From contig JAJRRO010000100.1 in assembly GCA_024279425.1 (NCBI GenBank), forward strand, positions 62,001-126,000: 64,000 nt of DNA. Direction: 5' to 3'. The position numbers were made by a program, and so were the translations under genes. Source of the stretch: Bacteroidota bacterium (GTDB lineage: Bacteria > Bacteroidota > Bacteroidia > Flavobacteriales > Flavobacteriaceae). The notes below the pieces were generated by a model. It was not told the origin of the DNA and did not search any database. It was given only the letters and a program-made list of their open reading frames with translations. Below, piece after piece: positions 1 through 64,000 of this stretch; positions within the stretch are counted from its first letter, which is position 1, and each line of letters opens with the position of its first letter.

Positions 1-1467
1 GGCATTGAGTTGGTTATTGAAATTAATGACATCCTGAAAAGTCTTTTGTTTGGGTTGGATCAAATTTTGCTCCCACGTATCAGTGCATTCAATAAGTGAT
101 TTTCCTTTTTCCAATACGTCTTTAGCGGTGTCGTTTTCTTCCAGCAATTTCGCATAGTTCTCTAGCTGGCTCTTTGCCGAGGGCATGGATGTGACCGATT
201 CATGGATGTTTTTGATAACACCTTCAATCTGATTCAAAATGGACCGTTGTTCTTCATATTCGACCATAGAGCCTTGGACTTTCGGGTTGGGCAGTATTTT
301 CACTTCCGTGTCAGAGGTCAAGCTATCTAAAGTAAGTCTTAGCACATAGGTTCCTGGACCAACCCTTGAGCCTTCATAGCTGCCATAAACGAATACTTTG
401 TCCACTGCTGGGCGAGTCTCTTTATTAAAGTCCCACGTAAATCTATTATATCCTTTTTTTGAGGGAAGTACCTGAGGTTTTGATCGACCGCCTGGCCATG
501 ATTTGAAATCCTTGGTTTTTTTATTGGTAATGGCCGAATTGTCCTGCTGTCCGCCACATACATTATAAGGAACCAAATTGTCCGTAATTACGCGATAAAA
601 TTGTGATGTAGGCTGGGACTGTTGAGAACTCCAACTCTTACCACCGTTGTTGGAGACATTGGCACCCCCATCATTGGAATTTATCATTTTGGAATTATCA
701 TTGGGATTGATCCACAGGTCATGATTGTCTCCATGTGGAGTTGGGAGTGGTTTGAAGGTCTTGCCGCCATCAATGGACTTGGTGACAGGAGCATTCAATA
801 CGTACACCAAATTTTCATCTTGGGAATCGGCAAAAATTTCCATATGGTACCATGAACGGGCAATATTGATACGGTCCTTATTGATTTGTGTCCATTTTTT
901 ACCCGCATCATCAGAGCGATAAACGCAGCCTTTGTCTCCTTCGGCTTCAATAACGGCAAATACCAATTCAGGATTCGCCCCAGAAACCGAGATACCTGAT
1001 TTTCCAAGTTCTTTGGGAAGACCTTCTTTCATTTTTCCCCAGATAGATCCTCCATCAGTTGATTTATTTACACCATCGCCCATGGAGGTCATAACGCCCC
1101 GAGCGGCATGCTCACCCATGCCTACAACAACAATATAAGGATTGCTTTCAGATACGGAAATATCCCCAACGGTCCCTGTTTTTAAAAACCCATCGGAGAT
1201 ATTCTTCCAAGTGATACCATCATCGACCGTTTTCCAAATACCACCTCCTGTATTCCCCATATAATAAGTCATAGGTTGGCCAACAACCCCGCTTGAAGCC
1301 ACACAGCGTCCTCCTCGAAATGGACCTATATTTCGCCATTTAAGGCCATGGAATATCGAGTCCTGTACCGTGATTACCAGGGTGTTCGTTTTCTTTTTTC
1401 GTCTTTGGGAGTGCAATGTCAAAGGGAGCACCAATACGATAATCAAAAGAAATTTCAAGGATTTCAT
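1..1467 (-). CDS. Secreted BNR/sortilin-type beta-propeller protein, 3' end outside window
   Basis: The frame is open from the ATG at 1467 to the left edge (489 codons), so the C-terminus is missing. It begins with a signal peptide ([20 protein letters not shown]). BNR/Asp-box type repeats such as [26 protein letters not shown] and VSNNGGKSW mark the VPS10/sialidase-like propeller family, usually secreted and about 1000 residues in Bacteroidota. The family motif [14 protein letters not shown] occurs near residues 285-305. It is followed after only about 20 residues by [11 protein letters not shown] and GPGTYVLRL, which usually lie several hundred residues later. An internal in-frame deletion is therefore likely. 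Substrate and role are unknown. Confidence 0.85.
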
Positions 1468-1619
1468 GCGGTTGGTTTTTAGTCAATGAAAGATACTGAA
1501 CCTATCCCCAAATTAATAGGGAAACAGCAGAATTGTATTGGGCCAAATTGAGGATTAGATTATTTTCAATATTCCCGTAATTGTACCAGTAGCTAAGGAT
1601 AAAATGAAATCAATGTTTT

Positions 1620-1682
1620 TGTCTCCATGAGCGTGTCATGCTGAGCGCCCGCCTGTCGGATGGCAGGCAGGCTCGATGGGAC
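1620..1682. repeat. Dispersed repeat with a nested GC-rich palindrome
   Basis: The 1468-1715 gap holds no gene. It contains GTCATGCTGAGCG ... TCGATGGGACA, a diverged copy of the dispersed CTGAGCGCAGTCGA repeat seen elsewhere in the window. The repeat is split by the palindrome CCGCCTGTCGG..GGCAGGCAGGC. Confidence 0.5.
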
Positions 1683-1715
1683 AGTAAATAGCTTTATTGA
1701 TACGCGGTTTTTTTC

Positions 1716-2201
1716 TCAATCACTGAACCTCAATCCCCGCTGCAAGCGATTCATCATTTTAGCAATCCGATTGGCTTGGGTATCTACAGTTTTGGCACTG
1801 TAAATCCAATCCAAATACGATTTTTGTTCCCCTTCGGTAAAGGACAAAAAAGTGTCTTGGATTTTCTGTGGTTCGTTCTTGAAACAGTGGATGATTTCAT
1901 CTGAGATTTCTAGTTTCGATTCGTCCGAATAAAGAATAACATGCACATAATCACCCGCTTCTTTCTTGATTTTCTTTCGGACTTCCGCTTTTACGGGAAG
2001 GAACAATTTCCCATTTCCCATAGGCATTAGCTTGTATCGTTTTAGCTGAAAATCATCGATGAAGCCCTGTACTGTGACCCACCCGAAGGGATTATTCTTG
2101 TTTTGAGCAATTTCAGGAATGGCGGCATACGTCCAACCGCCCTTGCCGGGAAACTTTTGCAAAAGGTATTCAGTATTTACCAAGGGTTTTTTAGGTTCCA
2201 T
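1716..2201 (-). CDS. YdeI/OmpD-associated family protein (DUF1905 N-terminal part)
   Basis: This small cytoplasmic protein shows the family blocks KPLVNTEYLLQKFPGKGGWTY and NPFGWVTVQGFIDDF near the N-terminus (DUF1905). KLFLPVKAEVRKK..GDYVHVILY follows, and the C-terminal YdeI-like helical segment ends KTVDTQANRIAKMMNRLQRG. Members are annotated as bacteriocin-protection proteins, but no biochemical activity can be inferred. The start at 2201 sits directly before the conserved KKPLVN block. An upstream in-frame ATG at 2246, 2 bases after the neighbouring stop, would add 15 poorly conserved-looking residues. It lies directly downstream of the DUF1080 gene and may be co-transcribed with it. Confidence 0.8.
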   Translation of the reverse strand: MEPKKPLVNTEYLLQKFPGKGGWTYAAIPEIAQNKNNPFGWVTVQGFIDDFQLKRYKLMPMGNGKLFLPVKAEVRKKIKKEAGDYVHVILYSDESKLEISDEIIHCFKNEPQKIQDTFLSFTEGEQKSYLDWIYSAKTVDTQANRIAKMMNRLQRGLRFSD

Positions 2202-2248
2202 AGAATATTGAAAACTACCTTTTCCGCCATCCGGTATGTTCTTCAAGA

Positions 2249-3277
2249 TTAATTTAATATGGGTTTTAGAATAAGGTTCCGATAGGAAACATTTCCATGG
2301 TCCCCTTGAAGGTATATGGGTCCTGCAGCAAAAACATCCGAGATAATGGCACCACCTGTAGGGCCATAGGCCGGTTGATTATCAATGATGGTCTTTCCAT
2401 TCAAGGTTACCGTTACATGACGTTTGCACAAAGTAATGTCCAAAGATTGCCAAGAACCTGCTGGTTTCTCAGCGGCAACACTCGGTGTAATGCGGCTGTA
2501 AAGTGCCCCCATATTGTGGGGGTCCAAATCTTTTCCATAGGAATCGAAGACTTGTATTTCATACATGCCTTTAAGGTAAACCCCACTATTGTTCCCTTTG
2601 GGTACATTGACCTCCAGTGACAGGTTAAAATCTTTAAACTCCTGCTCAGTGCGGAGATTGCCATAGCTTAAATGTTCTCCGTCTTTAGGTTGAACGGGGT
2701 TGTTTGCCAACTCTCCGTCAACTGCTTTAAATCCGTTTGCTTTTTCTGGGTCGATCAGTTTCCAACCTTTTAGATTTTCCCCATTGAAAAGTTTAATGGA
2801 CTTGCCGTATTTGATTTTGGATAAATCCGGTGCTGAGGGGACATCAGGAAGGCGTTTGCCTGTAAAGGTCATTGAATTTTCTCCCGTTCCTCTCCTATTA
2901 GGGCCGCTCATTGTACCTTGAATGTTATCTCCAGTTTTTTTAACCCGTAAAGTGAACGTGAGCGTATGTTTACGTTCTTTACCATCTTCACCTTTATGTT
3001 TGGTTCTTTCCGCAGTACGTGTAACCACTAAATTTTCTTCATCCACCAAATAAATATGGGCCACTGGAACTACACTTCCGCCAATCCATAAGAGATTGGC
3101 ATCTAGGAATCCCTGTTTTTCATGGACTTCCAACCAACCGACACCACCTCCTTCAATGTCCAAGGTCCACATGCCCAAAAAGCCATTTTCAACTGGGGAA
3201 GAATCAAAAGATGAATTGCCAAAGGCAGTGCCAAAAGCACAAATTAGAAGGGCAGTAGTAAGGAATATTCTTTTCAT
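2249..3277 (-). CDS. Secreted 3-keto-disaccharide hydrolase-like (DUF1080) protein
   Basis: This 342-aa protein has a signal peptide (MKRIFLTTALLICAFGTAFG). Residues 30-145 form an antiparallel lipocalin-like segment. Residues 155-340 form the DUF1080 jelly roll, recognisable by KLFNGENLKGWKL, NNSGVYLKGMYEIQVFDSYG, DPHNMGALYSR, WQSLDITL and GPIYLQGDHGNVSYRN. Some DUF1080 proteins hydrolyse 3-keto-glycosides, so a periplasmic role in oligosaccharide breakdown is likely; the substrate is unknown. A minus-strand -7 box (CAAATATA on the plus strand, 3313-3320) lies just upstream. Confidence 0.88.
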   Translation of the reverse strand: MKRIFLTTALLICAFGTAFGNSSFDSSPVENGFLGMWTLDIEGGGVGWLEVHEKQGFLDANLLWIGGSVVPVAHIYLVDEENLVVTRTAERTKHKGEDGKERKHTLTFTLRVKKTGDNIQGTMSGPNRRGTGENSMTFTGKRLPDVPSAPDLSKIKYGKSIKLFNGENLKGWKLIDPEKANGFKAVDGELANNPVQPKDGEHLSYGNLRTEQEFKDFNLSLEVNVPKGNNSGVYLKGMYEIQVFDSYGKDLDPHNMGALYSRITPSVAAEKPAGSWQSLDITLCKRHVTVTLNGKTIIDNQPAYGPTGGAIISDVFAAGPIYLQGDHGNVSYRNLILKPILN

Positions 3278-3341
3278 GGTGCTAGGTTTTTTAAAAACGT
3301 ATCGTGTCTAACAAATATAGGCTAAAATTGATTGTCTCTTT

Positions 3342-3617
3342 TTATTTTCCAACTACCATATTAGGAAAATGTTTTATAAGCTCATCATTGGGGTAATATA
3401 TATCATTTTCGAAAGGAGGTTTAATTTTGATAAAATGAAATTCAACAAATTTCATATGCTGTTCCCGGTCATACAGCTGCATGCCATGAAAACTTGTACG
3501 TATGTGATAACCTATGGCACTTTTGATAATGGGTTTGTTGATCGGGGGTGTCTCCTTGGAGGATAGTGTAACCTTTTCACCGTACAATTTGTAAGCTGGT
3601 GAAACATGATATGCCAT
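3342..3617 (-). CDS. Small unknown protein whose upstream region is split by the IS1595 element
   Basis: This 91-aa product starts MAYHVSPAYKLYGEKV and ends KHFPNMVVGK. It has no signal peptide, membrane segment or motif that I recognise. The ATG (3617-3615) overlaps the 8-bp target duplication of the adjacent transposon, so the element inserted exactly at the 5' end of this gene and cut off its native promoter. A longer reading from a TTG at 3638 would start inside the terminal inverted repeat and is less likely ancestral. It may also be the 3' part of a longer gene: after rejoining the flanks, an in-frame stop lies 15 bases before the ATG, which argues against that. Confidence 0.5.
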   Translation of the reverse strand: MAYHVSPAYKLYGEKVTLSSKETPPINKPIIKSAIGYHIRTSFHGMQLYDREQHMKFVEFHFIKIKPPFENDIYYPNDELIKHFPNMVVGK

Positions 3618-3623
3618 AATTAA
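3616..3623. repeat. Target-site duplication, left copy
   Basis: ATAATTAA directly precedes the left inverted repeat and is repeated directly after the right one at 7917-7924. Eight-base AT-rich duplications are typical of IS1595-family insertion. Confidence 0.85.
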
Positions 3624-3651
3624 GGCATCTATATACAATGTGGGCGAGTAA
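3624..3651 (+). repeat. Left terminal inverted repeat
   Basis: These 28 bases are identical to the reverse complement of 7889-7916 and diverge immediately inside. They start with GG as is usual for IS1595 ends. Confidence 0.85.
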
Positions 3652-3894
3652 GACTTAACAAGGTGGGCTTCTTATTAAAAAATCGAACTTCAAACCACCA
3701 GAATCGCTAAATAAATCGTAAATATTTGGATCGAATCAGTATATTCATTACATTTGAAGCAAGAAAAAAGGCCAAAAACCGTTAGGTTAATGACCTTTTG
3801 ACTACCTGTTAGCGCAGGATTTCAGAAGTGATTTTTTTGGAGTGTATAGGAATCTAGTTGATGAGACTAGCCCTAGCTTAACTTTCAGACTGTA

Positions 3895-3960
3895 TATATT
3901 TGCAGTCCTTACTAAAATATCACTACCTTATATTTTGAAGCACCCATATAGGGTGCTTTT
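3895..3960 (+). ncRNA. Candidate short RNA: tRNA-type promoter followed by an intrinsic terminator
   Basis: A perfect -7 box TATATTTG (3895-3902) is followed by CAGTCCT, the same discriminator that follows the tRNA-Leu promoter at 58440. No ORF follows. About 35 bases later there is an 8-bp GC-rich hairpin, AAGCACCC-loop-GGGTGCTT, with a T tract (3938-3960). No TTTG -33 box is evident. The rest of 3652-3960 holds no recognisable gene. It could be an RNA of about 55 nt or the relic of a lost stable-RNA gene. Confidence 0.35.
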
Positions 3961-4497
3961 CTAATCTATATCGAATAGGCTATTGGACTTTTTTCCTGAA
4001 CCTCCATGGTGCAAATACTTCTTGTTATACATATATTCCTTTTTAATCTCACCATTTTCATCAAGCCATTTTGGTATTCCCCAAAAACTATTTCTGTTTT
4101 GGTTGCCATGTTGATACTTAACAATAGTCCCGTTTTTTTTCAGGGTTTGTGTTGATGAAGACAATTTTTTGGCAACATCCGCGGGTTCTTCATTAGAGTT
4201 TTCGGCATAGACAATCATTTCAGATACTTCTCTAAAGTGTAAAAACCTCTTCTCCTTACTTAAAAAGAAAGCAAATTTTTGAGATAATGGCGCACTCTTG
4301 TCGTACCCCCTCAAATCTATGGTATTACTGTCATTCTCTTTTGGGGCAACTTCGGAACTAATCTTGGGTTGCGTTGAAGTTTTACTTTTTTGTCTTAGGG
4401 AATCAATTGATGAATCTAAGATTTCTATTTCTTTGATTAATTCATCTCTTCGCTCCATCAGTGCTTCAATGGCAATTTCATACTTATTATTTGTCAT
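3961..4497 (-). CDS. Transposon passenger protein with coiled coil and winged-helix-like region
   Basis: This 178-aa protein has a predicted coiled coil at residues 5-37 (AIEALMERRDELIKEIEIL). A low-complexity linker rich in S, T and N follows. Residues 68-145 look like a winged-helix of the kind with a hydrophobic core FLSKEKRFLHFREVSEMI and an aromatic wing YQHGNQNRNSFWGIPKW. The tail is basic. DNA binding or regulation is an inference. It lies downstream of the tRNA-like sequence and a strong minus-strand promoter, and may be read from it. Confidence 0.65.
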   Translation of the reverse strand: MTNNKYEIAIEALMERRDELIKEIEILDSSIDSLRQKSKTSTQPKISSEVAPKENDSNTIDLRGYDKSAPLSQKFAFFLSKEKRFLHFREVSEMIVYAENSNEEPADVAKKLSSSTQTLKKNGTIVKYQHGNQNRNSFWGIPKWLDENGEIKKEYMYNKKYLHHGGSGKKSNSLFDID

Positions 4498-4532
4498 AAG
4501 TCAAAAATTTAGTACCTTGCGGTATAATTAAG

Positions 4533-4605
4533 GGCTTGCAAAAGGAATCGAACCTTATTTCTCCACCTTATCAGGATGGTGTTTTAAACCGATAAACTAG
4601 CAAGC
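4533..4605 (-). tRNA. Divergent tRNA-Ile(GAU)-like cloverleaf inside the transposon
   Basis: Reading the minus strand, GCTTGC pairs with GCAAGC as the acceptor, and GTTT pairs with AAAC as the D stem with GG in its loop. CCATC pairs with GGTGG around the anticodon loop CTGATAA (anticodon GAT, 4572-4570), and AAGG/CCTT closes a canonical TTCGATT T loop. Deviations are a shifted position 8/9, a T-T mismatch at the stem junction and C instead of A as discriminator; CCA is not encoded. It is either a diverged functional tRNA-Ile or a tRNA-like RNA. Confidence 0.55.
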
Positions 4606-4612
4606 GATCAAA

Positions 4613-4655
4613 ATAAAAAAGGTGTTTCTTGTTTGGCGACTAGGACACCTTTTTT
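4613..4655. terminator. Strong hairpin with T tracts on both strands
   Basis: AAAAAAGGTGT pairs with ACACCTTTTTT around a 19-base loop. On the minus strand it lies between a promoter (4669-4699) and the tRNA-like sequence, so it could attenuate or terminate a short RNA. It is also usable on the plus strand. Confidence 0.6.
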
Positions 4656-4668
4656 CATTCCTATGATT

Positions 4669-4699
4669 CAAAGGTAATGCTTTTTACTTAATACACAAA
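4669..4699 (-). promoter_or_regulatory. Promoter reading toward the tRNA-like sequence
   Basis: On the minus strand TTTG (4699-4696) and TACCTTTG (4676-4669) are 19 bases apart, a full match to the Bacteroidota housekeeping promoter. The stretch 4700-4918 upstream holds no recognisable gene. Confidence 0.6.
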
Positions 4700-4918
4700 C
4701 GGATAATATACACTTTATAATACATAAATAGACACTTCGAGAAAGGTTTGTGATGCATTAACAATAAACATCCCTTTAAATATAAGGGATGCATTGTAGT
4801 TTATCGATTAACACCCACAGAAATAGGGGTGCTGGAAACGTGTGATTTTATTAAATAATGTTTAAAACCTGTTAATAAGTAGCTGTTTTATAGAGTTAAT
4901 CACATGTTTTTTAGCAAA

Positions 4919-5125
4919 TCATCTGTGTTTTACCTTAAATATTTTGTATTCAGCGAACTCAATTGGGTTTTCTTCTTTCCTTACTAAAGTCCAATAGCTT
5001 GGAAAATTCTTCCCCTCCATAAACTCCGTAATCTTTTTAAGATTTCCGAACGTACCTAAAGGCACGCATTCTTTTAGAAGTACATAGTATTTTTTGTTTT
5101 TCTGCTGCTCTTTGTATGTAGTCAT
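4919..5125 (-). CDS. Small unknown transposon passenger protein
   Basis: This 68-aa basic protein contains KKYYVLLKECVPLGTFGNLK and ends EYKIFKVKHR. No family is recognised. The ATG at 5125 is chosen over a codon 15 bases upstream because TACATTTG, a -7 box on the minus strand, lies 4-5 bases before it, which would give a nearly leaderless transcript. It is divergent from the transposase and shares a short operator-like intergenic region with it. Its spacing of YV..K, GxFGNL, Y...R and Y.I.KV is weakly echoed by the 72-aa product at 7350-7568. Confidence 0.55.
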   Translation of the reverse strand: MTTYKEQQKNKKYYVLLKECVPLGTFGNLKKITEFMEGKNFPSYWTLVRKEENPIEFAEYKIFKVKHR

Positions 5126-5141
5126 AATACAAATGTACAAC

Positions 5142-5187
5142 TATATTCGAAATTATTTGCATATACCAATATATTCGAGTATATTTG
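5142..5187 (+). promoter_or_regulatory. Transposase promoter overlapped by operator-like repeats
   Basis: TTTG (5156-5159), 20 bases, then TATATTTG (5180-5187) gives a consensus promoter 20 bases before the transposase ATG. TATATTCGA occurs twice (5142-5150 and 5170-5178), 28 bases apart. The second copy lies in a near-palindrome AATATATTCGAGTATATT that overlaps the -7 box, as a repressor site would. Confidence 0.6.
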
Positions 5188-5206
5188 TATAACAAAACAA
5201 TCAGCC

Positions 5207-6145
5207 ATGCAATTCAAATCACTTCCACAGCTTTTAGATTACTTCAAAGAAGAAAGTACTTGTATTGAATATTACGAGAACTTGCGTTGGGGAAATGAAC
5301 CTGCTTGTCCCCATTGCGGTTGTGTTACTGTACATAGAACCCAAAGAGGTTGGAGATGTAGCACTAAAGGTTGTGGTAAGAAGTTTACGGTACGTACGGG
5401 AACTATTTTTGAGCAATCAAATATCAAATTTCGTATTTGGTTCGCTGCTATTTGGTTGGCAACGGAGCATAAGAAAGGGATTAGTTCTGTACAGTTGGGA
5501 ATTGATTTAGGAATCACACAAAAAACGGCATGGTTCGTACTTCATAGAATTAGAGAAATGCTGAAAGAAAAAGCCCCACAAATGTTGGGTGAGGATAAAA
5601 TGGTTGAAACCGATGCTACCTACATAGGGGGCAAGGAACGAAACAAGCACCTTAATAAAAGACGTTCGCATGATGATAAATCGTTGACTAATGAAGGTAA
5701 GCCATTCAAGGCAAAGAAAACCATCATAGGTATCATTGAGCGTAATGGTAAGGTGGCCTTAAGGTATGTTTCGGGTGAGACTACCCAAAATATGGTTTCG
5801 TTTGTTGAAACGCATGTACCACAGGATAGTACTATCTATTCGGATGAAGCACCAGCGTACAAGCAATTGAAAAGAACCTATAAGCACGATAACGTTAAGC
5901 ACGCACTTAATATCTATGTAGAGGGGCAAGTACATACCAATACAATAGAAAACTTTTGGAGTGTTCTTAAAAGGGGTTTATATGGCGTGTATCATCAGGT
6001 AAGCGATAAGCATATTAGCCGTTATCTGGACGAATACGCAGCGAGGTTCAATAATCGTAGCAAGACTTCCAATGAGCGTTTTAATCTGTTTTTAGAAGGG
6101 AGTGAGAGTGTTTTGAGTTATAAAGCTTTAATAGTGAATAAATAA
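5207..6145 (+). CDS. IS1595-family (ISXO2-like) transposase
   Basis: This 312-aa DDE transposase opens with an N-terminal zinc ribbon (CPHCG at residues 35-39 and a second Cys pair around CSTKGCGKKF). A helix-turn-helix-like region follows (GISSVQLGIDLGITQKTAWF). The catalytic core has ETDATYIGG near 143 (first D), YSDEAPAY near 212 and NTIENFWSVLKRG near 247, as in the DDE_Tnp_IS1595 domain. Length is normal and the frame is intact. It catalyses transposition of the surrounding 4.3-kb element through the terminal inverted repeats at 3624 and 7916. Confidence 0.93.
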   Translation: MQFKSLPQLLDYFKEESTCIEYYENLRWGNEPACPHCGCVTVHRTQRGWRCSTKGCGKKFTVRTGTIFEQSNIKFRIWFAAIWLATEHKKGISSVQLGIDLGITQKTAWFVLHRIREMLKEKAPQMLGEDKMVETDATYIGGKERNKHLNKRRSHDDKSLTNEGKPFKAKKTIIGIIERNGKVALRYVSGETTQNMVSFVETHVPQDSTIYSDEAPAYKQLKRTYKHDNVKHALNIYVEGQVHTNTIENFWSVLKRGLYGVYHQVSDKHISRYLDEYAARFNNRSKTSNERFNLFLEGSESVLSYKALIVNK

Positions 6146-6221
6146 AAAGTTATTGGGAAGTGTATTATTACTATATTGCAGTTGTTTACCTACAATCGCT
6201 ACTCCCCAGTAACTTTTTAAA
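6145..6221. terminator. Long hairpin after the transposase
   Basis: AAAAAGTTA.TGGG.AGT (6145-6163) is nearly complementary to ACT.CCCA.TAACTTTTT (6203-6220), with about 40 bases between. It ends the transposase transcript or separates it from the 223-aa gene that starts 11 bases further on. Confidence 0.5.
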
Positions 6222-6231
6222 TTGATTCAAT

Positions 6232-6903
6232 ATGGCTAAGGTAAAGGAGGTTAAAGAGCCTCGATTCTCTGTAAACAAGTTAGGGGAATATATGGGTGCA
6301 AAAGCTTCAAGAAGAAGAAAATTGATACACGACCAGAAGTACCCCTCACCTTTCATGACGTCTAGATATCGTGTAGCAAGAGAAGCTATTGTGAAGTTTT
6401 TCATAAGTGGTTACGATGAAACAATTATTACCCAAGCGATAGACGAAATTAGAGTTTCCGCTCTTAAAGATGAGGAAAAGGATAATTCTATACTCGCGCT
6501 AGAAGAGATTTTAAAGACAGACCTGCCAGATTTGGATGGGGTAACAATTCAGAGATACAACCCTAGAAAAAAACCTAAGTTGACTGTTAAAGGCCTTGAT
6601 GTCAGCGTAAATCCTGATTTGGTACTTATGAAAGATGATAAAGTGGGGTGTTTGAAAGTACACATTATAAAAACTGTAAGCAGCCGATTGAACAATGAGG
6701 CGCAAAAACTTGTAGGAACTATGCTGACAAATTTCACAGATCTATACTTGACAGAAGAAGACACACCACCTTTTAAGAACTATTGTATATCTGTTGATTG
6801 TTTTGGCAATTCGTATGAAGTTGCACCGAAATCAGATTCAAGACGATGGGCGGATATTGAGGCGGCTTGTGAAGAAATTGCCCTTCGTTGGGAATCTATA
6901 TAA
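6232..6903 (+). CDS. Unknown 223-aa passenger protein, possibly nuclease-like
   Basis: The N-terminal 60 residues (FSVNKLGEYMGAKASRRRKL then a basic RYRVAREAIVKFF) look like a nucleic-acid-binding helical domain. The C-terminal half alternates beta strands and helices, with VNPDLVLM and CLKVHIIK spaced roughly like a PD-(D/E)xK core. The catalytic E/Q-x-K is replaced by LKV, so nuclease activity is only a guess. Its 3' 124 bases overlap the antisense 3' end of the HNH gene. I do not recognise a named family. Confidence 0.6.
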   Translation: MAKVKEVKEPRFSVNKLGEYMGAKASRRRKLIHDQKYPSPFMTSRYRVAREAIVKFFISGYDETIITQAIDEIRVSALKDEEKDNSILALEEILKTDLPDLDGVTIQRYNPRKKPKLTVKGLDVSVNPDLVLMKDDKVGCLKVHIIKTVSSRLNNEAQKLVGTMLTNFTDLYLTEEDTPPFKNYCISVDCFGNSYEVAPKSDSRRWADIEAACEEIALRWESI

Positions 6904-7256
6904 GTTTTGACTTTGTGACAGTCTTCGCACAAGGTTTGAAAATTATCTATCCCACATGCCGAACCTCCTAAAAATACTGGTTTGATGTGGTCAGCGCACC
7001 ATTGATTAGAATGAACTCCGCACTCTCTGCAATATCCTTTTTCTAATTCAAATAGTTTTTTCCTTATCAAGCTAGTGTCCCCTTTAACAATTAGGAATGT
7101 GATTACTGCGTTTTCTTGACATTCTCCCGTTGCCCACCTTTTTTTTCGTCCCTCTAATTCTCTACCACATCCGCAAGCACACAAACCATCTTTTCTAATA
7201 GGGTACAGGGCACTTAATTTTAGGCCAACCTGATATCTCTTGTATATGTTAATCAT
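6780..7256 (-). CDS. HNH endonuclease
   Basis: This 158-aa protein has two Cys-pair knuckles, CACGCGRE near residue 27 and CRECG near 76. They flank an HNH core CADHIKPVFLGG...NFQTLCEDCH (residues 87-113), in which DH supplies the general base, N the middle residue and CEDCH the end. The 45 residues after the core are polar and are encoded opposite the 3' end of the 223-aa gene. It is carried by the transposon and could be a homing, defence or cargo nuclease. A minus-strand -7 box (CAAATATA, about 7296) precedes it. Confidence 0.82.
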   Translation of the reverse strand: MINIYKRYQVGLKLSALYPIRKDGLCACGCGRELEGRKKRWATGECQENAVITFLIVKGDTSLIRKKLFELEKGYCRECGVHSNQWCADHIKPVFLGGSACGIDNFQTLCEDCHKVKTYIDSQRRAISSQAASISAHRLESDFGATSYELPKQSTDIQ

Positions 7257-7295
7257 TTGCGAAATAAAGTTATCTTAGCAAGTCACAACTATTAT

Positions 7296-7340
7296 CAAAT
7301 ATACGTACTATTTATATTTAATGATTAATAATACGTATTA
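7296..7340. promoter_or_regulatory. Divergent control region with two TACGTA boxes
   Basis: TACGTA occurs at 7302-7307 and 7332-7337, 30 bases apart, between the HNH gene (minus) and the 72-aa gene (plus). A minus-strand -7 box overlaps the first. The arrangement resembles an autoregulated divergent promoter. Confidence 0.35.
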
Positions 7341-7349
7341 AAAGTCAAC

Positions 7350-7568
7350 ATGATACGTGACCTGAAAGCCCTATATGTAGCCATTAAAGATCGTGAAGTC
7401 GTGTGTTTTGGCACTAACTTGTCGGGGTTTTTAAGGAAATTCCAAGAAATTGAGCCAGACATGAAGGATTATCAGCACTATAGGAGAGAATTTAAAAAAG
7501 CGAATGTTATACCATACACCAATTCTAAAAGAGAAACTTATATTTTACAGAAAGTCTTAGGTAAGTAG
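7350..7568 (+). CDS. Small unknown transposon passenger protein
   Basis: This 72-aa basic protein begins MIRDLKALYVAIKDREVV and has an FGTNLSGFLRKF helix and a C-terminal ETYILQKVLGK strand. No family is recognised. The layout resembles the 68-aa product at 4919-5125 (YV..K, G.NL, Y..R, I, Y.I.KV), so the two may be distant paralogues within the same element. The next gene starts 12 bases downstream but has its own -7 box. Confidence 0.55.
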   Translation: MIRDLKALYVAIKDREVVCFGTNLSGFLRKFQEIEPDMKDYQHYRREFKKANVIPYTNSKRETYILQKVLGK

Positions 7569-7576
7569 TAACTTTG
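7569..7576 (+). promoter_or_regulatory. -7 box of the 40-aa gene
   Basis: TAACTTTG matches TAnnTTTG and ends 4 bases before the ATG at 7581, implying an almost leaderless mRNA. Confidence 0.45.
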
Positions 7577-7580
7577 TAAT

Positions 7581-7703
7581 ATGTCACAGGGCAAACCCAC
7601 AAAAAAGAAAAAGGAACGCTCCAAGAAGTACGAGGAGAAGTTGAAAATCGACGGCACTTTTGACGACGTGCTGAAGGTATCCGTTCCGAAAAAGAAAAAG
7701 TAG
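7581..7703 (+). CDS. Lysine-rich 40-aa protein
   Basis: The product runs MSQGKPTKKKKERSKK, then YEEKLKIDGTFDDVLKVSV, then PKKKK. The central motif YEEKLxIxGTFDDVLKVSV resembles short basic proteins commonly annotated as hypothetical in Bacteroidota, which supports it as real. Both termini are lysine-rich, suggesting nucleic-acid binding. A consensus -7 box lies directly before the ATG. It is the last gene inside the right end of the transposon. Confidence 0.6.
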   Translation: MSQGKPTKKKKERSKKYEEKLKIDGTFDDVLKVSVPKKKK

Positions 7704-7888
7704 CACATCGTTTTTGGACGTAGGTCGGGAAACATATCGACCGTGTGCATATGCTCTTTGAAATGCAAGAGGTGCTTAGAGGACTGTTTCTCCCTATGCT
7801 CTGTCCACTGAAATAGTGGTGGTACAATCATGAAGTACCGAACTTGCAAAAAAAATGGATGGCCTCACATCCGAAACTTTACTTTATT

Positions 7889-7916
7889 TTACTCGCCCAC
7901 ATTGTATATAGATGCC
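7889..7916 (-). repeat. Right terminal inverted repeat
   Basis: Exact reverse complement of the left end (3624-3651). The ATAATTAA duplication follows at 7917-7924. Confidence 0.85.
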
Positions 7917-7924
7917 ATAATTAA
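7917..7924. repeat. Target-site duplication, right copy
   Basis: ATAATTAA, identical to 3616-3623. The 150 bases from here to ssb hold no gene but contain a TAGGTTTG -7 box near 8010. Confidence 0.85.
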
Positions 7925-8076
7925 GGTAAATTAATCGGTTTTAAACGACTACAGCCGTTTACAAACGAAAGTAAGTATTTTGTAACCGAATCGGTTTTGC
8001 TTTGTGTTCTAGGTTTGCATCGTCGGGTCAAGGAGGCTCGGTAGTATTAACTGTTTAACCTTAAAATTTAATTAGT

Positions 8077-8409
8077 ATGAACGCACTTAGAAACAAAGTA
8101 CAGTTGATTGGAAACTTGGGTAATGACCCAGAAATTGTAAACTTGGATGGCGGCAACAAACTTGCCAAATTTTCCATCGCCACGAACGAAACCTATAAAA
8201 ATGCAAAAGGTGAAAAAGTAACCGATACCCAATGGCATAATGTAGTCGCCTGGGGCAAGACCGCAGAGATTGTAGAGAACTACCTGACCAAGGGCAACGA
8301 GGTTGCTGTGGAAGGAAAGCTTATCCATCGCAGCTATGAAACCAAGGAAGGTGAAAAAAGGTATATCACCGAAATCAGATGTAACGAACTTCTGATGTTG
8401 GGGAAATAG
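8077..8409 (+). CDS. ssb: Single-stranded DNA-binding protein
   Basis: This 110-aa OB-fold protein has the typical start MNALRNKVQLIGNLGNDPEI, the core KFSIATNETYKN and the block TQWHNVVAWGKTAE..NYLTKGNEVAVEGKL. It binds ssDNA during replication and repair. It is short and lacks the long Gly-rich linker and acidic DDxPF-like tail of the main replicative SSB, so it is probably an accessory paralogue. It stands alone between the transposon and a repeat-rich gap. Confidence 0.92.
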   Translation: MNALRNKVQLIGNLGNDPEIVNLDGGNKLAKFSIATNETYKNAKGEKVTDTQWHNVVAWGKTAEIVENYLTKGNEVAVEGKLIHRSYETKEGEKRYITEIRCNELLMLGK

Positions 8410-8419
8410 CCTAGCGTAT

Positions 8420-8690
8420 ATTTTCCCTTCGACTGCGCTCGGGATGACAATATTATCTTTTCACTGTCTTCCCGTCCGGAAGTGTATAGGATGGCAGTTC
8501 TGTGTTTTGATTGCATTAAGTGTTTCGGATTCTGCTTACTTGCAGGTATATGCTTAGGATGACAGTATTATCTTTCCATAGTCTTACCGAACGGGAGTGC
8601 ACTGGGGGCTTAATGTTTTGGCCGCACTAAGGGCTTCGATTCCGCAACTGGCAGGTAGATGTGCTTAGAATTACAATTAGCGCCAAAGAG
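8420..8690. repeat. Degenerate tandem repeat, period about 115 bp, in a gene-free stretch
   Basis: GGATGACAATATTATCTTTT (8442) recurs as GGATGACAGTATTATCTTT (8557) and again, more degraded, near 8666. The intervening text (a TCTTNCCG..CGGGAGTG..-like part, then a TTCGGATTC..TGC part, then GCAGGTA) also recurs. The first unit begins with the dispersed repeat CTTCGACTGCGCTCGGGAT. The rest of 8410-8880 shows no gene. Confidence 0.55.
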
Positions 8691-8842
8691 AAAGTGGTAC
8701 AGTCCACTGTCTTATCAGGAATAGCATTTGGGTTCATTTAGAGGGCTATTGAGATAACCATTAGGATTGGGAAGACGCCGTTATTCTTTGTTTGGTTTTC
8801 AATGGGTGTTCCTAAATTGAATTTAATCGAAAACGAAATGTC

Positions 8843-8866
8843 ACCCTGAGCGCAGTCGAAGGGATT
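8843..8866. repeat. Dispersed repeat left of the GIY-YIG remnant
   Basis: CACCCTGAGCGCAGTCGAAG is in inverted orientation to the copy right of the GIY-YIG gene (9197-9222). Confidence 0.7.
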
Positions 8867-8881
8867 TTAATACCCACTATT

Positions 8882-9184
8882 ATGAAAATATACTCCGTCT
8901 ATATCTTAAGATGTTCCGATAACTCTTTTTATACGGGTATTACCAGTAACCTTGAACTCTGATGGACTCAATATCAACAAGGCCATTTTAAGGATTACTA
9001 CACTACCTTTAACTTTAGTGTATCATTTAGGGTTTAATGACGTCATTCAAGCCATACGTTTTGAAAAACAAGTAAAGGGATGGACTAGGGCAAAGAAAAT
9101 AGCATTGATTAATGACGATTTTGATACGATTCAATGGCTAGCGGAATGTAGAAGTTTTACGCATTCTGATTTTCAACCTAAGTG
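8882..9184 (+). pseudogene. Broken GIY-YIG nuclease
   Basis: The N-terminus in frame from 8882 reads MKIYSVYILRCSDNSFYTGI (the Y-Y and G-I pairs of GIY-YIG), but a TGA interrupts right after SNLEL near 8958. Two further changes of frame follow before the family C-terminus, LVYHLGFNDVIQAIRFEKQV then KGWTRAKKIALIND, which is open to the stop at 9182-9184. The intact product would be a URI-type single-domain nuclease of about 100 aa. It is bracketed by inverted copies of the CGACTGCGCTC repeat. Confidence 0.8.
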
Positions 9185-9196
9185 ATTGCGAACAAG

Positions 9197-9370
9197 ATTC
9201 CCATCGACTGCGCTCAGGATGACATCTTTTTGCCTGATTGCGCTTCGACTACGCTCAGCATGGCAGTTTAACCTTTTGACTATGCTTTACACTTCGGCAA
9301 CGATTAGGATGACATCGTTTTGCACTTTGGTCGTATTATGCACTTCGACTGCACTCATTATGACATGGCC
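9197..9370. repeat. Cluster of three or more degenerate dispersed repeats
   Basis: CCATCGACTGCGCTCAGGAT (near 9200), CTTCGACTACGCTCAGCATG (near 9243) and CTTCGACTGCACTCATTATG (near 9345) are diverged direct copies of one repeat. The ORFs that cross them have no protein-like features. Confidence 0.65.
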
Positions 9371-9429
9371 GGATGACAATAGGGGGTTGCCCCCGTTTAT
9401 CTATAACACTGATAGGTTTACTTTACGCC

Positions 9430-9531
9430 CTAATTTGGACAATCGGAGTTTCCTTGGGTGATTTTCATTTTTTGGGCATATGAAGCTATACAAAACAATG
9501 ATAGTGCAATAATGGTAATGTGTTTTTTCAT
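9430..9531 (-). pseudogene. Truncated secreted protein remnant
   Basis: An ORF of 33 residues starts with a clear signal peptide (MKKHITIIALSLFCIASYAQ). It continues KMKITQGNSDCPN and stops at 9430-9432 beside the repeat cluster. The start resembles flavobacterial secreted proteins that continue for 200 or more residues, so the body has probably been deleted. Confidence 0.5.
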
Positions 9532-9586
9532 GTTAATGGATGTTTAAGGAAAAATGTACTATAACTAATAAAGAAAAAGCCAGCTG

Positions 9587-10876
9587 TCAATCATCAACAG
9601 CGGCCCCAACCATTTGCCTAAATTTCCAACCGGTTTGGTCATTTACGGGCCCTTGGGTCTGTTTCATAAGAACTCCGATAAGCTGCTCCTCTGGATCGGC
9701 AAAATATTGGGTATTGAAATAACCGCCCCAATCGAAGGTGCCTATACTACCTTCACCCCCAGCATCCTGTCCCTTGGAAGTTACTACGCCAAAAGCCAAG
9801 CCATAGTGCTTGTCACCACCTCCGAATAAATCTTTGGTTTGGTTTCCCATAATGCTCTGAACTGTGGTCCGACTTAAAATGCGCTTACCGTTCAATTCAC
9901 CATGATTCACATACATTTGCAGGAAGGTTGCATAATCTTTTGCGGTACTTGAGAGCCCTGCGCCGCCTGAGAAAAACCGTTTTGCACCTTTTATTGGGTA
10001 ATCGGTATCGTAAAATGTAACAGGATATTTCTGCCATTTACCATCTATCTTATTCTGTACAGAAACCAATCTTTCGTGCTTGTTTTTAGGAAGATAAAAC
10101 CAAGTGTCTTCCATGCCCAAAGGTTCAAAGATTCGGGTTTTTAGAAATTTATCAAATGGCATTCCGGAAACAATTTCTATAAAATAGCCCAGAACATCTA
10201 GGCCTTCACTATAGGTGAATTGGTCACCGGGATTATGGTGCAAAGGCAATTTGGCGAGCTTCTTTACACTTTCCTCAATACTTATATTTTCAGTTGTAAA
10301 CAAGTCTGTAATTCCGGCCTTTGCATATATTTTTTTAAACCTGGGGTCACCGTCTATTACTCCGTATCCTATACCTGAAGTATGTGTGATCAGGTCCCGT
10401 ATTGTTATTTGATCTTCAGCTGGTTTGGTGATGTAGGTGGAATCCTGTTCGTTAAAGCTGTCCAATATTTGTGCTTCACCGAAATCGGGGATATATTTTG
10501 AAATTGGGTCGTCAAGCCTAAATTTCCCCTCTTCCCATAAAATCATGATGGCAGTGGACGTAATGGCCTTGGTCTGTGATGCTATCCTAAAAATGGCGTT
10601 TGTTTTCATTGCTCGGCCAGAGGTATTGTCCGCCATTCCGTATGCATTATAAAAAACAATCTTGCCATTTCTCGCAATTAAAGCAACAATTCCTGGTAGG
10701 TCAGCATCGGAAACTGCTTGTTTAAGCATGTTATCAATACGCGCCAATCGTTCTGAGGACATACCAACGCTTTCGGGTGTGGCTTTGGTAAGTGGTGGAG
10801 AGAACTTTACCGATGTCGTTTGGGCTATAGTTGTGAATTGGAACAGTAAAGCAGTAAAAAAAATGATAGGTTTCAT
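9587..10876 (-). CDS. Secreted serine hydrolase, class C beta-lactamase fold
   Basis: This 429-aa protein has a signal peptide (MKPIIFFTALLFQFTTIAQ). The catalytic SxxK is SQTK near residue 96 (IASQTKAITS), the second motif is YSE in TYSEGLDVLGY, and the C-terminal region contains GGGDKHYGLAFGV. The family includes EstB-type esterases and D-aminopeptidases, so ester or amide hydrolysis in the periplasm is likely and true beta-lactamase activity unlikely. A second member lies at 24684-25973. It stands alone, with no operon partner. Confidence 0.87.
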   Translation of the reverse strand: MKPIIFFTALLFQFTTIAQTTSVKFSPPLTKATPESVGMSSERLARIDNMLKQAVSDADLPGIVALIARNGKIVFYNAYGMADNTSGRAMKTNAIFRIASQTKAITSTAIMILWEEGKFRLDDPISKYIPDFGEAQILDSFNEQDSTYITKPAEDQITIRDLITHTSGIGYGVIDGDPRFKKIYAKAGITDLFTTENISIEESVKKLAKLPLHHNPGDQFTYSEGLDVLGYFIEIVSGMPFDKFLKTRIFEPLGMEDTWFYLPKNKHERLVSVQNKIDGKWQKYPVTFYDTDYPIKGAKRFFSGGAGLSSTAKDYATFLQMYVNHGELNGKRILSRTTVQSIMGNQTKDLFGGGDKHYGLAFGVVTSKGQDAGGEGSIGTFDWGGYFNTQYFADPEEQLIGVLMKQTQGPVNDQTGWKFRQMVGAAVDD

Positions 10877-11001
10877 ACTATGGTTTTATTGAGTAGTTTG
10901 ATTTTATGTGGTTAGTGACGAAATAGTATAGTAAGATACCAAATTTCACAAGGCTTAGCCCCAAAACTTAATAATCAAATTAAATGCATACTAGACAAAC
11001 G

Positions 11002-11520
11002 CTAAGCTCCGGGAGGTGCCGCAGCACTATTTGCAGTAATTTGTTGTACATCGCGATCAAAGAGGTACAGTCCGCCTTTGTCATTCCCAATGAGGTTGAT
11101 CTTATCCAAAATGGTCCTTGCCAAAGCCTCTTCCTCTATTTGTTCGGCTACATACCATTGCAAAAAGTTATGGGTGGCATAATCCTTTTCCTCAAGAGTA
11201 GTATGAACCAGTTCGTTGATGCTATTCGAAACAAAAATTTCATGCTCCAATAGCTCTTGGAACATTTTTTGAAAGGTGCCAAAATCGAATTCGGGTGCCT
11301 TTAAGTCAGAGACTCTAGCATGGCCACCTCGTTCATTTACGTATTTTATCAATTTCAGCATATGTAGGCGTTCTTCATCGGATTGTGCATACATAAATGT
11401 CGCTATGCCTTCCAATCCCTTAACTTCCGCCCAAGAAGCCATTGCTAAGTATACTTGCGATGATTCCGCCTCTATTTGTATTTGATTATTGAGTGCTTTT
11501 TCTAATTTTTCAGACAACAT
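11002..11520 (-). CDS. ftnA: Ferritin
   Basis: This 172-aa four-helix bundle carries the ferroxidase ligands E17 (QIEAESSQVYLAM), E50 and H53 (DEERLHM) and E94 (LLEHE), plus EEQIEEEALA later, as in bacterial non-haem ferritins. It oxidises and stores iron in the cytoplasm. The length is typical, with a short Ala/Pro tail. The gap 10877-11001 shows nothing further. Confidence 0.93.
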   Translation of the reverse strand: MLSEKLEKALNNQIQIEAESSQVYLAMASWAEVKGLEGIATFMYAQSDEERLHMLKLIKYVNERGGHARVSDLKAPEFDFGTFQKMFQELLEHEIFVSNSINELVHTTLEEKDYATHNFLQWYVAEQIEEEALARTILDKINLIGNDKGGLYLFDRDVQQITANSAAAPPGA

Positions 11521-11576
11521 AATTTTAGGATTTTTGTAAAATTACAAAGAATATTGACTTGTGTAAATGATAAAGA

Positions 11577-11785
11577 TCAGAACCTAGTGGTAATACCTGA
11601 CTGGCCAAGACCAAAGTTCAGATCCCAACGTATCATTTTCCCTGGATTATTATATTTTTTATCGTATTTGGTATCTAAATAACGGTCTATGGATTCTACT
11701 GTGAAGATACTTATGGCAATACTGAAAACAACATCTGACAGCCAATGTTTTCCTTCCCATAATCTAGAAATACCCAGAGAAATAT
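11577..11785 (-). pseudogene. 3' remnant of a PAP2-family phosphatase
   Basis: The frame without a start codon reads ISLGISRLWEGKHWLSDVVF then SIAISIFTVESIDRYLD to a TGA at 11577-11579. SRLWEGKHWLSDVV is the last PAP2 signature (R...G.HW.SDV). The N-terminal two thirds, including the KxxxxxxRP and SGH motifs, are absent. The fragment abuts the tex stop codon, so a deletion joined the two. Confidence 0.7.
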
Positions 11786-13908
11786 TTATTTGTGCAATTT
11801 TAGCTGAATACGTTTTCTGGGAACATCCACATCAAGGACTTTAACGATAATCTGTTGGTGCAAGCTTACATGCTCATTCACATCTTTTACGAATGCATCT
11901 GATAAATTTGAAACATGGATTAATCCGCTTTCTTTGATCCCGACATCGACAAAGCATCCGAAATCGGTGATGTTATTGACTATACCTGGTAATAACTGAC
12001 CTTCATGAAGATCGGTTATAGATTTTATATTCTGATTGAAAGTAAAGACCTTGGCCTTTTTACGAGTATCCAATCCTGGTTTTTCGAGCTCTTGTAGAAT
12101 GTCTTTAAGGGTGGGCAATCCCACATTTTCATTACAATACACGTTTAAATCGATGTTTTGAAGTATTTGCTTGTTCCCTATTAATTCTGAAATAATTACA
12201 CCTTGGTCTTTGGCCATTTTCTCAACAATATCATAACTTTCAGGATGTACGGCTGAATCATCCAAAGGATTTTTTGATTTTTTAATGCGTAAAAAGGCCG
12301 CTCCTTGTTCGAAAGCCTTGCCTCCCAATCGGGGAACTTTTTTAATTGTGCTCCTACTTGTAAAACTCCCATTTTCATTTCTATAGGTGACGATGTTCTC
12401 GGCCAATTTAGGGCCAATGCCAGAAACGTAGCTCAACAAGGGAACACTTGCTGTATTGATATTGACTCCAACTGAATTCACACAACTTTCGACCACTGTA
12501 TCCAAAGAGGCCTTTAATTTATTTTGATCTACATCGTGCTGGTATTGTCCGACCCCGATAGACTTGGGGTCTATTTTGACCAATTCTGCCAATGGGTCGG
12601 CCAATCGTCTCCCAATAGAAACGGAGCCGCGAACGGTTACATCATAATTGGGAAATTCATCACGTGCAATTTTTGAGGCAGAATAAATGGATGCCCCAGC
12701 CTCACTGACCACAAAAACCTCAATGGGCTTTTTAAAATGAATACGTTTTATAAGTTGCTCCGTTTCTCTTGATGCCGAGCCATTGCCAATGGCGATGGCC
12801 TCGATTTTGTAGGCATCTGCCAAGAAGCTTATTTTTTTTATAGCTCCCCTGCTATCGTTTTGAGGTGGGTGCGGATAAATGGTTTCATTGTGTTCCAATT
12901 CACCTTGGGCACTTAAGCATACAATTTTGCAGCCTGACCTAAATCCCGGGTCAATGGCCAGAATGCGTTTTTCTCCCAAAGGGGCACCCAGCAATAGTTG
13001 TTTTAGATTTTTTGCAAAAACCTGAATGGCCGAATTATCCGCTTTTTCCTTGGTTTTTTTCAAGATTTCATTGGATAGTGAGGGAAACAATAAGCGTTTA
13101 TAACCGTCCTGTATGGCCAATTTTATTTGCGAGGCACAATCACCATTTGATTTTAGGATACGATGTTCTATTTTTTCAAGGGCACGTTCATTATCTATCT
13201 CAATTTTTATGCGGATAAAACCTTCATTTTCAGCACGAAGGATTGCCAGAAGTCTGTGAGACGGACACCTGCCCAGCGATTCGTTCCAATCAAAATAATC
13301 TCTGAATTTTTGGGCTTTTTCTTCCTCCTTTTTGGTGGAGATAACTCTTGTGATTATCTGGGCGAATCGTTCTAATTGATAACGTATTTGATTTCGGATA
13401 TCGGACCGTTCATTGACCCATTCAGCAATAATATACCGCGCCCCTTCCAAGGCCTCATCTTCATTTTGAATTGTGTTGTTCAAATAGTTTGACGCTTCAA
13501 GTTCAATGGCATCATTTCGCTGTGCCATTATGATTTTTGCCAAAGGCTCCAATCCATTTTGCGGGCGGTCTCAGCTTTGGTTTTTTTACTCTTTTTGAAA
13601 GGAAGGTAAATATCCTCTAAAGTTGTTAAGTCTCCCGCTTTATTGATTTTTTCGCGAAGCTCGTTGGTAAGCACATTTTGTTCCTCTAATGCTTTTAGTA
13701 TGGTTGCCCTGCGTTTTTCAATCGCTTCGAATTGGGTTTTAAAGTTTACAATGAGTCCAATCTGTACCTCATCCAGATTGCCAGTACGTTCTTTTCGGTA
13801 CCGAGAGATAAAAGGAATGGTGCAATCTTGGTTTAACAGCTCAATCGTGTTCGTGACACCTTGTTCAGGGAGTTGGGTGTGTCTAGTAATATAGGGGATG
13901 AGTTGCAT
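11786..13908 (-). pseudogene. tex: RNA-binding transcription accessory protein Tex, split by a 1-base frameshift
   Basis: The first 126 codons (13908 to about 13555) give the Tex N-terminus, with IPFISRYRKERTGNLDEVQI and LEDIYLPFKKSKKTKAETAR. The frame then shifts. From 13552 the second frame continues EPLAKIIMAQRND through the YqgF-like domain (RILAIDPGFRSGCKIV), the HhH region (YVSGIGPKLAENIV) and the S1 domain (LLPGIVNNITDFGCFVDVGI). Restoring one A in CGCAAAATGG rejoins the frames to about 707 aa, the normal length. It is either a real inactivation or a homopolymer error. Confidence 0.88.
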
Positions 13909-13942
13909 ACAATTGTTATTTGAAGTGGATTAAAAAATGTCC

Positions 13943-13963
13943 GGTCGAGCGCAGTCGAGACCT
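13943..13963. repeat. Inverted repeat right of the GIY-YIG reading direction
   Basis: These 21 bases (GGTCGAGCGCAGTCGAGACC plus T) are the exact reverse complement of 14308-14328 and belong to the dispersed CGACTGCGCTC family. Confidence 0.8.
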
Positions 13964-14287
13964 TAATCGGTGTTTGTTGGTTTAAAATTAGAATGAGTGG
14001 CGTTTCTACATTCTGCCAGTATTTGTAATAAGTCAAATTTACCATTTGCCAATGCAAGCTTCTTTTTGCCACTCCATTTTTTTTATTTTCTTCTCAAAGT
14101 AAATGGCTTGTTCTACATAATTAAATTCTTGATGGAAAATAAGTTGTAAGGGTCTTCTTTTGTAGGTGAAAGATGTTTTGTTCAAACCCATTTCATGCTC
14201 TTCCATTCTTCTAGTAAGATTATTGGTAATTCCGGTATAGGTCAATCCGTCAGAACATAATAGAATATAGACGTAGTAGAATTTCAT
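13963..14287 (-). pseudogene. GIY-YIG nuclease with a frameshift in an A8 tract
   Basis: It begins MKFYYVYILLCSDGLTYTGI, with Y5-Y7, T-G-I and R27 (NNLTRRMEEHE), as in URI-type nucleases. After FEKKIKK the listed frame goes to MEWQKEACIGKW and stops at 14039. One base less in the A8 run (14078-14085) restores WSGKKKLALANGKF then DLLQILAECRNATH, the normal C-terminus, ending at 13963. It is flanked by perfect 21-bp inverted repeats and sits between tex and metG. Confidence 0.82.
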
Positions 14288-14307
14288 TGGGTTTGTCGAT
14301 TAATATT

Positions 14308-14328
14308 AGGTCTCGACTGCGCTCGACC
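14308..14328. repeat. Inverted repeat upstream of the GIY-YIG gene
   Basis: Exact inverted partner of 13943-13963. Confidence 0.8.
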
Positions 14329-14408
14329 AGACGTAGTATTCTTGTACTGATAGATCTATTCCGAAAGCTTTTACCTGCTAATTTTTCAGATGTTGATAGC
14401 TGCAATTA

Positions 14409-16514
14409 TCAACTAATCGTCAATCCATTCCCAACACCCTCTTCATCCGGGTTTACAAACACCAATTTACCTTCTTCATTTTCAGTCATTAGGATCATAC
14501 CTTCACTTTCCACACCTCGCAGGGCTCGTGGAGCCAGATTAATAAGTACGGTCACCTTTTTGCCCACAATTTCCTCTGGGGTAAAGCTTTCTGCAATACC
14601 AGAAACTATGGTTCGGGTATCCAAACCGGTATCTACTTTTAGAACTAATAATTTTTTGGCTTTGGCCATTTTTTCAGCTTCGACAATGGTGCCCACGCGC
14701 ATATCCAATTTTGAGAAATCGTCAAACGTAATGGTGTCTTTTTGTGGTTCGACCTCCTTGTTCATTTGTTCATTTGATTTTTTAGTGGCTTCCAATTTAT
14801 CTAATTGGGCCTGTATTTCTTGGTCCTCGATTTTTCGATAAAGTAGTTCCGCCTTTCCGATTTGATGGCCAGAAGGTAGTAGGGAATCTTTAGAAGAAAT
14901 ATCTTTCCATTGAATCAACCCTTCGACTGCGCTCAGGGAGACATTCAAGATATTCTTCAATTTATTAGATGTAAAAGGTAAAAAAGGTTCACTCAAAACC
15001 GCCAATCCGGTTGCAATCTGAAGTGCCACATACAGTATTGTTTGCACGCGTTCAGCATCTTCTTTAATGACCTTCCAGGGTTCTTCATCAGCCAGATACT
15101 TATTGCCCAAACGGGCCAAGTTCATCAATTCCTGACCGGCTTCCCGAAAACGGTATCTTTCAAGGGAATTTGATATAATCCCAGGATATTTTTTGAGCTC
15201 GGCCAATGTTTTTTCATCCACCTTGGTAAGGTTGGAAGGGCTTGGAACCACTCCACTATAATATTTATGGGTCAACACGACCACACGGTTGATAAAATTA
15301 CCAAAGATGGCTACCAATTCGTTGTTATTTCGGGCCTGAAAGTCTTTCCAAGTAAAATCATTGTCTTTGGTCTCAGGCGCATTGGCAGTAAGCGTATATC
15401 GTAATACATCTTGCATATCCGGGAATTCCTCCAAATATTCATGCAACCACACCGCCCAGTTTTTGGAAGTGGAGAGTTTGTTGCCTTCTAAATTCAGGAA
15501 TTCGTTGGCAGGGACATTTTCGGGCAATATATAACCTCCGTGGGCTTTTAAAATACTCGGGAAGATAATGCAATGAAAGACGATGTTGTCCTTTCCTATA
15601 AAATGCAACAATTTGGTATTTTCATCTTTCCAATAGGGTTCCCAATCCTTACCTTCCCGTTCTGCCCATTCCTTGGTCGATGAAATGTAGCCAATAGGGG
15701 CATCGAACCATACGTATAGCACTTTGCCTTCACCACCTTTAACGGGTACAGGAATCCCCCAATCCAAATCACGGGTAACTGCCCTTGGTTTTAGTCCGTC
15801 ATCTATCCAAGATTTGCATTGCCCATAAACATTAGGTTTCCAATCGTTTTTATGTCCTTCTAAAATCCATTTTTTAAGGAAATCCTCGTATCTGTCCAAA
15901 GGCAAAAACCAATGTTTGGTTTCCTTTAAAGTGGGCACGGCTCCTGTGATTGTAGATTTCGGATTTATAAGATCCGTTGCATTCAATGTAGATCCGCAAT
16001 TCTCACATTGGTCCCCATAAGCTTCTTCATGCCCACATTTGGGACAGGCACCCACTACAAAGCGATCTGCTAAAAATTGTTGGGCTTCCTCATCGTACAA
16101 TTGGGCTGTGGTCTCCTCAATGAAATCGCCTTGCCCATATAATTTTTCGAAAAATTCAGATGCTGTTTTATGGTGGATTTCTGCGGAAGTCCTAGAGTAA
16201 TTGTCAAACGAAATTCCAAAGTCAACAAACGATTTTTTGATGATCGAATGGTATTTATCAATGACGGCTTTTGGAGACACTCCTTCCTTCTTTGCTTTCA
16301 TTGAAATGGCAACTCCATGTTCATCACTACCGCAAACAAAAGCAACATCTTTCCCAATTAATCTGAGATATCTTGAATAGATATCCGCCGGCACATAAAC
16401 TCCAGCTAAATGACCTATATGAATTGGGCCATTTGTATATGGTAAGGCTGCGGTAATGGTATACCTGTCTGCCGACGAGGTAGATTTAGCGGGGCTTTTT
16501 CCGTTCTCTGCCAT
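14409..16514 (-). CDS. metG: Methionyl-tRNA synthetase
   Basis: This 701-aa class I synthetase has the HIGH box PIHIGHLAG near residue 36 and a zinc knuckle [18 protein letters not shown] near 159-176. The KMSKS counterpart is KLSTSKNW near 347, an alpha-helical anticodon domain follows, and the C-terminal tRNA-binding OB domain covers residues 600-701 ([20 protein letters not shown]). It charges tRNA-Met. The linker around residue 526 reads VSLSAVEGL and is encoded by a copy of the dispersed repeat (14919-14943), an in-frame insertion. The frame is intact. A -7 box (CAAAAATA, 16532-16539) precedes it. Confidence 0.96.
14919..14943. repeat. Dispersed repeat inside metG
   Basis: CCCTTCGACTGCGCTCAGGG matches the intergenic copies at 8425, 8846 and 9200. 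It is translated in frame as LSAVEG. Confidence 0.8.
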
Positions 16515-16574
16515 TTACTTTTGAAATTAAGCTCCAAAAATACAGATTTTGCTTGGCGCAGCCTAGATTTCCCT

Positions 16575-16640
16575 AAAAAAGGAGGGCCCCCGAACTATCA
16601 GTAATGATACTATCGAAGGCTCTTCCAGAAAGTGGGGGTT
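16575..16640 (-). terminator. Terminator between the DUF1501 gene and metG
   Basis: GGGCCCCC and GGGGGTTTTTT arms with A and T tracts outside can pair across a roughly 45-base loop. It is placed just after the DUF1501/T9SS reading frame (stop at 16643). Confidence 0.45.
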
Positions 16641-16642
16641 TT

Positions 16643-18346
16643 TTAAGCGACCATTACTGATTTGCTCATTTTCTGATTCTGGACATTAATGCGGTAAATA
16701 TATTTACCGGTTGATAAATGGTTAGGCATTTGTTCCCTAATATTTATCTCCGTAGAACCTTCAAACATCATTTCGTTGAAGACCGTACCTACATTTTGCC
16801 CAAGAATATTGTACAGTTGAATATCTACATGGGCACTAAAGGGCATCTCCAGATAAATATGGGGTGTGCCATCTGTGGGATAAAATGGTTTATGCACTAT
16901 GGCATCCAATAATTCGGGATCAAATGGGGTGGGTTCGCCAGGTACTGGTTGTGTTGGTAAAGTAGGTTCGCCATCACTGTACACAATATCTGGAAAATCT
17001 ACACCGCTACAGTTGAAACCTAAGTTTACGGGTGCATAAGGATGATTCAATCAGTGCTGTTCAACCAAAGGGATGTCTACACAAAGCCATTCGGCAAGAA
17101 CGGTTGCATAAAGGTCCCTAAAGTCCATAGTATATTCCAGATTACCGCGTCCATCGGGATTGTCCAAAGTGGGGTGGTCACCAACAAAAGCACTACCATT
17201 AAGACCCGACCCGAAGAATAGGGTAGGTGCGGCCTTTCCATGATCGGTACCATTGGAGCCATTTTCAAAAATTCGTCTTCCAAATTCAGAAAAGGTCATA
17301 CTCAAGACCTTGTCATCTTGTTGTGTAAACCCTAAATCATCATAGAAATTGTCAATCGCAACAGATAAGTTGGTCATTAAGCGTTCATGGGCCAAAGGTT
17401 GATTCCCGTGCGTATCGAAACCGCCCATTGAAATCATATAAACTTTAGTACCTAAATTTCCTTTGATCAATCGGGCCAACAAGGCCAACTGTCTGGCAAA
17501 ACCGTTGTCCTGATATTGTACTTGGTTTTGGCCTCGCTCATAGGCTTCATGAATAAGACCTGAATACTCATACGTGGTATTTGCAACTCCTCTTAAAAAT
17601 TTTAATTGATCACCATACATGCAATCGCCGAATAGTGTATCGTCTAAACTATATTGTAAACCAGACTCGGCAATTTCTTCCAATTGATCAATATTTGAGG
17701 TCACAAAGGCATAATTGGTCTCTTCACCTTGAAATACCAGGCTTCCAAATTGACCTATTTGAATTGCTGCGGGTGCCGCAGGTGGATTTATTAAATAATC
17801 AGGATAAATATTTTCGAAATGCCTTCCCATCCAGCCGGTATTCAAGCCTTGAAAACCGGTGGTGGTCAAATCGGTATTGGCAAAAATGTCTGAGCCCGTA
17901 AAATGGGAAAGACTTTGCCCTTCGTAGCCCACGCCATGAACCGCCTTGAATTGTCCGTCTCCCCACATAGGTTCTAAAGATTTCATGTAAGAGGGAACAC
18001 CATATTCATCAGTAAGCTTTAACACTTTACTTTCGGGAATATAAATGTTGGGCCTTGCATTTGCGTAAGAATCATATTGTTCCATTGGGATGACCGTACT
18101 AAGACCGTCATTACCTCCTGACAGTCTAATCAAAATCAATATATTATCGGTTTCTGCTGCGGCTATTGCAGCAGTAAGGGGTGAAGGTCCTGAGGCAGTT
18201 AGCATATTTGCTCCCAGCATCATGGAGCCGGATCCAGCAATGCCCATAGCTTGCAAAAAGGAACGTCTGCTCCATGCCTTATGTTCTTGATCGTGGCCTT
18301 CGTGTTCTAAGCCTTTATATGGAGTTTTGTCGTAAGTATCGCACAT
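16643..18346 (-). pseudogene. DUF1501 protein with T9SS sorting domain, interrupted by an in-frame TGA
   Basis: Codons 1-431 (18346-17054) hold a Tat-like N-terminus (SRRSFLQAMGIAGSGSMMLG) and the DUF1501 sulfatase-like domain, with IRLSGGNDGLSTVIP, MGGFDTHGNQ and TFSEFGRR..ENGSNGTDHG. After VDIPLVEQH there is a TGA (17053-17051). The same frame then continues LNHPYAPVNLGFNCSG, a Pro-rich linker and a type A T9SS C-terminal domain (VDIQLYNILGQNVGTV, GKYIYRINVQ) to 16643. Without read-through the protein loses its secretion signal. It pairs with the DUF1800 gene 11 bases upstream. Confidence 0.82.
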
Positions 18347-18357
18347 AATCGCAGGTT

Positions 18358-19851
18358 TTATTTAAGTTGAAATTCAGGTTCTCTGGCTAAATATTGAAGT
18401 AGTAAATACACTTGGAATGGAGCTTGCGGCCAAATGGCCAATGTCCACGAAGGGGTGGTGCCACCTTCATAATAGGTGTTATCAACATCGCTCCTGAATA
18501 TGGCGAATGCTTTTTCATAGTCTGGTTCGGTAAGTAGGCCCTTTGGAAGAACAAAGTCAACAATGGGCCTTGCAATAACATCTGGATTATTGCTTGTTAA
18601 ACCATCGTTTCCAGTTATCGCTAGTGCGAATAATCTGAATTGTTCATTGTCGGCTTGATAGAAATTTTCAATCATCGACTCTATGGTCAGCCAACGACCA
18701 ATAATGAAGTTTGTATTGATCCACGAACGGTCTCTTTGCCAACCCGCAACATCAATTGGGTCAAACAAATTCTGAGTGAGTAATCTACTATAGTTGATCA
18801 TTTCAGACACATTGGTGTCGTTATATGTAAAGCCTGACTCCTTTAAAAAGTTGAAGTAGAAATCGAACGGACTTTTTATGATTACTCCAATGGCCTCGTC
18901 ATCGAAAAAATGCTGACTTTTAAAAAGCTGGGATAAAACAGGTGCAATCTCAAAATTGTTTGAAACAAAGGTAGTGGCCATACCAGAAATTATGGTCTGA
19001 GCATTACCTAGGTCATCTTTAGAATCTGGATGCACAAAAAACTCATACAGTTTTCTACAGATGAATTCCGCTATTTCATTAGAACGTTGTTGAAACAAAA
19101 TGTCTATGACATCATCGTATCCCCAATTACCGGTTTGTCCCAAAATAGTCTTACTTCCCACATCATGCTTAGTTGCATCGAATGCGACAGGTTCGCATCC
19201 TATTTCCCCTCTTTCGACATAACCGGAAAGTGCTCTGGCAGTTTCTATGATGTCTTGTTCGGTGTAAGCGTTGCCCTCTCCCAGAGTAAAAAGCTCATAC
19301 AATTCACGACCGTAATTCTCATTGGGATTATCGCCGTTGTTATAAACACCATCCAAATAGTATAGCATGGCGCTAGTCAGTCCAATTTCACTGACAAAGG
19401 TCTTGAAGTTACCAATGGCGTTTCTCTGAAGGCAATTGATATAATAGTAAAGAAAAGAGGTGCAATTGTAAACATCAATCTCAGTTACAAAATGATTGCT
19501 CCAGAAAAAGCTTAGCCTTTCCCTTAGGTTATTGGCCAGCATATCGTTGGCGTACGAAAGTCTCCATTCATCAAGTTGCGCTCGCCGAAGCTGTCTCGCT
19601 GCATCATCGTCGGCCGGATAGTTACTATTGTTCCAATCGGCCCAAGTAGGTATGGATGTTGGGGCCATATTGAGAGCTTGGTTCACTAGGGTATCAACCA
19701 GTGCTCCCGCGGTTTGGCCAACTGCTTGGTCTATTGTTTGGATTGAGCCACTAAACCCCAATCTTCTGTACAAATGCGCTGCCCTAGACCTATCCAAGGG
19801 AGTTGTGTACGGCGCTAATGTAGAGGTGTTACAATTAACGAAGTATTCCAT
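18358..19851 (-). CDS. DUF1800 family protein
   Basis: This 497-aa protein has the family blocks HLYRRLGFSGS, ERLSFFWSNHFVTE, NYGRELYELFTLGEGNAYTE, ETARALSGY and EFICRKLYEFFVHP. DUF1800 and DUF1501 genes are almost always adjacent in Bacteroidota and are thought to act together at the cell envelope, but their biochemical function is unknown. No classical signal peptide is visible. The gene is first in a two-gene operon, 11 bases before the DUF1501 frame. The divergent gap 19852-20045 to yraN holds no other feature. Confidence 0.9.
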   Translation of the reverse strand: MEYFVNCNTSTLAPYTTPLDRSRAAHLYRRLGFSGSIQTIDQAVGQTAGALVDTLVNQALNMAPTSIPTWADWNNSNYPADDDAARQLRRAQLDEWRLSYANDMLANNLRERLSFFWSNHFVTEIDVYNCTSFLYYYINCLQRNAIGNFKTFVSEIGLTSAMLYYLDGVYNNGDNPNENYGRELYELFTLGEGNAYTEQDIIETARALSGYVERGEIGCEPVAFDATKHDVGSKTILGQTGNWGYDDVIDILFQQRSNEIAEFICRKLYEFFVHPDSKDDLGNAQTIISGMATTFVSNNFEIAPVLSQLFKSQHFFDDEAIGVIIKSPFDFYFNFLKESGFTYNDTNVSEMINYSRLLTQNLFDPIDVAGWQRDRSWINTNFIIGRWLTIESMIENFYQADNEQFRLFALAITGNDGLTSNNPDVIARPIVDFVLPKGLLTEPDYEKAFAIFRSDVDNTYYEGGTTPSWTLAIWPQAPFQVYLLLQYLAREPEFQLK

Positions 19852-20045
19852 AGTAATTTTAGGCTTTAAGAACGTTCATGTGCGTAGGGGGCGAATTCTT
19901 AACGTCTAATCAATTTGGATATTATGTTAATCCAACTATTTTCGTTGTTGTGCGGGTCAATTTACGCGGATATGTTTTAATTGGGCGATGAAATGCATAA
20001 TTTTTCGATGAAATACATCTTTTTTTAAATTACTAATTTGAATTT

Positions 20046-20405
20046 ATGGGAAAACACAACGAATTTGGCAAGGAGGGCGAGCAAATTGCCGTGAATTTTT
20101 TGATTAAAAAAGGATATAAAATCAAATATCGAAATTATAGATATTTAAAGGCCGAAATCGATGTTATTGCACAAATGAACAATACGCTTTGTATCGTTGA
20201 GGTACGCTCTCGAAGTACTGATTTCATTGAAAATATCGCTGAAACCATTACTAAGAAAAAAATTGGATTATTGGTCATGGGAGCGGACCATTATGTTATT
20301 GAGAATGATTTGGATGTCGAGGTACGGTTTGATGTGATTACCATTCTTAAGAACAAAAGGGTTTTTGAAGTTGAACATTTGGAGAATGCATTTTATCATT
20401 TTTAA
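20046..20405 (+). CDS. YraN family (UPF0102) protein
   Basis: This 119-aa protein has the Holliday-junction-resolvase-like signature NEFGKEGEQIAVNFLIKKGY, then NYRYLKAEIDVIAQ and LCIVEVRSRS, which provides E, D and E-x-K of a PD-(D/E)xK core. The conserved length and blocks are intact. Members may act in recombination or DNA uptake; the exact role is unproven. Confidence 0.9.
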   Translation: MGKHNEFGKEGEQIAVNFLIKKGYKIKYRNYRYLKAEIDVIAQMNNTLCIVEVRSRSTDFIENIAETITKKKIGLLVMGADHYVIENDLDVEVRFDVITILKNKRVFEVEHLENAFYHF

Positions 20406-20422
20406 TAGTTTTTTTCCGACAA

Positions 20423-20454
20423 TTTGTTTTATTTATAACAATATGTTATATTTG
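20423..20454 (+). promoter_or_regulatory. Consensus promoter of the ACT-like gene
   Basis: TTTG (20423-20426), 20 bases, TATATTTG (20447-20454): a perfect Bacteroidota promoter, 17 bases before the ATG at 20472. Confidence 0.8.
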
Positions 20455-20471
20455 CAAGTAACCAATCAATT

Positions 20472-21131
20472 ATGAAGACAATATCGTCCGTCGTAGAGCA
20501 GTATATTAAGAAAAAACCCTTTTTACAAAGTGCTTTGGCCCAAGGTATTATCAACTTAACTTCACTTTCAAGAATTGTTAAGCCTGAAATAGAGGAGCAG
20601 TTAGGAAAGGACATCCGTAATGGTGCAATTGTAATGGCTTTAAAGCGTTTATCAGATGATTTGGAGTTCCGGGCCACCCATAAGATCATTAAGGTCTTGA
20701 AGAACATAGGTGAAATTACTGTGCGTTCTTCCTTAACGGATTACACGTTTTTGGCTTCTGATACTATTCTTTCACAGCAAGCAAAACTTTTAGAGGAAAT
20801 AAATACCAATCAGGACGTATTCTACACCTCTTCGAGAGGTGTAAATGAAATTAATATTGTCATCAGCAATATAATGGACAGTACCGTTGAGAATCTGTTC
20901 AGAGCTGAACGCCAAACACAAAAAGCCGATAACCTTTCTTCAATTACTGTGAAGCTGCCAGCAGAGAATGTATCTGTTCCCGGGATATATTATTTTATTT
21001 TCCAACGATTGGCCTGGGAAGGTATTGTACTTTATGAAGTTATTTCCACAACGAACGAATTTACTATTCTTGTTGATGATAATCAGGTTGATATTGCCTT
21101 CAAAACCATAAAGGATTTAAAGATGCTTTAA
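20472..21131 (+). CDS. Conserved flavobacterial protein with ACT-like C-terminus
   Basis: This 219-aa protein has an N-terminal helical part (residues 1-80, SVVEQYIKKKPFLQSALAQG). Two beta-alpha-beta repeats follow, the last of which (SVPGIYYFIFQRLAWEGIVL then YEVISTTNEFTILVDDNQ) looks like an ACT domain. ACT domains bind amino acids, so a regulatory role is possible. It is monocistronic with its own consensus promoter. The gap 21132-21353 has only a weak AAAACTAA/TTAGTTTT hairpin. Confidence 0.72.
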   Translation: MKTISSVVEQYIKKKPFLQSALAQGIINLTSLSRIVKPEIEEQLGKDIRNGAIVMALKRLSDDLEFRATHKIIKVLKNIGEITVRSSLTDYTFLASDTILSQQAKLLEEINTNQDVFYTSSRGVNEINIVISNIMDSTVENLFRAERQTQKADNLSSITVKLPAENVSVPGIYYFIFQRLAWEGIVLYEVISTTNEFTILVDDNQVDIAFKTIKDLKML

Positions 21132-21353
21132 TACCAATCTAATTAAAACTAAGTCATTCAAACTCATTCATTTTTAGTTTTATCTTTTTACTCATCATTT
21201 TCGTAACTGTGCTATGCAAATAATTCGAAGCAGGATAAAACAAAAAGTAATTTTGTCTTCTGTGACTCATTTTATAATGAAATTGGCATAAAAAACAAAG
21301 GCTGTAGTTAAATATTTAACTGATCCCCATGGCAGGAGATGACCGATTGATTA

Positions 21354-22679
21354 TTATTTGAACCCTCCCAAGAACTCTATGACTTCTTTATCACTACCAG
21401 GTTTGGCAATGATATGTTTATTCTTATCCAAAATAAAATAAGTTGGGGTTTGGTGAATATCATATAGTTTTGCATAATCGCTTTCCCATTTCCCAAGGGC
21501 TATGACATGTTCAAAACCTACCAATTTGGCCGACTCTATTTTCCAGTTTGTATCATTATCTTCCAACCCAATGGCTATTACTTTTACCATGGAATTTTCC
21601 ATAAACTTTTTATGCAAGTCTGGGAGCTCCTTAAGACAATGTGAACATGTACTACTCCAGAAGATGAGAACATAACAATCGGCGCCCTTTATTTGGCTTA
21701 ACTCTTTGGTAGTATTGCCTTCTTTCCAAACGATGTCCGGGGCTATCGCCCCAATTCTTAAACGGTTGTGTAACTCAATATCCTTAATTACTTTTTGGTT
21801 ACCCGTTTTGTTGGCCAAAGTTCTTAAATAGGTATTGAAAATATAATCTGACGTTTCGTTGAATTTATTTGCCACTGCGTTGCTCCAAAGGGTGTTGTAA
21901 ATATGGAGCTGATAAAGGAGGTCTGTTTCTTTCAACTTTTCATTTAAGATTTGTATGTTCTGCGCCAATACCTTTTCAGTATCAGCTTTTGTTTCTTTTT
22001 TGCCAGATATGGCCGTAAAAACATAAGTAGTCAACTTGTCCGTCAAATAACCTGAACCTTGCAGAACTGGATTTTCTAGATCCAGATGCTTGAAATACTG
22101 ATCTTTTTTATTTTGCCAATACTTTTCACTGGATTCGTAGCTCGAAGGAATATAAGGTCTGTTGGCCATAATAAAGTGATTCGCCAACATACCCGATGTA
22201 CTTTCTTCATACGCTGTTTGGACTTCGTTCAATATCTTTGTCAATTTTTTGAAATTAACCGTATCGGTTTTCCCGCCCATATAAAAATCAATGAATCGCT
22301 GTTTCGCCCCATTGATTTCCCTAAAATAAGCGTTGAAAATTTTATTCTCTTCGGAGGTTTTAAAGGAAACACCCCGTTCGATATCGAAGGTTAATTCGAT
22401 ACTTTCCTTCCCGTTGTAGATTACATCAAAATAAAACTCTTCTTGGGGTACGGCATAAACCAAACGGTAGGTTCCAGGCTGGGCATTTTGGGGAATGTTG
22501 AGCGTGAATTTCCCCTCTTTAATAGCGGTATCCGCAACGTAGCCTTGTGTACCAGGGTTTATGCGATAGGCAATTATCCAAGTATAGTCCTTGGCAGGGG
22601 AAAAGGAACCAGAGATAGTATATTGTGCTTGTGTTAAATAGCCAAAAAGACAAAAAAGAAGTGGGAAGATTTTATTCAT
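21354..22679 (-). CDS. TlpA-like thioredoxin-family thiol-disulfide protein
   Basis: This 441-aa exported protein has a signal peptide (MNKIFPLLFCLFGYLTQAQ), an N-terminal beta-rich DUF4369-like region to about residue 140 and a helical middle. The C-terminal thioredoxin fold has the active site CSHC (FWSSTCSHCLKELPDL, near 347) and the cis-Pro motif QTPTYFILD. It likely works as a periplasmic thiol reductase. It is monocistronic. Confidence 0.87.
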   Translation of the reverse strand: MNKIFPLLFCLFGYLTQAQYTISGSFSPAKDYTWIIAYRINPGTQGYVADTAIKEGKFTLNIPQNAQPGTYRLVYAVPQEEFYFDVIYNGKESIELTFDIERGVSFKTSEENKIFNAYFREINGAKQRFIDFYMGGKTDTVNFKKLTKILNEVQTAYEESTSGMLANHFIMANRPYIPSSYESSEKYWQNKKDQYFKHLDLENPVLQGSGYLTDKLTTYVFTAISGKKETKADTEKVLAQNIQILNEKLKETDLLYQLHIYNTLWSNAVANKFNETSDYIFNTYLRTLANKTGNQKVIKDIELHNRLRIGAIAPDIVWKEGNTTKELSQIKGADCYVLIFWSSTCSHCLKELPDLHKKFMENSMVKVIAIGLEDNDTNWKIESAKLVGFEHVIALGKWESDYAKLYDIHQTPTYFILDKNKHIIAKPGSDKEVIEFLGGFK

Positions 22680-22725
22680 AATTTTATTTGCTCCAAAATA
22701 GAACCAAAATGTAAATTGGGATTAA

Positions 22726-24651
22726 TCAATTTTTTATTTGTTGTTCTGATTTAATTTGAAATGGTTCTGGGATACAGCATTCTATTGAACCTCCAATTTC
22801 TACTGAGGAGTTTCCATAAACACTGATTGTTGATTTAATGAAATCTTGGGTATCGGCTTTAAAAATATTGTCAACATATTTCTGTGGATTCCGATCAATA
22901 TAGGGAAACCATGTGCTATGGATCTGAATCATAATACGATGCCCCTTTTTAAAGGTATGAAGCACATCCTGCAAGCGAAAATTCACATCGCTTATTTCGC
23001 CCGGGACAAAGGGTTGGGGCTTTTCAAAACTGTTTCTGAACCTTCCACGAAAAACCTCTGAACGCACCAACTGTTGGTAGCCACCCATTATGATGTTCTC
23101 TGGATTGTGCTCATAATTAAGATGATCTGGTGGATAGACATCGATTAATTTCACAATAAAATCGGCGTCCGTTCCGGTCATCGATACTTTGAGTTTGGCC
23201 ATTATCTCACCCGCGATTGTTTTATCGGCATCAAGAACATTCGATTCAAAAGTCAGTACGTCCGGTCTTCTGGATGCTGCACGCTGATCATCGGACATAA
23301 ACTTTCTGGGAGTAAAGGTCAATCCCTCTGTCTGTGAGGTATAGGGTACTGGTTTATTGGGGTCGCTAACATACTCAAAAACGGCATTTTCGTTTGCAGG
23401 TTCATTGATGCCCAAACTTCCGTTCTGACCAAAATAGAGGGTTACGGGCTCAATGTTCTTTGGTGGCCAAGCATCGAAGGTCTTCCATTCTTTTGAACCG
23501 GTATCAAACATATATGCCTCGGGGAGTGAATTTTCGCCTTGGCCCTTCAAATGGTGAGCAAAGAATTTTCGTTCAATTTCCCTTTGATAAAATGTAGAGA
23601 TGCTATCACCAAAATAGATATGGTTATGGGTGGTTTTTCCCTTCTCCCGTGCCCAGCCTCCATGGTCCCAAGGCCCCATTACAATGGTGTTTTTAGCTTT
23701 TGGACTTGTGGCTTCTATAGTTTTGTAAATGGATAGCGGTCCATAAAGATCTTCGGCATCGAACCAACCGCCCACAGTCATAATAGCATGATCAATATCA
23801 TTCAAATGGGGCAGAATGCTCCGTTTTTTCCAAAATTCATCGTAGTTGGGGTGGTCTACGATCTGCTGCCAGAAAAAATTGTCTTTATGATATTTTTCCG
23901 TAATATTCTTTAAAGGTCCCATTCGAAGGTAAAAATCGTATGCATCTGCCTGAGGATCGTCGTAGAACCGCATTATTTTGTCCATGTACCATGGTTTTCT
24001 AGTGAGACTGTCTTTTTGATAGCCAAAAACAGCAAATGCCGCCGTATAACTTTGTAAATAGGCACCCTGATGATGAAAGTCGTCAAAGAAAAAGTCCGCG
24101 ATCGGGGCTTGTGGTGATGAAGCTTTCAAGGCCGGATGTGCATCGATCATGCCAGCCGCGGTATAATGTCCTGGATATGAAATTCCATACATGCCTACCC
24201 TTCCATTATTGCTTTTGATATTCTTGATCATCCAGTCGATGGTGTCCCATGTATCGGAGCTTTCATCGATATCCTTTTTGTTTTTTGGATTATTTCCCGG
24301 GATATTAGGTCGCATATTGTCAAAAGTGCCATCAGACATATATCTTCCCCTTACATCCTGAAAGACTAAAATATAACCATCTCGCGTCAAGTATTTTGAA
24401 GGATAGTCGCTAATTTGGTAATCTGTATAACCAGAAGCATTGTAACAAGTACGGTTCAAAAGGATTGGATATTTTTGTGATTTATCCTTTGGCGTATAGA
24501 TTACTGTAAAAAGTTCGGCACCATCTCGCATGGGAATCCGGTATTCGGCAAGATTATAATGCTGCCGTACAAAGAGTGAATCGGCATTTTGCGCATAAGA
24601 AGTTGAAATAATCAATACTAAAAAAAACAAATGGGTAAAACGGGTCAGCAT
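22726..24651 (-). CDS. CocE/NonD family hydrolase (S15-type X-Pro peptidase fold)
   Basis: This 641-aa protein has a signal peptide (MLTRFTHLFFLVLIISTSYA). It carries the early block IPMRDGAELFTVIYTPKD, the oxyanion segment QDVRGRYMSDG and the nucleophile elbow GISYPG. The catalytic Asp lies in GGWFDAEDLYG and the His in GPWDHGGW, and the C-terminal jelly roll covers roughly residues 430-620. It hydrolyses acyl or peptide bonds in the periplasm. The start at 24651 is preferred because it begins the signal peptide; the ATG at 24687 would overlap the upstream stop. Confidence 0.9.
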   Translation of the reverse strand: MLTRFTHLFFLVLIISTSYAQNADSLFVRQHYNLAEYRIPMRDGAELFTVIYTPKDKSQKYPILLNRTCYNASGYTDYQISDYPSKYLTRDGYILVFQDVRGRYMSDGTFDNMRPNIPGNNPKNKKDIDESSDTWDTIDWMIKNIKSNNGRVGMYGISYPGHYTAAGMIDAHPALKASSPQAPIADFFFDDFHHQGAYLQSYTAAFAVFGYQKDSLTRKPWYMDKIMRFYDDPQADAYDFYLRMGPLKNITEKYHKDNFFWQQIVDHPNYDEFWKKRSILPHLNDIDHAIMTVGGWFDAEDLYGPLSIYKTIEATSPKAKNTIVMGPWDHGGWAREKGKTTHNHIYFGDSISTFYQREIERKFFAHHLKGQGENSLPEAYMFDTGSKEWKTFDAWPPKNIEPVTLYFGQNGSLGINEPANENAVFEYVSDPNKPVPYTSQTEGLTFTPRKFMSDDQRAASRRPDVLTFESNVLDADKTIAGEIMAKLKVSMTGTDADFIVKLIDVYPPDHLNYEHNPENIIMGGYQQLVRSEVFRGRFRNSFEKPQPFVPGEISDVNFRLQDVLHTFKKGHRIMIQIHSTWFPYIDRNPQKYVDNIFKADTQDFIKSTISVYGNSSVEIGGSIECCIPEPFQIKSEQQIKN

Positions 24652-24683
24652 GGTTATGTTTTTTAGGCGTTGACCAAAGTTAA

Positions 24684-25973
24684 TCAATTGTTGCTTTTAT
24701 ATGGTCCGTAAATCGCATCACGAAAATTTTTATGGAGACCAATTTGGTCATAAGGGAACAATTGTACGAACAGTACCGCTGTAAGCTCATTTATAGGGTC
24801 AACCCAAAATAAGGTGCTTGCTGCCCCATCCCAGAAGAATTCACCTACCACACCATTATTTTCTTCTGTAGAAGTAGGGGGTCGTAAACGTACTGCAAAG
24901 TCGATACCGAAACCAACTTGACCTTTACTGGGTAAAAAGGACCTTTCTTCAACACTTTCATCAAGATGATTGGTTGCCATAAGTTCAACTGTTCTAGGTT
25001 TTAAAATAGAAACACTGTCTAATGTTCCTTTGTGAACCAACATGCGAGCAAAACGCATATAATCATCCAGTGTGGAGGTTAAACCTGAACCTCCTCTAGT
25101 TAAAGGCCATTTTTCAAAATAATTAGGATAGGTATTTTCATCAGGAACCCTTGATAATTCTCCTTCTCCTTCTCTCAAATACATTGCGGCAAATCGACCA
25201 CGATCATTTTCAGGAATAAAATATCGGGTTTGTGTCAAACCCAGAGGGTCTAATACATGTTCTCTAACATATTCTTCGTACGGTTGATTGGAAATGCGTT
25301 CCACTAAAAATGCTTGAACATCTACACATGGCCCATATTCCCATTGTTCTCCTGGATGAAAGTACAGGGGAGTGGCTCCCATTTTTTCAGCCATTTGAAC
25401 TAGCGTGTTCTCTCTGTTCATTGCATCGGCTTTCTCTATCAATGGCCCTAAACCCAATATATTGCTATTTCTTCCAAATCCTGCGGTATGACGAGTAATA
25501 TCGCGTATGGTTATTGGGCGATTAACATCTTCAAGAACTGGATTTCCATTGGCATCTTCGCTCTTATAGACCTTCATGTCAGCAAACTCTGGCGCATATT
25601 TTGACAAGGAATCGTCCAGTTCAAATTTACCCTCCTCATACAGGGTCATAAGTGCTACCCCTGTTATAGGTTTTGTCATGGAATAAATTTGAACAATGGT
25701 ATTCCGATCCATGGGTTTTTTAGCTTCCCGGTCTGCATATCCAAAAGCGTTATAATAAACTTCTTTATCTTTTTCAAAAATTAAGGCAGAAGCTCCTGCG
25801 ATGTTTCCAGAATCAACAAAGCCTTGTAATACGGAATCGATACGTTTTGTAACCGAAGTGTCAACAATAAAAGTCACCTCTTTTTCAGTAGGTTCTGTTT
25901 TATTGGAGTTCTTGCAGGCTGCAGTTCCAAAAGCTAGGAAAACGCTTAAAAGATAGATAGTTGGAAGTTTCAT
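24684..25973 (-). CDS. Serine hydrolase, class C beta-lactamase fold, probable lipoprotein
   Basis: This 429-aa protein has an N-terminal signal ending FGTAAC-K, a plausible though weak lipobox. The active-site SxxK is SMTK near residue 99 (IYSMTKPITG) and the second motif is YGP (WEYGPCVDVQ). EstB-like esterases and peptidases share this layout. It lies immediately upstream of the CocE-type hydrolase and may form a two-gene operon with it, suggesting related substrates. It is a paralogue of 9587-10876. Confidence 0.86.
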   Translation of the reverse strand: MKLPTIYLLSVFLAFGTAACKNSNKTEPTEKEVTFIVDTSVTKRIDSVLQGFVDSGNIAGASALIFEKDKEVYYNAFGYADREAKKPMDRNTIVQIYSMTKPITGVALMTLYEEGKFELDDSLSKYAPEFADMKVYKSEDANGNPVLEDVNRPITIRDITRHTAGFGRNSNILGLGPLIEKADAMNRENTLVQMAEKMGATPLYFHPGEQWEYGPCVDVQAFLVERISNQPYEEYVREHVLDPLGLTQTRYFIPENDRGRFAAMYLREGEGELSRVPDENTYPNYFEKWPLTRGGSGLTSTLDDYMRFARMLVHKGTLDSVSILKPRTVELMATNHLDESVEERSFLPSKGQVGFGIDFAVRLRPPTSTEENNGVVGEFFWDGAASTLFWVDPINELTAVLFVQLFPYDQIGLHKNFRDAIYGPYKSNN

Positions 25974-26134
25974 TATTTTTTGTTAGGCATTCAACCCAAA
26001 CTTCTTAGAAGGTGGAGTTTGAATAAATGACACTTAGAATTTCGGGAAATGGGTATTTGATTAAAATTTCACTAAAGATAGTAAATACAGGCTATCTAAT
26101 TCCAGCGTTGATTTTAGGAAATAATCAAAGTATT

Positions 26135-29100
26135 TTAGATGGCTTCAACGGTGTTTTTTTCAAAAGGACTTAATGCTTGAAGGGCATTGTCAACTGAATT
26201 GATATTGTCAAATGTCAACAACAATCGTAAGCCATTACGGGTCTGTTTTTCTTTCATTTTACAGATGTTCATATGCGTCTGAACAAATCGTAAGACTTCG
26301 GAGAAAGCGGGACTTTGATAAAAGCCCGACTCTTGGTCGGCTATAAAGTAACCAATGAACTTTCCCTTTCTCATTATCACTTTTTCAAGACCAATGCCAT
26401 TGGCTATCCACTTTATGCGAACAGAATTTAATAAATCGACCACTTGTGTGGGTAATTCCCCAAAACGGTCAACCAATTCAGATTCGAATTTTCGCAAAAC
26501 CTCTTCCTCTTTTATTAAGTTTAATTCGGTGTATAGATTCAATCGTTCTGTAATGTTGTTTATATAATCATCTGGGAAGAGCAATTCAAAATCAGCGTCG
26601 ATTTGGGTTTCTTTTACGAAAACCTTGTCATGGCGCCCTTCTACCTCGTCATACAGTTCTTTAAATTCATTTTCTTTCAATTCATCAATGGCCTCGGCCA
26701 ATATTTTCTGGTAAGCATCAAAACCTATTTCATTGATAAAGCCACTTTGCTCACCTCCCAGTAAATCCCCTGCCCCTCTGATTTCGAGATCTTTCATAGC
26801 TATATTGAAGCCACTTCCCAGCGCGGTAAACTGTTCCAATGCCTGAATTCTTTTTCTTGCCTCTGTGGTCATCACATCATAGGGAGGCGTTATGAAATAG
26901 CAGAAGGCCTTTTTATTACTTCTGCCCACACGGCCTCGCATTTGGTGCAGGTCACTTAATCCAAAATTATTGGCATTATTGATGAAGATGGTGTTCGCAT
27001 TCGTAACATCCAATCCGCTTTCTACTATGGTGGTAGACACTAGCACATCAAACTCACCATTCATAAATGCGAGCATAAGGGTTTCCAATTTTTTGCCATC
27101 CATTTGACCATGACCTATGCCAATTTTGGCATCCGGTACCAGCCGTTGGATCATACCTGCAACTTCCTTGATGTTCTCAATCCGATTGTGAATAAAGAAA
27201 ATTTGACCTCCTCTTTGAATTTCATAGGTTACCGCATCTCGAATGATTTCTTCTCCAAATCGTATCACATGACTCTCAATAGGGTAGCGGTTGGGCGGCG
27301 GGGTATTTATAACCGACAGATCACGCGCGGCCATCAAACTAAATTGTAAGGTTCTGGGAATTGGAGTTGCTGTCAACGTCAATACATCAACCTTTTCTTT
27401 GATAGATTTTAATTTGTCCTTGACCGATACCCCAAACTTTTGCTCCTCATCAACAATTAACAGGCCAAGATCCTTGAATTTTACATTTTTATTTACCAAC
27501 TGATGGGTTCCGATAATGATATCGACCTTGCCGTTTTCAAGATTTTCAAGAGTTTCTCGTTTTTCCTTGGTGGTTCTAAATCGATTGAGGTAGGCAACCG
27601 TTACGGGCATTTCTTTGAGACGTTCCGTAAAGGTTCTGTGATGTTGAAAGGCCAAAATCGTAGTCGGCACCAATATGGCTACCTGTTTACCATTGTCCAC
27701 GGCCTTAAATGCCGCCCGTATGGCGACTTCGGTCTTGCCAAAACCAACATCACCACATACAAGCCGGTCCATAGGCCGCTCACTCTGCATATCTTTCTTA
27801 ATATCCTCAGTAGCCTTACTTTGATCCGGAGTGTCTTCATAGATAAAAGAAGCCTCCAATTCAAGTTGTAAATAACTGTCAGGGTCGTATTGAAATCCTT
27901 TTTCAAGCCTTCGCTTGGCATAGAGCTTAATAAGGTCAAAGGCAATTTTCTTGACCCGGGACTTGGTCTTTTGCTTTAACTTCTTCCAAGCAGCAGAACC
28001 CAATTTATATATTTTGGGCACAGCACCATCCTTGCCATTGAACTTCGAGATTTTATGCAGCGAGTGGATACTGACATAAAGAATATCGCGATCGCCGTAC
28101 ATTAGTTTAATGGCTTCTTGCTTTTTCCCCTCTACATCTATTTTTTGGAGTCCGCCAAATTTACCGATACCATGATCTATATGGGTGACATAATCCCCGA
28201 CTTCCAACTTGTTCAATTCCTTTAGGGTGATGGCTTGTTTTTTGGCGTATCCATTTTTAAGATGGAATTTGTGGTAACGTTCAAAAATTTGGTGATCAGT
28301 ATAGCAAGCCAATTTCAAGTCGTCATCAACAAAGCCTTCAAAAATGGGAAAAACGATAGTATTGTAGTTTACATCGTGGTCAACTTCATCGAAAATATCA
28401 TGAAAACGTTTGGCCTGTTGCTCCGATGCACACAGAATATAATTGGTATATCCTTTTTTGCTATTGTCATTAAGATTCTCAATCAATAGATCGAATTTCT
28501 TATTGAAAGAAGGTTGTGGTTTGGTGTTAAAAATAATTTCGTTGTTTTGTGAGGCATTAAGGGCTTCACTGGCTCCGTTCATTTCTAGCAACCCATAATC
28601 CTGTAATTGTATTTTCAACAATTTTGAATGTACGAACAAGGCTTCTGGATCGGCATGTTTTATCTCTTGGGATAGTTTCTTGAATGATTCTTCGGCCTTG
28701 GCAAAGAATGCATCCAATCGACCAAAAAGCAACTCAAGATTCTTACTGAAAACAATGGTTTTGGGCGAAATGTATTTTAAAAAACTCTCACGGGTCTCAT
28801 TTAGGAATTTATTCTCTACATTGGGAATAACCGTAATACGATTTACTTTCTCGGTCGACAATTGCGTCTCCACATCAAAAGTTCGTATACTGTCCACATC
28901 ATCGCCAAAAAACTCAATGCGATAAGGTTCGTCATGGGAGAATGAAAAAACGTCAACAATACCTCCTCTAACCGAAAACTCGCCAGGTTCTGTCACAAAA
29001 TCAACTCGTTTGAATTGATACTCAAAAAGAACCTCATTTAAAAAATCCAATGAAAGTGAATCATCGATTTTTATTTTTAAGGTATTCTTATCAAGTTCCT

Positions 29101-29545
29101 TTCGAGTTATCACTTTCTCAAACAGTGCATCGGGGTACGTAACAATAACAGCTGGCTTTTTTCTGGAATTAATACGGTTCAGTACTTCTGCCCTAAGTAG
29201 GACATTGGCATTGTCGGTTTCCTCAATTTGATACGGTCTTCGGTAACTTCCTGGATAAAACAAAACATCCTTTTCCCCAATAAGCTGTTCGAGATCGTTG
29301 AGGTAATAGGCTGCTTCTTCCTTGTCGTTGAAAATCAGCAAAAAAGGAAGCTCTGCATTTTTAAAGACATCTGAAATAACAAAAGAAAGTGCTGAGCCCG
29401 TTAATCCTTTTAAACATATTCTGATCGGGGGCGTAGGGCTTGTATTGTTTTGAGTCCCGATAGCTATAGGCAGGGCAATAGAAGTTTGCAGTTTCCGGGT
29501 TTGTGGAGACTGTGTGAACAGTTGTTGGATTGTGGACTGGGTCAA
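26135..29545 (-). CDS. mfd: Transcription-repair coupling factor
   Basis: This 1136-aa protein contains the UvrB-like N-terminal module (LFYPGSYRRPYQIEETD), the RNA-polymerase interaction domain (LNKLEVGDYVTHIDHGIGKF) and the RecG-like helicase with Walker A GFGKTEVA and DEEQ. Motif VI is QMRGRVGRS, and the TRCF C-terminal domain is present. It removes stalled RNA polymerase and recruits UvrA. The N-terminus carries an unusual stretch (ALPIAIGTQNNTSPTPP) encoded over a palindromic repeat sequence. A consensus promoter lies at 29658-29689. Confidence 0.96.
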   Translation of the reverse strand: MTQSTIQQLFTQSPQTRKLQTSIALPIAIGTQNNTSPTPPIRICLKGLTGSALSFVISDVFKNAELPFLLIFNDKEEAAYYLNDLEQLIGEKDVLFYPGSYRRPYQIEETDNANVLLRAEVLNRINSRKKPAVIVTYPDALFEKVITRKELDKNTLKIKIDDSLSLDFLNEVLFEYQFKRVDFVTEPGEFSVRGGIVDVFSFSHDEPYRIEFFGDDVDSIRTFDVETQLSTEKVNRITVIPNVENKFLNETRESFLKYISPKTIVFSKNLELLFGRLDAFFAKAEESFKKLSQEIKHADPEALFVHSKLLKIQLQDYGLLEMNGASEALNASQNNEIIFNTKPQPSFNKKFDLLIENLNDNSKKGYTNYILCASEQQAKRFHDIFDEVDHDVNYNTIVFPIFEGFVDDDLKLACYTDHQIFERYHKFHLKNGYAKKQAITLKELNKLEVGDYVTHIDHGIGKFGGLQKIDVEGKKQEAIKLMYGDRDILYVSIHSLHKISKFNGKDGAVPKIYKLGSAAWKKLKQKTKSRVKKIAFDLIKLYAKRRLEKGFQYDPDSYLQLELEASFIYEDTPDQSKATEDIKKDMQSERPMDRLVCGDVGFGKTEVAIRAAFKAVDNGKQVAILVPTTILAFQHHRTFTERLKEMPVTVAYLNRFRTTKEKRETLENLENGKVDIIIGTHQLVNKNVKFKDLGLLIVDEEQKFGVSVKDKLKSIKEKVDVLTLTATPIPRTLQFSLMAARDLSVINTPPPNRYPIESHVIRFGEEIIRDAVTYEIQRGGQIFFIHNRIENIKEVAGMIQRLVPDAKIGIGHGQMDGKKLETLMLAFMNGEFDVLVSTTIVESGLDVTNANTIFINNANNFGLSDLHQMRGRVGRSNKKAFCYFITPPYDVMTTEARKRIQALEQFTALGSGFNIAMKDLEIRGAGDLLGGEQSGFINEIGFDAYQKILAEAIDELKENEFKELYDEVEGRHDKVFVKETQIDADFELLFPDDYINNITERLNLYTELNLIKEEEVLRKFESELVDRFGELPTQVVDLLNSVRIKWIANGIGLEKVIMRKGKFIGYFIADQESGFYQSPAFSEVLRFVQTHMNICKMKEKQTRNGLRLLLTFDNINSVDNALQALSPFEKNTVEAI
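29454..29473. repeat. Degenerate palindromic repeat inside the mfd 5' end
   Basis: CCCGATAGCTATAGG nearly matches the palindrome CCCGATAGCTATCGGG and is translated as LPIAIG. A related CCCCGATTATTCGGGG hairpin sits in the mfd leader at 29621-29637. Confidence 0.4.
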
Positions 29546-29657
29546 CCGTTAAAATTTTAGTGAACCCCTGATTTGACAATCCGACTGTCGAAGGAGAAGT
29601 CAAATTAGATGGTTGAATTAACCCCGATTATTCGGGGTCTTTTCATTTTTTGAATTG

Positions 29658-29689
29658 CAAATATAGGCTGAACCAAATCCTTGCCCAAA
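29658..29689 (-). promoter_or_regulatory. Consensus promoter of mfd
   Basis: On the minus strand TTTG (29689-29686), 20 bases, TATATTTG (29665-29658). It begins directly after the pdeM stop (29697), so mfd can be transcribed independently of the upstream repair genes, with a leader of about 105 bases. Confidence 0.75.
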
Positions 29690-29696
29690 AGAAGGG

Positions 29697-30329
29697 TTAT
29701 ATTTTTATTACTGTACCATCAGCGATGGCGAAAACCTCGTCCTGTTTTTTTGGTTTTAAAGTATGTGCACCTGTAAATTTGCCAAAAGCGGGCAGGATAA
29801 GTTGGTTTTTGCTTTTAAAAAAACAAGGTAGCCGCAAAGACTGCTTACCGTTACCACGTATTTTGACGGCCGGATGGATATGTCCACATACATTATAATA
29901 ACCTAAACGTTCTTCTGGATGATGGGTTAACAAAAGGCCTTTCGATATTATTTCGTTTTCAAGCCGTATACCTAATTCTTCGTATTTAAGGGGCGAAATA
30001 ATATCATGGTTCCCTGTTATTAAGATTAATTCAGCTTTAATGGAGGAAACCCATTGTTCAAAAAACTTCCATTCGTTGTTCATATGGGAATGGAATAAAT
30101 CTCCAAGGAAATAAATGCTTTTTGGTGTAAAAAAATCAACGGATTCATTCAGCAATCCAAAATTACCGTGAATGGCATTTTGGGGAACGGCGGCCCCATA
30201 TTTTCTAAAATGACTGACTTTGCCCAAGTGAACATCACTGATTATCAAAATAGATTCTTCTTCCCAAAACAGAGATCCCGAGGGATGTAGTGAGAAGTTT
30301 TGTTTCAATATTTGGATAGTATGGGTCAT
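29697..30329 (-). CDS. pdeM: Ligase-associated DNA damage response endonuclease PdeM
   Basis: This calcineurin-like phosphoesterase has the five family motifs DVHLGK (near residue 33), GDLFHS, GNHD, THHPE and GHIHPA. It follows the Lhr-like helicase gene, the standard neighbour in the ligase-associated repair cassette, although the ligase itself is not in this window. The start at MTHTIQIL (30329) is preferred; an in-frame ATG at 30353 would add eight residues. It likely acts on DNA ends during repair. Confidence 0.9.
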   Translation of the reverse strand: MTHTIQILKQNFSLHPSGSLFWEEESILIISDVHLGKVSHFRKYGAAVPQNAIHGNFGLLNESVDFFTPKSIYFLGDLFHSHMNNEWKFFEQWVSSIKAELILITGNHDIISPLKYEELGIRLENEIISKGLLLTHHPEERLGYYNVCGHIHPAVKIRGNGKQSLRLPCFFKSKNQLILPAFGKFTGAHTLKPKKQDEVFAIADGTVIKI

Positions 30330-30367
30330 GCAAACAAAATTAGGAAAATGCATTGAATTCGGATTTA

Positions 30368-30398
30368 GACCTGTCAGGTTTTAGAAACCTGACAGGTC
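30368..30398. repeat. Perfect 14-bp palindrome between helicase and pdeM
   Basis: GACCTGTCAGGTTT pairs with AAACCTGACAGGTC around TAG. It has no T tract on the coding strand. It resembles a dispersed hairpin repeat and may affect mRNA stability between the two genes. Confidence 0.7.
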
Positions 30399-30405
30399 TC
30401 TTTCC

Positions 30406-32874
30406 TTACTTCTTCTTGGTTAGAATTGCCGTCATTCGTTTAATGCGGTCCGCCAATTTTTCGCTAGACAATTTTTCGCGTAATCTATCTGTTATAATTG
30501 GGAAAGAAAAAGGGGTTGGTTCTGAGCAATCTTTCAGAACGATTTCTTGTTTGGTAATACGTTCCAAGGCTAAACGCAAACGCCCTTCTTCCAACTGATG
30601 CTCAAAAGTTTCTGTAAATGCTTGTTGGTATAAAAGGTTGTCCGGTTCATAATCCTTAAAAACGTCGAACAATAATTGAGAACTACTTTGAAGATGTTTC
30701 ATTTTTATGCTTTTTTCTGGATAACCGGTGAAAACCATACCACTGATTACGGCAATATCCCTAAATTTTGAACGGGCCATTTCGGTGGAATTCAGACTCC
30801 TCTGTAAATCATCCAACAAAAAATCTGTTGTAAACAGATTATTGTCCAATACTTGTTGCATATCAATTTTTTTATCTGACAGCAGTTCAAATCCGTAATC
30901 ATTGAATGCTAGGGAAAAGGTAATAGGTGAAAGCAAGCTTATACGATAACTCAAAAGACTTCCCATGGCTTCATGTACAAAACGCCCTTCAAAAGGATAA
31001 AAAATGTGATGATGACCATCGTTGGTTTCAAAAGACTCAATTAGAAATTCATTGGGTTTCGGAACAATACTTTCTTCCCGTTGTTTATCAAAAATGGTGG
31101 ACAGGGATTTTATTTCGACAGATTGTTTTGACCGGTGCAATGATGCGGAATAAAGCTCATTTCTGAGTAATTCTGACATTTGGGCCGAGAGGGTTAACCT
31201 ACCACCCATCCAGCTAGGTACCTTGCTCGATTTTTTATTTGAGTTTCTTACATGTACCTGCATTTGTTTTATTCTAATAAATTCAAGATTCCTACCTGCG
31301 AAGGTGAACACATCGCCTTGGTTTAACTTGGTGATGAAAGATTCTTCAATGGTACCAATATAGCCGCCTTTTTGGTATCGAACTGATAAATGGGCATCAC
31401 CGACAATGGTACCTATTTGAAAACGGTGACGCATGGCAATTCCCCTATTGTTCACTTTAAAAAGTCCATCTTCTTCAACTTCTACCTTTTTGTATTCATC
31501 ATACGCTTGCAGGCTTTGGCTACCCATAACAATGAAATTCAATAGCCATTGCCATTGTTCTTTGGTAATGGCCTGGTAACAGAAAGTCTGTTTTATTTCA
31601 GGAAATAGTTCATTGGGGTAAAAACCGTCAGAAATGGCCAAAGTCGTTAAATACTGCAATAAAACATCAAAACTATTCAAGTAAGGTATTCGGTCTTCCA
31701 CCGCTTTTTCTTTTACCGCCTGTTGCAATGCCGAAGCTTCCACAAGCTCGATGGCATGTGTGGGTAGAAAATGGATTACACTTTCTTTGCCAGGGCTATG
31801 TCCGCTACGACCGGCTCGTTGCAAAAACCTGGCAATTCCTTTAGGACCGCCTATTTGTACTACGGTTTCCACAGGTGCAAAATCGACTCCCAAATCCAAG
31901 CTTGATGTACAGACCACCGCCTTAAGACTTTCATTACGAATGGCTTGTTCTACCCATTGCCTGGTTTCCTTATTGATACTGCCATGGTGCATAGCTATCT
32001 CACCGGCAAATTCAGGATGCTTTTCCAGAATTTTTTGAAACCAGATTTCACACTGGCTTCGGGTATTGGTAAAGAGCAAAGTGGTTTTACTTTTGTTTAT
32101 TATGGGAATTACATCTTCCAACAAGCGAAGGCCTAAATGACCGCGCCAAGGAAAGGTTTCCATTTCGGCGGGGATAATACTCTTGACCGTTATTTTTTTC
32201 TTTACGTTGGCTTTGATCATAACCGAGTTCTCGAGGGCGGGTGATTCTGGCCCTAGTAAAACCTGCATGGCTTGTTCCAAATTCCCAATTGTGGCAGAGA
32301 TGCCCCAAATACGTATGTTTTTGGCTATAGTTTTAAGCCTGGATAGACCTAATTCTGTTTGCACACCTCTCTTGGTGCCCAACAGCTCGTGCCATTCATC
32401 CACCACTATGGCAGTGCAATTTTCAAACGTTTTATCGTATCCCTTGGTCGCCAATAATAGTTGTAGACTTTCAGGGGTGGTGATGAGCAAATCGGGCATG
32501 TTTCGCTTTTGTTTGGCCCTTTCACTTGTACTTGTATCGCCAGAGCGAATACCCACGGTCAGCCCCGTTTCCAAATCACTTGCAACTCGTTCGGCCGACT
32601 GCTTTATTTCATGTGATAATGCTCTTAAGGGAGTAATCCAAATCGCTTTTAAACCCTTTTTGTGCTTGGTCTTATAGTTGGGGTTGTTTTTAATGTAATC
32701 AAGTATAATAGGAAACCAAAGCGCATAGGTCTTGCCACTTCCTGTTGGGGCATTCAAAAGACCGTGCTTGCCTTGTAGAAAAGCCTTCCAAGTTTGTTTT
32801 TGAAAAGCAAAAGGCTCCCAACCCTGTTGGTCAAACCAGTTTTTTGCAATGTCGTAAAGTTGCTCTTTAGTCAT
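30406..32874 (-). CDS. Ligase-associated DNA damage response DEXH-box helicase (Lhr-like)
   Basis: This 822-aa SF2 helicase has Walker A APTGSGKT near residue 40, TTPESLQLLL, DEWHE near 158 and SATIGN. The C-terminal RecA lobe carries FTNTRSQCE and QRAGRSGH, and the Lhr-type winged-helix and core domains follow (GRNLEFIRIKQMQVHVR). It unwinds DNA in the same repair pathway as PdeM, whose gene lies 52 bases downstream of its stop. The frame is full length. Confidence 0.93.
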   Translation of the reverse strand: MTKEQLYDIAKNWFDQQGWEPFAFQKQTWKAFLQGKHGLLNAPTGSGKTYALWFPIILDYIKNNPNYKTKHKKGLKAIWITPLRALSHEIKQSAERVASDLETGLTVGIRSGDTSTSERAKQKRNMPDLLITTPESLQLLLATKGYDKTFENCTAIVVDEWHELLGTKRGVQTELGLSRLKTIAKNIRIWGISATIGNLEQAMQVLLGPESPALENSVMIKANVKKKITVKSIIPAEMETFPWRGHLGLRLLEDVIPIINKSKTTLLFTNTRSQCEIWFQKILEKHPEFAGEIAMHHGSINKETRQWVEQAIRNESLKAVVCTSSLDLGVDFAPVETVVQIGGPKGIARFLQRAGRSGHSPGKESVIHFLPTHAIELVEASALQQAVKEKAVEDRIPYLNSFDVLLQYLTTLAISDGFYPNELFPEIKQTFCYQAITKEQWQWLLNFIVMGSQSLQAYDEYKKVEVEEDGLFKVNNRGIAMRHRFQIGTIVGDAHLSVRYQKGGYIGTIEESFITKLNQGDVFTFAGRNLEFIRIKQMQVHVRNSNKKSSKVPSWMGGRLTLSAQMSELLRNELYSASLHRSKQSVEIKSLSTIFDKQREESIVPKPNEFLIESFETNDGHHHIFYPFEGRFVHEAMGSLLSYRISLLSPITFSLAFNDYGFELLSDKKIDMQQVLDNNLFTTDFLLDDLQRSLNSTEMARSKFRDIAVISGMVFTGYPEKSIKMKHLQSSSQLLFDVFKDYEPDNLLYQQAFTETFEHQLEEGRLRLALERITKQEIVLKDCSEPTPFSFPIITDRLREKLSSEKLADRIKRMTAILTKKK

Positions 32875-32982
32875 TAAAAAATACCGTTCCTTTTGCTATT
32901 TTATTTGCAATAAAATAATCATTCGTAAACTAAAATATCACTTTTAAAAAAATTATCTTTGTTCAAACAAAATTAAGTACAT

Positions 32983-33405
32983 ATGCCCATTTTAGATTTA
33001 TACAATCATAGTGAGAAACGAAGAAACTTGGCTCATTTTGCCTCAATAGCCACTTTGGCAGCTGTGGATGGAGATATCAATCCGCAGGAAATGAAGCTTT
33101 TGAACAATTTTGCCTTTAAATTGAACATTTCAGAGGCTGATTTCAAAGAGGTAATGAAGAAAGAGAATGAATATCCGATTGACCCTCCTTTTGATTCTGA
33201 GAAACGATTGGAGCGTATATTTGATTTATTCAAGATTATTTTTGCAGATCATGAAATCGATGATGAAGAAATGGTGTTATTGAAGAAGTATGCTATTGGT
33301 TTGGGCTATTCTGAAGAAAAGGCGGATACTATCATTGAAAAATCGATTGCTATTTTTATGGGTAAGATCGATTTTGAGGATTATCTCTATTTGATAAAAA
33401 AATAA
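32983..33405 (+). CDS. TerB-like protein
   Basis: This 140-aa all-helical protein shows the two TerB acidic helix-turn motifs AAVDGDINPQEMKLL (near residue 29) and FADHEIDDEEMVLLKK (near 88), which bind metal or co-proteins in tellurite-resistance TerB. No other ter genes are nearby, so a general stress or envelope role is more likely. TATCTTTG at 32954-32961 serves as the -7 box. Confidence 0.85.
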   Translation: MPILDLYNHSEKRRNLAHFASIATLAAVDGDINPQEMKLLNNFAFKLNISEADFKEVMKKENEYPIDPPFDSEKRLERIFDLFKIIFADHEIDDEEMVLLKKYAIGLGYSEEKADTIIEKSIAIFMGKIDFEDYLYLIKK

Positions 33406-33420
33406 AGATTTTGAGTCTCA

Positions 33421-33453
33421 AAAAAAGGCGGCACCTCAGGTGCCGCCTTTTTT
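33421..33453. terminator. Bidirectional terminator between terB-like and fbp
   Basis: A run of A, GGCGGCACC, TCA, GGTGCCGCC, then a run of T. The fbp stop codon (TGA on the minus strand) is in the loop, so the last fbp codons form one arm. Confidence 0.9.
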
Positions 33454-34461
33454 ATTTCTGCTTGCAATAAACTCCTCTACTTTTCCCACCATTTTTGGGC
33501 TTCCACAAAAGAAGGGAACTCTTTGGTGTAATTCAGTGGGTTGGAGCTCCATTATAGGAGTTCTACCATCACTGGCCTTGCCATTGGCCTGTTGGGCCAA
33601 AAATGCCATGGGATTACATTCATATAATAATCGAAGTTTGCCATTGGAAGCCAGATTGCTTTTCGGGTACATGTAGATGCCCCCCTTAATCATATTTCTG
33701 TGGAAATCGGAAACCAAAGAACCAATATATCTAGAAGTGTACGGTCTGTCACCTTCCTCTTTTTGGCAATACTTGATATAGTCTTTTACCCCTTGGGGAA
33801 AATGAATGTAGTTGCCTTCGTTTACTGAGTATATTTTACCGGATTCAGGGAATTGCATATCAGGATGGGAAAGATAAAAAGTGCCAATGGCGGGGTTTAA
33901 GGTAAAGCCATTAACGCCGTCTCCAGTCGTATATACCAGCATGGTGGAAGTGCCATAAATAATATAACCAGCGGCAATCTGGTTTTTGCCGGGCTGAAGA
34001 AAATCTTCAAGCGTAACGGGTGTTCCTACCGGGGTAATTCTTCTATAAATTGAGAAAATCGTACCCACAGATACATTGACATCAATATTGGAGGAGCCAT
34101 CCAAAGGGTCGATAAGAACCACATATTTATTTTGGTGCTGTTCGTCGTTACTGTTTATGCTAATAAAATCATCTTCCTCTTCGGAGGCGATACCACAAAC
34201 AATCTCACGATTTTTTAAAGTCTGGATGAATTTTTCATTGGCAAGAACATCCAATTTTTGTTGATTTTCCCCCTGTATGTTGGTGTCTCCTGCAGTGCCC
34301 AGAATATCGACCAAACCTGCCTTGTTGACCTCATGGTTTACCACCTTGGCAGCCAATCGAATTGCATTTATTAGTTTCGAGAGCTCTCCTGAGGAATATT
34401 GAAACGAAGATTGGTTTTCAATGATAAACTCGCCGAGTGTTTTATTTTTTTTCCCTATCAT
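33436..34461 (-). CDS. fbp: Class 1 fructose-1,6-bisphosphatase
   Basis: This 341-aa enzyme has [10 protein letters not shown] and the metal-binding signature [10 protein letters not shown] (near residue 137). The AMP/substrate blocks NEGNY and [19 protein letters not shown] follow, then [20 protein letters not shown]. It removes the 1-phosphate of fructose-1,6-bisphosphate in gluconeogenesis. The stop codon lies in the loop of the shared terminator. The genes upstream on the plus strand (GNAT, aspartate kinase) are divergent. Confidence 0.96.
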
Positions 34462-34544
34462 GGATTAGTGTGTGTTTTGACCACAAATATCGGTTTATTT
34501 GTGATACTATATCGTTTTCGTAAGCAAATGACTTTTTATATTTA

Positions 34545-34552
34545 TAACTTTG
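34545..34552 (+). promoter_or_regulatory. -7 box of the GNAT-aspartate kinase operon
   Basis: TAACTTTG matches TAnnTTTG, 19 bases before the ATG at 34572. The -33 element is weak. Confidence 0.45.
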
Positions 34553-34571
34553 TGTTTTATTTGTAACAATT

Positions 34572-35051
34572 ATGAAGTACACTATTCGAAATGCGGAAGC
34601 CAAGGACATGAAGGATTGTCATGGGCTTATAAAAGAATTGGCCCGCTTTGAAAAGGAGGACAATGTGGTTGAAGTAGCTATTGATGATTTGATTAGGGAC
34701 GGGTTTGGCGATAGACCTCTGTTCCATTGTTTTGTCGCTGAATCAGATTCCAAAATTGTTGGTATGGCATTGCTATACAATCGTTATTCTACTTGGAAGG
34801 GACCTATAATCCATTTAGAGGATTTAGTGGTGTCTGAAACTATGCGCGGTACCGGATTAGGAACAGCTTTACTGGACGAAGTTGTTAAATATAGTGCGAA
34901 TTTGGGAGTGAAACGCATTAACTGGGAAGTATTGGATTGGAACGATCCTGCCATCGATTTTTATGAAAAAAAGGGAGCCAAAGTATTGCGCGATTGGGAT
35001 GTGGTTCATTTGGATGAAAAAGGAATACAGAATTATATTAAAAATATATGA
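34572..35051 (+). CDS. GNAT family N-acetyltransferase
   Basis: This 159-aa protein begins MKYTIRNAEAKDMKDCHGLI and contains the acetyl-CoA loop VSETMRGTGLGTALLDEV (near residue 88), with a C-terminal DWNDPAIDFYEKKGAKVL block typical of spermidine/diamine acetyltransferase-like GNATs. It overlaps the aspartate kinase start by 4 bases (ATGA), so the two are translationally coupled. The acceptor substrate is unknown. Confidence 0.9.
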   Translation: MKYTIRNAEAKDMKDCHGLIKELARFEKEDNVVEVAIDDLIRDGFGDRPLFHCFVAESDSKIVGMALLYNRYSTWKGPIIHLEDLVVSETMRGTGLGTALLDEVVKYSANLGVKRINWEVLDWNDPAIDFYEKKGAKVLRDWDVVHLDEKGIQNYIKNI

Positions 35052-36298
35052 GAATTTTCAAATTTGGCGGTGCCTCGGTAAAGGATGCCAATGGAGTTAA
35101 AAACCTAGTTAAGGTTTTAGAGGAAGTGGGTCATGAAAATACATTGGTCGTGGTTTCTGCGATGGGTAAGACCACAAATGCCATGGAAAAGATAGTTAAC
35201 TGCTATTTTAGTGATGAAAAAGAAATAAATGCTGCAGTCCAGGAAGTAAGAGAGTATCATAACGGTATTTTGCAGGGCTTGTTTCAGAATGATAAACATC
35301 CGGTTTTTGAAAAAGTAAAATCATTGTTTGATGAGGTACAAGGCTTTTTGGCCAGGACTAAATCCCCTAAACACAGTTTTGTTTATGACCAAGTAGTTGG
35401 TTATGGAGAATTGGTGTCAACAACTATTTTGAGTGTTTATCTTAACGAAATTGGCATCAAAAATGCCTGGTTGGATGTTCGCAGTTATATAAAAACCAAC
35501 AATAGTTATCGGGATGCTATAGTAAATTGGGAAAAAACGCAGGAATGTATTTCTAAGGGTGTCGATAGAAAACAACTTCATATTACCCAAGGGTTTTTGG
35601 GGAGTGATGATAATAACTTTACGACTACTTTAGGTCGTGAAGGTTCTGATTATACAGCGGCCATATTTGCGTATTGTCTTAACGCCAGTTCTGTGACGAT
35701 ATGGAAAGATGTTCCCGGTGTACTTAACGCAGATCCCAGATATTTTGAAGAGGCCCAATTGTTAAATCAGATTTCCTATAGGGAGGCCATAGAATTGGCC
35801 TTTTACGGAGCATCTGTAATTCATCCTAAAACCTTACAACCTTTACAGCGCAAAGAAATTCCGTTATTGGTCAAGTCATTTATCAACCCAAAAGGAGCCG
35901 GGACTACCGTAGGTAAAGGAATCACCTTGGAGCCGCATGTGCCCTGCTATATTATAAAGAAAGACCAGGTGCTGATGAAGCTTTCTTCCTTGGATTTTTC
36001 CTTTATCGTAGAGAATAATATAAGTGAGCTTTTTAAAATGCTCCATGATCATAAAATGAAGGTAGATTTAATCCAAAATTCGGCCATAAGTTTTTCTGTT
36101 TGCTTGGATAATAAGTTTGGACGTCTTCAGGATTTGTTGAATCTGTTGAAAAGCAGGTTTAAGGTGGTTTGTCACGAAGGTGTTTCTCTTTATACCATTC
36201 GACACTTTAATTCTGATGCAATTGACTTATTGCAAAACGGTAAGGAGATTTTATTGGAACAGCGTGCCAATGAAACCGTTCAACTTGTAGTGAAATAG
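35048..36298 (+). CDS. lysC: Aspartate kinase
   Basis: This 416-aa enzyme has the N-terminal KFGGASV (residue 4), VVVSAMGKTTN, the substrate segment TTLGREGSDYTAA and the nucleotide segment VTIWKDVPGVLNADPR. The C-terminal ACT-like region is shortened (LMKLSSLDFSFIVENNISEL onward). It phosphorylates aspartate for lysine, threonine and methionine synthesis. A role as a monofunctional enzyme is clear because no homoserine dehydrogenase domain follows. Coupled to the GNAT gene upstream. Confidence 0.93.
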   Translation: MRIFKFGGASVKDANGVKNLVKVLEEVGHENTLVVVSAMGKTTNAMEKIVNCYFSDEKEINAAVQEVREYHNGILQGLFQNDKHPVFEKVKSLFDEVQGFLARTKSPKHSFVYDQVVGYGELVSTTILSVYLNEIGIKNAWLDVRSYIKTNNSYRDAIVNWEKTQECISKGVDRKQLHITQGFLGSDDNNFTTTLGREGSDYTAAIFAYCLNASSVTIWKDVPGVLNADPRYFEEAQLLNQISYREAIELAFYGASVIHPKTLQPLQRKEIPLLVKSFINPKGAGTTVGKGITLEPHVPCYIIKKDQVLMKLSSLDFSFIVENNISELFKMLHDHKMKVDLIQNSAISFSVCLDNKFGRLQDLLNLLKSRFKVVCHEGVSLYTIRHFNSDAIDLLQNGKEILLEQRANETVQLVVK

Positions 36299-36354
36299 TT
36301 GGCCAGCATTAAATTTCGGACTTCCTATATTTGTTCTTCCAATAGGTAATTTGC

Positions 36355-36362
36355 TATATTTA
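36355..36362 (+). promoter_or_regulatory. Candidate promoter of olsF
   Basis: TATATTTA is preceded by TTTG at 36330-36333 with 21 bases between. The upstream TATATTTG (36326-36333) is a perfect -7 box but lacks a correctly spaced TTTG. Confidence 0.45.
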
Positions 36363-36385
36363 TGCTTCCTTTAATGATATAAAGC

Positions 36386-38203
36386 ATGGGTTTAGTGACC
36401 GCTAAGGAAGTAGCCAAGGCAATCAATCTTCACAAATACGGTTTTTCAGGCACCTTTATGGCGTGGGTCTTGATGAAGGTCACTAGGATTTCGGGAATCA
36501 ATCGGTTTTATCTTAAGCACAAACATTTGGAGGGGATAGCTTTTTTGGATTCTATTTTAAAACACTACCAGATAGATTTTGAAATTCCTGAAGAAGATTT
36601 TAAACGCCTGCCTAAAGAAGGTTCGTACATTACGATATCCAATCATCCATTAGGAGGGATAGATGGTGTATTGCTATTGAAACTATTGGTGACCCATAGA
36701 TCGGATTTCAAGATTATCGCCAACTTTCTGCTCAATAGAATAGAACCCATGGCACCTTATATTTTACCGGTCAATCCGTTTGAGAACCATAAGGACGTAA
36801 AAAGTAGTCTAGCTGGGTTTAAAAGTGCCATGTCTCATTTAGGGGAAGGACACCCATTGGGCATTTTTCCTGCAGGGGAGGTCTCAACATATAAAGATGG
36901 TAAATTAATTGTTGACAAGCCTTGGGAGGAAGCCGCTCTTAAATTGATACGTAGGGCCAAAGTACCCGTAGTACCTATTTATTTTCATGCAAGAAATAGC
37001 AAGTTCTTTTATAGATTGTCAAAAATCAGTGATATTTTCAGAACGGCGAAGTTGCCATCCGAGGTTTATTCACAGAGAAACAGACCTATTAAAGTAAGAA
37101 TAGGGCAACCTATTTCAGTAGCAGCGCAGAACGAACAAGAAAACTTGGAGGATTTTACCGAATTACTGCGCAAAAAAACTTACATCCTTTCCAATGCCTA
37201 TGAAAAAGAGCGCCTGATAGATCAAATACCTACTTCGTTAAAATTGCCCAAAACACCTAAAAAGATAGCCACAGCGGTACGCACCGAAGTTATTGAAGGT
37301 GAAATTGAAAAGCTAAGGGAGAAGGATTGCAGGATGTTGCAGAGCAAGAATTATGAGGTTTTTTTGGCAAAAGCCAATGACATGCCATTTATACTCAAGG
37401 AAATAGGAAGGCAGCGTGAAGTGACTTTTAGGGCCATAGGAGAGGGTACCAATAACGCTATTGATTTGGACAAATTTGATGCATTCTATCACCATCTGTT
37501 TCTTTGGGATAACCATGATAAGGAAATAGTTGGGGCGTATCGCATGGGAATGGGGACCGAGATCTTTGAGCAATACGGAATCGATGGTTTTTATTTGCAG
37601 GACCTATTTCGATTTGAGCCCGAGCTTTTTGGGATGATGAAACAATCCATTGAAATGGGGAGGGCCTATATCATTGAAAAGTACCAACAAAAGCCAATGC
37701 CCTTGTTTTTGTTGTGGAAGGGTATAGTACACACTACATTAAGGCATCCCGAACACAAATATCTCATAGGAGGTGTTAGCATTAGTAATCAGTTTTCCAA
37801 CTTTTCAAAATCCTTGATGATCGAGTTCATGAAAAGTAATTATTGGGATCCGTACGTGGCACAATATATCAGTCCTAAAAAGGAATTCAAGGTTAAATTG
37901 AAGGATGCCGATAAGGAGTTTGTTTTTGATGAGACCAAAGCGGATTTGAACAAGTTTGATAGGCTGATCAATGAAGTGGAACCTGGGAATCTTCGGTTGC
38001 CTGTACTCATAAAAAAATACATCAAGCAAAATGCAAAGGTCGTTGCCTTTAACGTAGACCCTCTTTTTAATAATTCGGTAGACGGACTAATGTATATACG
38101 AATAGCTGATCTTCCTGAAAGTACCGTAAAACCAGTTATGGAAGAGTTTCAGGCTGAGCTGGAAAGAAAGTTTGCGGAAAACTTGCAAAATGGAGACAAA
38201 TAG
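36386..38203 (+). CDS. olsF: Bifunctional acyltransferase for ornithine lipid synthesis (OlsF-like)
   Basis: This 605-aa protein fuses a PlsC/OlsA-like O-acyltransferase (residues 60-270; SNHPLGGIDG carries the H and D, FPAGEVS follows) with an OlsB-like N-acyltransferase of the GNAT fold (residues 320-520; YRMGMGTEIFEQYGIDGFYL then DLFRFEP). This two-domain order is that of OlsF, which makes the phosphorus-free ornithine lipids of Flavobacteria and Serratia. The product is a membrane lipid, useful under phosphate limitation. Assignment to OlsF rests on domain order, not on alignment. Confidence 0.78.
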   Translation: MGLVTAKEVAKAINLHKYGFSGTFMAWVLMKVTRISGINRFYLKHKHLEGIAFLDSILKHYQIDFEIPEEDFKRLPKEGSYITISNHPLGGIDGVLLLKLLVTHRSDFKIIANFLLNRIEPMAPYILPVNPFENHKDVKSSLAGFKSAMSHLGEGHPLGIFPAGEVSTYKDGKLIVDKPWEEAALKLIRRAKVPVVPIYFHARNSKFFYRLSKISDIFRTAKLPSEVYSQRNRPIKVRIGQPISVAAQNEQENLEDFTELLRKKTYILSNAYEKERLIDQIPTSLKLPKTPKKIATAVRTEVIEGEIEKLREKDCRMLQSKNYEVFLAKANDMPFILKEIGRQREVTFRAIGEGTNNAIDLDKFDAFYHHLFLWDNHDKEIVGAYRMGMGTEIFEQYGIDGFYLQDLFRFEPELFGMMKQSIEMGRAYIIEKYQQKPMPLFLLWKGIVHTTLRHPEHKYLIGGVSISNQFSNFSKSLMIEFMKSNYWDPYVAQYISPKKEFKVKLKDADKEFVFDETKADLNKFDRLINEVEPGNLRLPVLIKKYIKQNAKVVAFNVDPLFNNSVDGLMYIRIADLPESTVKPVMEEFQAELERKFAENLQNGDK

Positions 38204-38287
38204 ATCTATTCTTTCTCCGTAAACTTTTGAGACACTACAATTTCAGTATAGATTCCCATCCGCATGCAGATTTCCAGATTATTAAAT

Positions 38288-38779
38288 CTAGTCTATACCA
38301 ATCAGTTTACTTCTACGCTCAAAAAGCAAATTGTCTTTCCAGACCCCATCGAGTTTACCAACTCGTTCCCGCTTGCCTATATACCGAAAACCGACCTTTT
38401 CATGCAGTCTAATACTTCCTTTGTTTTCAGGGAATATACCCGATTGTAAGGTCCAAAACCCTTCACTTTCACTTTGTTTAATAAGATGTTGCATTAATAG
38501 TTTGCCAATACCTTTGCCTTCATGGTTTTGACCCACATATACACTTACCTCGGCCACGCCTCCGTAGACGCATCGATCAGAGACGGGAGACAAGGCCGCC
38601 CATCCTAACACGATATTATCCGCAGTAGCAACAATCCTACATATATTCAAATGTGCATTGTTCCAAGATTCATACGAAGGAATATCCTTTTCGAAGGTGG
38701 CATATCCCGTTGCTATTCCTTCTACATATATCTTGGAGACCCTTATCCAATCTGATGGATGCATTTCTCGTATCTGCAT
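38288..38779 (-). CDS. GNAT acetyltransferase of the phosphinothricin/arsinothricin type
   Basis: This 163-aa protein starts MQIREMHPSDWIRVSKIY and has GIATGYATFEKD, GWAALSPVSDR, VAEVSVYVGQNHEGKGIGKL (acetyl-CoA loop) and SIRLHEKVGFRYIG. These are the blocks of Pat/ArsN1 enzymes, which acetylate the amino group of phosphinothricin or arsinothricin. It is the third gene after arsR and a DUF6428 gene, 10 bases downstream, which favours the arsenic-linked ArsN1 reading. Confidence 0.83.
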   Translation of the reverse strand: MQIREMHPSDWIRVSKIYVEGIATGYATFEKDIPSYESWNNAHLNICRIVATADNIVLGWAALSPVSDRCVYGGVAEVSVYVGQNHEGKGIGKLLMQHLIKQSESEGFWTLQSGIFPENKGSIRLHEKVGFRYIGKRERVGKLDGVWKDNLLFERRSKLIGID

Positions 38780-38789
38780 ATGTGTTTAA

Positions 38790-39275
38790 TTAGCAACAAC
38801 CACCGCTAGGCGAACAACACGCTTCTTCCCGTACACCTTTTTCGATGGGTGCGTTATAGGTTTTTGCTTTACAATCTGTTTGTTCAACACCCAATTTCAT
38901 AATGAGCTGGCCTTCATTGAAAGTAAAACCGTTTACAAAGAGCTGTGCCGTGTGGAAGTTGGAATTGCTGTATTCGAATTTTACTTCAGCCTCCCTTTCC
39001 ATAGGTTTCATTTGGTCTACCTTATTTAGAATACCCAATGCCTTGTAGACGGTCATATACTCTCTTTTGCCTTTTTCTTTAGGGCTTTCCCATAGCTGTA
39101 TTATGGTCTCTTTCCAAAAATCGGTATTGGCGCCACAATCCACGGCATCTATTGTAATGTTCTTCACTTCTGTAACATGGTAATTTGCACCCACATAATG
39201 CCCGTTTTCATATTCAAAAAGCAGGCTTTTGTTAGGATTTTCTTTTAGAAGCCTTAGGAATTCATTTGTTTTCAT
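38790..39275 (-). CDS. DUF6428 family protein with Cys-rich tail
   Basis: This 161-aa protein starts MKTNEFLRLLKENPNKSLLF. It carries GHYVGANYHVTEVKN, a conserved AVDCG near residue 48 and a C-terminal CCSPSGGCC cluster suited to binding a thiophilic metal or arsenite. The family regularly follows arsR in Bacteroidota. The start at 39275 gives a 12-base overlap-free start region just inside the arsR 3' end; an upstream in-frame codon at 39314 would overlap arsR by 29 bases. Confidence 0.83.
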   Translation of the reverse strand: MKTNEFLRLLKENPNKSLLFEYENGHYVGANYHVTEVKNITIDAVDCGANTDFWKETIIQLWESPKEKGKREYMTVYKALGILNKVDQMKPMEREAEVKFEYSNSNFHTAQLFVNGFTFNEGQLIMKLGVEQTDCKAKTYNAPIEKGVREEACCSPSGGCC

Positions 39276-39285
39276 ATTCAAAATT

Positions 39286-39609
39286 TTAACAACAATTAAA
39301 CGTAGTCTTATCAAAAAAGGAATTCAAAAGCTCTTGAATTTCCTTCCATTTTTTTAGGTCAATACAGTAACAGACCTTTTTTCCGCTGATTTCCCCTGCA
39401 ATCAAACCAATGCTTTTAAGCTCCTTTAGATGTTGGGAAATAGTGGGTTGCGCCAAACCGATCTCTTCAACAATATCATTGCAAATACATGCCTTCTGGC
39501 TACTGATGTATTGAAGGATCGCAATTCTTGCCGGGTTGGCCAGAACCTTGAAAATGGTGGCCAATTTGTTTTGTCTTTTATTGAAAATCTGCGTTTTGGT
39601 AATGCCCAT
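39286..39609 (-). CDS. arsR: ArsR-family transcriptional regulator
   Basis: This 107-aa winged-helix repressor has NPARIAILQYISSQKACICN, the recognition helix LAQPTISQHLKELKSIGLI and the wing GKKVCYC. Cysteines at CICN and VCYC could sense arsenite or another thiophilic ligand. The 12-bp palindrome ATATTGCAATAT lies 12 bases upstream of the ATG. It heads an operon with the DUF6428 and GNAT genes. Confidence 0.9.
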   Translation of the reverse strand: MGITKTQIFNKRQNKLATIFKVLANPARIAILQYISSQKACICNDIVEEIGLAQPTISQHLKELKSIGLIAGEISGKKVCYCIDLKKWKEIQELLNSFFDKTTFNCC

Positions 39610-39620
39610 TATATATTTAT

Positions 39621-39632
39621 ATATTGCAATAT
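39621..39632. promoter_or_regulatory. Probable ArsR operator
   Basis: ATATTGCAATAT is a perfect palindrome just upstream of arsR, embedded in an AT-rich promoter region. Confidence 0.55.
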
Positions 39633-39690
39633 TACGATAATAAATCGAACAAAAAAGCCAGACTCAAAAAAATCCAGCTTTCTATGTTTT

Positions 39691-40092
39691 TTAGAACCAA
39701 GGTTTTTTGCCTACTTGGTAGGTATTGTAAAACTCTTCGTCGCTCTTTGTGATATAAATTATACCTTCAATCAACCCTAAAACACCCATAAGGGAAGCCC
39801 CGATGCCACATGTAAAAAAGCCTAGTACAAAGGTAACCACTAACATAATTATACCTTCCTTGTTGTAGCCTAAAATAAACTTATGAATCCCCAATGCCCC
39901 CAAAACTATGGCTAAAATACCGGCTAGTAATTTTTTGTTTTCCCCGCCAGCACCGCTAAAAGCTTCTTTGGCACTTTCGGTAAATTCCTTTGCTGATTCC
40001 TTGGCATCTTCAGCAAACTCTTTTGCAGATTCTTTAGCACTTTCAAAGGTATCTTCCGCTTTGTCTCCTAAATCTTTTTTTTCTTCTGACAT
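39691..40092 (-). CDS. TM2-domain membrane protein with amphipathic repeat N-terminus
   Basis: This 133-aa protein starts MSEEKKDLGDKAEDTF. Residues 12-45 repeat the 11-residue unit ESAKEFAEDAK, typical of LEA/apolipoprotein-like amphipathic helices. Two hydrophobic helices follow, with the TM2 motif GILAIVLGALGIHKFILGY and the second, TFVLGFFTCGIGASLMGVLG. It is an inner-membrane protein of unknown role. The ATG at 40092 is chosen because the earlier in-frame region (to 40221) has no coding character. Confidence 0.82.
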   Translation of the reverse strand: MSEEKKDLGDKAEDTFESAKESAKEFAEDAKESAKEFTESAKEAFSGAGGENKKLLAGILAIVLGALGIHKFILGYNKEGIIMLVVTFVLGFFTCGIGASLMGVLGLIEGIIYITKSDEEFYNTYQVGKKPWF

Positions 40093-40242
40093 TGTATTTA
40101 TTTTTTGGTGGTTAATATTAGCCTTAAATGTAGCAAATATTTGAATATCAATGAAATGATCAGGAATACTAGAGAAATTGGCTAAATTGTTCATTGGTGA
40201 AAATAGCAGACTCATGAACACTTTGTAAAAACAATTAAGCGG

Positions 40243-40631
40243 TTAAGGAAGAAACACCTTGTCAATAGATGTCCATAATTTCAATTTATTTCCTTCAGGG
40301 TCTAATGTCCAACCAAATTTTCCGTACTCATATTCTTCGATTTCCCTACGATAGTAACCCTTTCGCTTTTTAGAACGTTCAATAATTCAACCAAATTCTC
40401 GACCCTGAAATTCATCATAAATTGTTTCTGGCTGGGTTCAAAATATTTGGTGTCCTCATTCATGGGACTCCATTGTGTGGAACAATCATGCCCTTCTTTG
40501 TCCTTCCACCAGAAAGTACATCCATATTGGTCCGTGTTCAATCCCAAATGGTTTTTATACCAATCTTTTATTTGGTCCGGATTTTTGGTTCTAAAGAAAA
40601 AACCTCCCAAACCTGTTATCCTATTTTGCAT
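40243..40631 (-). pseudogene. VOC-family protein with a 1-base frameshift
   Basis: The glyoxalase-like fold starts at MQNRITGLGGFFFRTKN and runs through WYKNHLGL and GCTFWWKDKEGHDCSTQWSP. At VTIVG the frame goes off after about 40340 and stops at 40302. Adding one G to the GGG run restores EIEEYEYGKFGWTLDPEGNK then LKLWTSIDKVFLP, the normal VOC end, with a stop at 40243. It overlaps the DUF1801 gene by a few codons if the ATG at 40652 is used instead. Confidence 0.8.
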
Positions 40632-40632
40632 C

Positions 40633-41091
40633 TTATCTATTTTTAATGGCATTTTCGTACATATTTATCCATTCCTCAACGGAGATCTTTGAAGATAGTT
40701 CACCAATGAGTTCATAAGGAACGTCATCCACATATTTTAATCGGATACAACTTTTTCCCATGTTCAATTTACGTTTACAGTGTTTGGGAAACTCAGCAAC
40801 AAACCAATCCAATAGCTTTTTGTCCGAATACACTCCCATATGGTACACCGCTACGAAGTTTTTTTGGGAAGCCAGATGCATAAAGGGTAGGGGCAAACTT
40901 GTATCGCAGTGGTACCCATCGGGATAAAGGCTATGCGGTACTACATAACCCAACATGCCGTAACTCATTTCTTCCTTGAATCCTTTGGGTAAATTCTTAA
41001 GAATAGTCTGCCTTAGCTTTTGTATGACTTCCTTGCGGTCCTCCGGAAGTTCATCAATGTATTGTCTAGATGAAGTGGCTTTTGATTGCAT
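40633..41091 (-). CDS. DUF1801 family protein
   Basis: This 152-aa protein carries the DUF1801 signatures SRQYIDELPEDRKEVIQKLR, EEMSYGMLGYVVP, FVAVYHMG and MGKSCIRLKYVDDVPYELIG. The fold resembles the YdhG/frataxin-like domain, and the function is unknown. It is followed directly by the VOC gene. The short gap 41092-41239 contains a diverged CCTTCGGTCGAAA repeat fragment and no gene that can be supported. Confidence 0.87.
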   Translation of the reverse strand: MQSKATSSRQYIDELPEDRKEVIQKLRQTILKNLPKGFKEEMSYGMLGYVVPHSLYPDGYHCDTSLPLPFMHLASQKNFVAVYHMGVYSDKKLLDWFVAEFPKHCKRKLNMGKSCIRLKYVDDVPYELIGELSSKISVEEWINMYENAIKNR

Positions 41092-41239
41092 AATATCAGT
41101 TTTTTCGTTGAAGTATTAGAGATGAGATTAAGGAAACGACCAACCCGATGATCACTACAGGTAAATTGTTATGCGATTTCTCCCTTCGGTCGAAATGATA
41201 TTTTCAAGGAATTTACCCCCAAATGTGCAATAGGTAAAG

Positions 41240-42178
41240 TTAGCAAAATTCGGCCTTGATTTTGTCTACGATCGTTTGTGCTAGTTTTTCTTTACTTTCT
41301 TGGGTCCATCCTGCAACGTGGGGGGAGAACAACACATTTTTGGCCTGTGTAAGATATTTAAAGGATTCGGGCATATCATTAGTATCAAACATATTCTCAA
41401 AGGAGGATTTTTCTTGTTCAAGAACGTCTAGTCCCGCACCCAATATTTTGCCCGTTTTGAGATGTGCTACCAAGTCTTCGGTAATTACACATTTGCCCCG
41501 AGCGGTATTCAGCAACCAAAATGGTTTTTGAAAAGCTTCAACGAAGTCCGAATGTATCATACCAATGGTTTCAGGTGTTTGGGGAACATGTAGGCTCAGT
41601 ACATCTGTTTTTTGTTGTAATTCAAGAATCCCTACTTGTCGGGCGTTTTCGTCACCAACGCCTCCCTTGATATCATAGCATATGATTTCAACATCAAAAC
41701 CTTTTAGTTTTTTGGCAAAGGCCTTTCCCATGTTTCCATAACCAATAATTCCTACGGTTTTGCCATCAAGTTCTATACCTCGATTACCTTCTCTGTCCCA
41801 TTTGCCATTACGTACTTCCCGAGTTGCCTTATTTAATTTATTGAATAGGGAAAGCAGCATGCCCAACGTATGTTCACCTACGGCATTTCTATTACCCTCT
41901 GGAGCCGCGGCCAAAAATATACCTTTCTTTTTGGCATAGCCCACATCAATATTCTCGAGACCAGCGCCAACACGACCAATGAACTTTAGGTTTGTGGCCT
42001 TGTCCAAAAAAGTTTTGTCTATTGCGAACCTACTTCGAATTATGAATCCGTCATAGGCATCGATTTTGTTTTCGATTTCCTTTTTTGAAGAAGAATAATC
42101 TTCGTCATTCTGGAAACCCATTTGTTCAAATTGTTCAATAAGTAAGGGGTGATTGGTGTCTAAGTGTAAAACTTTCAT
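41240..42178 (-). CDS. D-isomer-specific 2-hydroxyacid dehydrogenase (phosphoglycerate dehydrogenase-like)
   Basis: This 312-aa enzyme has the Rossmann motif GIIGYGNMGKAFAKKL (near residue 148), the catalytic Arg region LNTARGKCV, the Glu in QEKSSFENMF and the His in SPHVAGWTQES. There is no ACT domain. It may be the SerA-type enzyme or another NAD-dependent 2-hydroxyacid dehydrogenase. The start at 42178 (MKVLHLDTNHPLL) matches the first beta strand; codons back to 42205 look non-coding. Confidence 0.88.
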   Translation of the reverse strand: MKVLHLDTNHPLLIEQFEQMGFQNDEDYSSSKKEIENKIDAYDGFIIRSRFAIDKTFLDKATNLKFIGRVGAGLENIDVGYAKKKGIFLAAAPEGNRNAVGEHTLGMLLSLFNKLNKATREVRNGKWDREGNRGIELDGKTVGIIGYGNMGKAFAKKLKGFDVEIICYDIKGGVGDENARQVGILELQQKTDVLSLHVPQTPETIGMIHSDFVEAFQKPFWLLNTARGKCVITEDLVAHLKTGKILGAGLDVLEQEKSSFENMFDTNDMPESFKYLTQAKNVLFSPHVAGWTQESKEKLAQTIVDKIKAEFC

Positions 42179-42280
42179 GAAGTAAAGATATGAAGTACTT
42201 GTCATTACCAGGAAGGTGGGAATCCATTTTTACTTTGAGGGTTCTATGGGTTCCGTGCCAAGCATGGAAGGACAATATCG

Positions 42281-42646
42281 TTATATTTTCGGGTAGTTGG
42301 TCTTCGTTTTTTCATCTTTCACAGTACCGGTATGCGCTATGGATAGCTTTTCAAAAAGGAGTACATGCACTTCCTCACCATTTTTGGTCATGGGATTATG
42401 CTCAACCCCCTTAGGGACGACTATAAGTTCACCAGTGTTCACTACCTCTGTCCGGTCTCTAAATTGCATATACAAAGTGCCTTTGAGCACTTGAAAAAGT
42501 TCATCTTCATTTTCATGGGCATGCCAGACAAATTCACCTTGGACTTTGGCAAGAAGCACTTGCATGTCATCAACAATGGCAATTTGATGGGGATGCCATT
42601 GCGCCTTGAATTCGGCATGTTTTTCTTTCAAGTTGATGGGTTTCAT
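42281..42646 (-). CDS. Cupin-domain protein
   Basis: This 121-aa small beta barrel starts MKPINLKEKHAEFKAQWHPH. Its cupin motif 1, WHAHENEDELFQVLKG, gives the His-His-Glu metal ligands, and motif 2, PKGVEHNPM, gives the distal His. The function is unknown; a metal-dependent enzyme or sensor is possible. The start at 42646 is preferred over 42697. Confidence 0.87.
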   Translation of the reverse strand: MKPINLKEKHAEFKAQWHPHQIAIVDDMQVLLAKVQGEFVWHAHENEDELFQVLKGTLYMQFRDRTEVVNTGELIVVPKGVEHNPMTKNGEEVHVLLFEKLSIAHTGTVKDEKTKTNYPKI

Positions 42647-42702
42647 AATCAATATGGAATTATTAGGAGTATTTAAATACGATTGTAATTGAAGCAATTA
42701 TC

Positions 42703-44055
42703 TCAAATACCCAGGACCACTTTAGCAATCCAAAAATAAATCAAGATTCCAAAAATGTCATTACTTGTGGTAATAAACGGCCCGGTAGCAATAGCTGGAT
42801 CAATACCCCTTTTGTCCAAGAATAAGGGAATAAATGTACCTATTAACCCCGCCACAATTATGACCACGACCAAAGAAATGGAAATTGCCAACGCTGTTAA
42901 AAAATGACCATTATATGCCCATGTGAACAAGAGCAAGACGGCCCCTAAGATTACCCCATTCAGGCTGGCTAAAAGCATTTCTTTAATGAGTCGATTACTT
43001 ATGCTTCCTTTAAGATCATCATTGGCGAGACCTTGTACGATAATGGCACTCGATTGCACCCCGACATTACCCGCCATGGCAGCGATCAAAGGTGTAAAGA
43101 AAAACAAAATGGCATGATTGCTGATCATATCCTCAAATCCGCCCATAATGGCCGCTGCTCCAACACCGCCAACAAGCCCTAGGAACAACCATGGTAAACG
43201 GGCACGGGTTAAATCCCAAATGCTATCATCAGCTTCGACATCCTGGGAAATACCGGCTGCCAATTGGTAATCTTTTTCGGCTTCCTCCTTGATTACATCT
43301 ACGATATCGTCAATAGTAATCCGCCCTACCAATCGTCCCATCTCGTCTACTACAGGAATGGCTTCCAAATCGTATTTGGACATTATTTTAGCGACTTCCT
43401 CAGGGTCTTCGTTAACATTTACAGAATCTACTTTAGGGATGTAAACGTCACTGATATCACTTTTTGTTGAAGTGGTCAAAAGGTCCTTTAAGGAAAGTCG
43501 CCCTTTGAGCCTGTCATCATCATCAACCACATAAATGGAGTGTACACGGGTTACATTTTCGGCCTGTGCCCTCATTTCCTTTACGCAGGTTAGTACATTC
43601 CAGTTTTCCCGTACCTTGACCAATTCCTTGGCCATGAGCCCTCCAGCCGAGTTCTCATCGTAACGCAAAAGATCTACAATATCCTTGGCATGTTCTCGAT
43701 CCTCTATTTCGGAAATTACCTCTTGGACAATCCCTTCAGGCAGTTCTGCGATGATGTCAGCGGCATCATCGGTATCAAGTTCTTCAAGTTCCTCTGCAAT
43801 TTCTTTTGCAGAAAGATTGTTCAGAATTGCTTCTCTTACATCTTCATCGAGCTCAGTAAGAACGTCAGAGGTCTTGTCGCTATCTAGCAGTTTTATTAAA
43901 TACGTTGCCTGATCTTCATTAAGTTCGTCAATGATTTCTGCAACATCGGCATAATGCACCTCGCCCAATAGCGTTTCCAGTTTGGAATTCTTTTGGTCCT
44001 CAATAAGTTGTTCTATTTCTTTTAGAAGATCGTCTGTGAGTTTAAACGGTATCAT
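42703..44055 (-). CDS. mgtE: Magnesium transporter MgtE
   Basis: This 450-aa inner-membrane channel has an acidic MgtE N domain (residues 15-130, [18 protein letters not shown]), a CBS pair (residues 135-255) and five C-terminal membrane helices with the family block [19 protein letters not shown] (near 333). The N and CBS domains sense cytoplasmic Mg2+ and gate the pore. Its start overlaps the end of rsmA by 14 bases, so it belongs to that operon. Confidence 0.95.
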
Positions 44056-44902
44056 TTGCTATCTGCTTTGCCAACTCTATAAAATCAGCTACGGCCAATT
44101 GTTCTGGGCGTTGGTCAAATATAGCATCTTCTCTGAGAATATTGGATAGGTCAAAGCTTTTTAAGCTGTTTCGGAGCGTTTTTCTTCGTTGGTTAAAAGC
44201 GGTCTTGACAACCCTAAAAAGTAATTGTTCATCGCATTCCAATTTAAAATCATCCTTTCTTGTTAGCCGAAGTACACCGGAATGCACTCTCGGTGGTGGA
44301 TCAAAGACCTCCGGGTCCACGGTAAACAGATATTCGGCATGATAAAAAGCCTGAACCAATACTGAAAGTATTCCATAGGTTTTGTTTCCCTCTTTGGCAC
44401 ATATGCGTTCGGCTACCTCTTTTTGGAACATTCCAGAGAACTCTGGAACCTGTTCACGCCATTCCAACATCTTAAAAACGATCTGCGTTGAAATATTGTA
44501 TGGAAAGTTTCCCGTTATGGCAAAGGGTCTGTTAGCAAAAAGGATGGATAGGTCTTGTTGAAGAAAATCGGCTTCAATAATTTTAAAAGAACTTTTGCTA
44601 CCTAATTTTTCTGGATGTTCCAATGAAAAATTTTGGTTCAGGTAAGTAATTGACTCCGAATCCAAGTCCATTGCCACTAAATCGATATCATTCAATAAAA
44701 GGTATTTTGTCAATACCCCGGTACCCGGACCTATTTCAATGACATCTCGATATCCTTCCAAGGAAAGTGTGTCGGCAATTTGTTTGGCAATGGTTTCATC
44801 TCTTAAAAAATGCTGGCCTAAATGCTTTTTGGCTTTTACCGGCCCTTGGTCCTTGCGATATTTCTTTTTGGACGAAGCACCTTTTTTTCTGCTTTTACCC
44901 AT
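44042..44902 (-). CDS. rsmA: 16S rRNA A1518/A1519 dimethyltransferase
   Basis: This 286-aa protein has a basic N-terminal extension ([18 protein letters not shown]), then [11 protein letters not shown], the SAM site [14 protein letters not shown] (near residue 57) and the catalytic NFPYNIS. The C-terminal helical domain contains [13 protein letters not shown]. It dimethylates two adenines at the 3' end of 16S rRNA. It lies 4 bases after the DUF4286 gene and overlaps mgtE. Confidence 0.96.
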
Positions 44903-44906
44903 TGTA

Positions 44907-45218
44907 TTAGTGTTCGCTTATTACTTTAAGCTCGGTTCGAAACGAAACAAATTTATTTGGAAATAACCGAAGTGTATTCGCTCTTAATTTTGGGGCATCC
45001 TCTTTATAGTAAGCCTCAAGGGTTTCCTTGTCCACTGTCGTGAACTGAACGGAATAGGTGACGCCTCCCATATCTTCCTCTACCAGGACCCTACACATTT
45101 TAGCCGATAAAAATTTACCAGTGGCCAAGACATCTGGAATATGGGTTTCATTCATCCATTTGAGCCATTGGTCATGGACGGAATCTTCAATATTTGTAGT
45201 TACGTTGTATATGTACAT
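44907..45218 (-). CDS. DUF4286 family protein
   Basis: This 103-aa ferredoxin-like protein begins [20 protein letters not shown] and has [32 protein letters not shown] and a [11 protein letters not shown] end, the family signature. The function is unknown. In Flavobacteria it typically sits next to rsmA, as here, with a 4-base gap. Confidence 0.88.
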
Positions 45219-45318
45219 ATTTTAAAGTACGTGGTTCGGGTTTAACTATTTTTTGGGTCGTTTTTGATATCTGAACGTTTTTAATTATTCAAAAGTGTTT
45301 CAACATGATGAATTTCCC

Positions 45319-47103
45319 TTAATTTATACTATCCCCCCTTAGCCTCCTGAAATGTTGTCTGGCCATCGGGAAATAGTAGCTGTCCTGATAATTATAAATG
45401 ATTTTCTCGTATTGCTCTTTGGCCTTTTCAGGCTTGTTTAGAATAGTCCTATAAAGTTCCCCTAGGGCAAAATGGGCATCATCGGCCAGTATATCATTCG
45501 CATAGAACGCTATGATTTTCTGATAATTGAACTCGGCGGCGTCATAATCCTCAATACTTTCGAGTAACTCTCCTTGCTTTAGAAGGGCCTCATCCTCAAT
45601 CTTTTCGCCTTTGTGATTTTGAAGAATATCATCTAAAGTAGTTATGGCATCCTTGGTCTTATTTTGATAACCCAATAAATCGGCCCGTGCAAATTTCTTT
45701 AAGGCTGTTTGGGTAGAATCTTCCAGTGAGTTGTCTGAAATCAATAGGCTCAATTGCATGGCGTCATTAGCAATTAGTTGGGAAGTAGAGCTTCGTAGCA
45801 CCTTGAGCTGTGTCAGGGCCCAATCAAAATCCCCTTTATAAAAACTGGTTTGGGCCACTTTGTATCTAGCATTTTGACCTAGAACATCATTTTTTAGGTT
45901 CTTTTGAATTTGTGAAAAGTATATCAGTGCTTGATTGAATTTTTGATCAAAAACCAAAATATCCCCTAGGGCCAATTTAACATAGGCCTTGGTACGGGCA
46001 TTCAATTGTAGGCCCAAGCAATTCTTGAGAATTTGGATAGCCGGTTGGGGAGTATTTTTTTTAAAAGTCAAAAAGTTGGCATAGGCGACTTGCAATTGTA
46101 AGGTTTCACCTTTGTACCCATGGGTGTCTACCAGGTTTTTATATTGTTTGTGTATGGCTTCTAAACGACCGCGATCAGTATCCAATAACTGGATATCGAT
46201 TAAATTCAGTTGTGCATTAAGTCTTATGACCTCATCTGCCGAATTGTCAACGACATATTCGAATATTGATTGGGCTACTTCTTTTTCATTATCCTTCAGG
46301 GTCAAATTGCCAAGACCTACCAACCGTTGTATTGTACCCCCCTCCACTCGTTTAAAAATGGCCTTCTCCTGCCTAAAGGCGCTATTATATTGCTTTTGCT
46401 GTACAAATAGCCAACTTAGAAGGTCGTTCCATAGTAAATCTGGGTTTTGTTGTGCATTTTTAAGCAGTATTCTTTTAAGTTTAATGTTGTTCTCATTCTC
46501 CGGGTCGGAAGAAATAAAATCATCAATGCTTCTCAGTACATTTGATTTCGAAGTTTTCCCGTTCGTCAAAAGATTCAAATAGGAGGTATACATCTTTTCA
46601 ATATCACCTTGTTCTCCATAAATTCGGGCCAATTGATAATTGTAGTCCAATTTTGGATTTAATTCCATTGCTTTTGAGTACGCTTTTAAAGCATAATCCA
46701 ACAAAGAATATTTCTGAAATCTAAATGCTACACCATAACCAAAATTGGGATTCAAATCTATCTTTTCTATGGCTTTTTCATAATATTCGCCTGCTTTTTC
46801 GGGAGTATCTTGGAGTGCCTGATTATAACCTAGTTCTATTAGCAGAACAGGATGGGCGTTGCCCTCATTTATTTTTTGAAGTAAAAATTTCTCCGCTTCC
46901 TGATAGCGTTCCAATTGTTGGTAGCAGGCTACAAGAGCCTCTGAATAATCCGTCCTCCTTGGGTTTTTGTCAGTTAATTTTTCGTAGAAAACCAGTGCTT
47001 TTTTAAAATCACCGTCATTAAAGTACTGTTTTGCCAAAAAATCATCTTGTGCATTTGCAAGTTGTAGGCAACAAATAGTGATAATGATTATGAATAGCCT
47101 CAA
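45319..47103 (-). CDS. Exported tetratricopeptide-repeat protein
   Basis: This 594-aa protein has a signal peptide (MRLFIIIITICCLQLANAQ) and many TPR-like helical pairs along the whole length, for example NDGDFKKALVFYEKLTDKNP (near residue 30), GYNQALQDTPEKAGEYYEKA and EQYEKIIYNYQDSYYFPMAR at the end. It probably works as a periplasmic or outer-membrane-associated scaffold. It lies between serS and the DUF4286-rsmA-mgtE genes in a conserved flavobacterial order. Confidence 0.87.
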   Translation of the reverse strand: MRLFIIIITICCLQLANAQDDFLAKQYFNDGDFKKALVFYEKLTDKNPRRTDYSEALVACYQQLERYQEAEKFLLQKINEGNAHPVLLIELGYNQALQDTPEKAGEYYEKAIEKIDLNPNFGYGVAFRFQKYSLLDYALKAYSKAMELNPKLDYNYQLARIYGEQGDIEKMYTSYLNLLTNGKTSKSNVLRSIDDFISSDPENENNIKLKRILLKNAQQNPDLLWNDLLSWLFVQQKQYNSAFRQEKAIFKRVEGGTIQRLVGLGNLTLKDNEKEVAQSIFEYVVDNSADEVIRLNAQLNLIDIQLLDTDRGRLEAIHKQYKNLVDTHGYKGETLQLQVAYANFLTFKKNTPQPAIQILKNCLGLQLNARTKAYVKLALGDILVFDQKFNQALIYFSQIQKNLKNDVLGQNARYKVAQTSFYKGDFDWALTQLKVLRSSTSQLIANDAMQLSLLISDNSLEDSTQTALKKFARADLLGYQNKTKDAITTLDDILQNHKGEKIEDEALLKQGELLESIEDYDAAEFNYQKIIAFYANDILADDAHFALGELYRTILNKPEKAKEQYEKIIYNYQDSYYFPMARQHFRRLRGDSIN

Positions 47104-47412
47104 ACGTTCGTTTTCCCCAAAGATACCATAGTATAGGGGAACTTGTTGTTAATGGTATGACAAAACGATATTTTTAGCTAGGAGCGATCTGGATTTTTCA
47201 TATGGATTATGAAGGTCCTTGATACAGAAAATTACACCACTCCCTTTTTTGATTTTTGATTGAGCAGATATTGGTATTTAGCAAAAGGAGTTGTTTGGGT
47301 AATTTTAGAAGGTAATTGTTAAACACCTATCCCTAATTGGAATCAATTATTAAAAGTGTTTCACATTTAAAATGATAGCAAGGTCAGTTTATACACGTTT
47401 AGAGGATTTAAG

Positions 47413-47444
47413 AAATAAACCTTGGGTAATCCCAGGGTTTATTT
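47413..47444. terminator. Terminator after serS
   Basis: AAATAAACC.TGGG pairs with CCCA.GGTTTATTT around TAAT, 30 bases past the serS stop. The remaining gap 47104-47412 shows no gene. Confidence 0.7.
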
Positions 47445-47473
47445 ACATATGTCGCCATTCTGTTCTTCCAAAT

Positions 47474-48745
47474 TCAATCTATGACATCAAAACCACAATA
47501 GGGAATCAACACTTCTGGGATTTTTATTCCTTCTGGAGTCTGATAGTTTTCGAGAATCCCAGCCAAAACCCGTGGCAACGCCAACGAGCTTCCGTTTAAA
47601 GTATGGGCCAGTTGATTTTCGCCATTTGCATCCCTGAACCTCAGCCTTAATCTATTGGCCTGGTATGCCTCAAAATTGGATACTGAACTAATTTCGAGCC
47701 AGCGATCTTGAGCCGTAGAAAATACTTCAAAGTCGTAGGTGAGGGCAGCTGTGAAGCCCAAATCCCCCCCACAAAGCCTTAAAACTCTATAAGGAAGTTT
47801 AAGTTCTCGCAAAATATTTTTCACATGTTCTACCATTCCGTCTAAGGCTTTATAAGAATTTGAAGGATGCTCTACCCGGACAATTTCCACCTTATCAAAT
47901 TGGTGCAGACGATTCAATCCTCGAACATGGGCGCCATAGCTGCCCGCCTCTCTTCTAAAACAGGGCGTATATCCCGTATAACAAATAGGGAAATCACCTT
48001 CATTCAATATAACATCCCTAAAAATATTGGTTACCGGAACCTCTGCCGTAGGGATTAAATACAAGTCATCTTCTTTAATGTGGTACATCTGCCCTTCTTT
48101 ATCCGGTAATTGTCCCGTACCGTACCCTGATGCTTCATTGACCAAATGTGGTACTTGTATTTCGGTATAGCCAGCTTCTGTATTTTTATCCAAAAAATAA
48201 GCGATTAAGGCCCGTTGCAAACGGGCACCTTTACCTCTATAGACCGGAAAACCGGCCCCAGTGATTTTTACACCCAATTCAAAGTCGATAATATCGTATT
48301 TTTTTGCAAGTTCCCAGTGGGGAAGGGCATTGGTATTCAAAACCGGAATGTCACCTTCTTTAAAAACTTCCTCGTTATCTTCCTCGGTATTTCCTGCAGG
48401 AACCAAATGGTTGGGAACATTCGGAATTTGATAGAGTAGGGTCTGCAATTCTTCCGCTGCGGCATTCAAAGCTTCACCCAATTTTTTGGAATCTTCTTTT
48501 AAGCTACCGGTTTTTTCTTTCAGAATATTGGCTTCCTGCGCTTTGCCACTTTTAAAAAGCATGCCAATTTCCTTGGATAGTTTGTTTGATTCAGCAAGGA
48601 TATTGTCTAGTTGTGTTTGGGTATTTCTCCGTTCTACATCAAGCCGCAACACATTTTCCAATAATGGAGCTGCATCGACATTTCGCTTTTTTAATGCGCT
48701 TATGATTTTGTCTTTTTCCTCTCGTATGGCCTGTAACTGTAGCAT
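47474..48745 (-). CDS. serS: Seryl-tRNA synthetase
   Basis: This 423-aa class II enzyme has the N-terminal antiparallel coiled coil (residues 25-105), motif 2 CFRREAGSYGAHVRGLNRLH (near residue 265) and motif 3 NGSSLALPRVLAGILENYQ (near 382). It charges tRNA-Ser and tRNA-Sec-like substrates. Length is standard. A -7 box (CAAATTTA, 48765) lies just upstream. Confidence 0.96.
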   Translation of the reverse strand: MLQLQAIREEKDKIISALKKRNVDAAPLLENVLRLDVERRNTQTQLDNILAESNKLSKEIGMLFKSGKAQEANILKEKTGSLKEDSKKLGEALNAAAEELQTLLYQIPNVPNHLVPAGNTEEDNEEVFKEGDIPVLNTNALPHWELAKKYDIIDFELGVKITGAGFPVYRGKGARLQRALIAYFLDKNTEAGYTEIQVPHLVNEASGYGTGQLPDKEGQMYHIKEDDLYLIPTAEVPVTNIFRDVILNEGDFPICYTGYTPCFRREAGSYGAHVRGLNRLHQFDKVEIVRVEHPSNSYKALDGMVEHVKNILRELKLPYRVLRLCGGDLGFTAALTYDFEVFSTAQDRWLEISSVSNFEAYQANRLRLRFRDANGENQLAHTLNGSSLALPRVLAGILENYQTPEGIKIPEVLIPYCGFDVID

Positions 48746-48833
48746 TTATTTTGATTTTAATCGTGCAAATTTAAACTAATCCTGTGATTTAAGACCTATA
48801 TTTATCTTGGATGTAATTAAAAACAAATTATAG

Positions 48834-49214
48834 ATGGTATTCGAACATTTTGCATTAAACGTAAATAACATTGAAGAAATTGTTAAATGGTATACTGGAA
48901 ACCTGGGATTGAAGATAGTGAGCGAGCAGAAAGAATCACCTTTTATGACCTTTATTGCAGATTCTTCAGGTAGGGTAATTATGGAACTCTATTATCGACC
49001 GGATGAACATATCACCAATTTTAAGACCCAGCACCCGTTAACATTTCATGTGGCCTTTGTTTCTGAAAATGCAGAAAAAGACAAAACCAGATTATTGGAG
49101 CAAGGTGCTCTTTTTGTTGAAGAGGTGAAAAAGGAGGATGGTAGTCTTTTGATAATGCTCCGAGATCCCTGGGGGATGCCTTTGCAATTATGTCAAAGGG
49201 CACAGGCTTTTTAA
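48834..49214 (+). CDS. VOC-family protein
   Basis: This 126-aa glyoxalase/bleomycin-resistance fold has HFALNVNNIEEIVKWYTGNL, FIADSSGRVIMELYY, LTFHVAFVSEN and LRDPWGMPLQL, which provide the paired beta-alpha-beta units and the terminal Glu-like metal ligand position. The substrate is unknown. It is monocistronic and convergent with the HTTM gene. Confidence 0.87.
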   Translation: MVFEHFALNVNNIEEIVKWYTGNLGLKIVSEQKESPFMTFIADSSGRVIMELYYRPDEHITNFKTQHPLTFHVAFVSENAEKDKTRLLEQGALFVEEVKKEDGSLLIMLRDPWGMPLQLCQRAQAF

Positions 49215-49227
49215 AATATGTAAACGT

Positions 49228-50547
49228 TTATTCTTTGTTCGAAGGAAATATCCATTCATGATGCCTAAAAAACTTCCATTTTTCTGCGGCTAGATTTACT
49301 TGGGGATTGATGAAGGCTTTATACGGCCCACCATTTATACTTACTTTCGAATTTTGTGCATAAACAGAGATGTCATTGCCATTGGCAGAATACTCTTTTT
49401 TGATCATTTGGGCATACTGCCAAATAAAATCTGGGTAGGCCGTAATCTTTCTTTTTTGTTTTTTTGTCAAAGTGTCATCCAATTTTATAATAGTGGATGA
49501 GCCGGTCTTTTTGTCGACTATTTTAAACTGTATGATACCGATTCTACTTCTAAGCATCATTCGCCAGCTCATTCGATGGCCCTCTTCGGTCCATAAAACA
49601 TCATCCTTGATGAAATGGTGGCGAATTGGTAACACTAGCTGTATTAAAAAATACATACCACCAACGACCATGACCAGATCTTTATAGGTTGGACTATGAA
49701 TTTCGCTTCCCTTGTAGCGTTTCTTTTTTTTGAAGAAAATTTTTCGAATGGTCTCCGGCTCAAAAAAGAACACGGTAAATGCCAAGGCCAAATATGGAAA
49801 AATTCCAATTTGAAACACCAAGGAATTGAACAGATGAAAGAAAAGTGATAAAATAAAGGCAGTTTTTCGAGTAGGTTTCCAAAGCAATGCAGGAACAATC
49901 AACAAATCAAATACGATGCCGGTAACCCCAACGACTTTATGAACCCAAGATTGTTGTAAAAAACCACCTATAAAAGGATAATCGACTTTATTCTTAAAGA
50001 GAATTTCAATGATGCTGAAATCGAGCCAATCTGCATACATTTTGGCAACCGAGGCATAAGTGTATACTAAAAAGAGCTGTAAAACAATTATCCATTTCAC
50101 GTAGGAGTACATAGAACTGTCCTGGATAGTTGGATTCTGTTTTATATCAATGGAATAACCCTTATTCGCCGGGAAAAGGCACATAAGAAATGAAATCAAT
50201 GCCAATAAGTAATAATGGTTGTTATATGCCGATTTTTGCATGAGGTAAACACTGACCCACATGAGTGTAAATGTTATAACACTCAACCTGTATTTAAAAC
50301 CCAATGCGATGAAAATGCCCAAGGTTCCCATAATGAAGAAATAAAAGTACATGCCATTACCAGGCAAGGGCTGTAACCAATCAAAGCCTATAAAAGTAAA
50401 TGTGAAACGTGGATCGATCAGGGTCTCCTTGACCCAACCTGTTGCTATGGCCCCATAACTTTCCAAAGCGATCAATATTCCGAAGAAGACCCTAAAAATA
50501 ATCAATTGGGAATTGTCGACTTTCGAAAAAAGTAATCGATTCAACAT
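49228..50547 (-). CDS. HTTM-domain membrane protein (vitamin K-dependent carboxylase-like)
   Basis: This 439-aa integral membrane protein has about eight hydrophobic helices, including LIIFRVFFGILIALESYGAI near residue 15 and the block HYYLLALISFLMCLFPANKG near 110. The C-terminal part, YFLIQLVLPIRHHFI and EEGHRMSWRMMLR, is the soluble end of the family. Bacterial HTTM proteins have no proven function. Its start directly abuts the ribF stop, so both are co-transcribed. Confidence 0.88.
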   Translation of the reverse strand: MLNRLLFSKVDNSQLIIFRVFFGILIALESYGAIATGWVKETLIDPRFTFTFIGFDWLQPLPGNGMYFYFFIMGTLGIFIALGFKYRLSVITFTLMWVSVYLMQKSAYNNHYYLLALISFLMCLFPANKGYSIDIKQNPTIQDSSMYSYVKWIIVLQLFLVYTYASVAKMYADWLDFSIIEILFKNKVDYPFIGGFLQQSWVHKVVGVTGIVFDLLIVPALLWKPTRKTAFILSLFFHLFNSLVFQIGIFPYLALAFTVFFFEPETIRKIFFKKKKRYKGSEIHSPTYKDLVMVVGGMYFLIQLVLPIRHHFIKDDVLWTEEGHRMSWRMMLRSRIGIIQFKIVDKKTGSSTIIKLDDTLTKKQKRKITAYPDFIWQYAQMIKKEYSANGNDISVYAQNSKVSINGGPYKAFINPQVNLAAEKWKFFRHHEWIFPSNKE

Positions 50548-51474
50548 TTATTGAGACAGCATTGAGAGCGAGGTCAGTTTGTCTTTTTGCAATTGGACTT
50601 TAAGCGATTCTACAGAATCAAACTTATGCTCATCACGGATTCTTGCTACAATATCAATTTGTAGTTTTTGATGGTATAAATCCTTTTCAAGGTCAAAAAA
50701 ATGTATTTCTATACTCTTTTCCTTTCCTGAAACAGTAGGGTTGAAGCCAATATTCATCATTCCTGAAACAGTGGCTTTCCCCATGGTACATTGAACAACA
50801 TATACCCCATTTTTGGGAACCAACTTATAAGGTTCCTCAATAAAAAGATTGGCTGTGGGGAAATTGAGCTGCTTGCCAAGACCCTTGCCTTTTTTTACGA
50901 TTCCCGTAAGCATATAGGAATATCCCAAATACTTGTTTGCCGTTTCAACGTCGCCCTCTTCCAAAGCCTTTCTGATTTTTGTGGAGCTAACAGATACTTC
51001 ATCGATTTCCTGCGCAGGTATTTCCTCAACCTCGAAATCCAAAGTACTGCCAAAAGCCATTAAGTCAGAAATGTTTGCATCACGATTTCTACCAAACCTG
51101 TGATCATAACCTATGATTATTTTTTTGGTCCTTAACGAATTTACGAGGATGTCTCGAACGAAATCGGTTGCCGAGAATCTAGAAAATTCCTTTGTAAAAG
51201 GGTGGATTATGAGGTAATCAAGCCCTAAGCTTTCCAAAATCTTGATTTTTTCATCAATGGTATTCAAAAGCTTAATATCGGCATCTTTTTGTAAAACCAT
51301 CCTAGGATGTGGAAAGAAAGTAAGGACTGTGGATTTTAAACCCAATAGTTTAGCGTTCTTTATCAATCGCCGAAGTATTTTTTGATGTCCTATATGTACG
51401 CCGTCAAATGTGCCAATGGTTATGGCCGTAGGGTGTTCTTTGTCGTAATTGGTGATGCTTTGAACTGTTACCAC
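50548..51474 (-). CDS. ribF: Bifunctional riboflavin kinase / FAD synthetase
   Basis: This 308-aa enzyme has the N-terminal nucleotidyltransferase motif GTFDGVHIGHQKIL (near residue 22), YDHRFGR and SSTKIR, then the flavokinase domain with KGKGLGKQLNFPTANL (near residue 193) and KNGVYVV. It makes FMN and FAD from riboflavin. The next gene, HTTM, begins at the adjacent base. The upstream metalloprotease gene is divergent. Confidence 0.95.
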   Translation of the reverse strand: MVTVQSITNYDKEHPTAITIGTFDGVHIGHQKILRRLIKNAKLLGLKSTVLTFFPHPRMVLQKDADIKLLNTIDEKIKILESLGLDYLIIHPFTKEFSRFSATDFVRDILVNSLRTKKIIIGYDHRFGRNRDANISDLMAFGSTLDFEVEEIPAQEIDEVSVSSTKIRKALEEGDVETANKYLGYSYMLTGIVKKGKGLGKQLNFPTANLFIEEPYKLVPKNGVYVVQCTMGKATVSGMMNIGFNPTVSGKEKSIEIHFFDLEKDLYHQKLQIDIVARIRDEHKFDSVESLKVQLQKDKLTSLSMLSQ

Positions 51475-51497
51475 TTAAAATAAAAAATAAAAAGACC

Positions 51498-51505
51498 TAT
51501 ATTTG
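51498..51505 (+). promoter_or_regulatory. -7 box of the metalloprotease gene
   Basis: TATATTTG, 22 bases before the ATG at 51528. No TTTG -33 box is visible at the right distance. Confidence 0.45.
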
Positions 51506-51527
51506 AGATTGAGCTAAAAACCTCTGA

Positions 51528-54500
51528 ATGGTTTCAAAATTACGTCTAGTTTTTTCAATATCCATATTATTTCTTTCCTTTTACGGATCGGCTCAGCGTG
51601 ACTATTGGAAGCAGGAAACAGCTGGGAATGATTTAAAGCGGCATATTTTCAAAAAATATAAGGTTCAAAGAGGAGAGGTCTTTTCTTTTGAAGAAGGTCT
51701 TTTTAGAGAAGAGCTTGGAGATACAAAAAATTCCAAAAGCGGCTTTAGGACAGTAGGTTTCCCAAATGAAAAAGGGGAGATAGTACTTTTTGCCGTTACC
51801 GAGACCCCAGTGTTTTCTAAAGAATTAAGCGAAAAATATCCATCTATTAAATCCTATTCTGGCTATAGTCTGAAAAATAATAAGGAAAGATTACGTTTTA
51901 GCGTGTCACATAGAGGTATTCAAGGTATGATTGTTCATTCAGACAATACGGGCAATACCTATTTGCAAAAAGCGGGAGAGAATAGATACATTGTTTATAA
52001 TCACGATGATGATGGTTTAGTAAGCAAGGAATTCATTTGCGCGACCAAAAGTTCCATAATTCAAGGGCTGTCAGGTTTAGCCGCAAAACCGGTTGATGAT
52101 CAAGTACTTAGAAAATTCAGACTTGCGGTATCAGCGTCAGGTGAATATACAGAATATCATGGAGGTACGGTTGCCGATGCCCTTTCAGCCATAAATGCGA
52201 CAATGACCAGAGTGAATCAGATTTTTGAATCGGATTTGGGGGTAACCTTGGAGTTAGTCGCAAATAATGATAAGATTATCTATACAGATGGGGAGACTGA
52301 CCCGTATGATGGTAATCTCAATACTCAGGTCCAAGGCGTTATTACCGACAGCATTGGAGCTCCCAACTACGATATTGGGCACTTGTTCCATAAAGACGTG
52401 GATGGGGGGAATGCGGGATTTGTTGCTGCAGTTTGTAATGATAATAGAAAGGGTAGTGGCTATGCTTCAAGTCAAAACCCTGTAGGAGACACTTTTGATT
52501 TGGATTATGTGGCCCATGAAATGGGGCATCAATTTGGTGCCAACCACACATGGTCTTTTGAATCTGAGGGTACCCAAGTACAGGCCGAACCAGGGAGTGG
52601 AACGACAATTATGGGTTATGCGGGTATTACCGGGGTCAATAACGTGGCACTCAATGGGGACGATTATTTTCATTATTATAGCATACTTCAGATTTCCGAT
52701 AATCTTAAAACCATAAGCTGTGCCGAAGAGATCAACCTCGCCAATACACCACCGGCTATCACCTCAACAGGTAATTTTATTATTCCCAAATCAACTGCAT
52801 TTGCCTTGACAGGAAGTGCTACGGACGTTGATGTGGGCGATGTGCTTACCTATGCTTGGGAGCAGATAGATGATGGAGTGGTAACCCAGGCGACATTTGG
52901 ACCAACAAACCCCAGTGGTGCTAATTTTAGGTCACAAAGACCGACCACATATCCGACAAGATATTTTCCAGATCTTTCAAATGTTTTAACAGGAAATCTG
53001 ACCCAAACAAACCCAGCAGTAAATTCTGCTTGGGAGACCGTATCGGATGTTGAAAGGGAATTTAATTTTGCATTTACAGTCAGGGACAATGCAGCAGGTG
53101 GAGGGCAGGTAGTATCTGATTTGATAAATGTTTCCGTAGTGAATAATGCTGGACCCTTCCGTATAACTTCGCAGTCAACAAACCAAATATATACCACTGG
53201 GACGGTCCAAAATATTACTTGGGATGTTGCCAATACAAATAACGCTCCCGTAAATTCACTGGCTGTTGATATTTTATTATCAATTGATGGAGGGATGACC
53301 TTCCCGATTATCTTGGCTGGAGGCGTGCCGAACGACGGGAATCACAAAATAGTACTTCCGGGCGACCCTACTACGATGGCACGTATCATGGTCAAGGCCA
53401 AAGACAATATATTTTTTGCGGTAAATGCGGCAGAGTTCACCATTGAAGCGTCCGAGATGGTTTTGGATTTTAATGAACTCGAATATATTGTATGCCAGCC
53501 CAATGATCTGGTTGTGGTTTTTGACTACGAGACCTATTTAGGATTTAATGAAGAAGTGACTTTTAGTGTTCCAACACCTCCCTTGGGATTGAGCATTTCT
53601 TTTGCTCCAGAGACAACCACTGGCAGTACGCCCGTTACAATTACTTTTGGCAATACCGGAAATGTACCCGAAGCCTTATATGCTATTGAAGTAGAGGCAA
53701 CTTCTGCCAGCATAACCAAAAAAGTGGTATTGGATTTGAATGTTTATGATGATGTTTTCCCCGATGCGGTTCTTATCGCCCCTGCCGACGGTGGAACAGA
53801 TATTTCTGCGAATACCTTTTTGGAATGGGAGAATGCTGCTTCCTATTCCTCCTATGAGGTTCAGGTTGCCACCGATATAGCGTTCACTAATATTATTGAG
53901 ACAAGTGCGGTTTTCTTCAATACATATACTCCTATTGATTTACTTAATGAAACCGCCTATTATTGGAGAGTAAAACCAATCAATGGCTGTGGTGAAGGTG
54001 CTTTTTCTGCCCCTTTTAGCTTCACAACTGTCGAGTACAATTGTGATAACAATATAGCTGAAGGGCTGCCTATAATAATATCTTCGACAGGTACGCCGAC
54101 CATTACCTCAAAGATTCCGTTTTATGAAGATGTACCATTGGCAGATATCAATGTTAATCTAGAATTAGACCATACTTATTTAGCAGATTTGGTTGTGAAG
54201 CTTACGTCCCCATCCGGCACCACCGTTGTACTGTTATCTAACTCATGCGGAGATTTACAGAACATTAATGCTACCTTCGATGATGATGCTTTAAGTTTTG
54301 ACTGTAGTGGCAATCCCGCAATTAGTGGTATGGTAAAACCTTTAGGTTCTTTAAATTCTTTTATAGGTGAGTCCATATTGGGCGAGTGGACGTTGGAGAT
54401 AAACGATAATGCGGCCTCTGATGGAGGGTCCCTAAAAGCTTTTTCGTTGGATATTTGCATTGAGGGGGCATTTAGGCCAGATGATGATAACGATGGGGTT

Positions 54501-55298
54501 TACGATGATGGTGACGACCTATGTTTGGGAACTCCAGATGGTGCTGAGGTGGATTTTTCTGGCTGTCAAGTATATAGATTTGCAAATAACAATTTTTCTG
54601 TTTCACTTAATAGTGAAGCCTGTCGTAACAGTAATGATGGATCTATTAATATTTCAGCTTTGACGTCCATGGACTACGAGATAAACATTAATGGAAATGG
54701 GGTTAATGTCAATGATAATTTCACTGATACCTTCACATTAGGAGGTTTAATGTCCGGTACATATGATGTTTGTATTGGTGGTACCGATGGTACCAAGGTG
54801 TACGAGGAACATTGTTTTGAAGTTGTCATTACCCAACCTGATGTTTTGGGTGTGACTTCTAAAACTTCATGGGATGGTAAGTATATGGTACTGTCTTTGC
54901 AGGGTTCTGATTTATATAATATAGAGTTGAATGGAGAAATTATACAAACAACCCAATCTGAGATTACGGTTGATTTAAAAAACGGGAACAATGTCCTTAG
55001 GGTGTTTACCAATTTACCCTGTCAGGGAGTTTATGAAGAAAGTCTATTCTTGTCCGACCGACCTGTTGTATATCCTAACCCGTTTGTGTCCTCAACAAAT
55101 GTATTCTTAGGTACAAATGTTGAAGAAGTGACCGTTGAGGTTTTTGCCTCGGATGGGCGTTTGGTGCTGGCCGAAATCTATCGAGTCAGTGGTAATGAAC
55201 TACTACCTTTGGACCTTTCAATGTGTCCATCTGGAATATATTATGTTAGGTTTAGCGGGGAAAAGATAAAGGGAACATCTAAAGTAGTGAAACAATGA
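51528..55298 (+). CDS. Secreted reprolysin-like metalloprotease with T9SS sorting domain
   Basis: This 1256-aa protein has a signal peptide (to about residue 23), a propeptide and an M12B-type catalytic domain with HEMGHQFGANH near residue 330 (three His zinc ligands and catalytic Glu) and the Met-turn MGYAG. Fibronectin/Ig-like modules follow, then a proprotein-convertase P-like domain (LELDHTYLADLVVKLTSPSG) and an acidic DDDNDGVYDDGDD calcium-type motif. The C-terminal end is a type A T9SS domain (VYPNPF...GRLVLAEIYR...GIYYVRFSG). It is exported to the cell surface. A lipoprotein gene overlaps its stop by 4 bases. Confidence 0.93.
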   Translation: MVSKLRLVFSISILFLSFYGSAQRDYWKQETAGNDLKRHIFKKYKVQRGEVFSFEEGLFREELGDTKNSKSGFRTVGFPNEKGEIVLFAVTETPVFSKELSEKYPSIKSYSGYSLKNNKERLRFSVSHRGIQGMIVHSDNTGNTYLQKAGENRYIVYNHDDDGLVSKEFICATKSSIIQGLSGLAAKPVDDQVLRKFRLAVSASGEYTEYHGGTVADALSAINATMTRVNQIFESDLGVTLELVANNDKIIYTDGETDPYDGNLNTQVQGVITDSIGAPNYDIGHLFHKDVDGGNAGFVAAVCNDNRKGSGYASSQNPVGDTFDLDYVAHEMGHQFGANHTWSFESEGTQVQAEPGSGTTIMGYAGITGVNNVALNGDDYFHYYSILQISDNLKTISCAEEINLANTPPAITSTGNFIIPKSTAFALTGSATDVDVGDVLTYAWEQIDDGVVTQATFGPTNPSGANFRSQRPTTYPTRYFPDLSNVLTGNLTQTNPAVNSAWETVSDVEREFNFAFTVRDNAAGGGQVVSDLINVSVVNNAGPFRITSQSTNQIYTTGTVQNITWDVANTNNAPVNSLAVDILLSIDGGMTFPIILAGGVPNDGNHKIVLPGDPTTMARIMVKAKDNIFFAVNAAEFTIEASEMVLDFNELEYIVCQPNDLVVVFDYETYLGFNEEVTFSVPTPPLGLSISFAPETTTGSTPVTITFGNTGNVPEALYAIEVEATSASITKKVVLDLNVYDDVFPDAVLIAPADGGTDISANTFLEWENAASYSSYEVQVATDIAFTNIIETSAVFFNTYTPIDLLNETAYYWRVKPINGCGEGAFSAPFSFTTVEYNCDNNIAEGLPIIISSTGTPTITSKIPFYEDVPLADINVNLELDHTYLADLVVKLTSPSGTTVVLLSNSCGDLQNINATFDDDALSFDCSGNPAISGMVKPLGSLNSFIGESILGEWTLEINDNAASDGGSLKAFSLDICIEGAFRPDDDNDGVYDDGDDLCLGTPDGAEVDFSGCQVYRFANNNFSVSLNSEACRNSNDGSINISALTSMDYEININGNGVNVNDNFTDTFTLGGLMSGTYDVCIGGTDGTKVYEEHCFEVVITQPDVLGVTSKTSWDGKYMVLSLQGSDLYNIELNGEIIQTTQSEITVDLKNGNNVLRVFTNLPCQGVYEESLFLSDRPVVYPNPFVSSTNVFLGTNVEEVTVEVFASDGRLVLAEIYRVSGNELLPLDLSMCPSGIYYVRFSGEKIKGTSKVVKQ

Positions 55299-55975
55299 GA
55301 ACCATACTACTACTTATATTTGGCGTTCTGTTCATAGGGTGTAAGAAAAAAAACGTTCCTAAGCCTCCTGGTGTAGCCACTTTGGTATTCCCACATAAAG
55401 ATTCTGAATGCACTACAGGACGTGATATAAACCAAAGTACAAGTGAAGTAGAATTTAAATGGATGGCTTCCGACCATACTGAGACCTACGATTTGCGCGT
55501 TACCAATTTGAATACCAATGTTACCCAGACGATCAATACAGCTGCTATTTCGGCTAAACTTCCCATTGCAAAGGGAGAGCCTTTTTCCTGGTTTGTACGT
55601 TCTAAAAACACAAAGGGCACAGCATCGGCCAGCAGTGAAACATGGAGATTTTATAATGCAGGATATCTAACCACTTATGCACCTTTTCCAGCAGAAAATA
55701 TTGAGCCTAAAAACGGAACTTCAATTTTTAAAGATATAAATAACGAGGTGGCCCTGGAATGGCGGGGATCCGATATTGAAAATGATATAGTCAGTTATGA
55801 ACTTTACTTCGCTACAACATCACCTCCTGAAGTTTTGATAGCTTCACCACTGGCCGGTACAAATACTGAAGAAGTAAGTGTTGCATCGAATATGACCTAT
55901 TATTAGCGTGTTGTTACGAAAGATGGGGAAGGTAATACCTCAGATTCTGGAATATTCACCTTTAAGATATTGTAG
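55295..55975 (+). pseudogene. Fibronectin-type III lipoprotein with an amber stop in the last domain
   Basis: The lipobox is FIGC (MRTILLLIFGVLFIGC). Two FnIII-like domains follow (residues 30-118 and 122-226). After YY near residue 203 a TAG (55904-55906) interrupts. The same frame continues RVVTKDGEGNTSDSGIFTFK to a stop at 55973-55975. FnIII domains usually have W here (YYWRV), so a TGG to TAG change is likely. ATGA overlap with the metalloprotease suggests translational coupling. The truncated form may still be exported. Confidence 0.75.
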
Positions 55976-55977
55976 TC

Positions 55978-56604
55978 TTATGTGCCATTGAATTGATTCA
56001 TTGTGATTTTTATACCAGAAAGCACAAACGAATTTATTAATCGGGTAGATTTTTCAATACGTTCTGGAAGCGTATCTATTTCATCCCCATTCCATTCACC
56101 TAGAACATAATCAATTTGTCGGCCTTTGCCAAAATCGGCCCCAACTCCAAACCTCAACCTATTATATATTGTTGTCTGCAGACTTTGCTGTATATCTTTT
56201 AATCCGTTGTGCCCCCCATCACTTCCTTTGGTCTTTAATCGCAATGTCCCAAACCCCAAATTAATATCATCGGTTACAACCAAAAGGTTCTCCATAGGGA
56301 TTTTCTCTTTTTCCATCCAATACTTCAAGGCTTTACCACTTCTGTTCATATAGGTCGAAGGTTTTAGACAAAGGACACTTCTACCTTTAATTTTAAAAGA
56401 ACCCATATCTCCAAGTTTAAGGGTCTCAAAAGTGAATTCCCTTTCCCTTGCCAAGCCATCTAAAATTTTAAAACCGATGTTGTGCCTGGTTTCGGCATAT
56501 TCGGCACCAATATTCCCGAGTCCTACAATCAAGAATTTCTTCATGCTATCTTTTTCTTCTAAAAGTGTTTTGCTGCCAAAAAGGAATTTTAAAAATTGAC
56601 ACAT
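55978..56604 (-). CDS. pth: Peptidyl-tRNA hydrolase
   Basis: This 208-aa enzyme has an N-terminal extension of about 20 residues (MCQFLKFLFGSKTLLEEKD), common in Flavobacteria, before MKKFLIVGLGNIGAEYAETR. Active-site elements are HNIGF (catalytic His), TYMNRSG, DDINL and GSDGGHNGLKD. It releases tRNA from prematurely dropped peptides. The ATG at 56604 gives the flavobacterial start; the codon at 56652 falls in the terminator region. It forms a conserved cluster with rplY and prs. Confidence 0.94.
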   Translation of the reverse strand: MCQFLKFLFGSKTLLEEKDSMKKFLIVGLGNIGAEYAETRHNIGFKILDGLAREREFTFETLKLGDMGSFKIKGRSVLCLKPSTYMNRSGKALKYWMEKEKIPMENLLVVTDDINLGFGTLRLKTKGSDGGHNGLKDIQQSLQTTIYNRLRFGVGADFGKGRQIDYVLGEWNGDEIDTLPERIEKSTRLINSFVLSGIKITMNQFNGT

Positions 56605-56632
56605 ATTGTAGTTCACATTTTGATAAAAATAC

Positions 56633-56677
56633 AAAAGCATCCCGAATCCCAATAATTATCGGGACAGGATGCTTTTT
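56633..56677. terminator. Terminator between rplY and pth
   Basis: AAAAGCATCC pairs with GGATGCTTTTT. The interior holds a second palindrome (CCCAATAATTATCGGG), a hairpin repeat type also seen at 29621. Confidence 0.75.
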
Positions 56678-56696
56678 ATCAAACGTTGAATCTGAT

Positions 56697-57335
56697 TTAT
56701 TCGTTGCTTTCTGCGGCAGCCTCAGCTGGAGCTTCTGCACCTTCAGCAGTTCCTTCTTCTTCCTCGTCTTCATCTTCGGTCTCAACAGCGGTACGGGCAG
56801 TTTTAACCTGTACAACAACCGTGCTATCTGGATGTAAGATAGAGAAATCATCATTTAACAATGATTCTACAGAAATATTTTGCCCAATCTTCAAATTAGA
56901 AATGTCCACATCAAAGAAATCCGGAAGATTGTCTGGTAGGGCTTTGATGGAAAGCTTTCTTTTTCTGAATAATAATCGGCCACCATTTTTAACACCAGGT
57001 GAATTCCCATTTAACCTAACGGGAATGTTCATGGTAACTTCCCTGTCTTTGAATAACTGGTAAAAATCGATATGAATGATTTTATCCGTTACGGGATGAA
57101 ACTGTATATCCTGCATTACAGCATCGATTTTATCACCATTTTCAAACTCGATCAACACAGTGTGCGCGTTGGGAGTGTAAACCAAGTGTCTGAATGCTAA
57201 TTCATTCGCTGAAAAGTGTAATGGTTTTTCTCCTCCGTATACTACGCAAGGAACCTTTCCAGCATTACGTAGGGCCTTCGTCGCCTTTTTGCCCACGCTT
57301 TCTCTTTCTGATCCTTTAATTGTAATTGACTTCAT
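56697..57335 (-). CDS. rplY: Ribosomal protein bL25 (long, Ctc type)
   Basis: This 212-aa protein has the N-terminal L25 5S-rRNA-binding domain ([30 protein letters not shown]) and the TL5 C-terminal domain ([20 protein letters not shown]...[17 protein letters not shown]). A very acidic tail follows ([20 protein letters not shown]). It binds 5S rRNA. It lies 36 bases downstream of prs, as in other Bacteroidota. Confidence 0.95.
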
Positions 57336-57371
57336 TATTATATTTAAAAATTATTGATTTCTTATTATTGT

Positions 57372-58313
57372 CTACATCAAGAATTTTGAACTAATTGATG
57401 TGTTATGATGCACCCTATGCATTACATCTGCAAATAACGGAGCGCAACTCAGTACTTTTACTTTTTTATTTTTTACTTCAACCCGAATCGAATCGGTAAT
57501 GATCAATTCTAACAATTGGGAGTTTTCAATTTTTTCATAGGCATTGCCAGACAATAAACCATGAGTGGTAATTGCCCTTACACTTAAGGCACCGCGTTCC
57601 ATCATTAAATCTGCAGCTTTGGTCAGTGTTCCTGCAGTATCTACCATATCATCAACCAATACCACATTCTTTCCTTTTACATCACCGATGAGTTCCATAT
57701 GCGAAATTACATTGGCTTGGGACCTCTGCTTGTAACAGATAACGACGTCGCTTCCCAATGCCTTGGAGTAGGCATACGCTCTTTTAGAACCTCCCATATC
57801 AGGTGATGCAATAGTCAAATTCTCCAAGTTAAGGTCTCTTAAATAAGGCAAAAACAAAGTGGATGCGAATAAATGATCAACGGGTTTTTCGAAAAACCCT
57901 TGAATTTGATCGGCATGTAAATCCATTGTGATTATCCGCGTTGCTCCGGCGGTCTCTAACATCTTGGCGATTAGTTTGGCAGCTATAGGAACTCGAGGTT
58001 TGTCTTTCCTGTCCTGTCTTGCCCAGCCAAAATACGGCATTACAGCGGTAATGTGTCTGGCAGATGCTCTTTTGGCGGCATCTAACATCAACAACATCTC
58101 CATTAAGTTATCTGAACTAGGGTTGGTTGATCCAATCAAAAAAACGCGTGCACCACGAACAGATTCCTCAAAAGATGGTTGAAACTCACCGTCACTATAT
58201 CTGGAAAATTGTACTTTACCCAAATTGGTCCCATAAGCTTTGGCAATTTTTTCTGCGAGTTCCATACTTTGCGTACAGGCGAAAATCTTTGGTTCAGGTA
58301 CTTGATAAGGCAT
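57372..58313 (-). CDS. prs: Ribose-phosphate pyrophosphokinase
   Basis: This 313-aa enzyme has RYSDGEFQPSFEESVRG, MPYFGWARQDRKDKPR, the metal site DLHADQIQGFF (near residue 134) and the PRPP-binding loop VVLVDDMVDTAGTL (near 222). It makes PRPP for nucleotide, His and Trp synthesis. The start at 58313 (MPYQVPEPKIF) is preferred; a codon at 58334 would add seven residues. A CAAATTTA -7 box precedes it near 58366. Confidence 0.96.
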   Translation of the reverse strand: MPYQVPEPKIFACTQSMELAEKIAKAYGTNLGKVQFSRYSDGEFQPSFEESVRGARVFLIGSTNPSSDNLMEMLLMLDAAKRASARHITAVMPYFGWARQDRKDKPRVPIAAKLIAKMLETAGATRIITMDLHADQIQGFFEKPVDHLFASTLFLPYLRDLNLENLTIASPDMGGSKRAYAYSKALGSDVVICYKQRSQANVISHMELIGDVKGKNVVLVDDMVDTAGTLTKAADLMMERGALSVRAITTHGLLSGNAYEKIENSQLLELIITDSIRVEVKNKKVKVLSCAPLFADVMHRVHHNTSISSKFLM

Positions 58314-58439
58314 ACTTAACGTATTGTTCTTCAAATTATTAAACTCCTTTCCAACAAAGGAGGTGCAAATTTAGAAATTTATTTGAGTTGCTAAAGGATA
58401 AATGTTGTTATTTTTTGAGTGTAAAAAGAAAATATTTAA

Positions 58440-58447
58440 TAGTTTTG
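58440..58447 (+). promoter_or_regulatory. Stable-RNA promoter of the tRNA-Leu locus
   Basis: TAGTTTTG followed by CAGTCCT, 16 bases before the broken tRNA-Leu copy. TTTG lies 22 bases upstream. No promoter is visible directly before the intact tRNA-Leu, so this one may still serve it. Confidence 0.5.
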
Positions 58448-58463
58448 CAGTCCTATTTTTAAC

Positions 58464-58521
58464 TGCCCGAGTGGCAGAACAGGTAAACCTATCTGTCGGT
58501 AGGAAGGCGCGCTGGATGGAA
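58464..58521 (+). pseudogene. Broken tRNA-Leu 5' half with a palindrome in the D loop
   Basis: TGCCCGAGTGGCAGAACAGG then GCGCTGGAT match the start and the anticodon-stem side of tRNA-Leu (compare 58786-58820). Between them, CCTATCTGTCGGTAGGAAGG is a diverged CCTGCCTGTCGGCAGGCAGG-type palindrome. The sequence leaves the tRNA before the anticodon and continues into a GIY-YIG remnant. Confidence 0.65.
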
Positions 58522-58531
58522 TATTGAAAAA

Positions 58532-58776
58532 AATGGTTTGGGTTTATGCCATTTCTAGCTTAAATTACAACTACATTTATGTTGGAATGACGACTAATGT
58601 AAATGTAAGAGTTAAAAGACATAGTAGTGGATGGGAGAGGACCACTAAACCATAATGCTCCATTCAAGTTGATATATGTAGAGGAGTGTGAAAATAGGAT
58701 TGAAGCTCGTAAAAGAGAAAAATATTGGAAATCTAGTGTTGGTAAAGAATAACTCAGAGATTTGATGAAAAAATAA
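58532..58776 (+). pseudogene. Broken GIY-YIG nuclease between two tRNA-Leu copies
   Basis: The first frame reads MVWVYAISSLNYNYIYVGMT then VRVKRHSSGW. After TTKP a 1-base loss near 58652 puts the family C-terminus in another frame (NHNAPFKLIYVEECENRIEA then RKREKYWKSSVGKE). A TAA at about 58750 is followed in frame by LRDLMKK. It thus has at least two lesions. Confidence 0.7.
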
Positions 58777-58785
58777 ATATACTAG

Positions 58786-58866
58786 GCTCGAGTGGCGGAA
58801 CTGGTAGACGCGCTGGATTCAAAATCCAGTTCTTATGGAGTGCGGGTTCGATTCCCGCCTCGAGTA
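58786..58866 (+). tRNA. tRNA-Leu(CAA)
   Basis: GCTCGAG pairs with CTCGAGT, the anticodon arm is CTGGA-TTCAAAA-TCCAG (anticodon CAA), a long variable arm follows as in class II tRNAs, and the T arm is GCGGG-TTCGATT-CCCGC. Discriminator A is present and CCA is not encoded. Confidence 0.95.
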
Positions 58867-58875
58867 CTTAGAGGG

Positions 58876-58904
58876 AAAGCCGAGATTTATATCTCGGCTT
58901 TTTT
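58876..58904 (+). terminator. Terminator of tRNA-Leu
   Basis: AAAGCCGAGAT pairs with ATCTCGGCTTT, followed by T tract. A tandem AGGTACAACAT lies shortly after (about 58910-58931). Confidence 0.9.
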
Positions 58905-59000
58905 ATTTCAGGTACAACATAGGTACAACATTCTATATTGACTTGTTTTCAGTATGGATAAATGTATTTGAATAAAAATGGCTTTTTCTGGAGTAAAAAT

Positions 59001-59044
59001 GACTCATAATCAGAGGGTCCCTGGTTCGAGCCCATGTGGGACCA
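59001..59044 (+). repeat. Orphan tRNA 3' half (anticodon CAU side), att-like
   Basis: GACTCATAATCAGAGGGTCC and CTGGTTCGAGCCC then GTGGGACCA give the 3' side of an anticodon arm with CTCATAA loop, a T arm and the acceptor 3' strand, but no 5' half is present. Such fragments mark sites where an element integrated into a tRNA gene. A weak terminator hairpin (59055-59085) follows. A second T-arm-like piece (GAGGTCCCCAGTTCGA) occurs near 59166. Confidence 0.55.
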
Positions 59045-59183
59045 TTTCATTACCAAGTAGTTACAATAAATGTAACTGCTTTTTTATTTTTACCGCGTGC
59101 TTTCAGCGTGCTTTTTTTGAATTCAATTGTTTGTGATTTCTTTTCTTGATCTCATTCTTTTAGGTAAGAGGTCCCCAGTTCGA

Positions 59184-59498
59184 CACTGATATTCTCCACC
59201 AAGCAGTTCTCGGAGATGAGATTGTCTTGGCAAATGGGGTTTGGCAAGATGCGCAAATCGTATTTTTTGCAGAAGGCAAAAAGGACCAACCGATTACCCT
59301 ACGGGCCGAAACTCCCGGAGAAGTGTTTATCGAAGGGAGATCTTACCTTCGGCTTGGGGAGAATGTTTAACCGTTGATGGCCTGTACTTTCGAAACGGTT
59401 ATTCCTCCTCAAGCTCAATAATTAGTTATAGAGTTGGCAAGGACAGTGTAGCCAACAACAGTAATCAACATCACAAAAAAGCTGAGGTCAGCATATAA
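59184..59498 (+). pseudogene. Fragment of a PL6-type (alginate lyase / chondroitinase B) polysaccharide lyase
   Basis: Without a start codon the frame reads LGDEIVLANGVWQDAQIVFF, then KKDQPITLRAETPGEVFIEG and RSYLRLGENV, followed by a frame change near 59366. The text LTVDGLYFRNGYSSSSSIIS then YRVGKDSVANN follows, ending at 59498. These are the first coils of the PL6 beta-helix. The signal peptide, the catalytic half and the frame are all lost. Confidence 0.75.
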
Positions 59499-59555
59499 CT
59501 TAGAAACTCCTGTTGCTTTCTATTTCATTCATCTTTTCTGGTTTTGATTTACTTC

Positions 59556-59810
59556 CTATTCTGTGCCCCATGTTCCTGCCATCATGGCTCCCCAAAGTCC
59601 ATTTTTACGGGCATCGTTATGCTCTGGGTCTTCTTCATCTGTAATCAAGGAATGTTGTGCGTCTCCTAGTTCGTCAACGGCAACTGCCCAAACTTTTCTG
59701 GCACTTTTAGCCTCTTCCAAAACCTTTATTGTTTGGGAGTGGACTCTACTGAAATCAGTTTTAATTATTTTTTCATCTGGCATTTCCCCCAATATCATTT
59801 TCAACACCAT
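59556..59810 (-). pseudogene. Fragment of a DUF5060/apiosidase-like glycoside hydrolase
   Basis: The 84-residue frame contains FSRVHSQTIKVLEEAKSARK, WAVAVDELGDAQHS and NDARKNGLWGAMMAGTWGTE. It matches the region of putative collagen-binding/DUF5060 glycosidases that reads ..HSQTIKWVE..WVVANDEQG..D.RKxVLWGNLMAGGAGVE. Both ends of the expected protein are missing. Confidence 0.6.
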
Positions 59811-59974
59811 ACCGTAACAGATATAACGTTAGTTGGCCTATTTCAATAAGGGATGAATCTGGAAATAGACAAAATTATCAAGAAAATACCTGCGACAATT
59901 TCAATTTTCTATCGTTGTAATCGGCGAACTCGATTACTATCTTTAGTTCGGAATTAAAAGAAATATGATCAGTT

Positions 59975-61459
59975 ATGAAAAATATTAATAGGAGGATCTT
60001 CATACGCAATACGGTTTACTCAGGATTAAGTGCTTCAATTATGCCCGCACAGCTAATAGCCAAAGATGCTGTAACGGATGATGAGGCCACGCCAGAATCA
60101 TCGACAGAAACCACTCGTAAAAAGAAGGTTATTGTTGCGGGAGCAGGGATTAGCGGGCTTTGTTGCGCGTATGAATTGATGAAAAAGGGGCACGAGGTTG
60201 TAGTGTTGGAAGCTTCGGGACGTTATGGCGGTGCCGTGCTTTCGGTACATGATGGTCTTGCCGATGGCCTCTATGCGGACTTTGGCGCTGAAAATTTTAC
60301 CAAACCAGGCTATGAAAATTACTGGAAGTATATTGAAGAGTTTAAGCTTTCTGTCCTCCCTTATTTTCATCGGGAAAATATATTGACACGCATAGATGGC
60401 GTTTGGCAGACAGATGAAATACAAAAGGAAGCATACAACGTAAGGGTTAGACAATTAGGAGGGTTTAACAAAAGAGAAACACAATTTCTTTTATCCAATC
60501 CTTCGTCTGACTTACAGTTACTTTACCTAGAACCCTATTTTGATAAATTTATAGATGAATACAAGCCTTTTGGCATTGGTTATGACCACCTTGAAAATAC
60601 ATCAATCTCAGAAATCTATAAAAAAGAAGGCGCATCAAAGGCAGCTATCACCATTTTAGACGGGGACAAAACATCTGCTCTTTACGGTATATGGCAAGCT
60701 TATATAATGAATAAGCGCGGATATGATAAGAAATTAAAACTATTTCGTCTTGAAGGAGGAAATCAAGTATTGACTGATGCATTAGGACGGCGCTTAGGAT
60801 CAAGAGTAAAGCTTGATTGTAAAATTTTGGAGATCGAAAATAGTGAAACAGGAGTGAAAGTGAAATATAAGGAGTTTGGAGAAACAAAGGAGATGTCTGC
60901 TGATTTTATGGCGTGCTGCCTACGCACCACCGCGCTTAAAAAAATTCTTGTTACTCCAACTTTACCACCTCAAAAACAATTTGTATTTGATAACCTTGCA
61001 TATGACCAAAAAACAAGAATTGTCTTTCAAGCAAGGTCTAAATTCTGGTTGGAGGATAACATAAGTATCAATTTAACTTTTAATCATCCAGCACTTCTCA
61101 AGATTTGGCAAGTAGCAGATGAAGTAGCTACTGACAGGGTTTCTTTAATGGCTGTGGCACCTGGTGGAACTAACCCTTTACGAACACTAGAAGCCTTTAA
61201 GGAATTATACCCCGGCAAAAAATCAAATATTAACATTGAGCAGGCCTTAGTGAAGGATTGGTCAAGCGATCAATTCGTACACGGCTGCGAACGACATGGT
61301 TTTTCAGGATTGGGAGAGTTATCAAAATATTGGCCTCATATTATGACGGTCCATGGCCGAATTCATTTTGGAGGTGCCCATACGGATAATAGAAGCTGGG
61401 GAATGGAGGCAGCTACGAATTCTGCTATCAGGGTAGCCTTGGAAATCGAAAAAGCTTAA
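59975..61459 (+). CDS. FAD-dependent amine oxidoreductase, Tat-exported
   Basis: This 494-aa protein has an N-terminal RRIFIRN that resembles a Tat signal. The dinucleotide-binding motif VIVAGAGISGLCCAYELMKK..VVVLEASGRYGG (near residue 50) and DFGAENF follow. The C-terminal FAD segment HFGGAHTDNRSWGMEAATNS lies near residue 467. Members of the flavin monoamine oxidase family oxidise amines or related substrates. The next gene, a cytochrome c lipoprotein, starts 11 bases later and could accept its electrons. Confidence 0.85.
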   Translation: MKNINRRIFIRNTVYSGLSASIMPAQLIAKDAVTDDEATPESSTETTRKKKVIVAGAGISGLCCAYELMKKGHEVVVLEASGRYGGAVLSVHDGLADGLYADFGAENFTKPGYENYWKYIEEFKLSVLPYFHRENILTRIDGVWQTDEIQKEAYNVRVRQLGGFNKRETQFLLSNPSSDLQLLYLEPYFDKFIDEYKPFGIGYDHLENTSISEIYKKEGASKAAITILDGDKTSALYGIWQAYIMNKRGYDKKLKLFRLEGGNQVLTDALGRRLGSRVKLDCKILEIENSETGVKVKYKEFGETKEMSADFMACCLRTTALKKILVTPTLPPQKQFVFDNLAYDQKTRIVFQARSKFWLEDNISINLTFNHPALLKIWQVADEVATDRVSLMAVAPGGTNPLRTLEAFKELYPGKKSNINIEQALVKDWSSDQFVHGCERHGFSGLGELSKYWPHIMTVHGRIHFGGAHTDNRSWGMEAATNSAIRVALEIEKA

Positions 61460-61482
61460 TCATCGAGTTAATGAACAACGTT

Positions 61483-62316
61483 ATGAAGTACATTTTCATT
61501 TTCTCAATAATATTAGCTGGTTGCAGACCAAATAATATGGATTTATCTATAGAAAACGCCTTTTACTCAGGGTTTTCTAAAAGTTATGGTTATAGAGGGA
61601 ATGCAAATCTAACAGGGGCTTTGATGGTAATTTGGCCCAAAAATGTTTCTTATGACAAAACACAGGAAATTCGTCCTCCAAAGGTAAAAATACTTCTATC
61701 TCAAAAGAATGAAGAACTCTATACCTGGCATGAGTATGTGCGTTACTCTATAGATGTATTGGACACAATAGATGGGGACTCTAAGTACAGTGAGATTAAT
61801 GTCACTGAAGTGGTTTTAGAAATAGAATTTTTGCCAATTACAGAAGGTAAAGAGTTAAATGAAGAAGAAATAAAAGATAAAATTAAAATAACTGAAAAGG
61901 AACCTGAACATATAGGACTGTCATTAATGAAATATTCAACTTGTTTTAGCTGTCATGCAGATAAAACAAAACATACAGGCCCATCGTTTTCCGAAATTGC
62001 TGAGAGATATGAAAATACCCCAAGTAATGTTGAATCACTTGCGGGTTCTATTTTAGAGGGTTCCAAAGGGGTATGGGGTAGTGAGTGGATGTCTTCAAAT
62101 CCCGATTTAACAATACTGGAAACTGAACGGATAGCAACATTTATCCTTAACCAAGGGGCAAAGAAAAATAACTGGATTTTACCTGGCCTGGAAGGAACTT
62201 TTCGGATAATACAAAAGCCCGAAAATGAAGTCAAAGGATTATATGTTCTGACAGCAAGCTATACATCTGCTTCGAAAATGAGAGGACAGCATTCTGTCAT
62301 ACTGAACATTCGATAA
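61483..62316 (+). CDS. c-type cytochrome lipoprotein
   Basis: This 277-aa protein has a lipobox (MKYIFIFSIILAGC), a beta-rich domain of about 125 residues and a class I cytochrome c domain with the haem motif CFSCH (near residue 153) and a probable Met ligand at EWMSSN. A short C-terminal beta segment ends it. It is likely anchored in the periplasm. Tight linkage to the FAD oxidoreductase suggests electron transfer from that enzyme. The ATG at 61483 directly starts the signal; 61471 would add four residues. Confidence 0.85.
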   Translation: MKYIFIFSIILAGCRPNNMDLSIENAFYSGFSKSYGYRGNANLTGALMVIWPKNVSYDKTQEIRPPKVKILLSQKNEELYTWHEYVRYSIDVLDTIDGDSKYSEINVTEVVLEIEFLPITEGKELNEEEIKDKIKITEKEPEHIGLSLMKYSTCFSCHADKTKHTGPSFSEIAERYENTPSNVESLAGSILEGSKGVWGSEWMSSNPDLTILETERIATFILNQGAKKNNWILPGLEGTFRIIQKPENEVKGLYVLTASYTSASKMRGQHSVILNIR

Positions 62317-62492
62317 GAATCTGTAAATATTCATCAAATCTTACCTCCTTCTATTTTTTAAGTCTTCTTAGATTCAAGTCATAAACGTAACGATTCCATT
62401 ATTGTTGATTGCGTTTATTACTTGAATCTAAGCCCGAAGAATCTTGAATTTTCTTATAAGCTACTTGGGGTTCTTTATAAAATAAATTCATA

Positions 62493-63158
62493 TCAATCTG
62501 AGTACTCGTTGCACAAAGAATACAATACTGGCTCATCCTCTTCAATTTTTGGGAAACGACCCAGGTTTTCGAGAAACCGATTATCCTTATCATCATCATT
62601 TACACTTGATACCCCACCCACCAAAACCGTGCTCGATTCTCCATAAAATGTGTGATATAAATAGGGTGGTAGACAGATGCTTTCGCCCGGCTCTAGAATT
62701 ATTTTCTCATTTTGATTTATGGTATGGGTAATTCTATCAATTTGAACATGTACTGGTGAGTCGGTCAACTGCCCATCTTTTCCTGCATTACTTAATTCAA
62801 TTACTAAATTTCCACCGCCCCGATTGATAATATCTTCCGTTTTGACCCAATGAAAATGCCAAGGTGTCACTTGCGCTTCACTGACGATCATAATTTTTTC
62901 AGCATAGGGTTTGGTATTTTTCCTGCCAAATTTTCCATTGCGTATGGTGAAAAGAAGTAGGCCGCATTTTTCAAAATTTCCGAGGCCAAAATCGGTAATG
63001 TCCCAGCCAAGTTTTTTTTCAACTATCTCTGATGCCAAACCACCTTTGGCCTACCAGGTCTGTTTTGACCAAAATGCCCACTTTGGCAAAAAGAAACTTT
63101 GCTTTTGAAAAAAATCTACCGCTTCTTTTTGTAGCCTGTTTATTTCAGATCGTTTCAT
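62493..63158 (-). pseudogene. D-lyxose/D-mannose isomerase with an amber stop near the start
   Basis: The frame from the ATG at 63158 gives MKRSEINRLQKEAVDFFQKQ then SFFLPKWAFWSKQTW, then TAG (63053-63051), and continues in the same frame. The rest carries GWDITDFGLGNFEKCGLLLF, PWHFHWVKTEDIINRGGG and LEPGESICLPPYLYHTFYGE, the cupin-type metal site of the Lyx_isomer family. The C-terminal part could start at a TTG (63038). The family interconverts lyxose/xylulose or mannose/fructose. Likely part of a sugar-use cluster that is decaying. Confidence 0.8.
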
Positions 63159-63269
63159 AACTAAGTCTCGTTTTTGAGTAAAATGGACACTAGTTCATTT
63201 CCGCCCATGTTGAACATTTCAATTCCGGCAGTATCTCATATTATTCTCCAATTTTTCAAATGAAAATGA

Positions 63270-64000
63270 CTATCCTTTATACATCTCGAAAATTTTTAAT
63301 GCGTTTTTATTGTAAACTTTCTCCAAAACTTCATCGGGTAAATACAGTCCATAAATCATCCAACGACCCTGAAGTTTATGCGCTGGGGTTGGATCGATAT
63401 ATTCATCATCTGTTTCCAGAAAACGAAAATAAAGACGATATGCTTCGGCGTTACAAGGTGTATCAGTTCCAAATAAAATCCGGTCTTGGTATTTTAGAAA
63501 AAAGCGGCGGGCAGAATAGGGTTGTCTACCTAATTCACTAATGCGAGCATCTATATCCACATAAAAGTTTGGATATGTGTCTAACCACTCTCCCACTACC
63601 TGCAAGTTTTCTGGTAGGGCACCAAAATGGGCTCCGATAAAAATGGTGTTGGGGTGCTTTTTAATGACTCTGTTTCGGGCATCAAGAACTTCTTCTTTTG
63701 AAGGATAATCATCTCCAAAAAAGGACCAGTCTGGATGACTACCTAACTCATCATAGCGTTCATTGTGTTTATCAAGAGGCGTGAAAAACGCGCTGGGATC
63801 TGCAATGTGCATTTCAACTGGAATTCCAAGCTCTCCACATTTTGCCCATATAGGATCCATTCTGGGGTCATCTACAGTTATTAACTTTCCGGAATTATCT
63901 TTAACACCCAAGCCAAGATCCTTCCATATCTTCAATCCACGGGCTCCAAGCTTAACAGCTTCTTCTAATTTTTTTGCCTCATTTATACCAAAATTCGGTT
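63270..64000 (-). CDS. Amidohydrolase-family (TIM-barrel) protein, 5' end outside window
   Basis: The frame stays open through the right edge (EEAVKLGARGLKIWKDLGLG), so the N-terminus with the HxH ligands is missing. Visible are MHIADPSAFF (third metal His), IGAHFGALPENL, FYVDIDARI and LFGTDTPCNAEAYR (last Asp), the amidohydrolase_2 pattern shared by decarboxylases and lactonases. The C-terminus ends KNALKIFEMYKG, the usual end of the family. The intact part is consistent with a functional gene. Confidence 0.85.
   Translation of the reverse strand, partial: PNFGINEAKKLEEAVKLGARGLKIWKDLGLGVKDNSGKLITVDDPRMDPIWAKCGELGIPVEMHIADPSAFFTPLDKHNERYDELGSHPDWSFFGDDYPSKEEVLDARNRVIKKHPNTIFIGAHFGALPENLQVVGEWLDTYPNFYVDIDARISELGRQPYSARRFFLKYQDRILFGTDTPCNAEAYRLYFRFLETDDEYIDPTPAHKLQGRWMIYGLYLPDEVLEKVYNKNALKIFEMYKG

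Follow-up and report, generated by a model that had tools for sequence, protein, structure and literature searches.

A passenger-gene IS1595 transposon of Flavobacteriaceae with a probable preference for insertion beside a repeat array upstream of ssb

The window (the whole 64,000-nucleotide stretch of DNA analysed here) carries an intact IS1595-family transposon with passenger genes, which probably represents a kind of element from Flavobacteriaceae lineages that prefers one target and inserts in a fixed orientation beside a repeat array upstream of ssb. Passenger genes within insertion sequences are already known; what goes beyond them is the preference for the ssb array and a set of covarying structured RNAs. 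Few types of transposon are known to direct their insertion to a safe site on the chromosome, and we found no report of such targeting for IS1595 in the open-access PMC literature.

Results

Structure of the transposon

Read from the sequence, the transposon spans positions 3624-7916 (4,293 bp) and is intact. Its 28-bp terminal inverted repeats, at 3624-3651 (plus strand) and 7889-7916 (minus strand; the end facing the ssb array), match at 28/28 positions, and the 8-bp target-site duplication ATAATTAA lies directly outside them at 3616-3623 and 7917-7924 (no strand). A repeat tool called this direct repeat as 15 nt, because bases adjoining the duplication proper agree by chance. When the 65 bases of the left end were used as a query against the genome, the only matches were the two ends of the element itself. 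Thus, the original prediction of a complete IS1595-family element with cargo, perfect 28-bp repeats and an 8-bp duplication was borne out, as repeats, duplication, transposase and passenger genes were all found. The comparison with an empty site, in which both flanks would be joined through one copy of the duplication, succeeded on one side: at 8/8 same-genus ssb loci (L129-L136, from 11 same-genus genomes searched) the ssb-side right flank occurred without a transposase, but the left flank was unmatched there, and no exact joined empty site was found in the ssb loci of relatives.

The transposase (5207-6145, plus strand, 312 aa, complete) is of the predicted IS1595 type, with matches above cut-off to PF12762 (DDE_Tnp_IS1595 catalytic domain; E 7e-36, 124 bits vs cut-off 27), PF12760 (N-terminal transposase zinc ribbon; E 7.5e-9, 35.9 bits vs 25.4) and NF033547 (176 bits vs 75). 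Residues D136, D213 and E248, which we take from their position to be the catalytic acidic triad, are invariant in the transposases of all 39 delimited elements described below. Judged by its sequence, the window element belongs to the IS1595-family insertion sequences with passenger genes (tIS) and is probably autonomous.

The predicted cargo is present between the ends. It includes two passenger genes unrelated to transposition, encoding an HNH endonuclease (6780-7256, minus strand; PF01844 E 2.1e-6 and PHROG HNH families) and a 223-aa protein (6232-6903, plus strand), and these overlap tail to tail. The latter is an open reading frame of unassigned function, with no Pfam family at E <=1, no PADLOC family at E <=0.001 and only an NCBIfam match below cut-off. 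Three small proteins accompany them: a 73-aa protein (4919-5140, minus strand; homologues in 9/39 elements), a 72-aa protein (7350-7568, plus strand; homologues in 13/39) and a lysine-rich 40-aa protein (7581-7703, plus strand), whose BLAST family is carried by 24/39 elements; these coincide precisely with the delimited elements of transposase clade I, which also number 24. The structure model of the 72-aa protein (pLDDT 92) has the order beta-beta-alpha-alpha-beta-beta; its match to DUF5678 (E 0.0044) is below cut-off, and no PDB fold matched at E <=0.001 (best 0.78). A 178-aa protein (3961-4497, minus strand; homologues in 11/39 elements) had been predicted to be winged-helix-like, and its model agrees with this. 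It has no Pfam family above cut-off. In the model (mean pLDDT 81), a long helix at the N-terminus accompanies a helix-helix-helix-strand-strand domain, which we read as a winged helix; no fold matched at E <=0.001, the best being of MarR/PadR/Fur type at about 0.02. Across elements, no relaxase was found among the 23 Pfam families matched by 67 hand-picked cargo proteins.

The predicted tRNA-like sequence (4532-4605, minus strand) was recovered as well. ARAGORN calls it tRNA-Ile(GAT), and it scores 42.3 bits against RF00005 (gathering 29), but its acceptor and T stems are imperfect, the last acceptor pair being mismatched and the first T-stem pair broken. The gene ends 34 nt upstream of the winged-helix gene, and directly 5' of the tRNA-like gene an A-run, a hairpin and a T-run can be seen by eye (4614-4655, minus strand); by eye, comparable hairpins precede the gene in L060, L064, L066 and L079. 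Different identities occupy the same slot across elements: the L064 gene also scores above gathering for RF00005, while in L060 the slot holds a tmRNA match (RF00023) at 29 bits, below its gathering value of 47.

The family of related elements

A script delimited 38 relatives, which together with the window element form the set of 39, and 27 further elements from the same class but other orders. An exact 8-bp duplication flanks 37/39 elements; L062 has 7/8 matching positions, and L071 has the repeats but 3/8. Close relatives are over-sampled in this collection, since the window's transposase served as the query for finding loci. The claim that cargo-bearing IS1595 elements are rarely described is only partly right, as the tIS group is already known and these further elements were delimited here. 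The proposed search for other copies was productive, and ends of the same type were found across the family with different cargo and other duplications. The original prediction had counted the same repeats with unrelated content and other duplications against itself; this was found, but it is what a mobile family shows.

Insertion beside ssb

Just beyond the right end lie two features absent from the original prediction. One is a host repeat array (TACAAACGAC...) outside the element (7939-7974, plus strand; 32/36 match to an array consensus), which stands 22 nt from the right end; the other is a short gene of 110 aa (8077-8409, plus strand), named ssb from reading its protein.

The same arrangement recurs in the family. 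The start of ssb lies 96-229 bp from the element in 23/39 delimited elements, the element is on the 5' side of ssb in 23/23, and its right end faces the array in 23/23, clearly so in 22. The distance from right end to array is clustered, being 22-23 nt in 13 elements, 12-13 in 5, 10 in 3, 3 in 1 and 88 in 1 (L063). A strict 10-bp periodicity of this spacing was considered and dropped, as R is higher at period 11 (0.85) than at 10 (0.75), the value at period 13 also being 0.75. In L067 and L097 the nearest copy of ssb is incomplete (residues 1-57), and in L066 it is only 47% identical. Among 17 further transposase loci without delimited ends, ten likewise have an ssb, 1.1-3.0 kb past the transposase on its 3' side and oriented away from it in 10/10.

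The array itself matches the consensus at 23-35/36 positions at ssb elements vs 17-22/36 at the other 16 delimited elements, and its core remains recognisable after insertion. In 2,000 random windows, drawn from a pool that includes array-bearing loci, 1,983 scored <=23 and 17 scored 27-35; L071, at 23/36, is at the upper edge of this background. A strict array pattern gave one match in the genome of the window and none in five others, and is too strict to measure the array. The array is also present at 18/19 close ssb loci without a transposase (SSB >=72% identical; transposase cut-off E 0.001); upstream of less similar ssb genes it is less frequent (3/11 with SSB <72%). Distant IS1595 copies (L007-L032), with only 1.5 kb of flank, were left out as an ssb control.

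The remaining 16/39 elements lie away from ssb, and members of ssb-using clades are among them. On the transposase tree, the ssb label changes 11 times vs a shuffled mean of 15.9, a modest reduction reached by 7/500 shuffles. The 22 duplications of the ssb set are all mutually different. Remnants also occur upstream of ssb without a transposase being found there: a module A RNA (described below) in genome G234 (L124:6069-6163), and, in G109 (L165), a 72-aa protein homologue that precedes an ssb of 55% identity. As general array readers, the families of the winged-helix, 72-aa, 73-aa and 40-aa proteins were rejected, since the ssb elements L105, L107 and L109 lack all four. SSB was not detected at 40 loci from other orders and plasmids; among these, the Bacteroides/Phocaeicola plasmid relatives L167-L169 have ends that were not delimited.

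Structured RNA modules

Covarying structured RNAs are carried by 20/39 delimited elements. In the window, module A (3823-3927, minus strand; covariance-model core 3827-3921) was not among the features first predicted. Over 9 sequences, both partners change in 12/24 of its base pairs, and 0/500 shuffles reach the covariation score. The model gives 88.1 bits on the window, but the window copy is a training sequence. Modules A, B and C had no match at gathering among 4,227 Rfam families at the nine loci scanned (the window element at E <=5; L060, L064, L066, L067, L070, L077, L079 and L085 at E <=1), where the matches were tRNA, one tmRNA-like and others below threshold.

Modules A and B share 7-nt loops of the form NUCAU, which look like CAU anticodon arms. 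Over the 39 elements, 35 CAU hairpins were counted, coding and chance matches included, vs a mean of 13.9 and a maximum of 19 in 20 shuffles by two-base blocks. A confinement of the modelled RNAs to Flavobacteriaceae elements was considered, but weak module B matches within two elements from other orders overturned it. In G143, a module A match of 29 bits next to a cas9-like gene (E 0.004 per genome, 299 genomes) is probably a chance match.

Discussion

As the most probable explanation, we propose that targeting would take place through the right end. The transposition complex there would dock either directly on the array or on a protein of the host that occupies it, and such docking would make the element land beside the array in one orientation. 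The ssb gene would be left whole, so that the site may serve as a safe harbour, by analogy with Tn7 at glmS.

The simplest competing explanation is a plain hot spot, i.e., an AT-rich, harmless region before ssb in which insertions survive without any recognition. The sequence upstream of the array is highly variable among species and holds remnants, and the 16/39 elements located elsewhere also fit such a picture, while the lack of detectable SSB at the loci from other orders and plasmids is neutral. Survival alone, however, leaves the 23/23 orientation and the clustered distance unexplained, and we consider a mere hot spot unlikely. Even less credit is due to a single ancient insertion inherited vertically. 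The shared place in many genera and the remnants in G234 and G109 would suit it, but the 22 duplications all differ while the copies within each element agree (7/8 in L062), and the insertions fall on either side of the array and come from two transposase clades; of the explanations weighed here, we find this the least credible. The array might also be recognised as an imitation of the transposon's own terminal repeat, as TACAAA-like stretches common to both can be seen by eye. When tested over the 23 ssb elements, this resemblance was not supported: the inner repeat matches the flank at an average of 11.3/20 positions vs 10.9 for shuffled repeats, with p <0.05 in only 2/23 elements, which makes such mimicry highly improbable.

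Since covarying RNA modules sit within many elements, insertion directed by these RNAs, as in bridge-RNA or CRISPR-associated transposons, also deserves consideration. Inside elements, the modelled RNAs and ssb targeting are separable, as 8/23 ssb elements (L062, L063, L070, L071, L099, L105, L107, L109) are without modules A, B and C, whereas five elements away from ssb (L061, L064, L068, L079, L092) carry modules. A trans-acting RNA from another genomic location could play this part, and module C does match outside the delimited element at L105 (59.8 bits) and L099 (27.2 bits). Nevertheless, the separability makes an RNA guide very unlikely. We regard the structured RNAs as element-borne accessory genes and probably not as an insertion guide. 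Given the likeness of their loops to those of CAU anticodons, our guess is that they may act as tRNA-like decoys or regulators. A bolder combination, possible but rather unlikely in our estimate, would join attTn7-like homing of an IS1595 element, whose right end would read the ssb array directly or via a bound host protein in one orientation, with a new modular class of RNAs. The hairpins of these RNAs would imitate the anticodon arms of tRNAs (CAU; in module D, UCC) and provide the cargo with decoys, substrates or antitoxins for nucleases that cut anticodons.

Preferred insertion beside the ssb array would set this family apart from its known relatives. The tIS elements MTnSag1/tISSag10 and tISCpe8 carry passenger genes and a DDE transposase of the IS1595 family, have terminal inverted repeats of 25 bp and a duplication of 8 bp, and can be mobilised by conjugative elements, tISCpe8 being a lincomycin-resistance element (PMC5704250). 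The window element agrees with them in its IS1595 transposase, terminal inverted repeats, 8-bp duplication and passenger genes, but its family differs by other cargo, structured RNAs and one preferred target site. Tn7 inserts at attTn7, downstream of glmS, with a 5-bp duplication. The ssb elements are like Tn7 in outcome only, in that they show one orientation and a clustered distance from a conserved site on the chromosome, next to a gene of housekeeping type, and leave the gene whole; with its 8-bp duplication and a target upstream of ssb, the window element is not a member of the Tn7 group, and no TnsABC/TniQ-like proteins were found among the matches of the window's proteins or the Pfam families of the 67 cargo proteins. 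IS110 bridge RNA and IS200/IS605 omega RNA are structured RNAs encoded by insertion sequences. The present family resembles these systems in this respect, but its DDE transposase is of another family, and the modelled RNAs are missing from some ssb elements.

If true, oriented homing with a single transposase would be simpler than Tn7 for studying target choice by DDE transposases, and an ssb-homing element could offer a minimal means of inserting DNA into Flavobacteria. As structured RNAs, the modules have no family name as yet, and their tRNA-like feature is open to testing. The ssb site would also be worth searching for compact genes of defence-like type. Cargo varies among elements, and some of its genes resemble known or candidate phage-defence genes.

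Element and relatives

The IS1595-family element in the window is complete, with the exact ends that the original prediction had claimed: it spans 4,293 bp (3624-7916), its ends match at 28 of 28 bases, and ATAATTAA stands on either side. The transposase inside it (5207-6145), read earlier as IS1595-type, is assigned to that family by both Pfam and NCBIfam. The tRNA-like sequence named among the cargo (4532-4605, minus strand) holds up in part, as it scores 42.3 bits against an Rfam gathering threshold of 29, but its acceptor and T stems are imperfect. The finding of a complete cargo transposon is real, and in its own genome a 65-base end probe matches this element alone. The roughly 200 bp of noncoding sequence that follow the 40-aa gene up to the right repeat (7704-7888) are conserved among the right ends of several relatives. 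The element type is already known; IS1595 elements with passenger genes have been named tIS, such as MTnSag1/tISSag10 and tISCpe8 (PMC5704250, in excerpt).

Scans with the transposase as query found 34 loci on genome contigs and a single one on viral contigs. Of 397 genomes in the window's family (Flavobacteriaceae, judged by named relatives), 24 have a match at E up to 1e-50, its own genome counted. Inverted ends plus an exact 8-bp duplication, applied by script, delimited 36 further elements, with modest end identity in some (18-19/26 at loci L073, L106 and L108); L062 (duplication 7/8) and L071 (repeats only, duplication 3/8) were added by hand, giving 39 with the window's. They are 2.2-5.8 kb long, and D136, D213 and E248 are invariant in all 39 transposases. 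A family of 40-aa lysine-rich proteins is present in 24 of the 39, and these 24 coincide with the delimited membership of one transposase clade. Profile scans of 67 cargo proteins, chosen by hand from the element maps, matched the Pfam families NYN (4), P63C (3), RadC (3), DUF3800 (3), RelA/SpoT (2) and IrrE (2), with one or two matches each to further families. PADLOC profiles cover known and candidate defence proteins, and among the 25 of 132 profiles listed for this set the matches include HEC-09 (4), NYN (4), PDC-S33 (2), PDC-S13 (2), RmrA (2) and PD-Lambda-2_B (2).

Oriented insertion upstream of ssb

In 23 of the 39 delimited elements an ssb gene starts 96-229 bp from one element end, the element always lying 5' of the gene (23/23), and the SSB proteins are between 47% (L066) and 100% identical to the window's. 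With a few ssb genes assumed per genome of roughly 4 Mb, we estimate the chance of such placement at well under 1/1000 per insertion. The 22 duplications in this set all differ from one another, and the insertions are therefore separate events. The interval between element and ssb contains a repeat array (TTACAAACGACTACAAACGTTTACAAACGAAAGTAA and variants), and the right end, that after the transposase, is turned towards it in 23 of 23 cases. Nineteen elements are upstream of the array, and four (L060, L066, L105, L109) lie between array and ssb and are correspondingly inverted. The array match is 23-35/36 in these 23 elements (at least 25 in 22 of them, with L071, at 23, on the edge of the background) versus 17-22/36 in the other 16. 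Measured to the array core, the right end is 22-23 nt away in 13 elements, 12-13 in five and 10 in three, with outliers of 3 and 88 nt in one element each. These steps of about 10 nt suggest a register with the repeat unit; a periodicity test of the distances did not prefer 10 over 11 or 13.

A further 17 transposase loci had ends that could not be fixed; at 10 of them the transposase is followed on its 3' side, 1.1-3.0 kb away, by an ssb that points outwards, and at seven ssb was not detected. At L099 (6779-11935) a pair of related transposases, separated by about 3.3 kb, stands upstream of a single ssb, which suggests repeated insertion at the site. The nearest ssb copy is partial, a 57-residue part, at L067 (9527-9697) and L097 (8686-8856), and three copies in a row stand beside the element at L071 (10792-12091).

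The array belongs to the host, since it is present at 18 of the 19 ssb loci whose SSB is at least 72% identical (all but L145), including eight of eight from the same genus, and the window's transposase was not found at E up to 0.001 in the stretches covered of these 19. It is rarer before more distant ssb genes (3/11).

As a control from other orders, 335 genomes of the same class gave 37 places in 26 genomes, to which three plasmid loci were added, several of the loci being cut by contig ends. Searched with the window's SSB (E up to 1), none of these 40 loci gave an SSB match, and no array match exceeded 22/36 in the 27 that were delimited. Covering the transposase loci themselves, this control shows only that the ssb habit is not general. 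On the transposase tree, 27 of 48 rows, four of them undelimited, carry the ssb label in two clades; the label needs 11 changes versus a shuffled mean of 15.9, and 7 of 500 shuffles were as low.

As far as we could see, the oriented preference for the ssb array and the RNA modules described below are new. No report of IS1595 targeting of ssb was found among the open-access papers listed.

Structured RNAs

Elements share conserved noncoding stretches, and the RNA modules were picked from these by eye. Module A (window 3823-3927, minus strand) is represented by nine sequences in which 12 of 24 pairs are changed on both sides; its covariation is 0.458 versus 0.192 in shuffled alignments, and 0 of 500 shuffles were as high. 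The hairpin of module B (eight sequences, 6 of 11 pairs) and module C (six sequences, 10 of 19 pairs) have structures predicted from the same sequences, and their models recover the training sequences. Across 56 loci the module A model matched strongly 11 times, and the matches at L069 and L101 lie outside its training set. Those for C and B added L059 (82.1 and 27.6 bits, respectively), and that for C also L100 (53.9 bits) and an outlying match at L105. Modules A, B or C thus lie inside 20 of the 39 elements, 19 from the alignments plus L059. A search of 299 family genomes gave five strong module A matches (three training elements, the L101 locus and a remnant in genome G234) and two weak ones, and a search of 296 genomes sampled from the order found no copy but that of the window. 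Outside the order, modules A and C gave nothing convincing. Weak module B matches lie inside two delimited elements of other orders, L211 (4401-4490, minus strand; 29.9 bits) and L199 (7063-7153, minus strand; 23.7 bits), so that the RNAs are more widely spread than the ssb preference; both have the exact hairpin loop CUCAUUA, and a T-arm-like stretch, GGGTTCGATTCCC, stands just before the L199 match.

Several features recall tRNA. All nine module A sequences have the 7-nt loop NUCAUNA, module B has NUCAU in 8/8 and the final A in 7/8, and the loop stems are about 5 bp in both, with a non-standard closing pair in three of nine module A sequences. Module C carries CAU in its second hairpin loop in 6/6 and in its first in 5/6. 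The 7-nt size, U-turn and CAU resemble those of a methionine or isoleucine-2 anticodon arm, although the modules often carry U directly after CAU, where tRNAs are not known to have it. In module D (L060, L072, L073, L077) the hairpins are paired and have CUUCCAAA loops, which we take to be like tRNA-Gly UCC. ARAGORN calls tRNA genes in six of the 39 elements, one of unclear type. A tmRNA-like match at L060 (7487-7555, minus strand; RF00023, 29 bits, below the gathering threshold of 47) lies 5' of the winged-helix gene, the position that a tRNA-like gene takes in the window and in L064. Among nine loci scanned against Rfam, no module matched a family at gathering. We would guess that these RNAs are decoys or antitoxins towards anticodon-cutting nucleases.

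Reading of the target

The modelled RNAs are probably not what reads the target, because modules A, B and C are all absent inside eight of the 23 ssb elements, and the elements at L061, L064, L068, L079 and L092 hold modules yet sit elsewhere than ssb. RNA guidance to ssb is very improbable; the module C matches beside the L105 and L099 elements make it slightly less so, and an RNA acting in trans or one outside our models could still serve. The recurrent small proteins fail as general readers, being missing from L105, L107 and L109, and recognition of the array through resemblance to the terminal repeats was not supported by the test run. That the stretch before ssb is a plain hot spot, a reading on which the other-order control has no bearing, we consider unlikely, if less so than RNA guidance. 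The transposase is the component common to all elements, and we therefore propose that the right-end transposition complex docks at the array; it would bind there either to the array itself or to a host protein sitting on it.

Remnants and stray matches

Module A also occurs at L124 in G234 (6069-6163, minus strand; 72.4 bits), one of the 18 array-bearing loci, 270 bp upstream of an ssb that shares its gene neighbours with the window's, and without a transposase; it is a remnant left there by an earlier insertion. At L165 in genome G109 (5978-6193, minus strand) a homologue of the 72-aa protein lies upstream of an ssb that is 55% identical to the window's, the transposase was not found at E up to 0.001, and the homologue is probably another remnant. 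The outlying module C match at L105 (10393-10478, plus strand; 59.8 bits) lies about 1.3 kb past the element's right end, on the array side, and is perhaps what remains of an older element in a stack of insertions there. A weak module A match (29 bits) at L125 in genome G143 (5572-5660), just upstream of a cas9-like gene, is probably due to chance. At L126 in genome G187 (5197-5747, plus strand) a weak module-A-like RNA (28 bits) immediately precedes a homologue of the 72-aa protein and adjoins genes reading like terminase and TnpB, without an IS1595 transposase; RNA and protein may move as a pair outside these elements.
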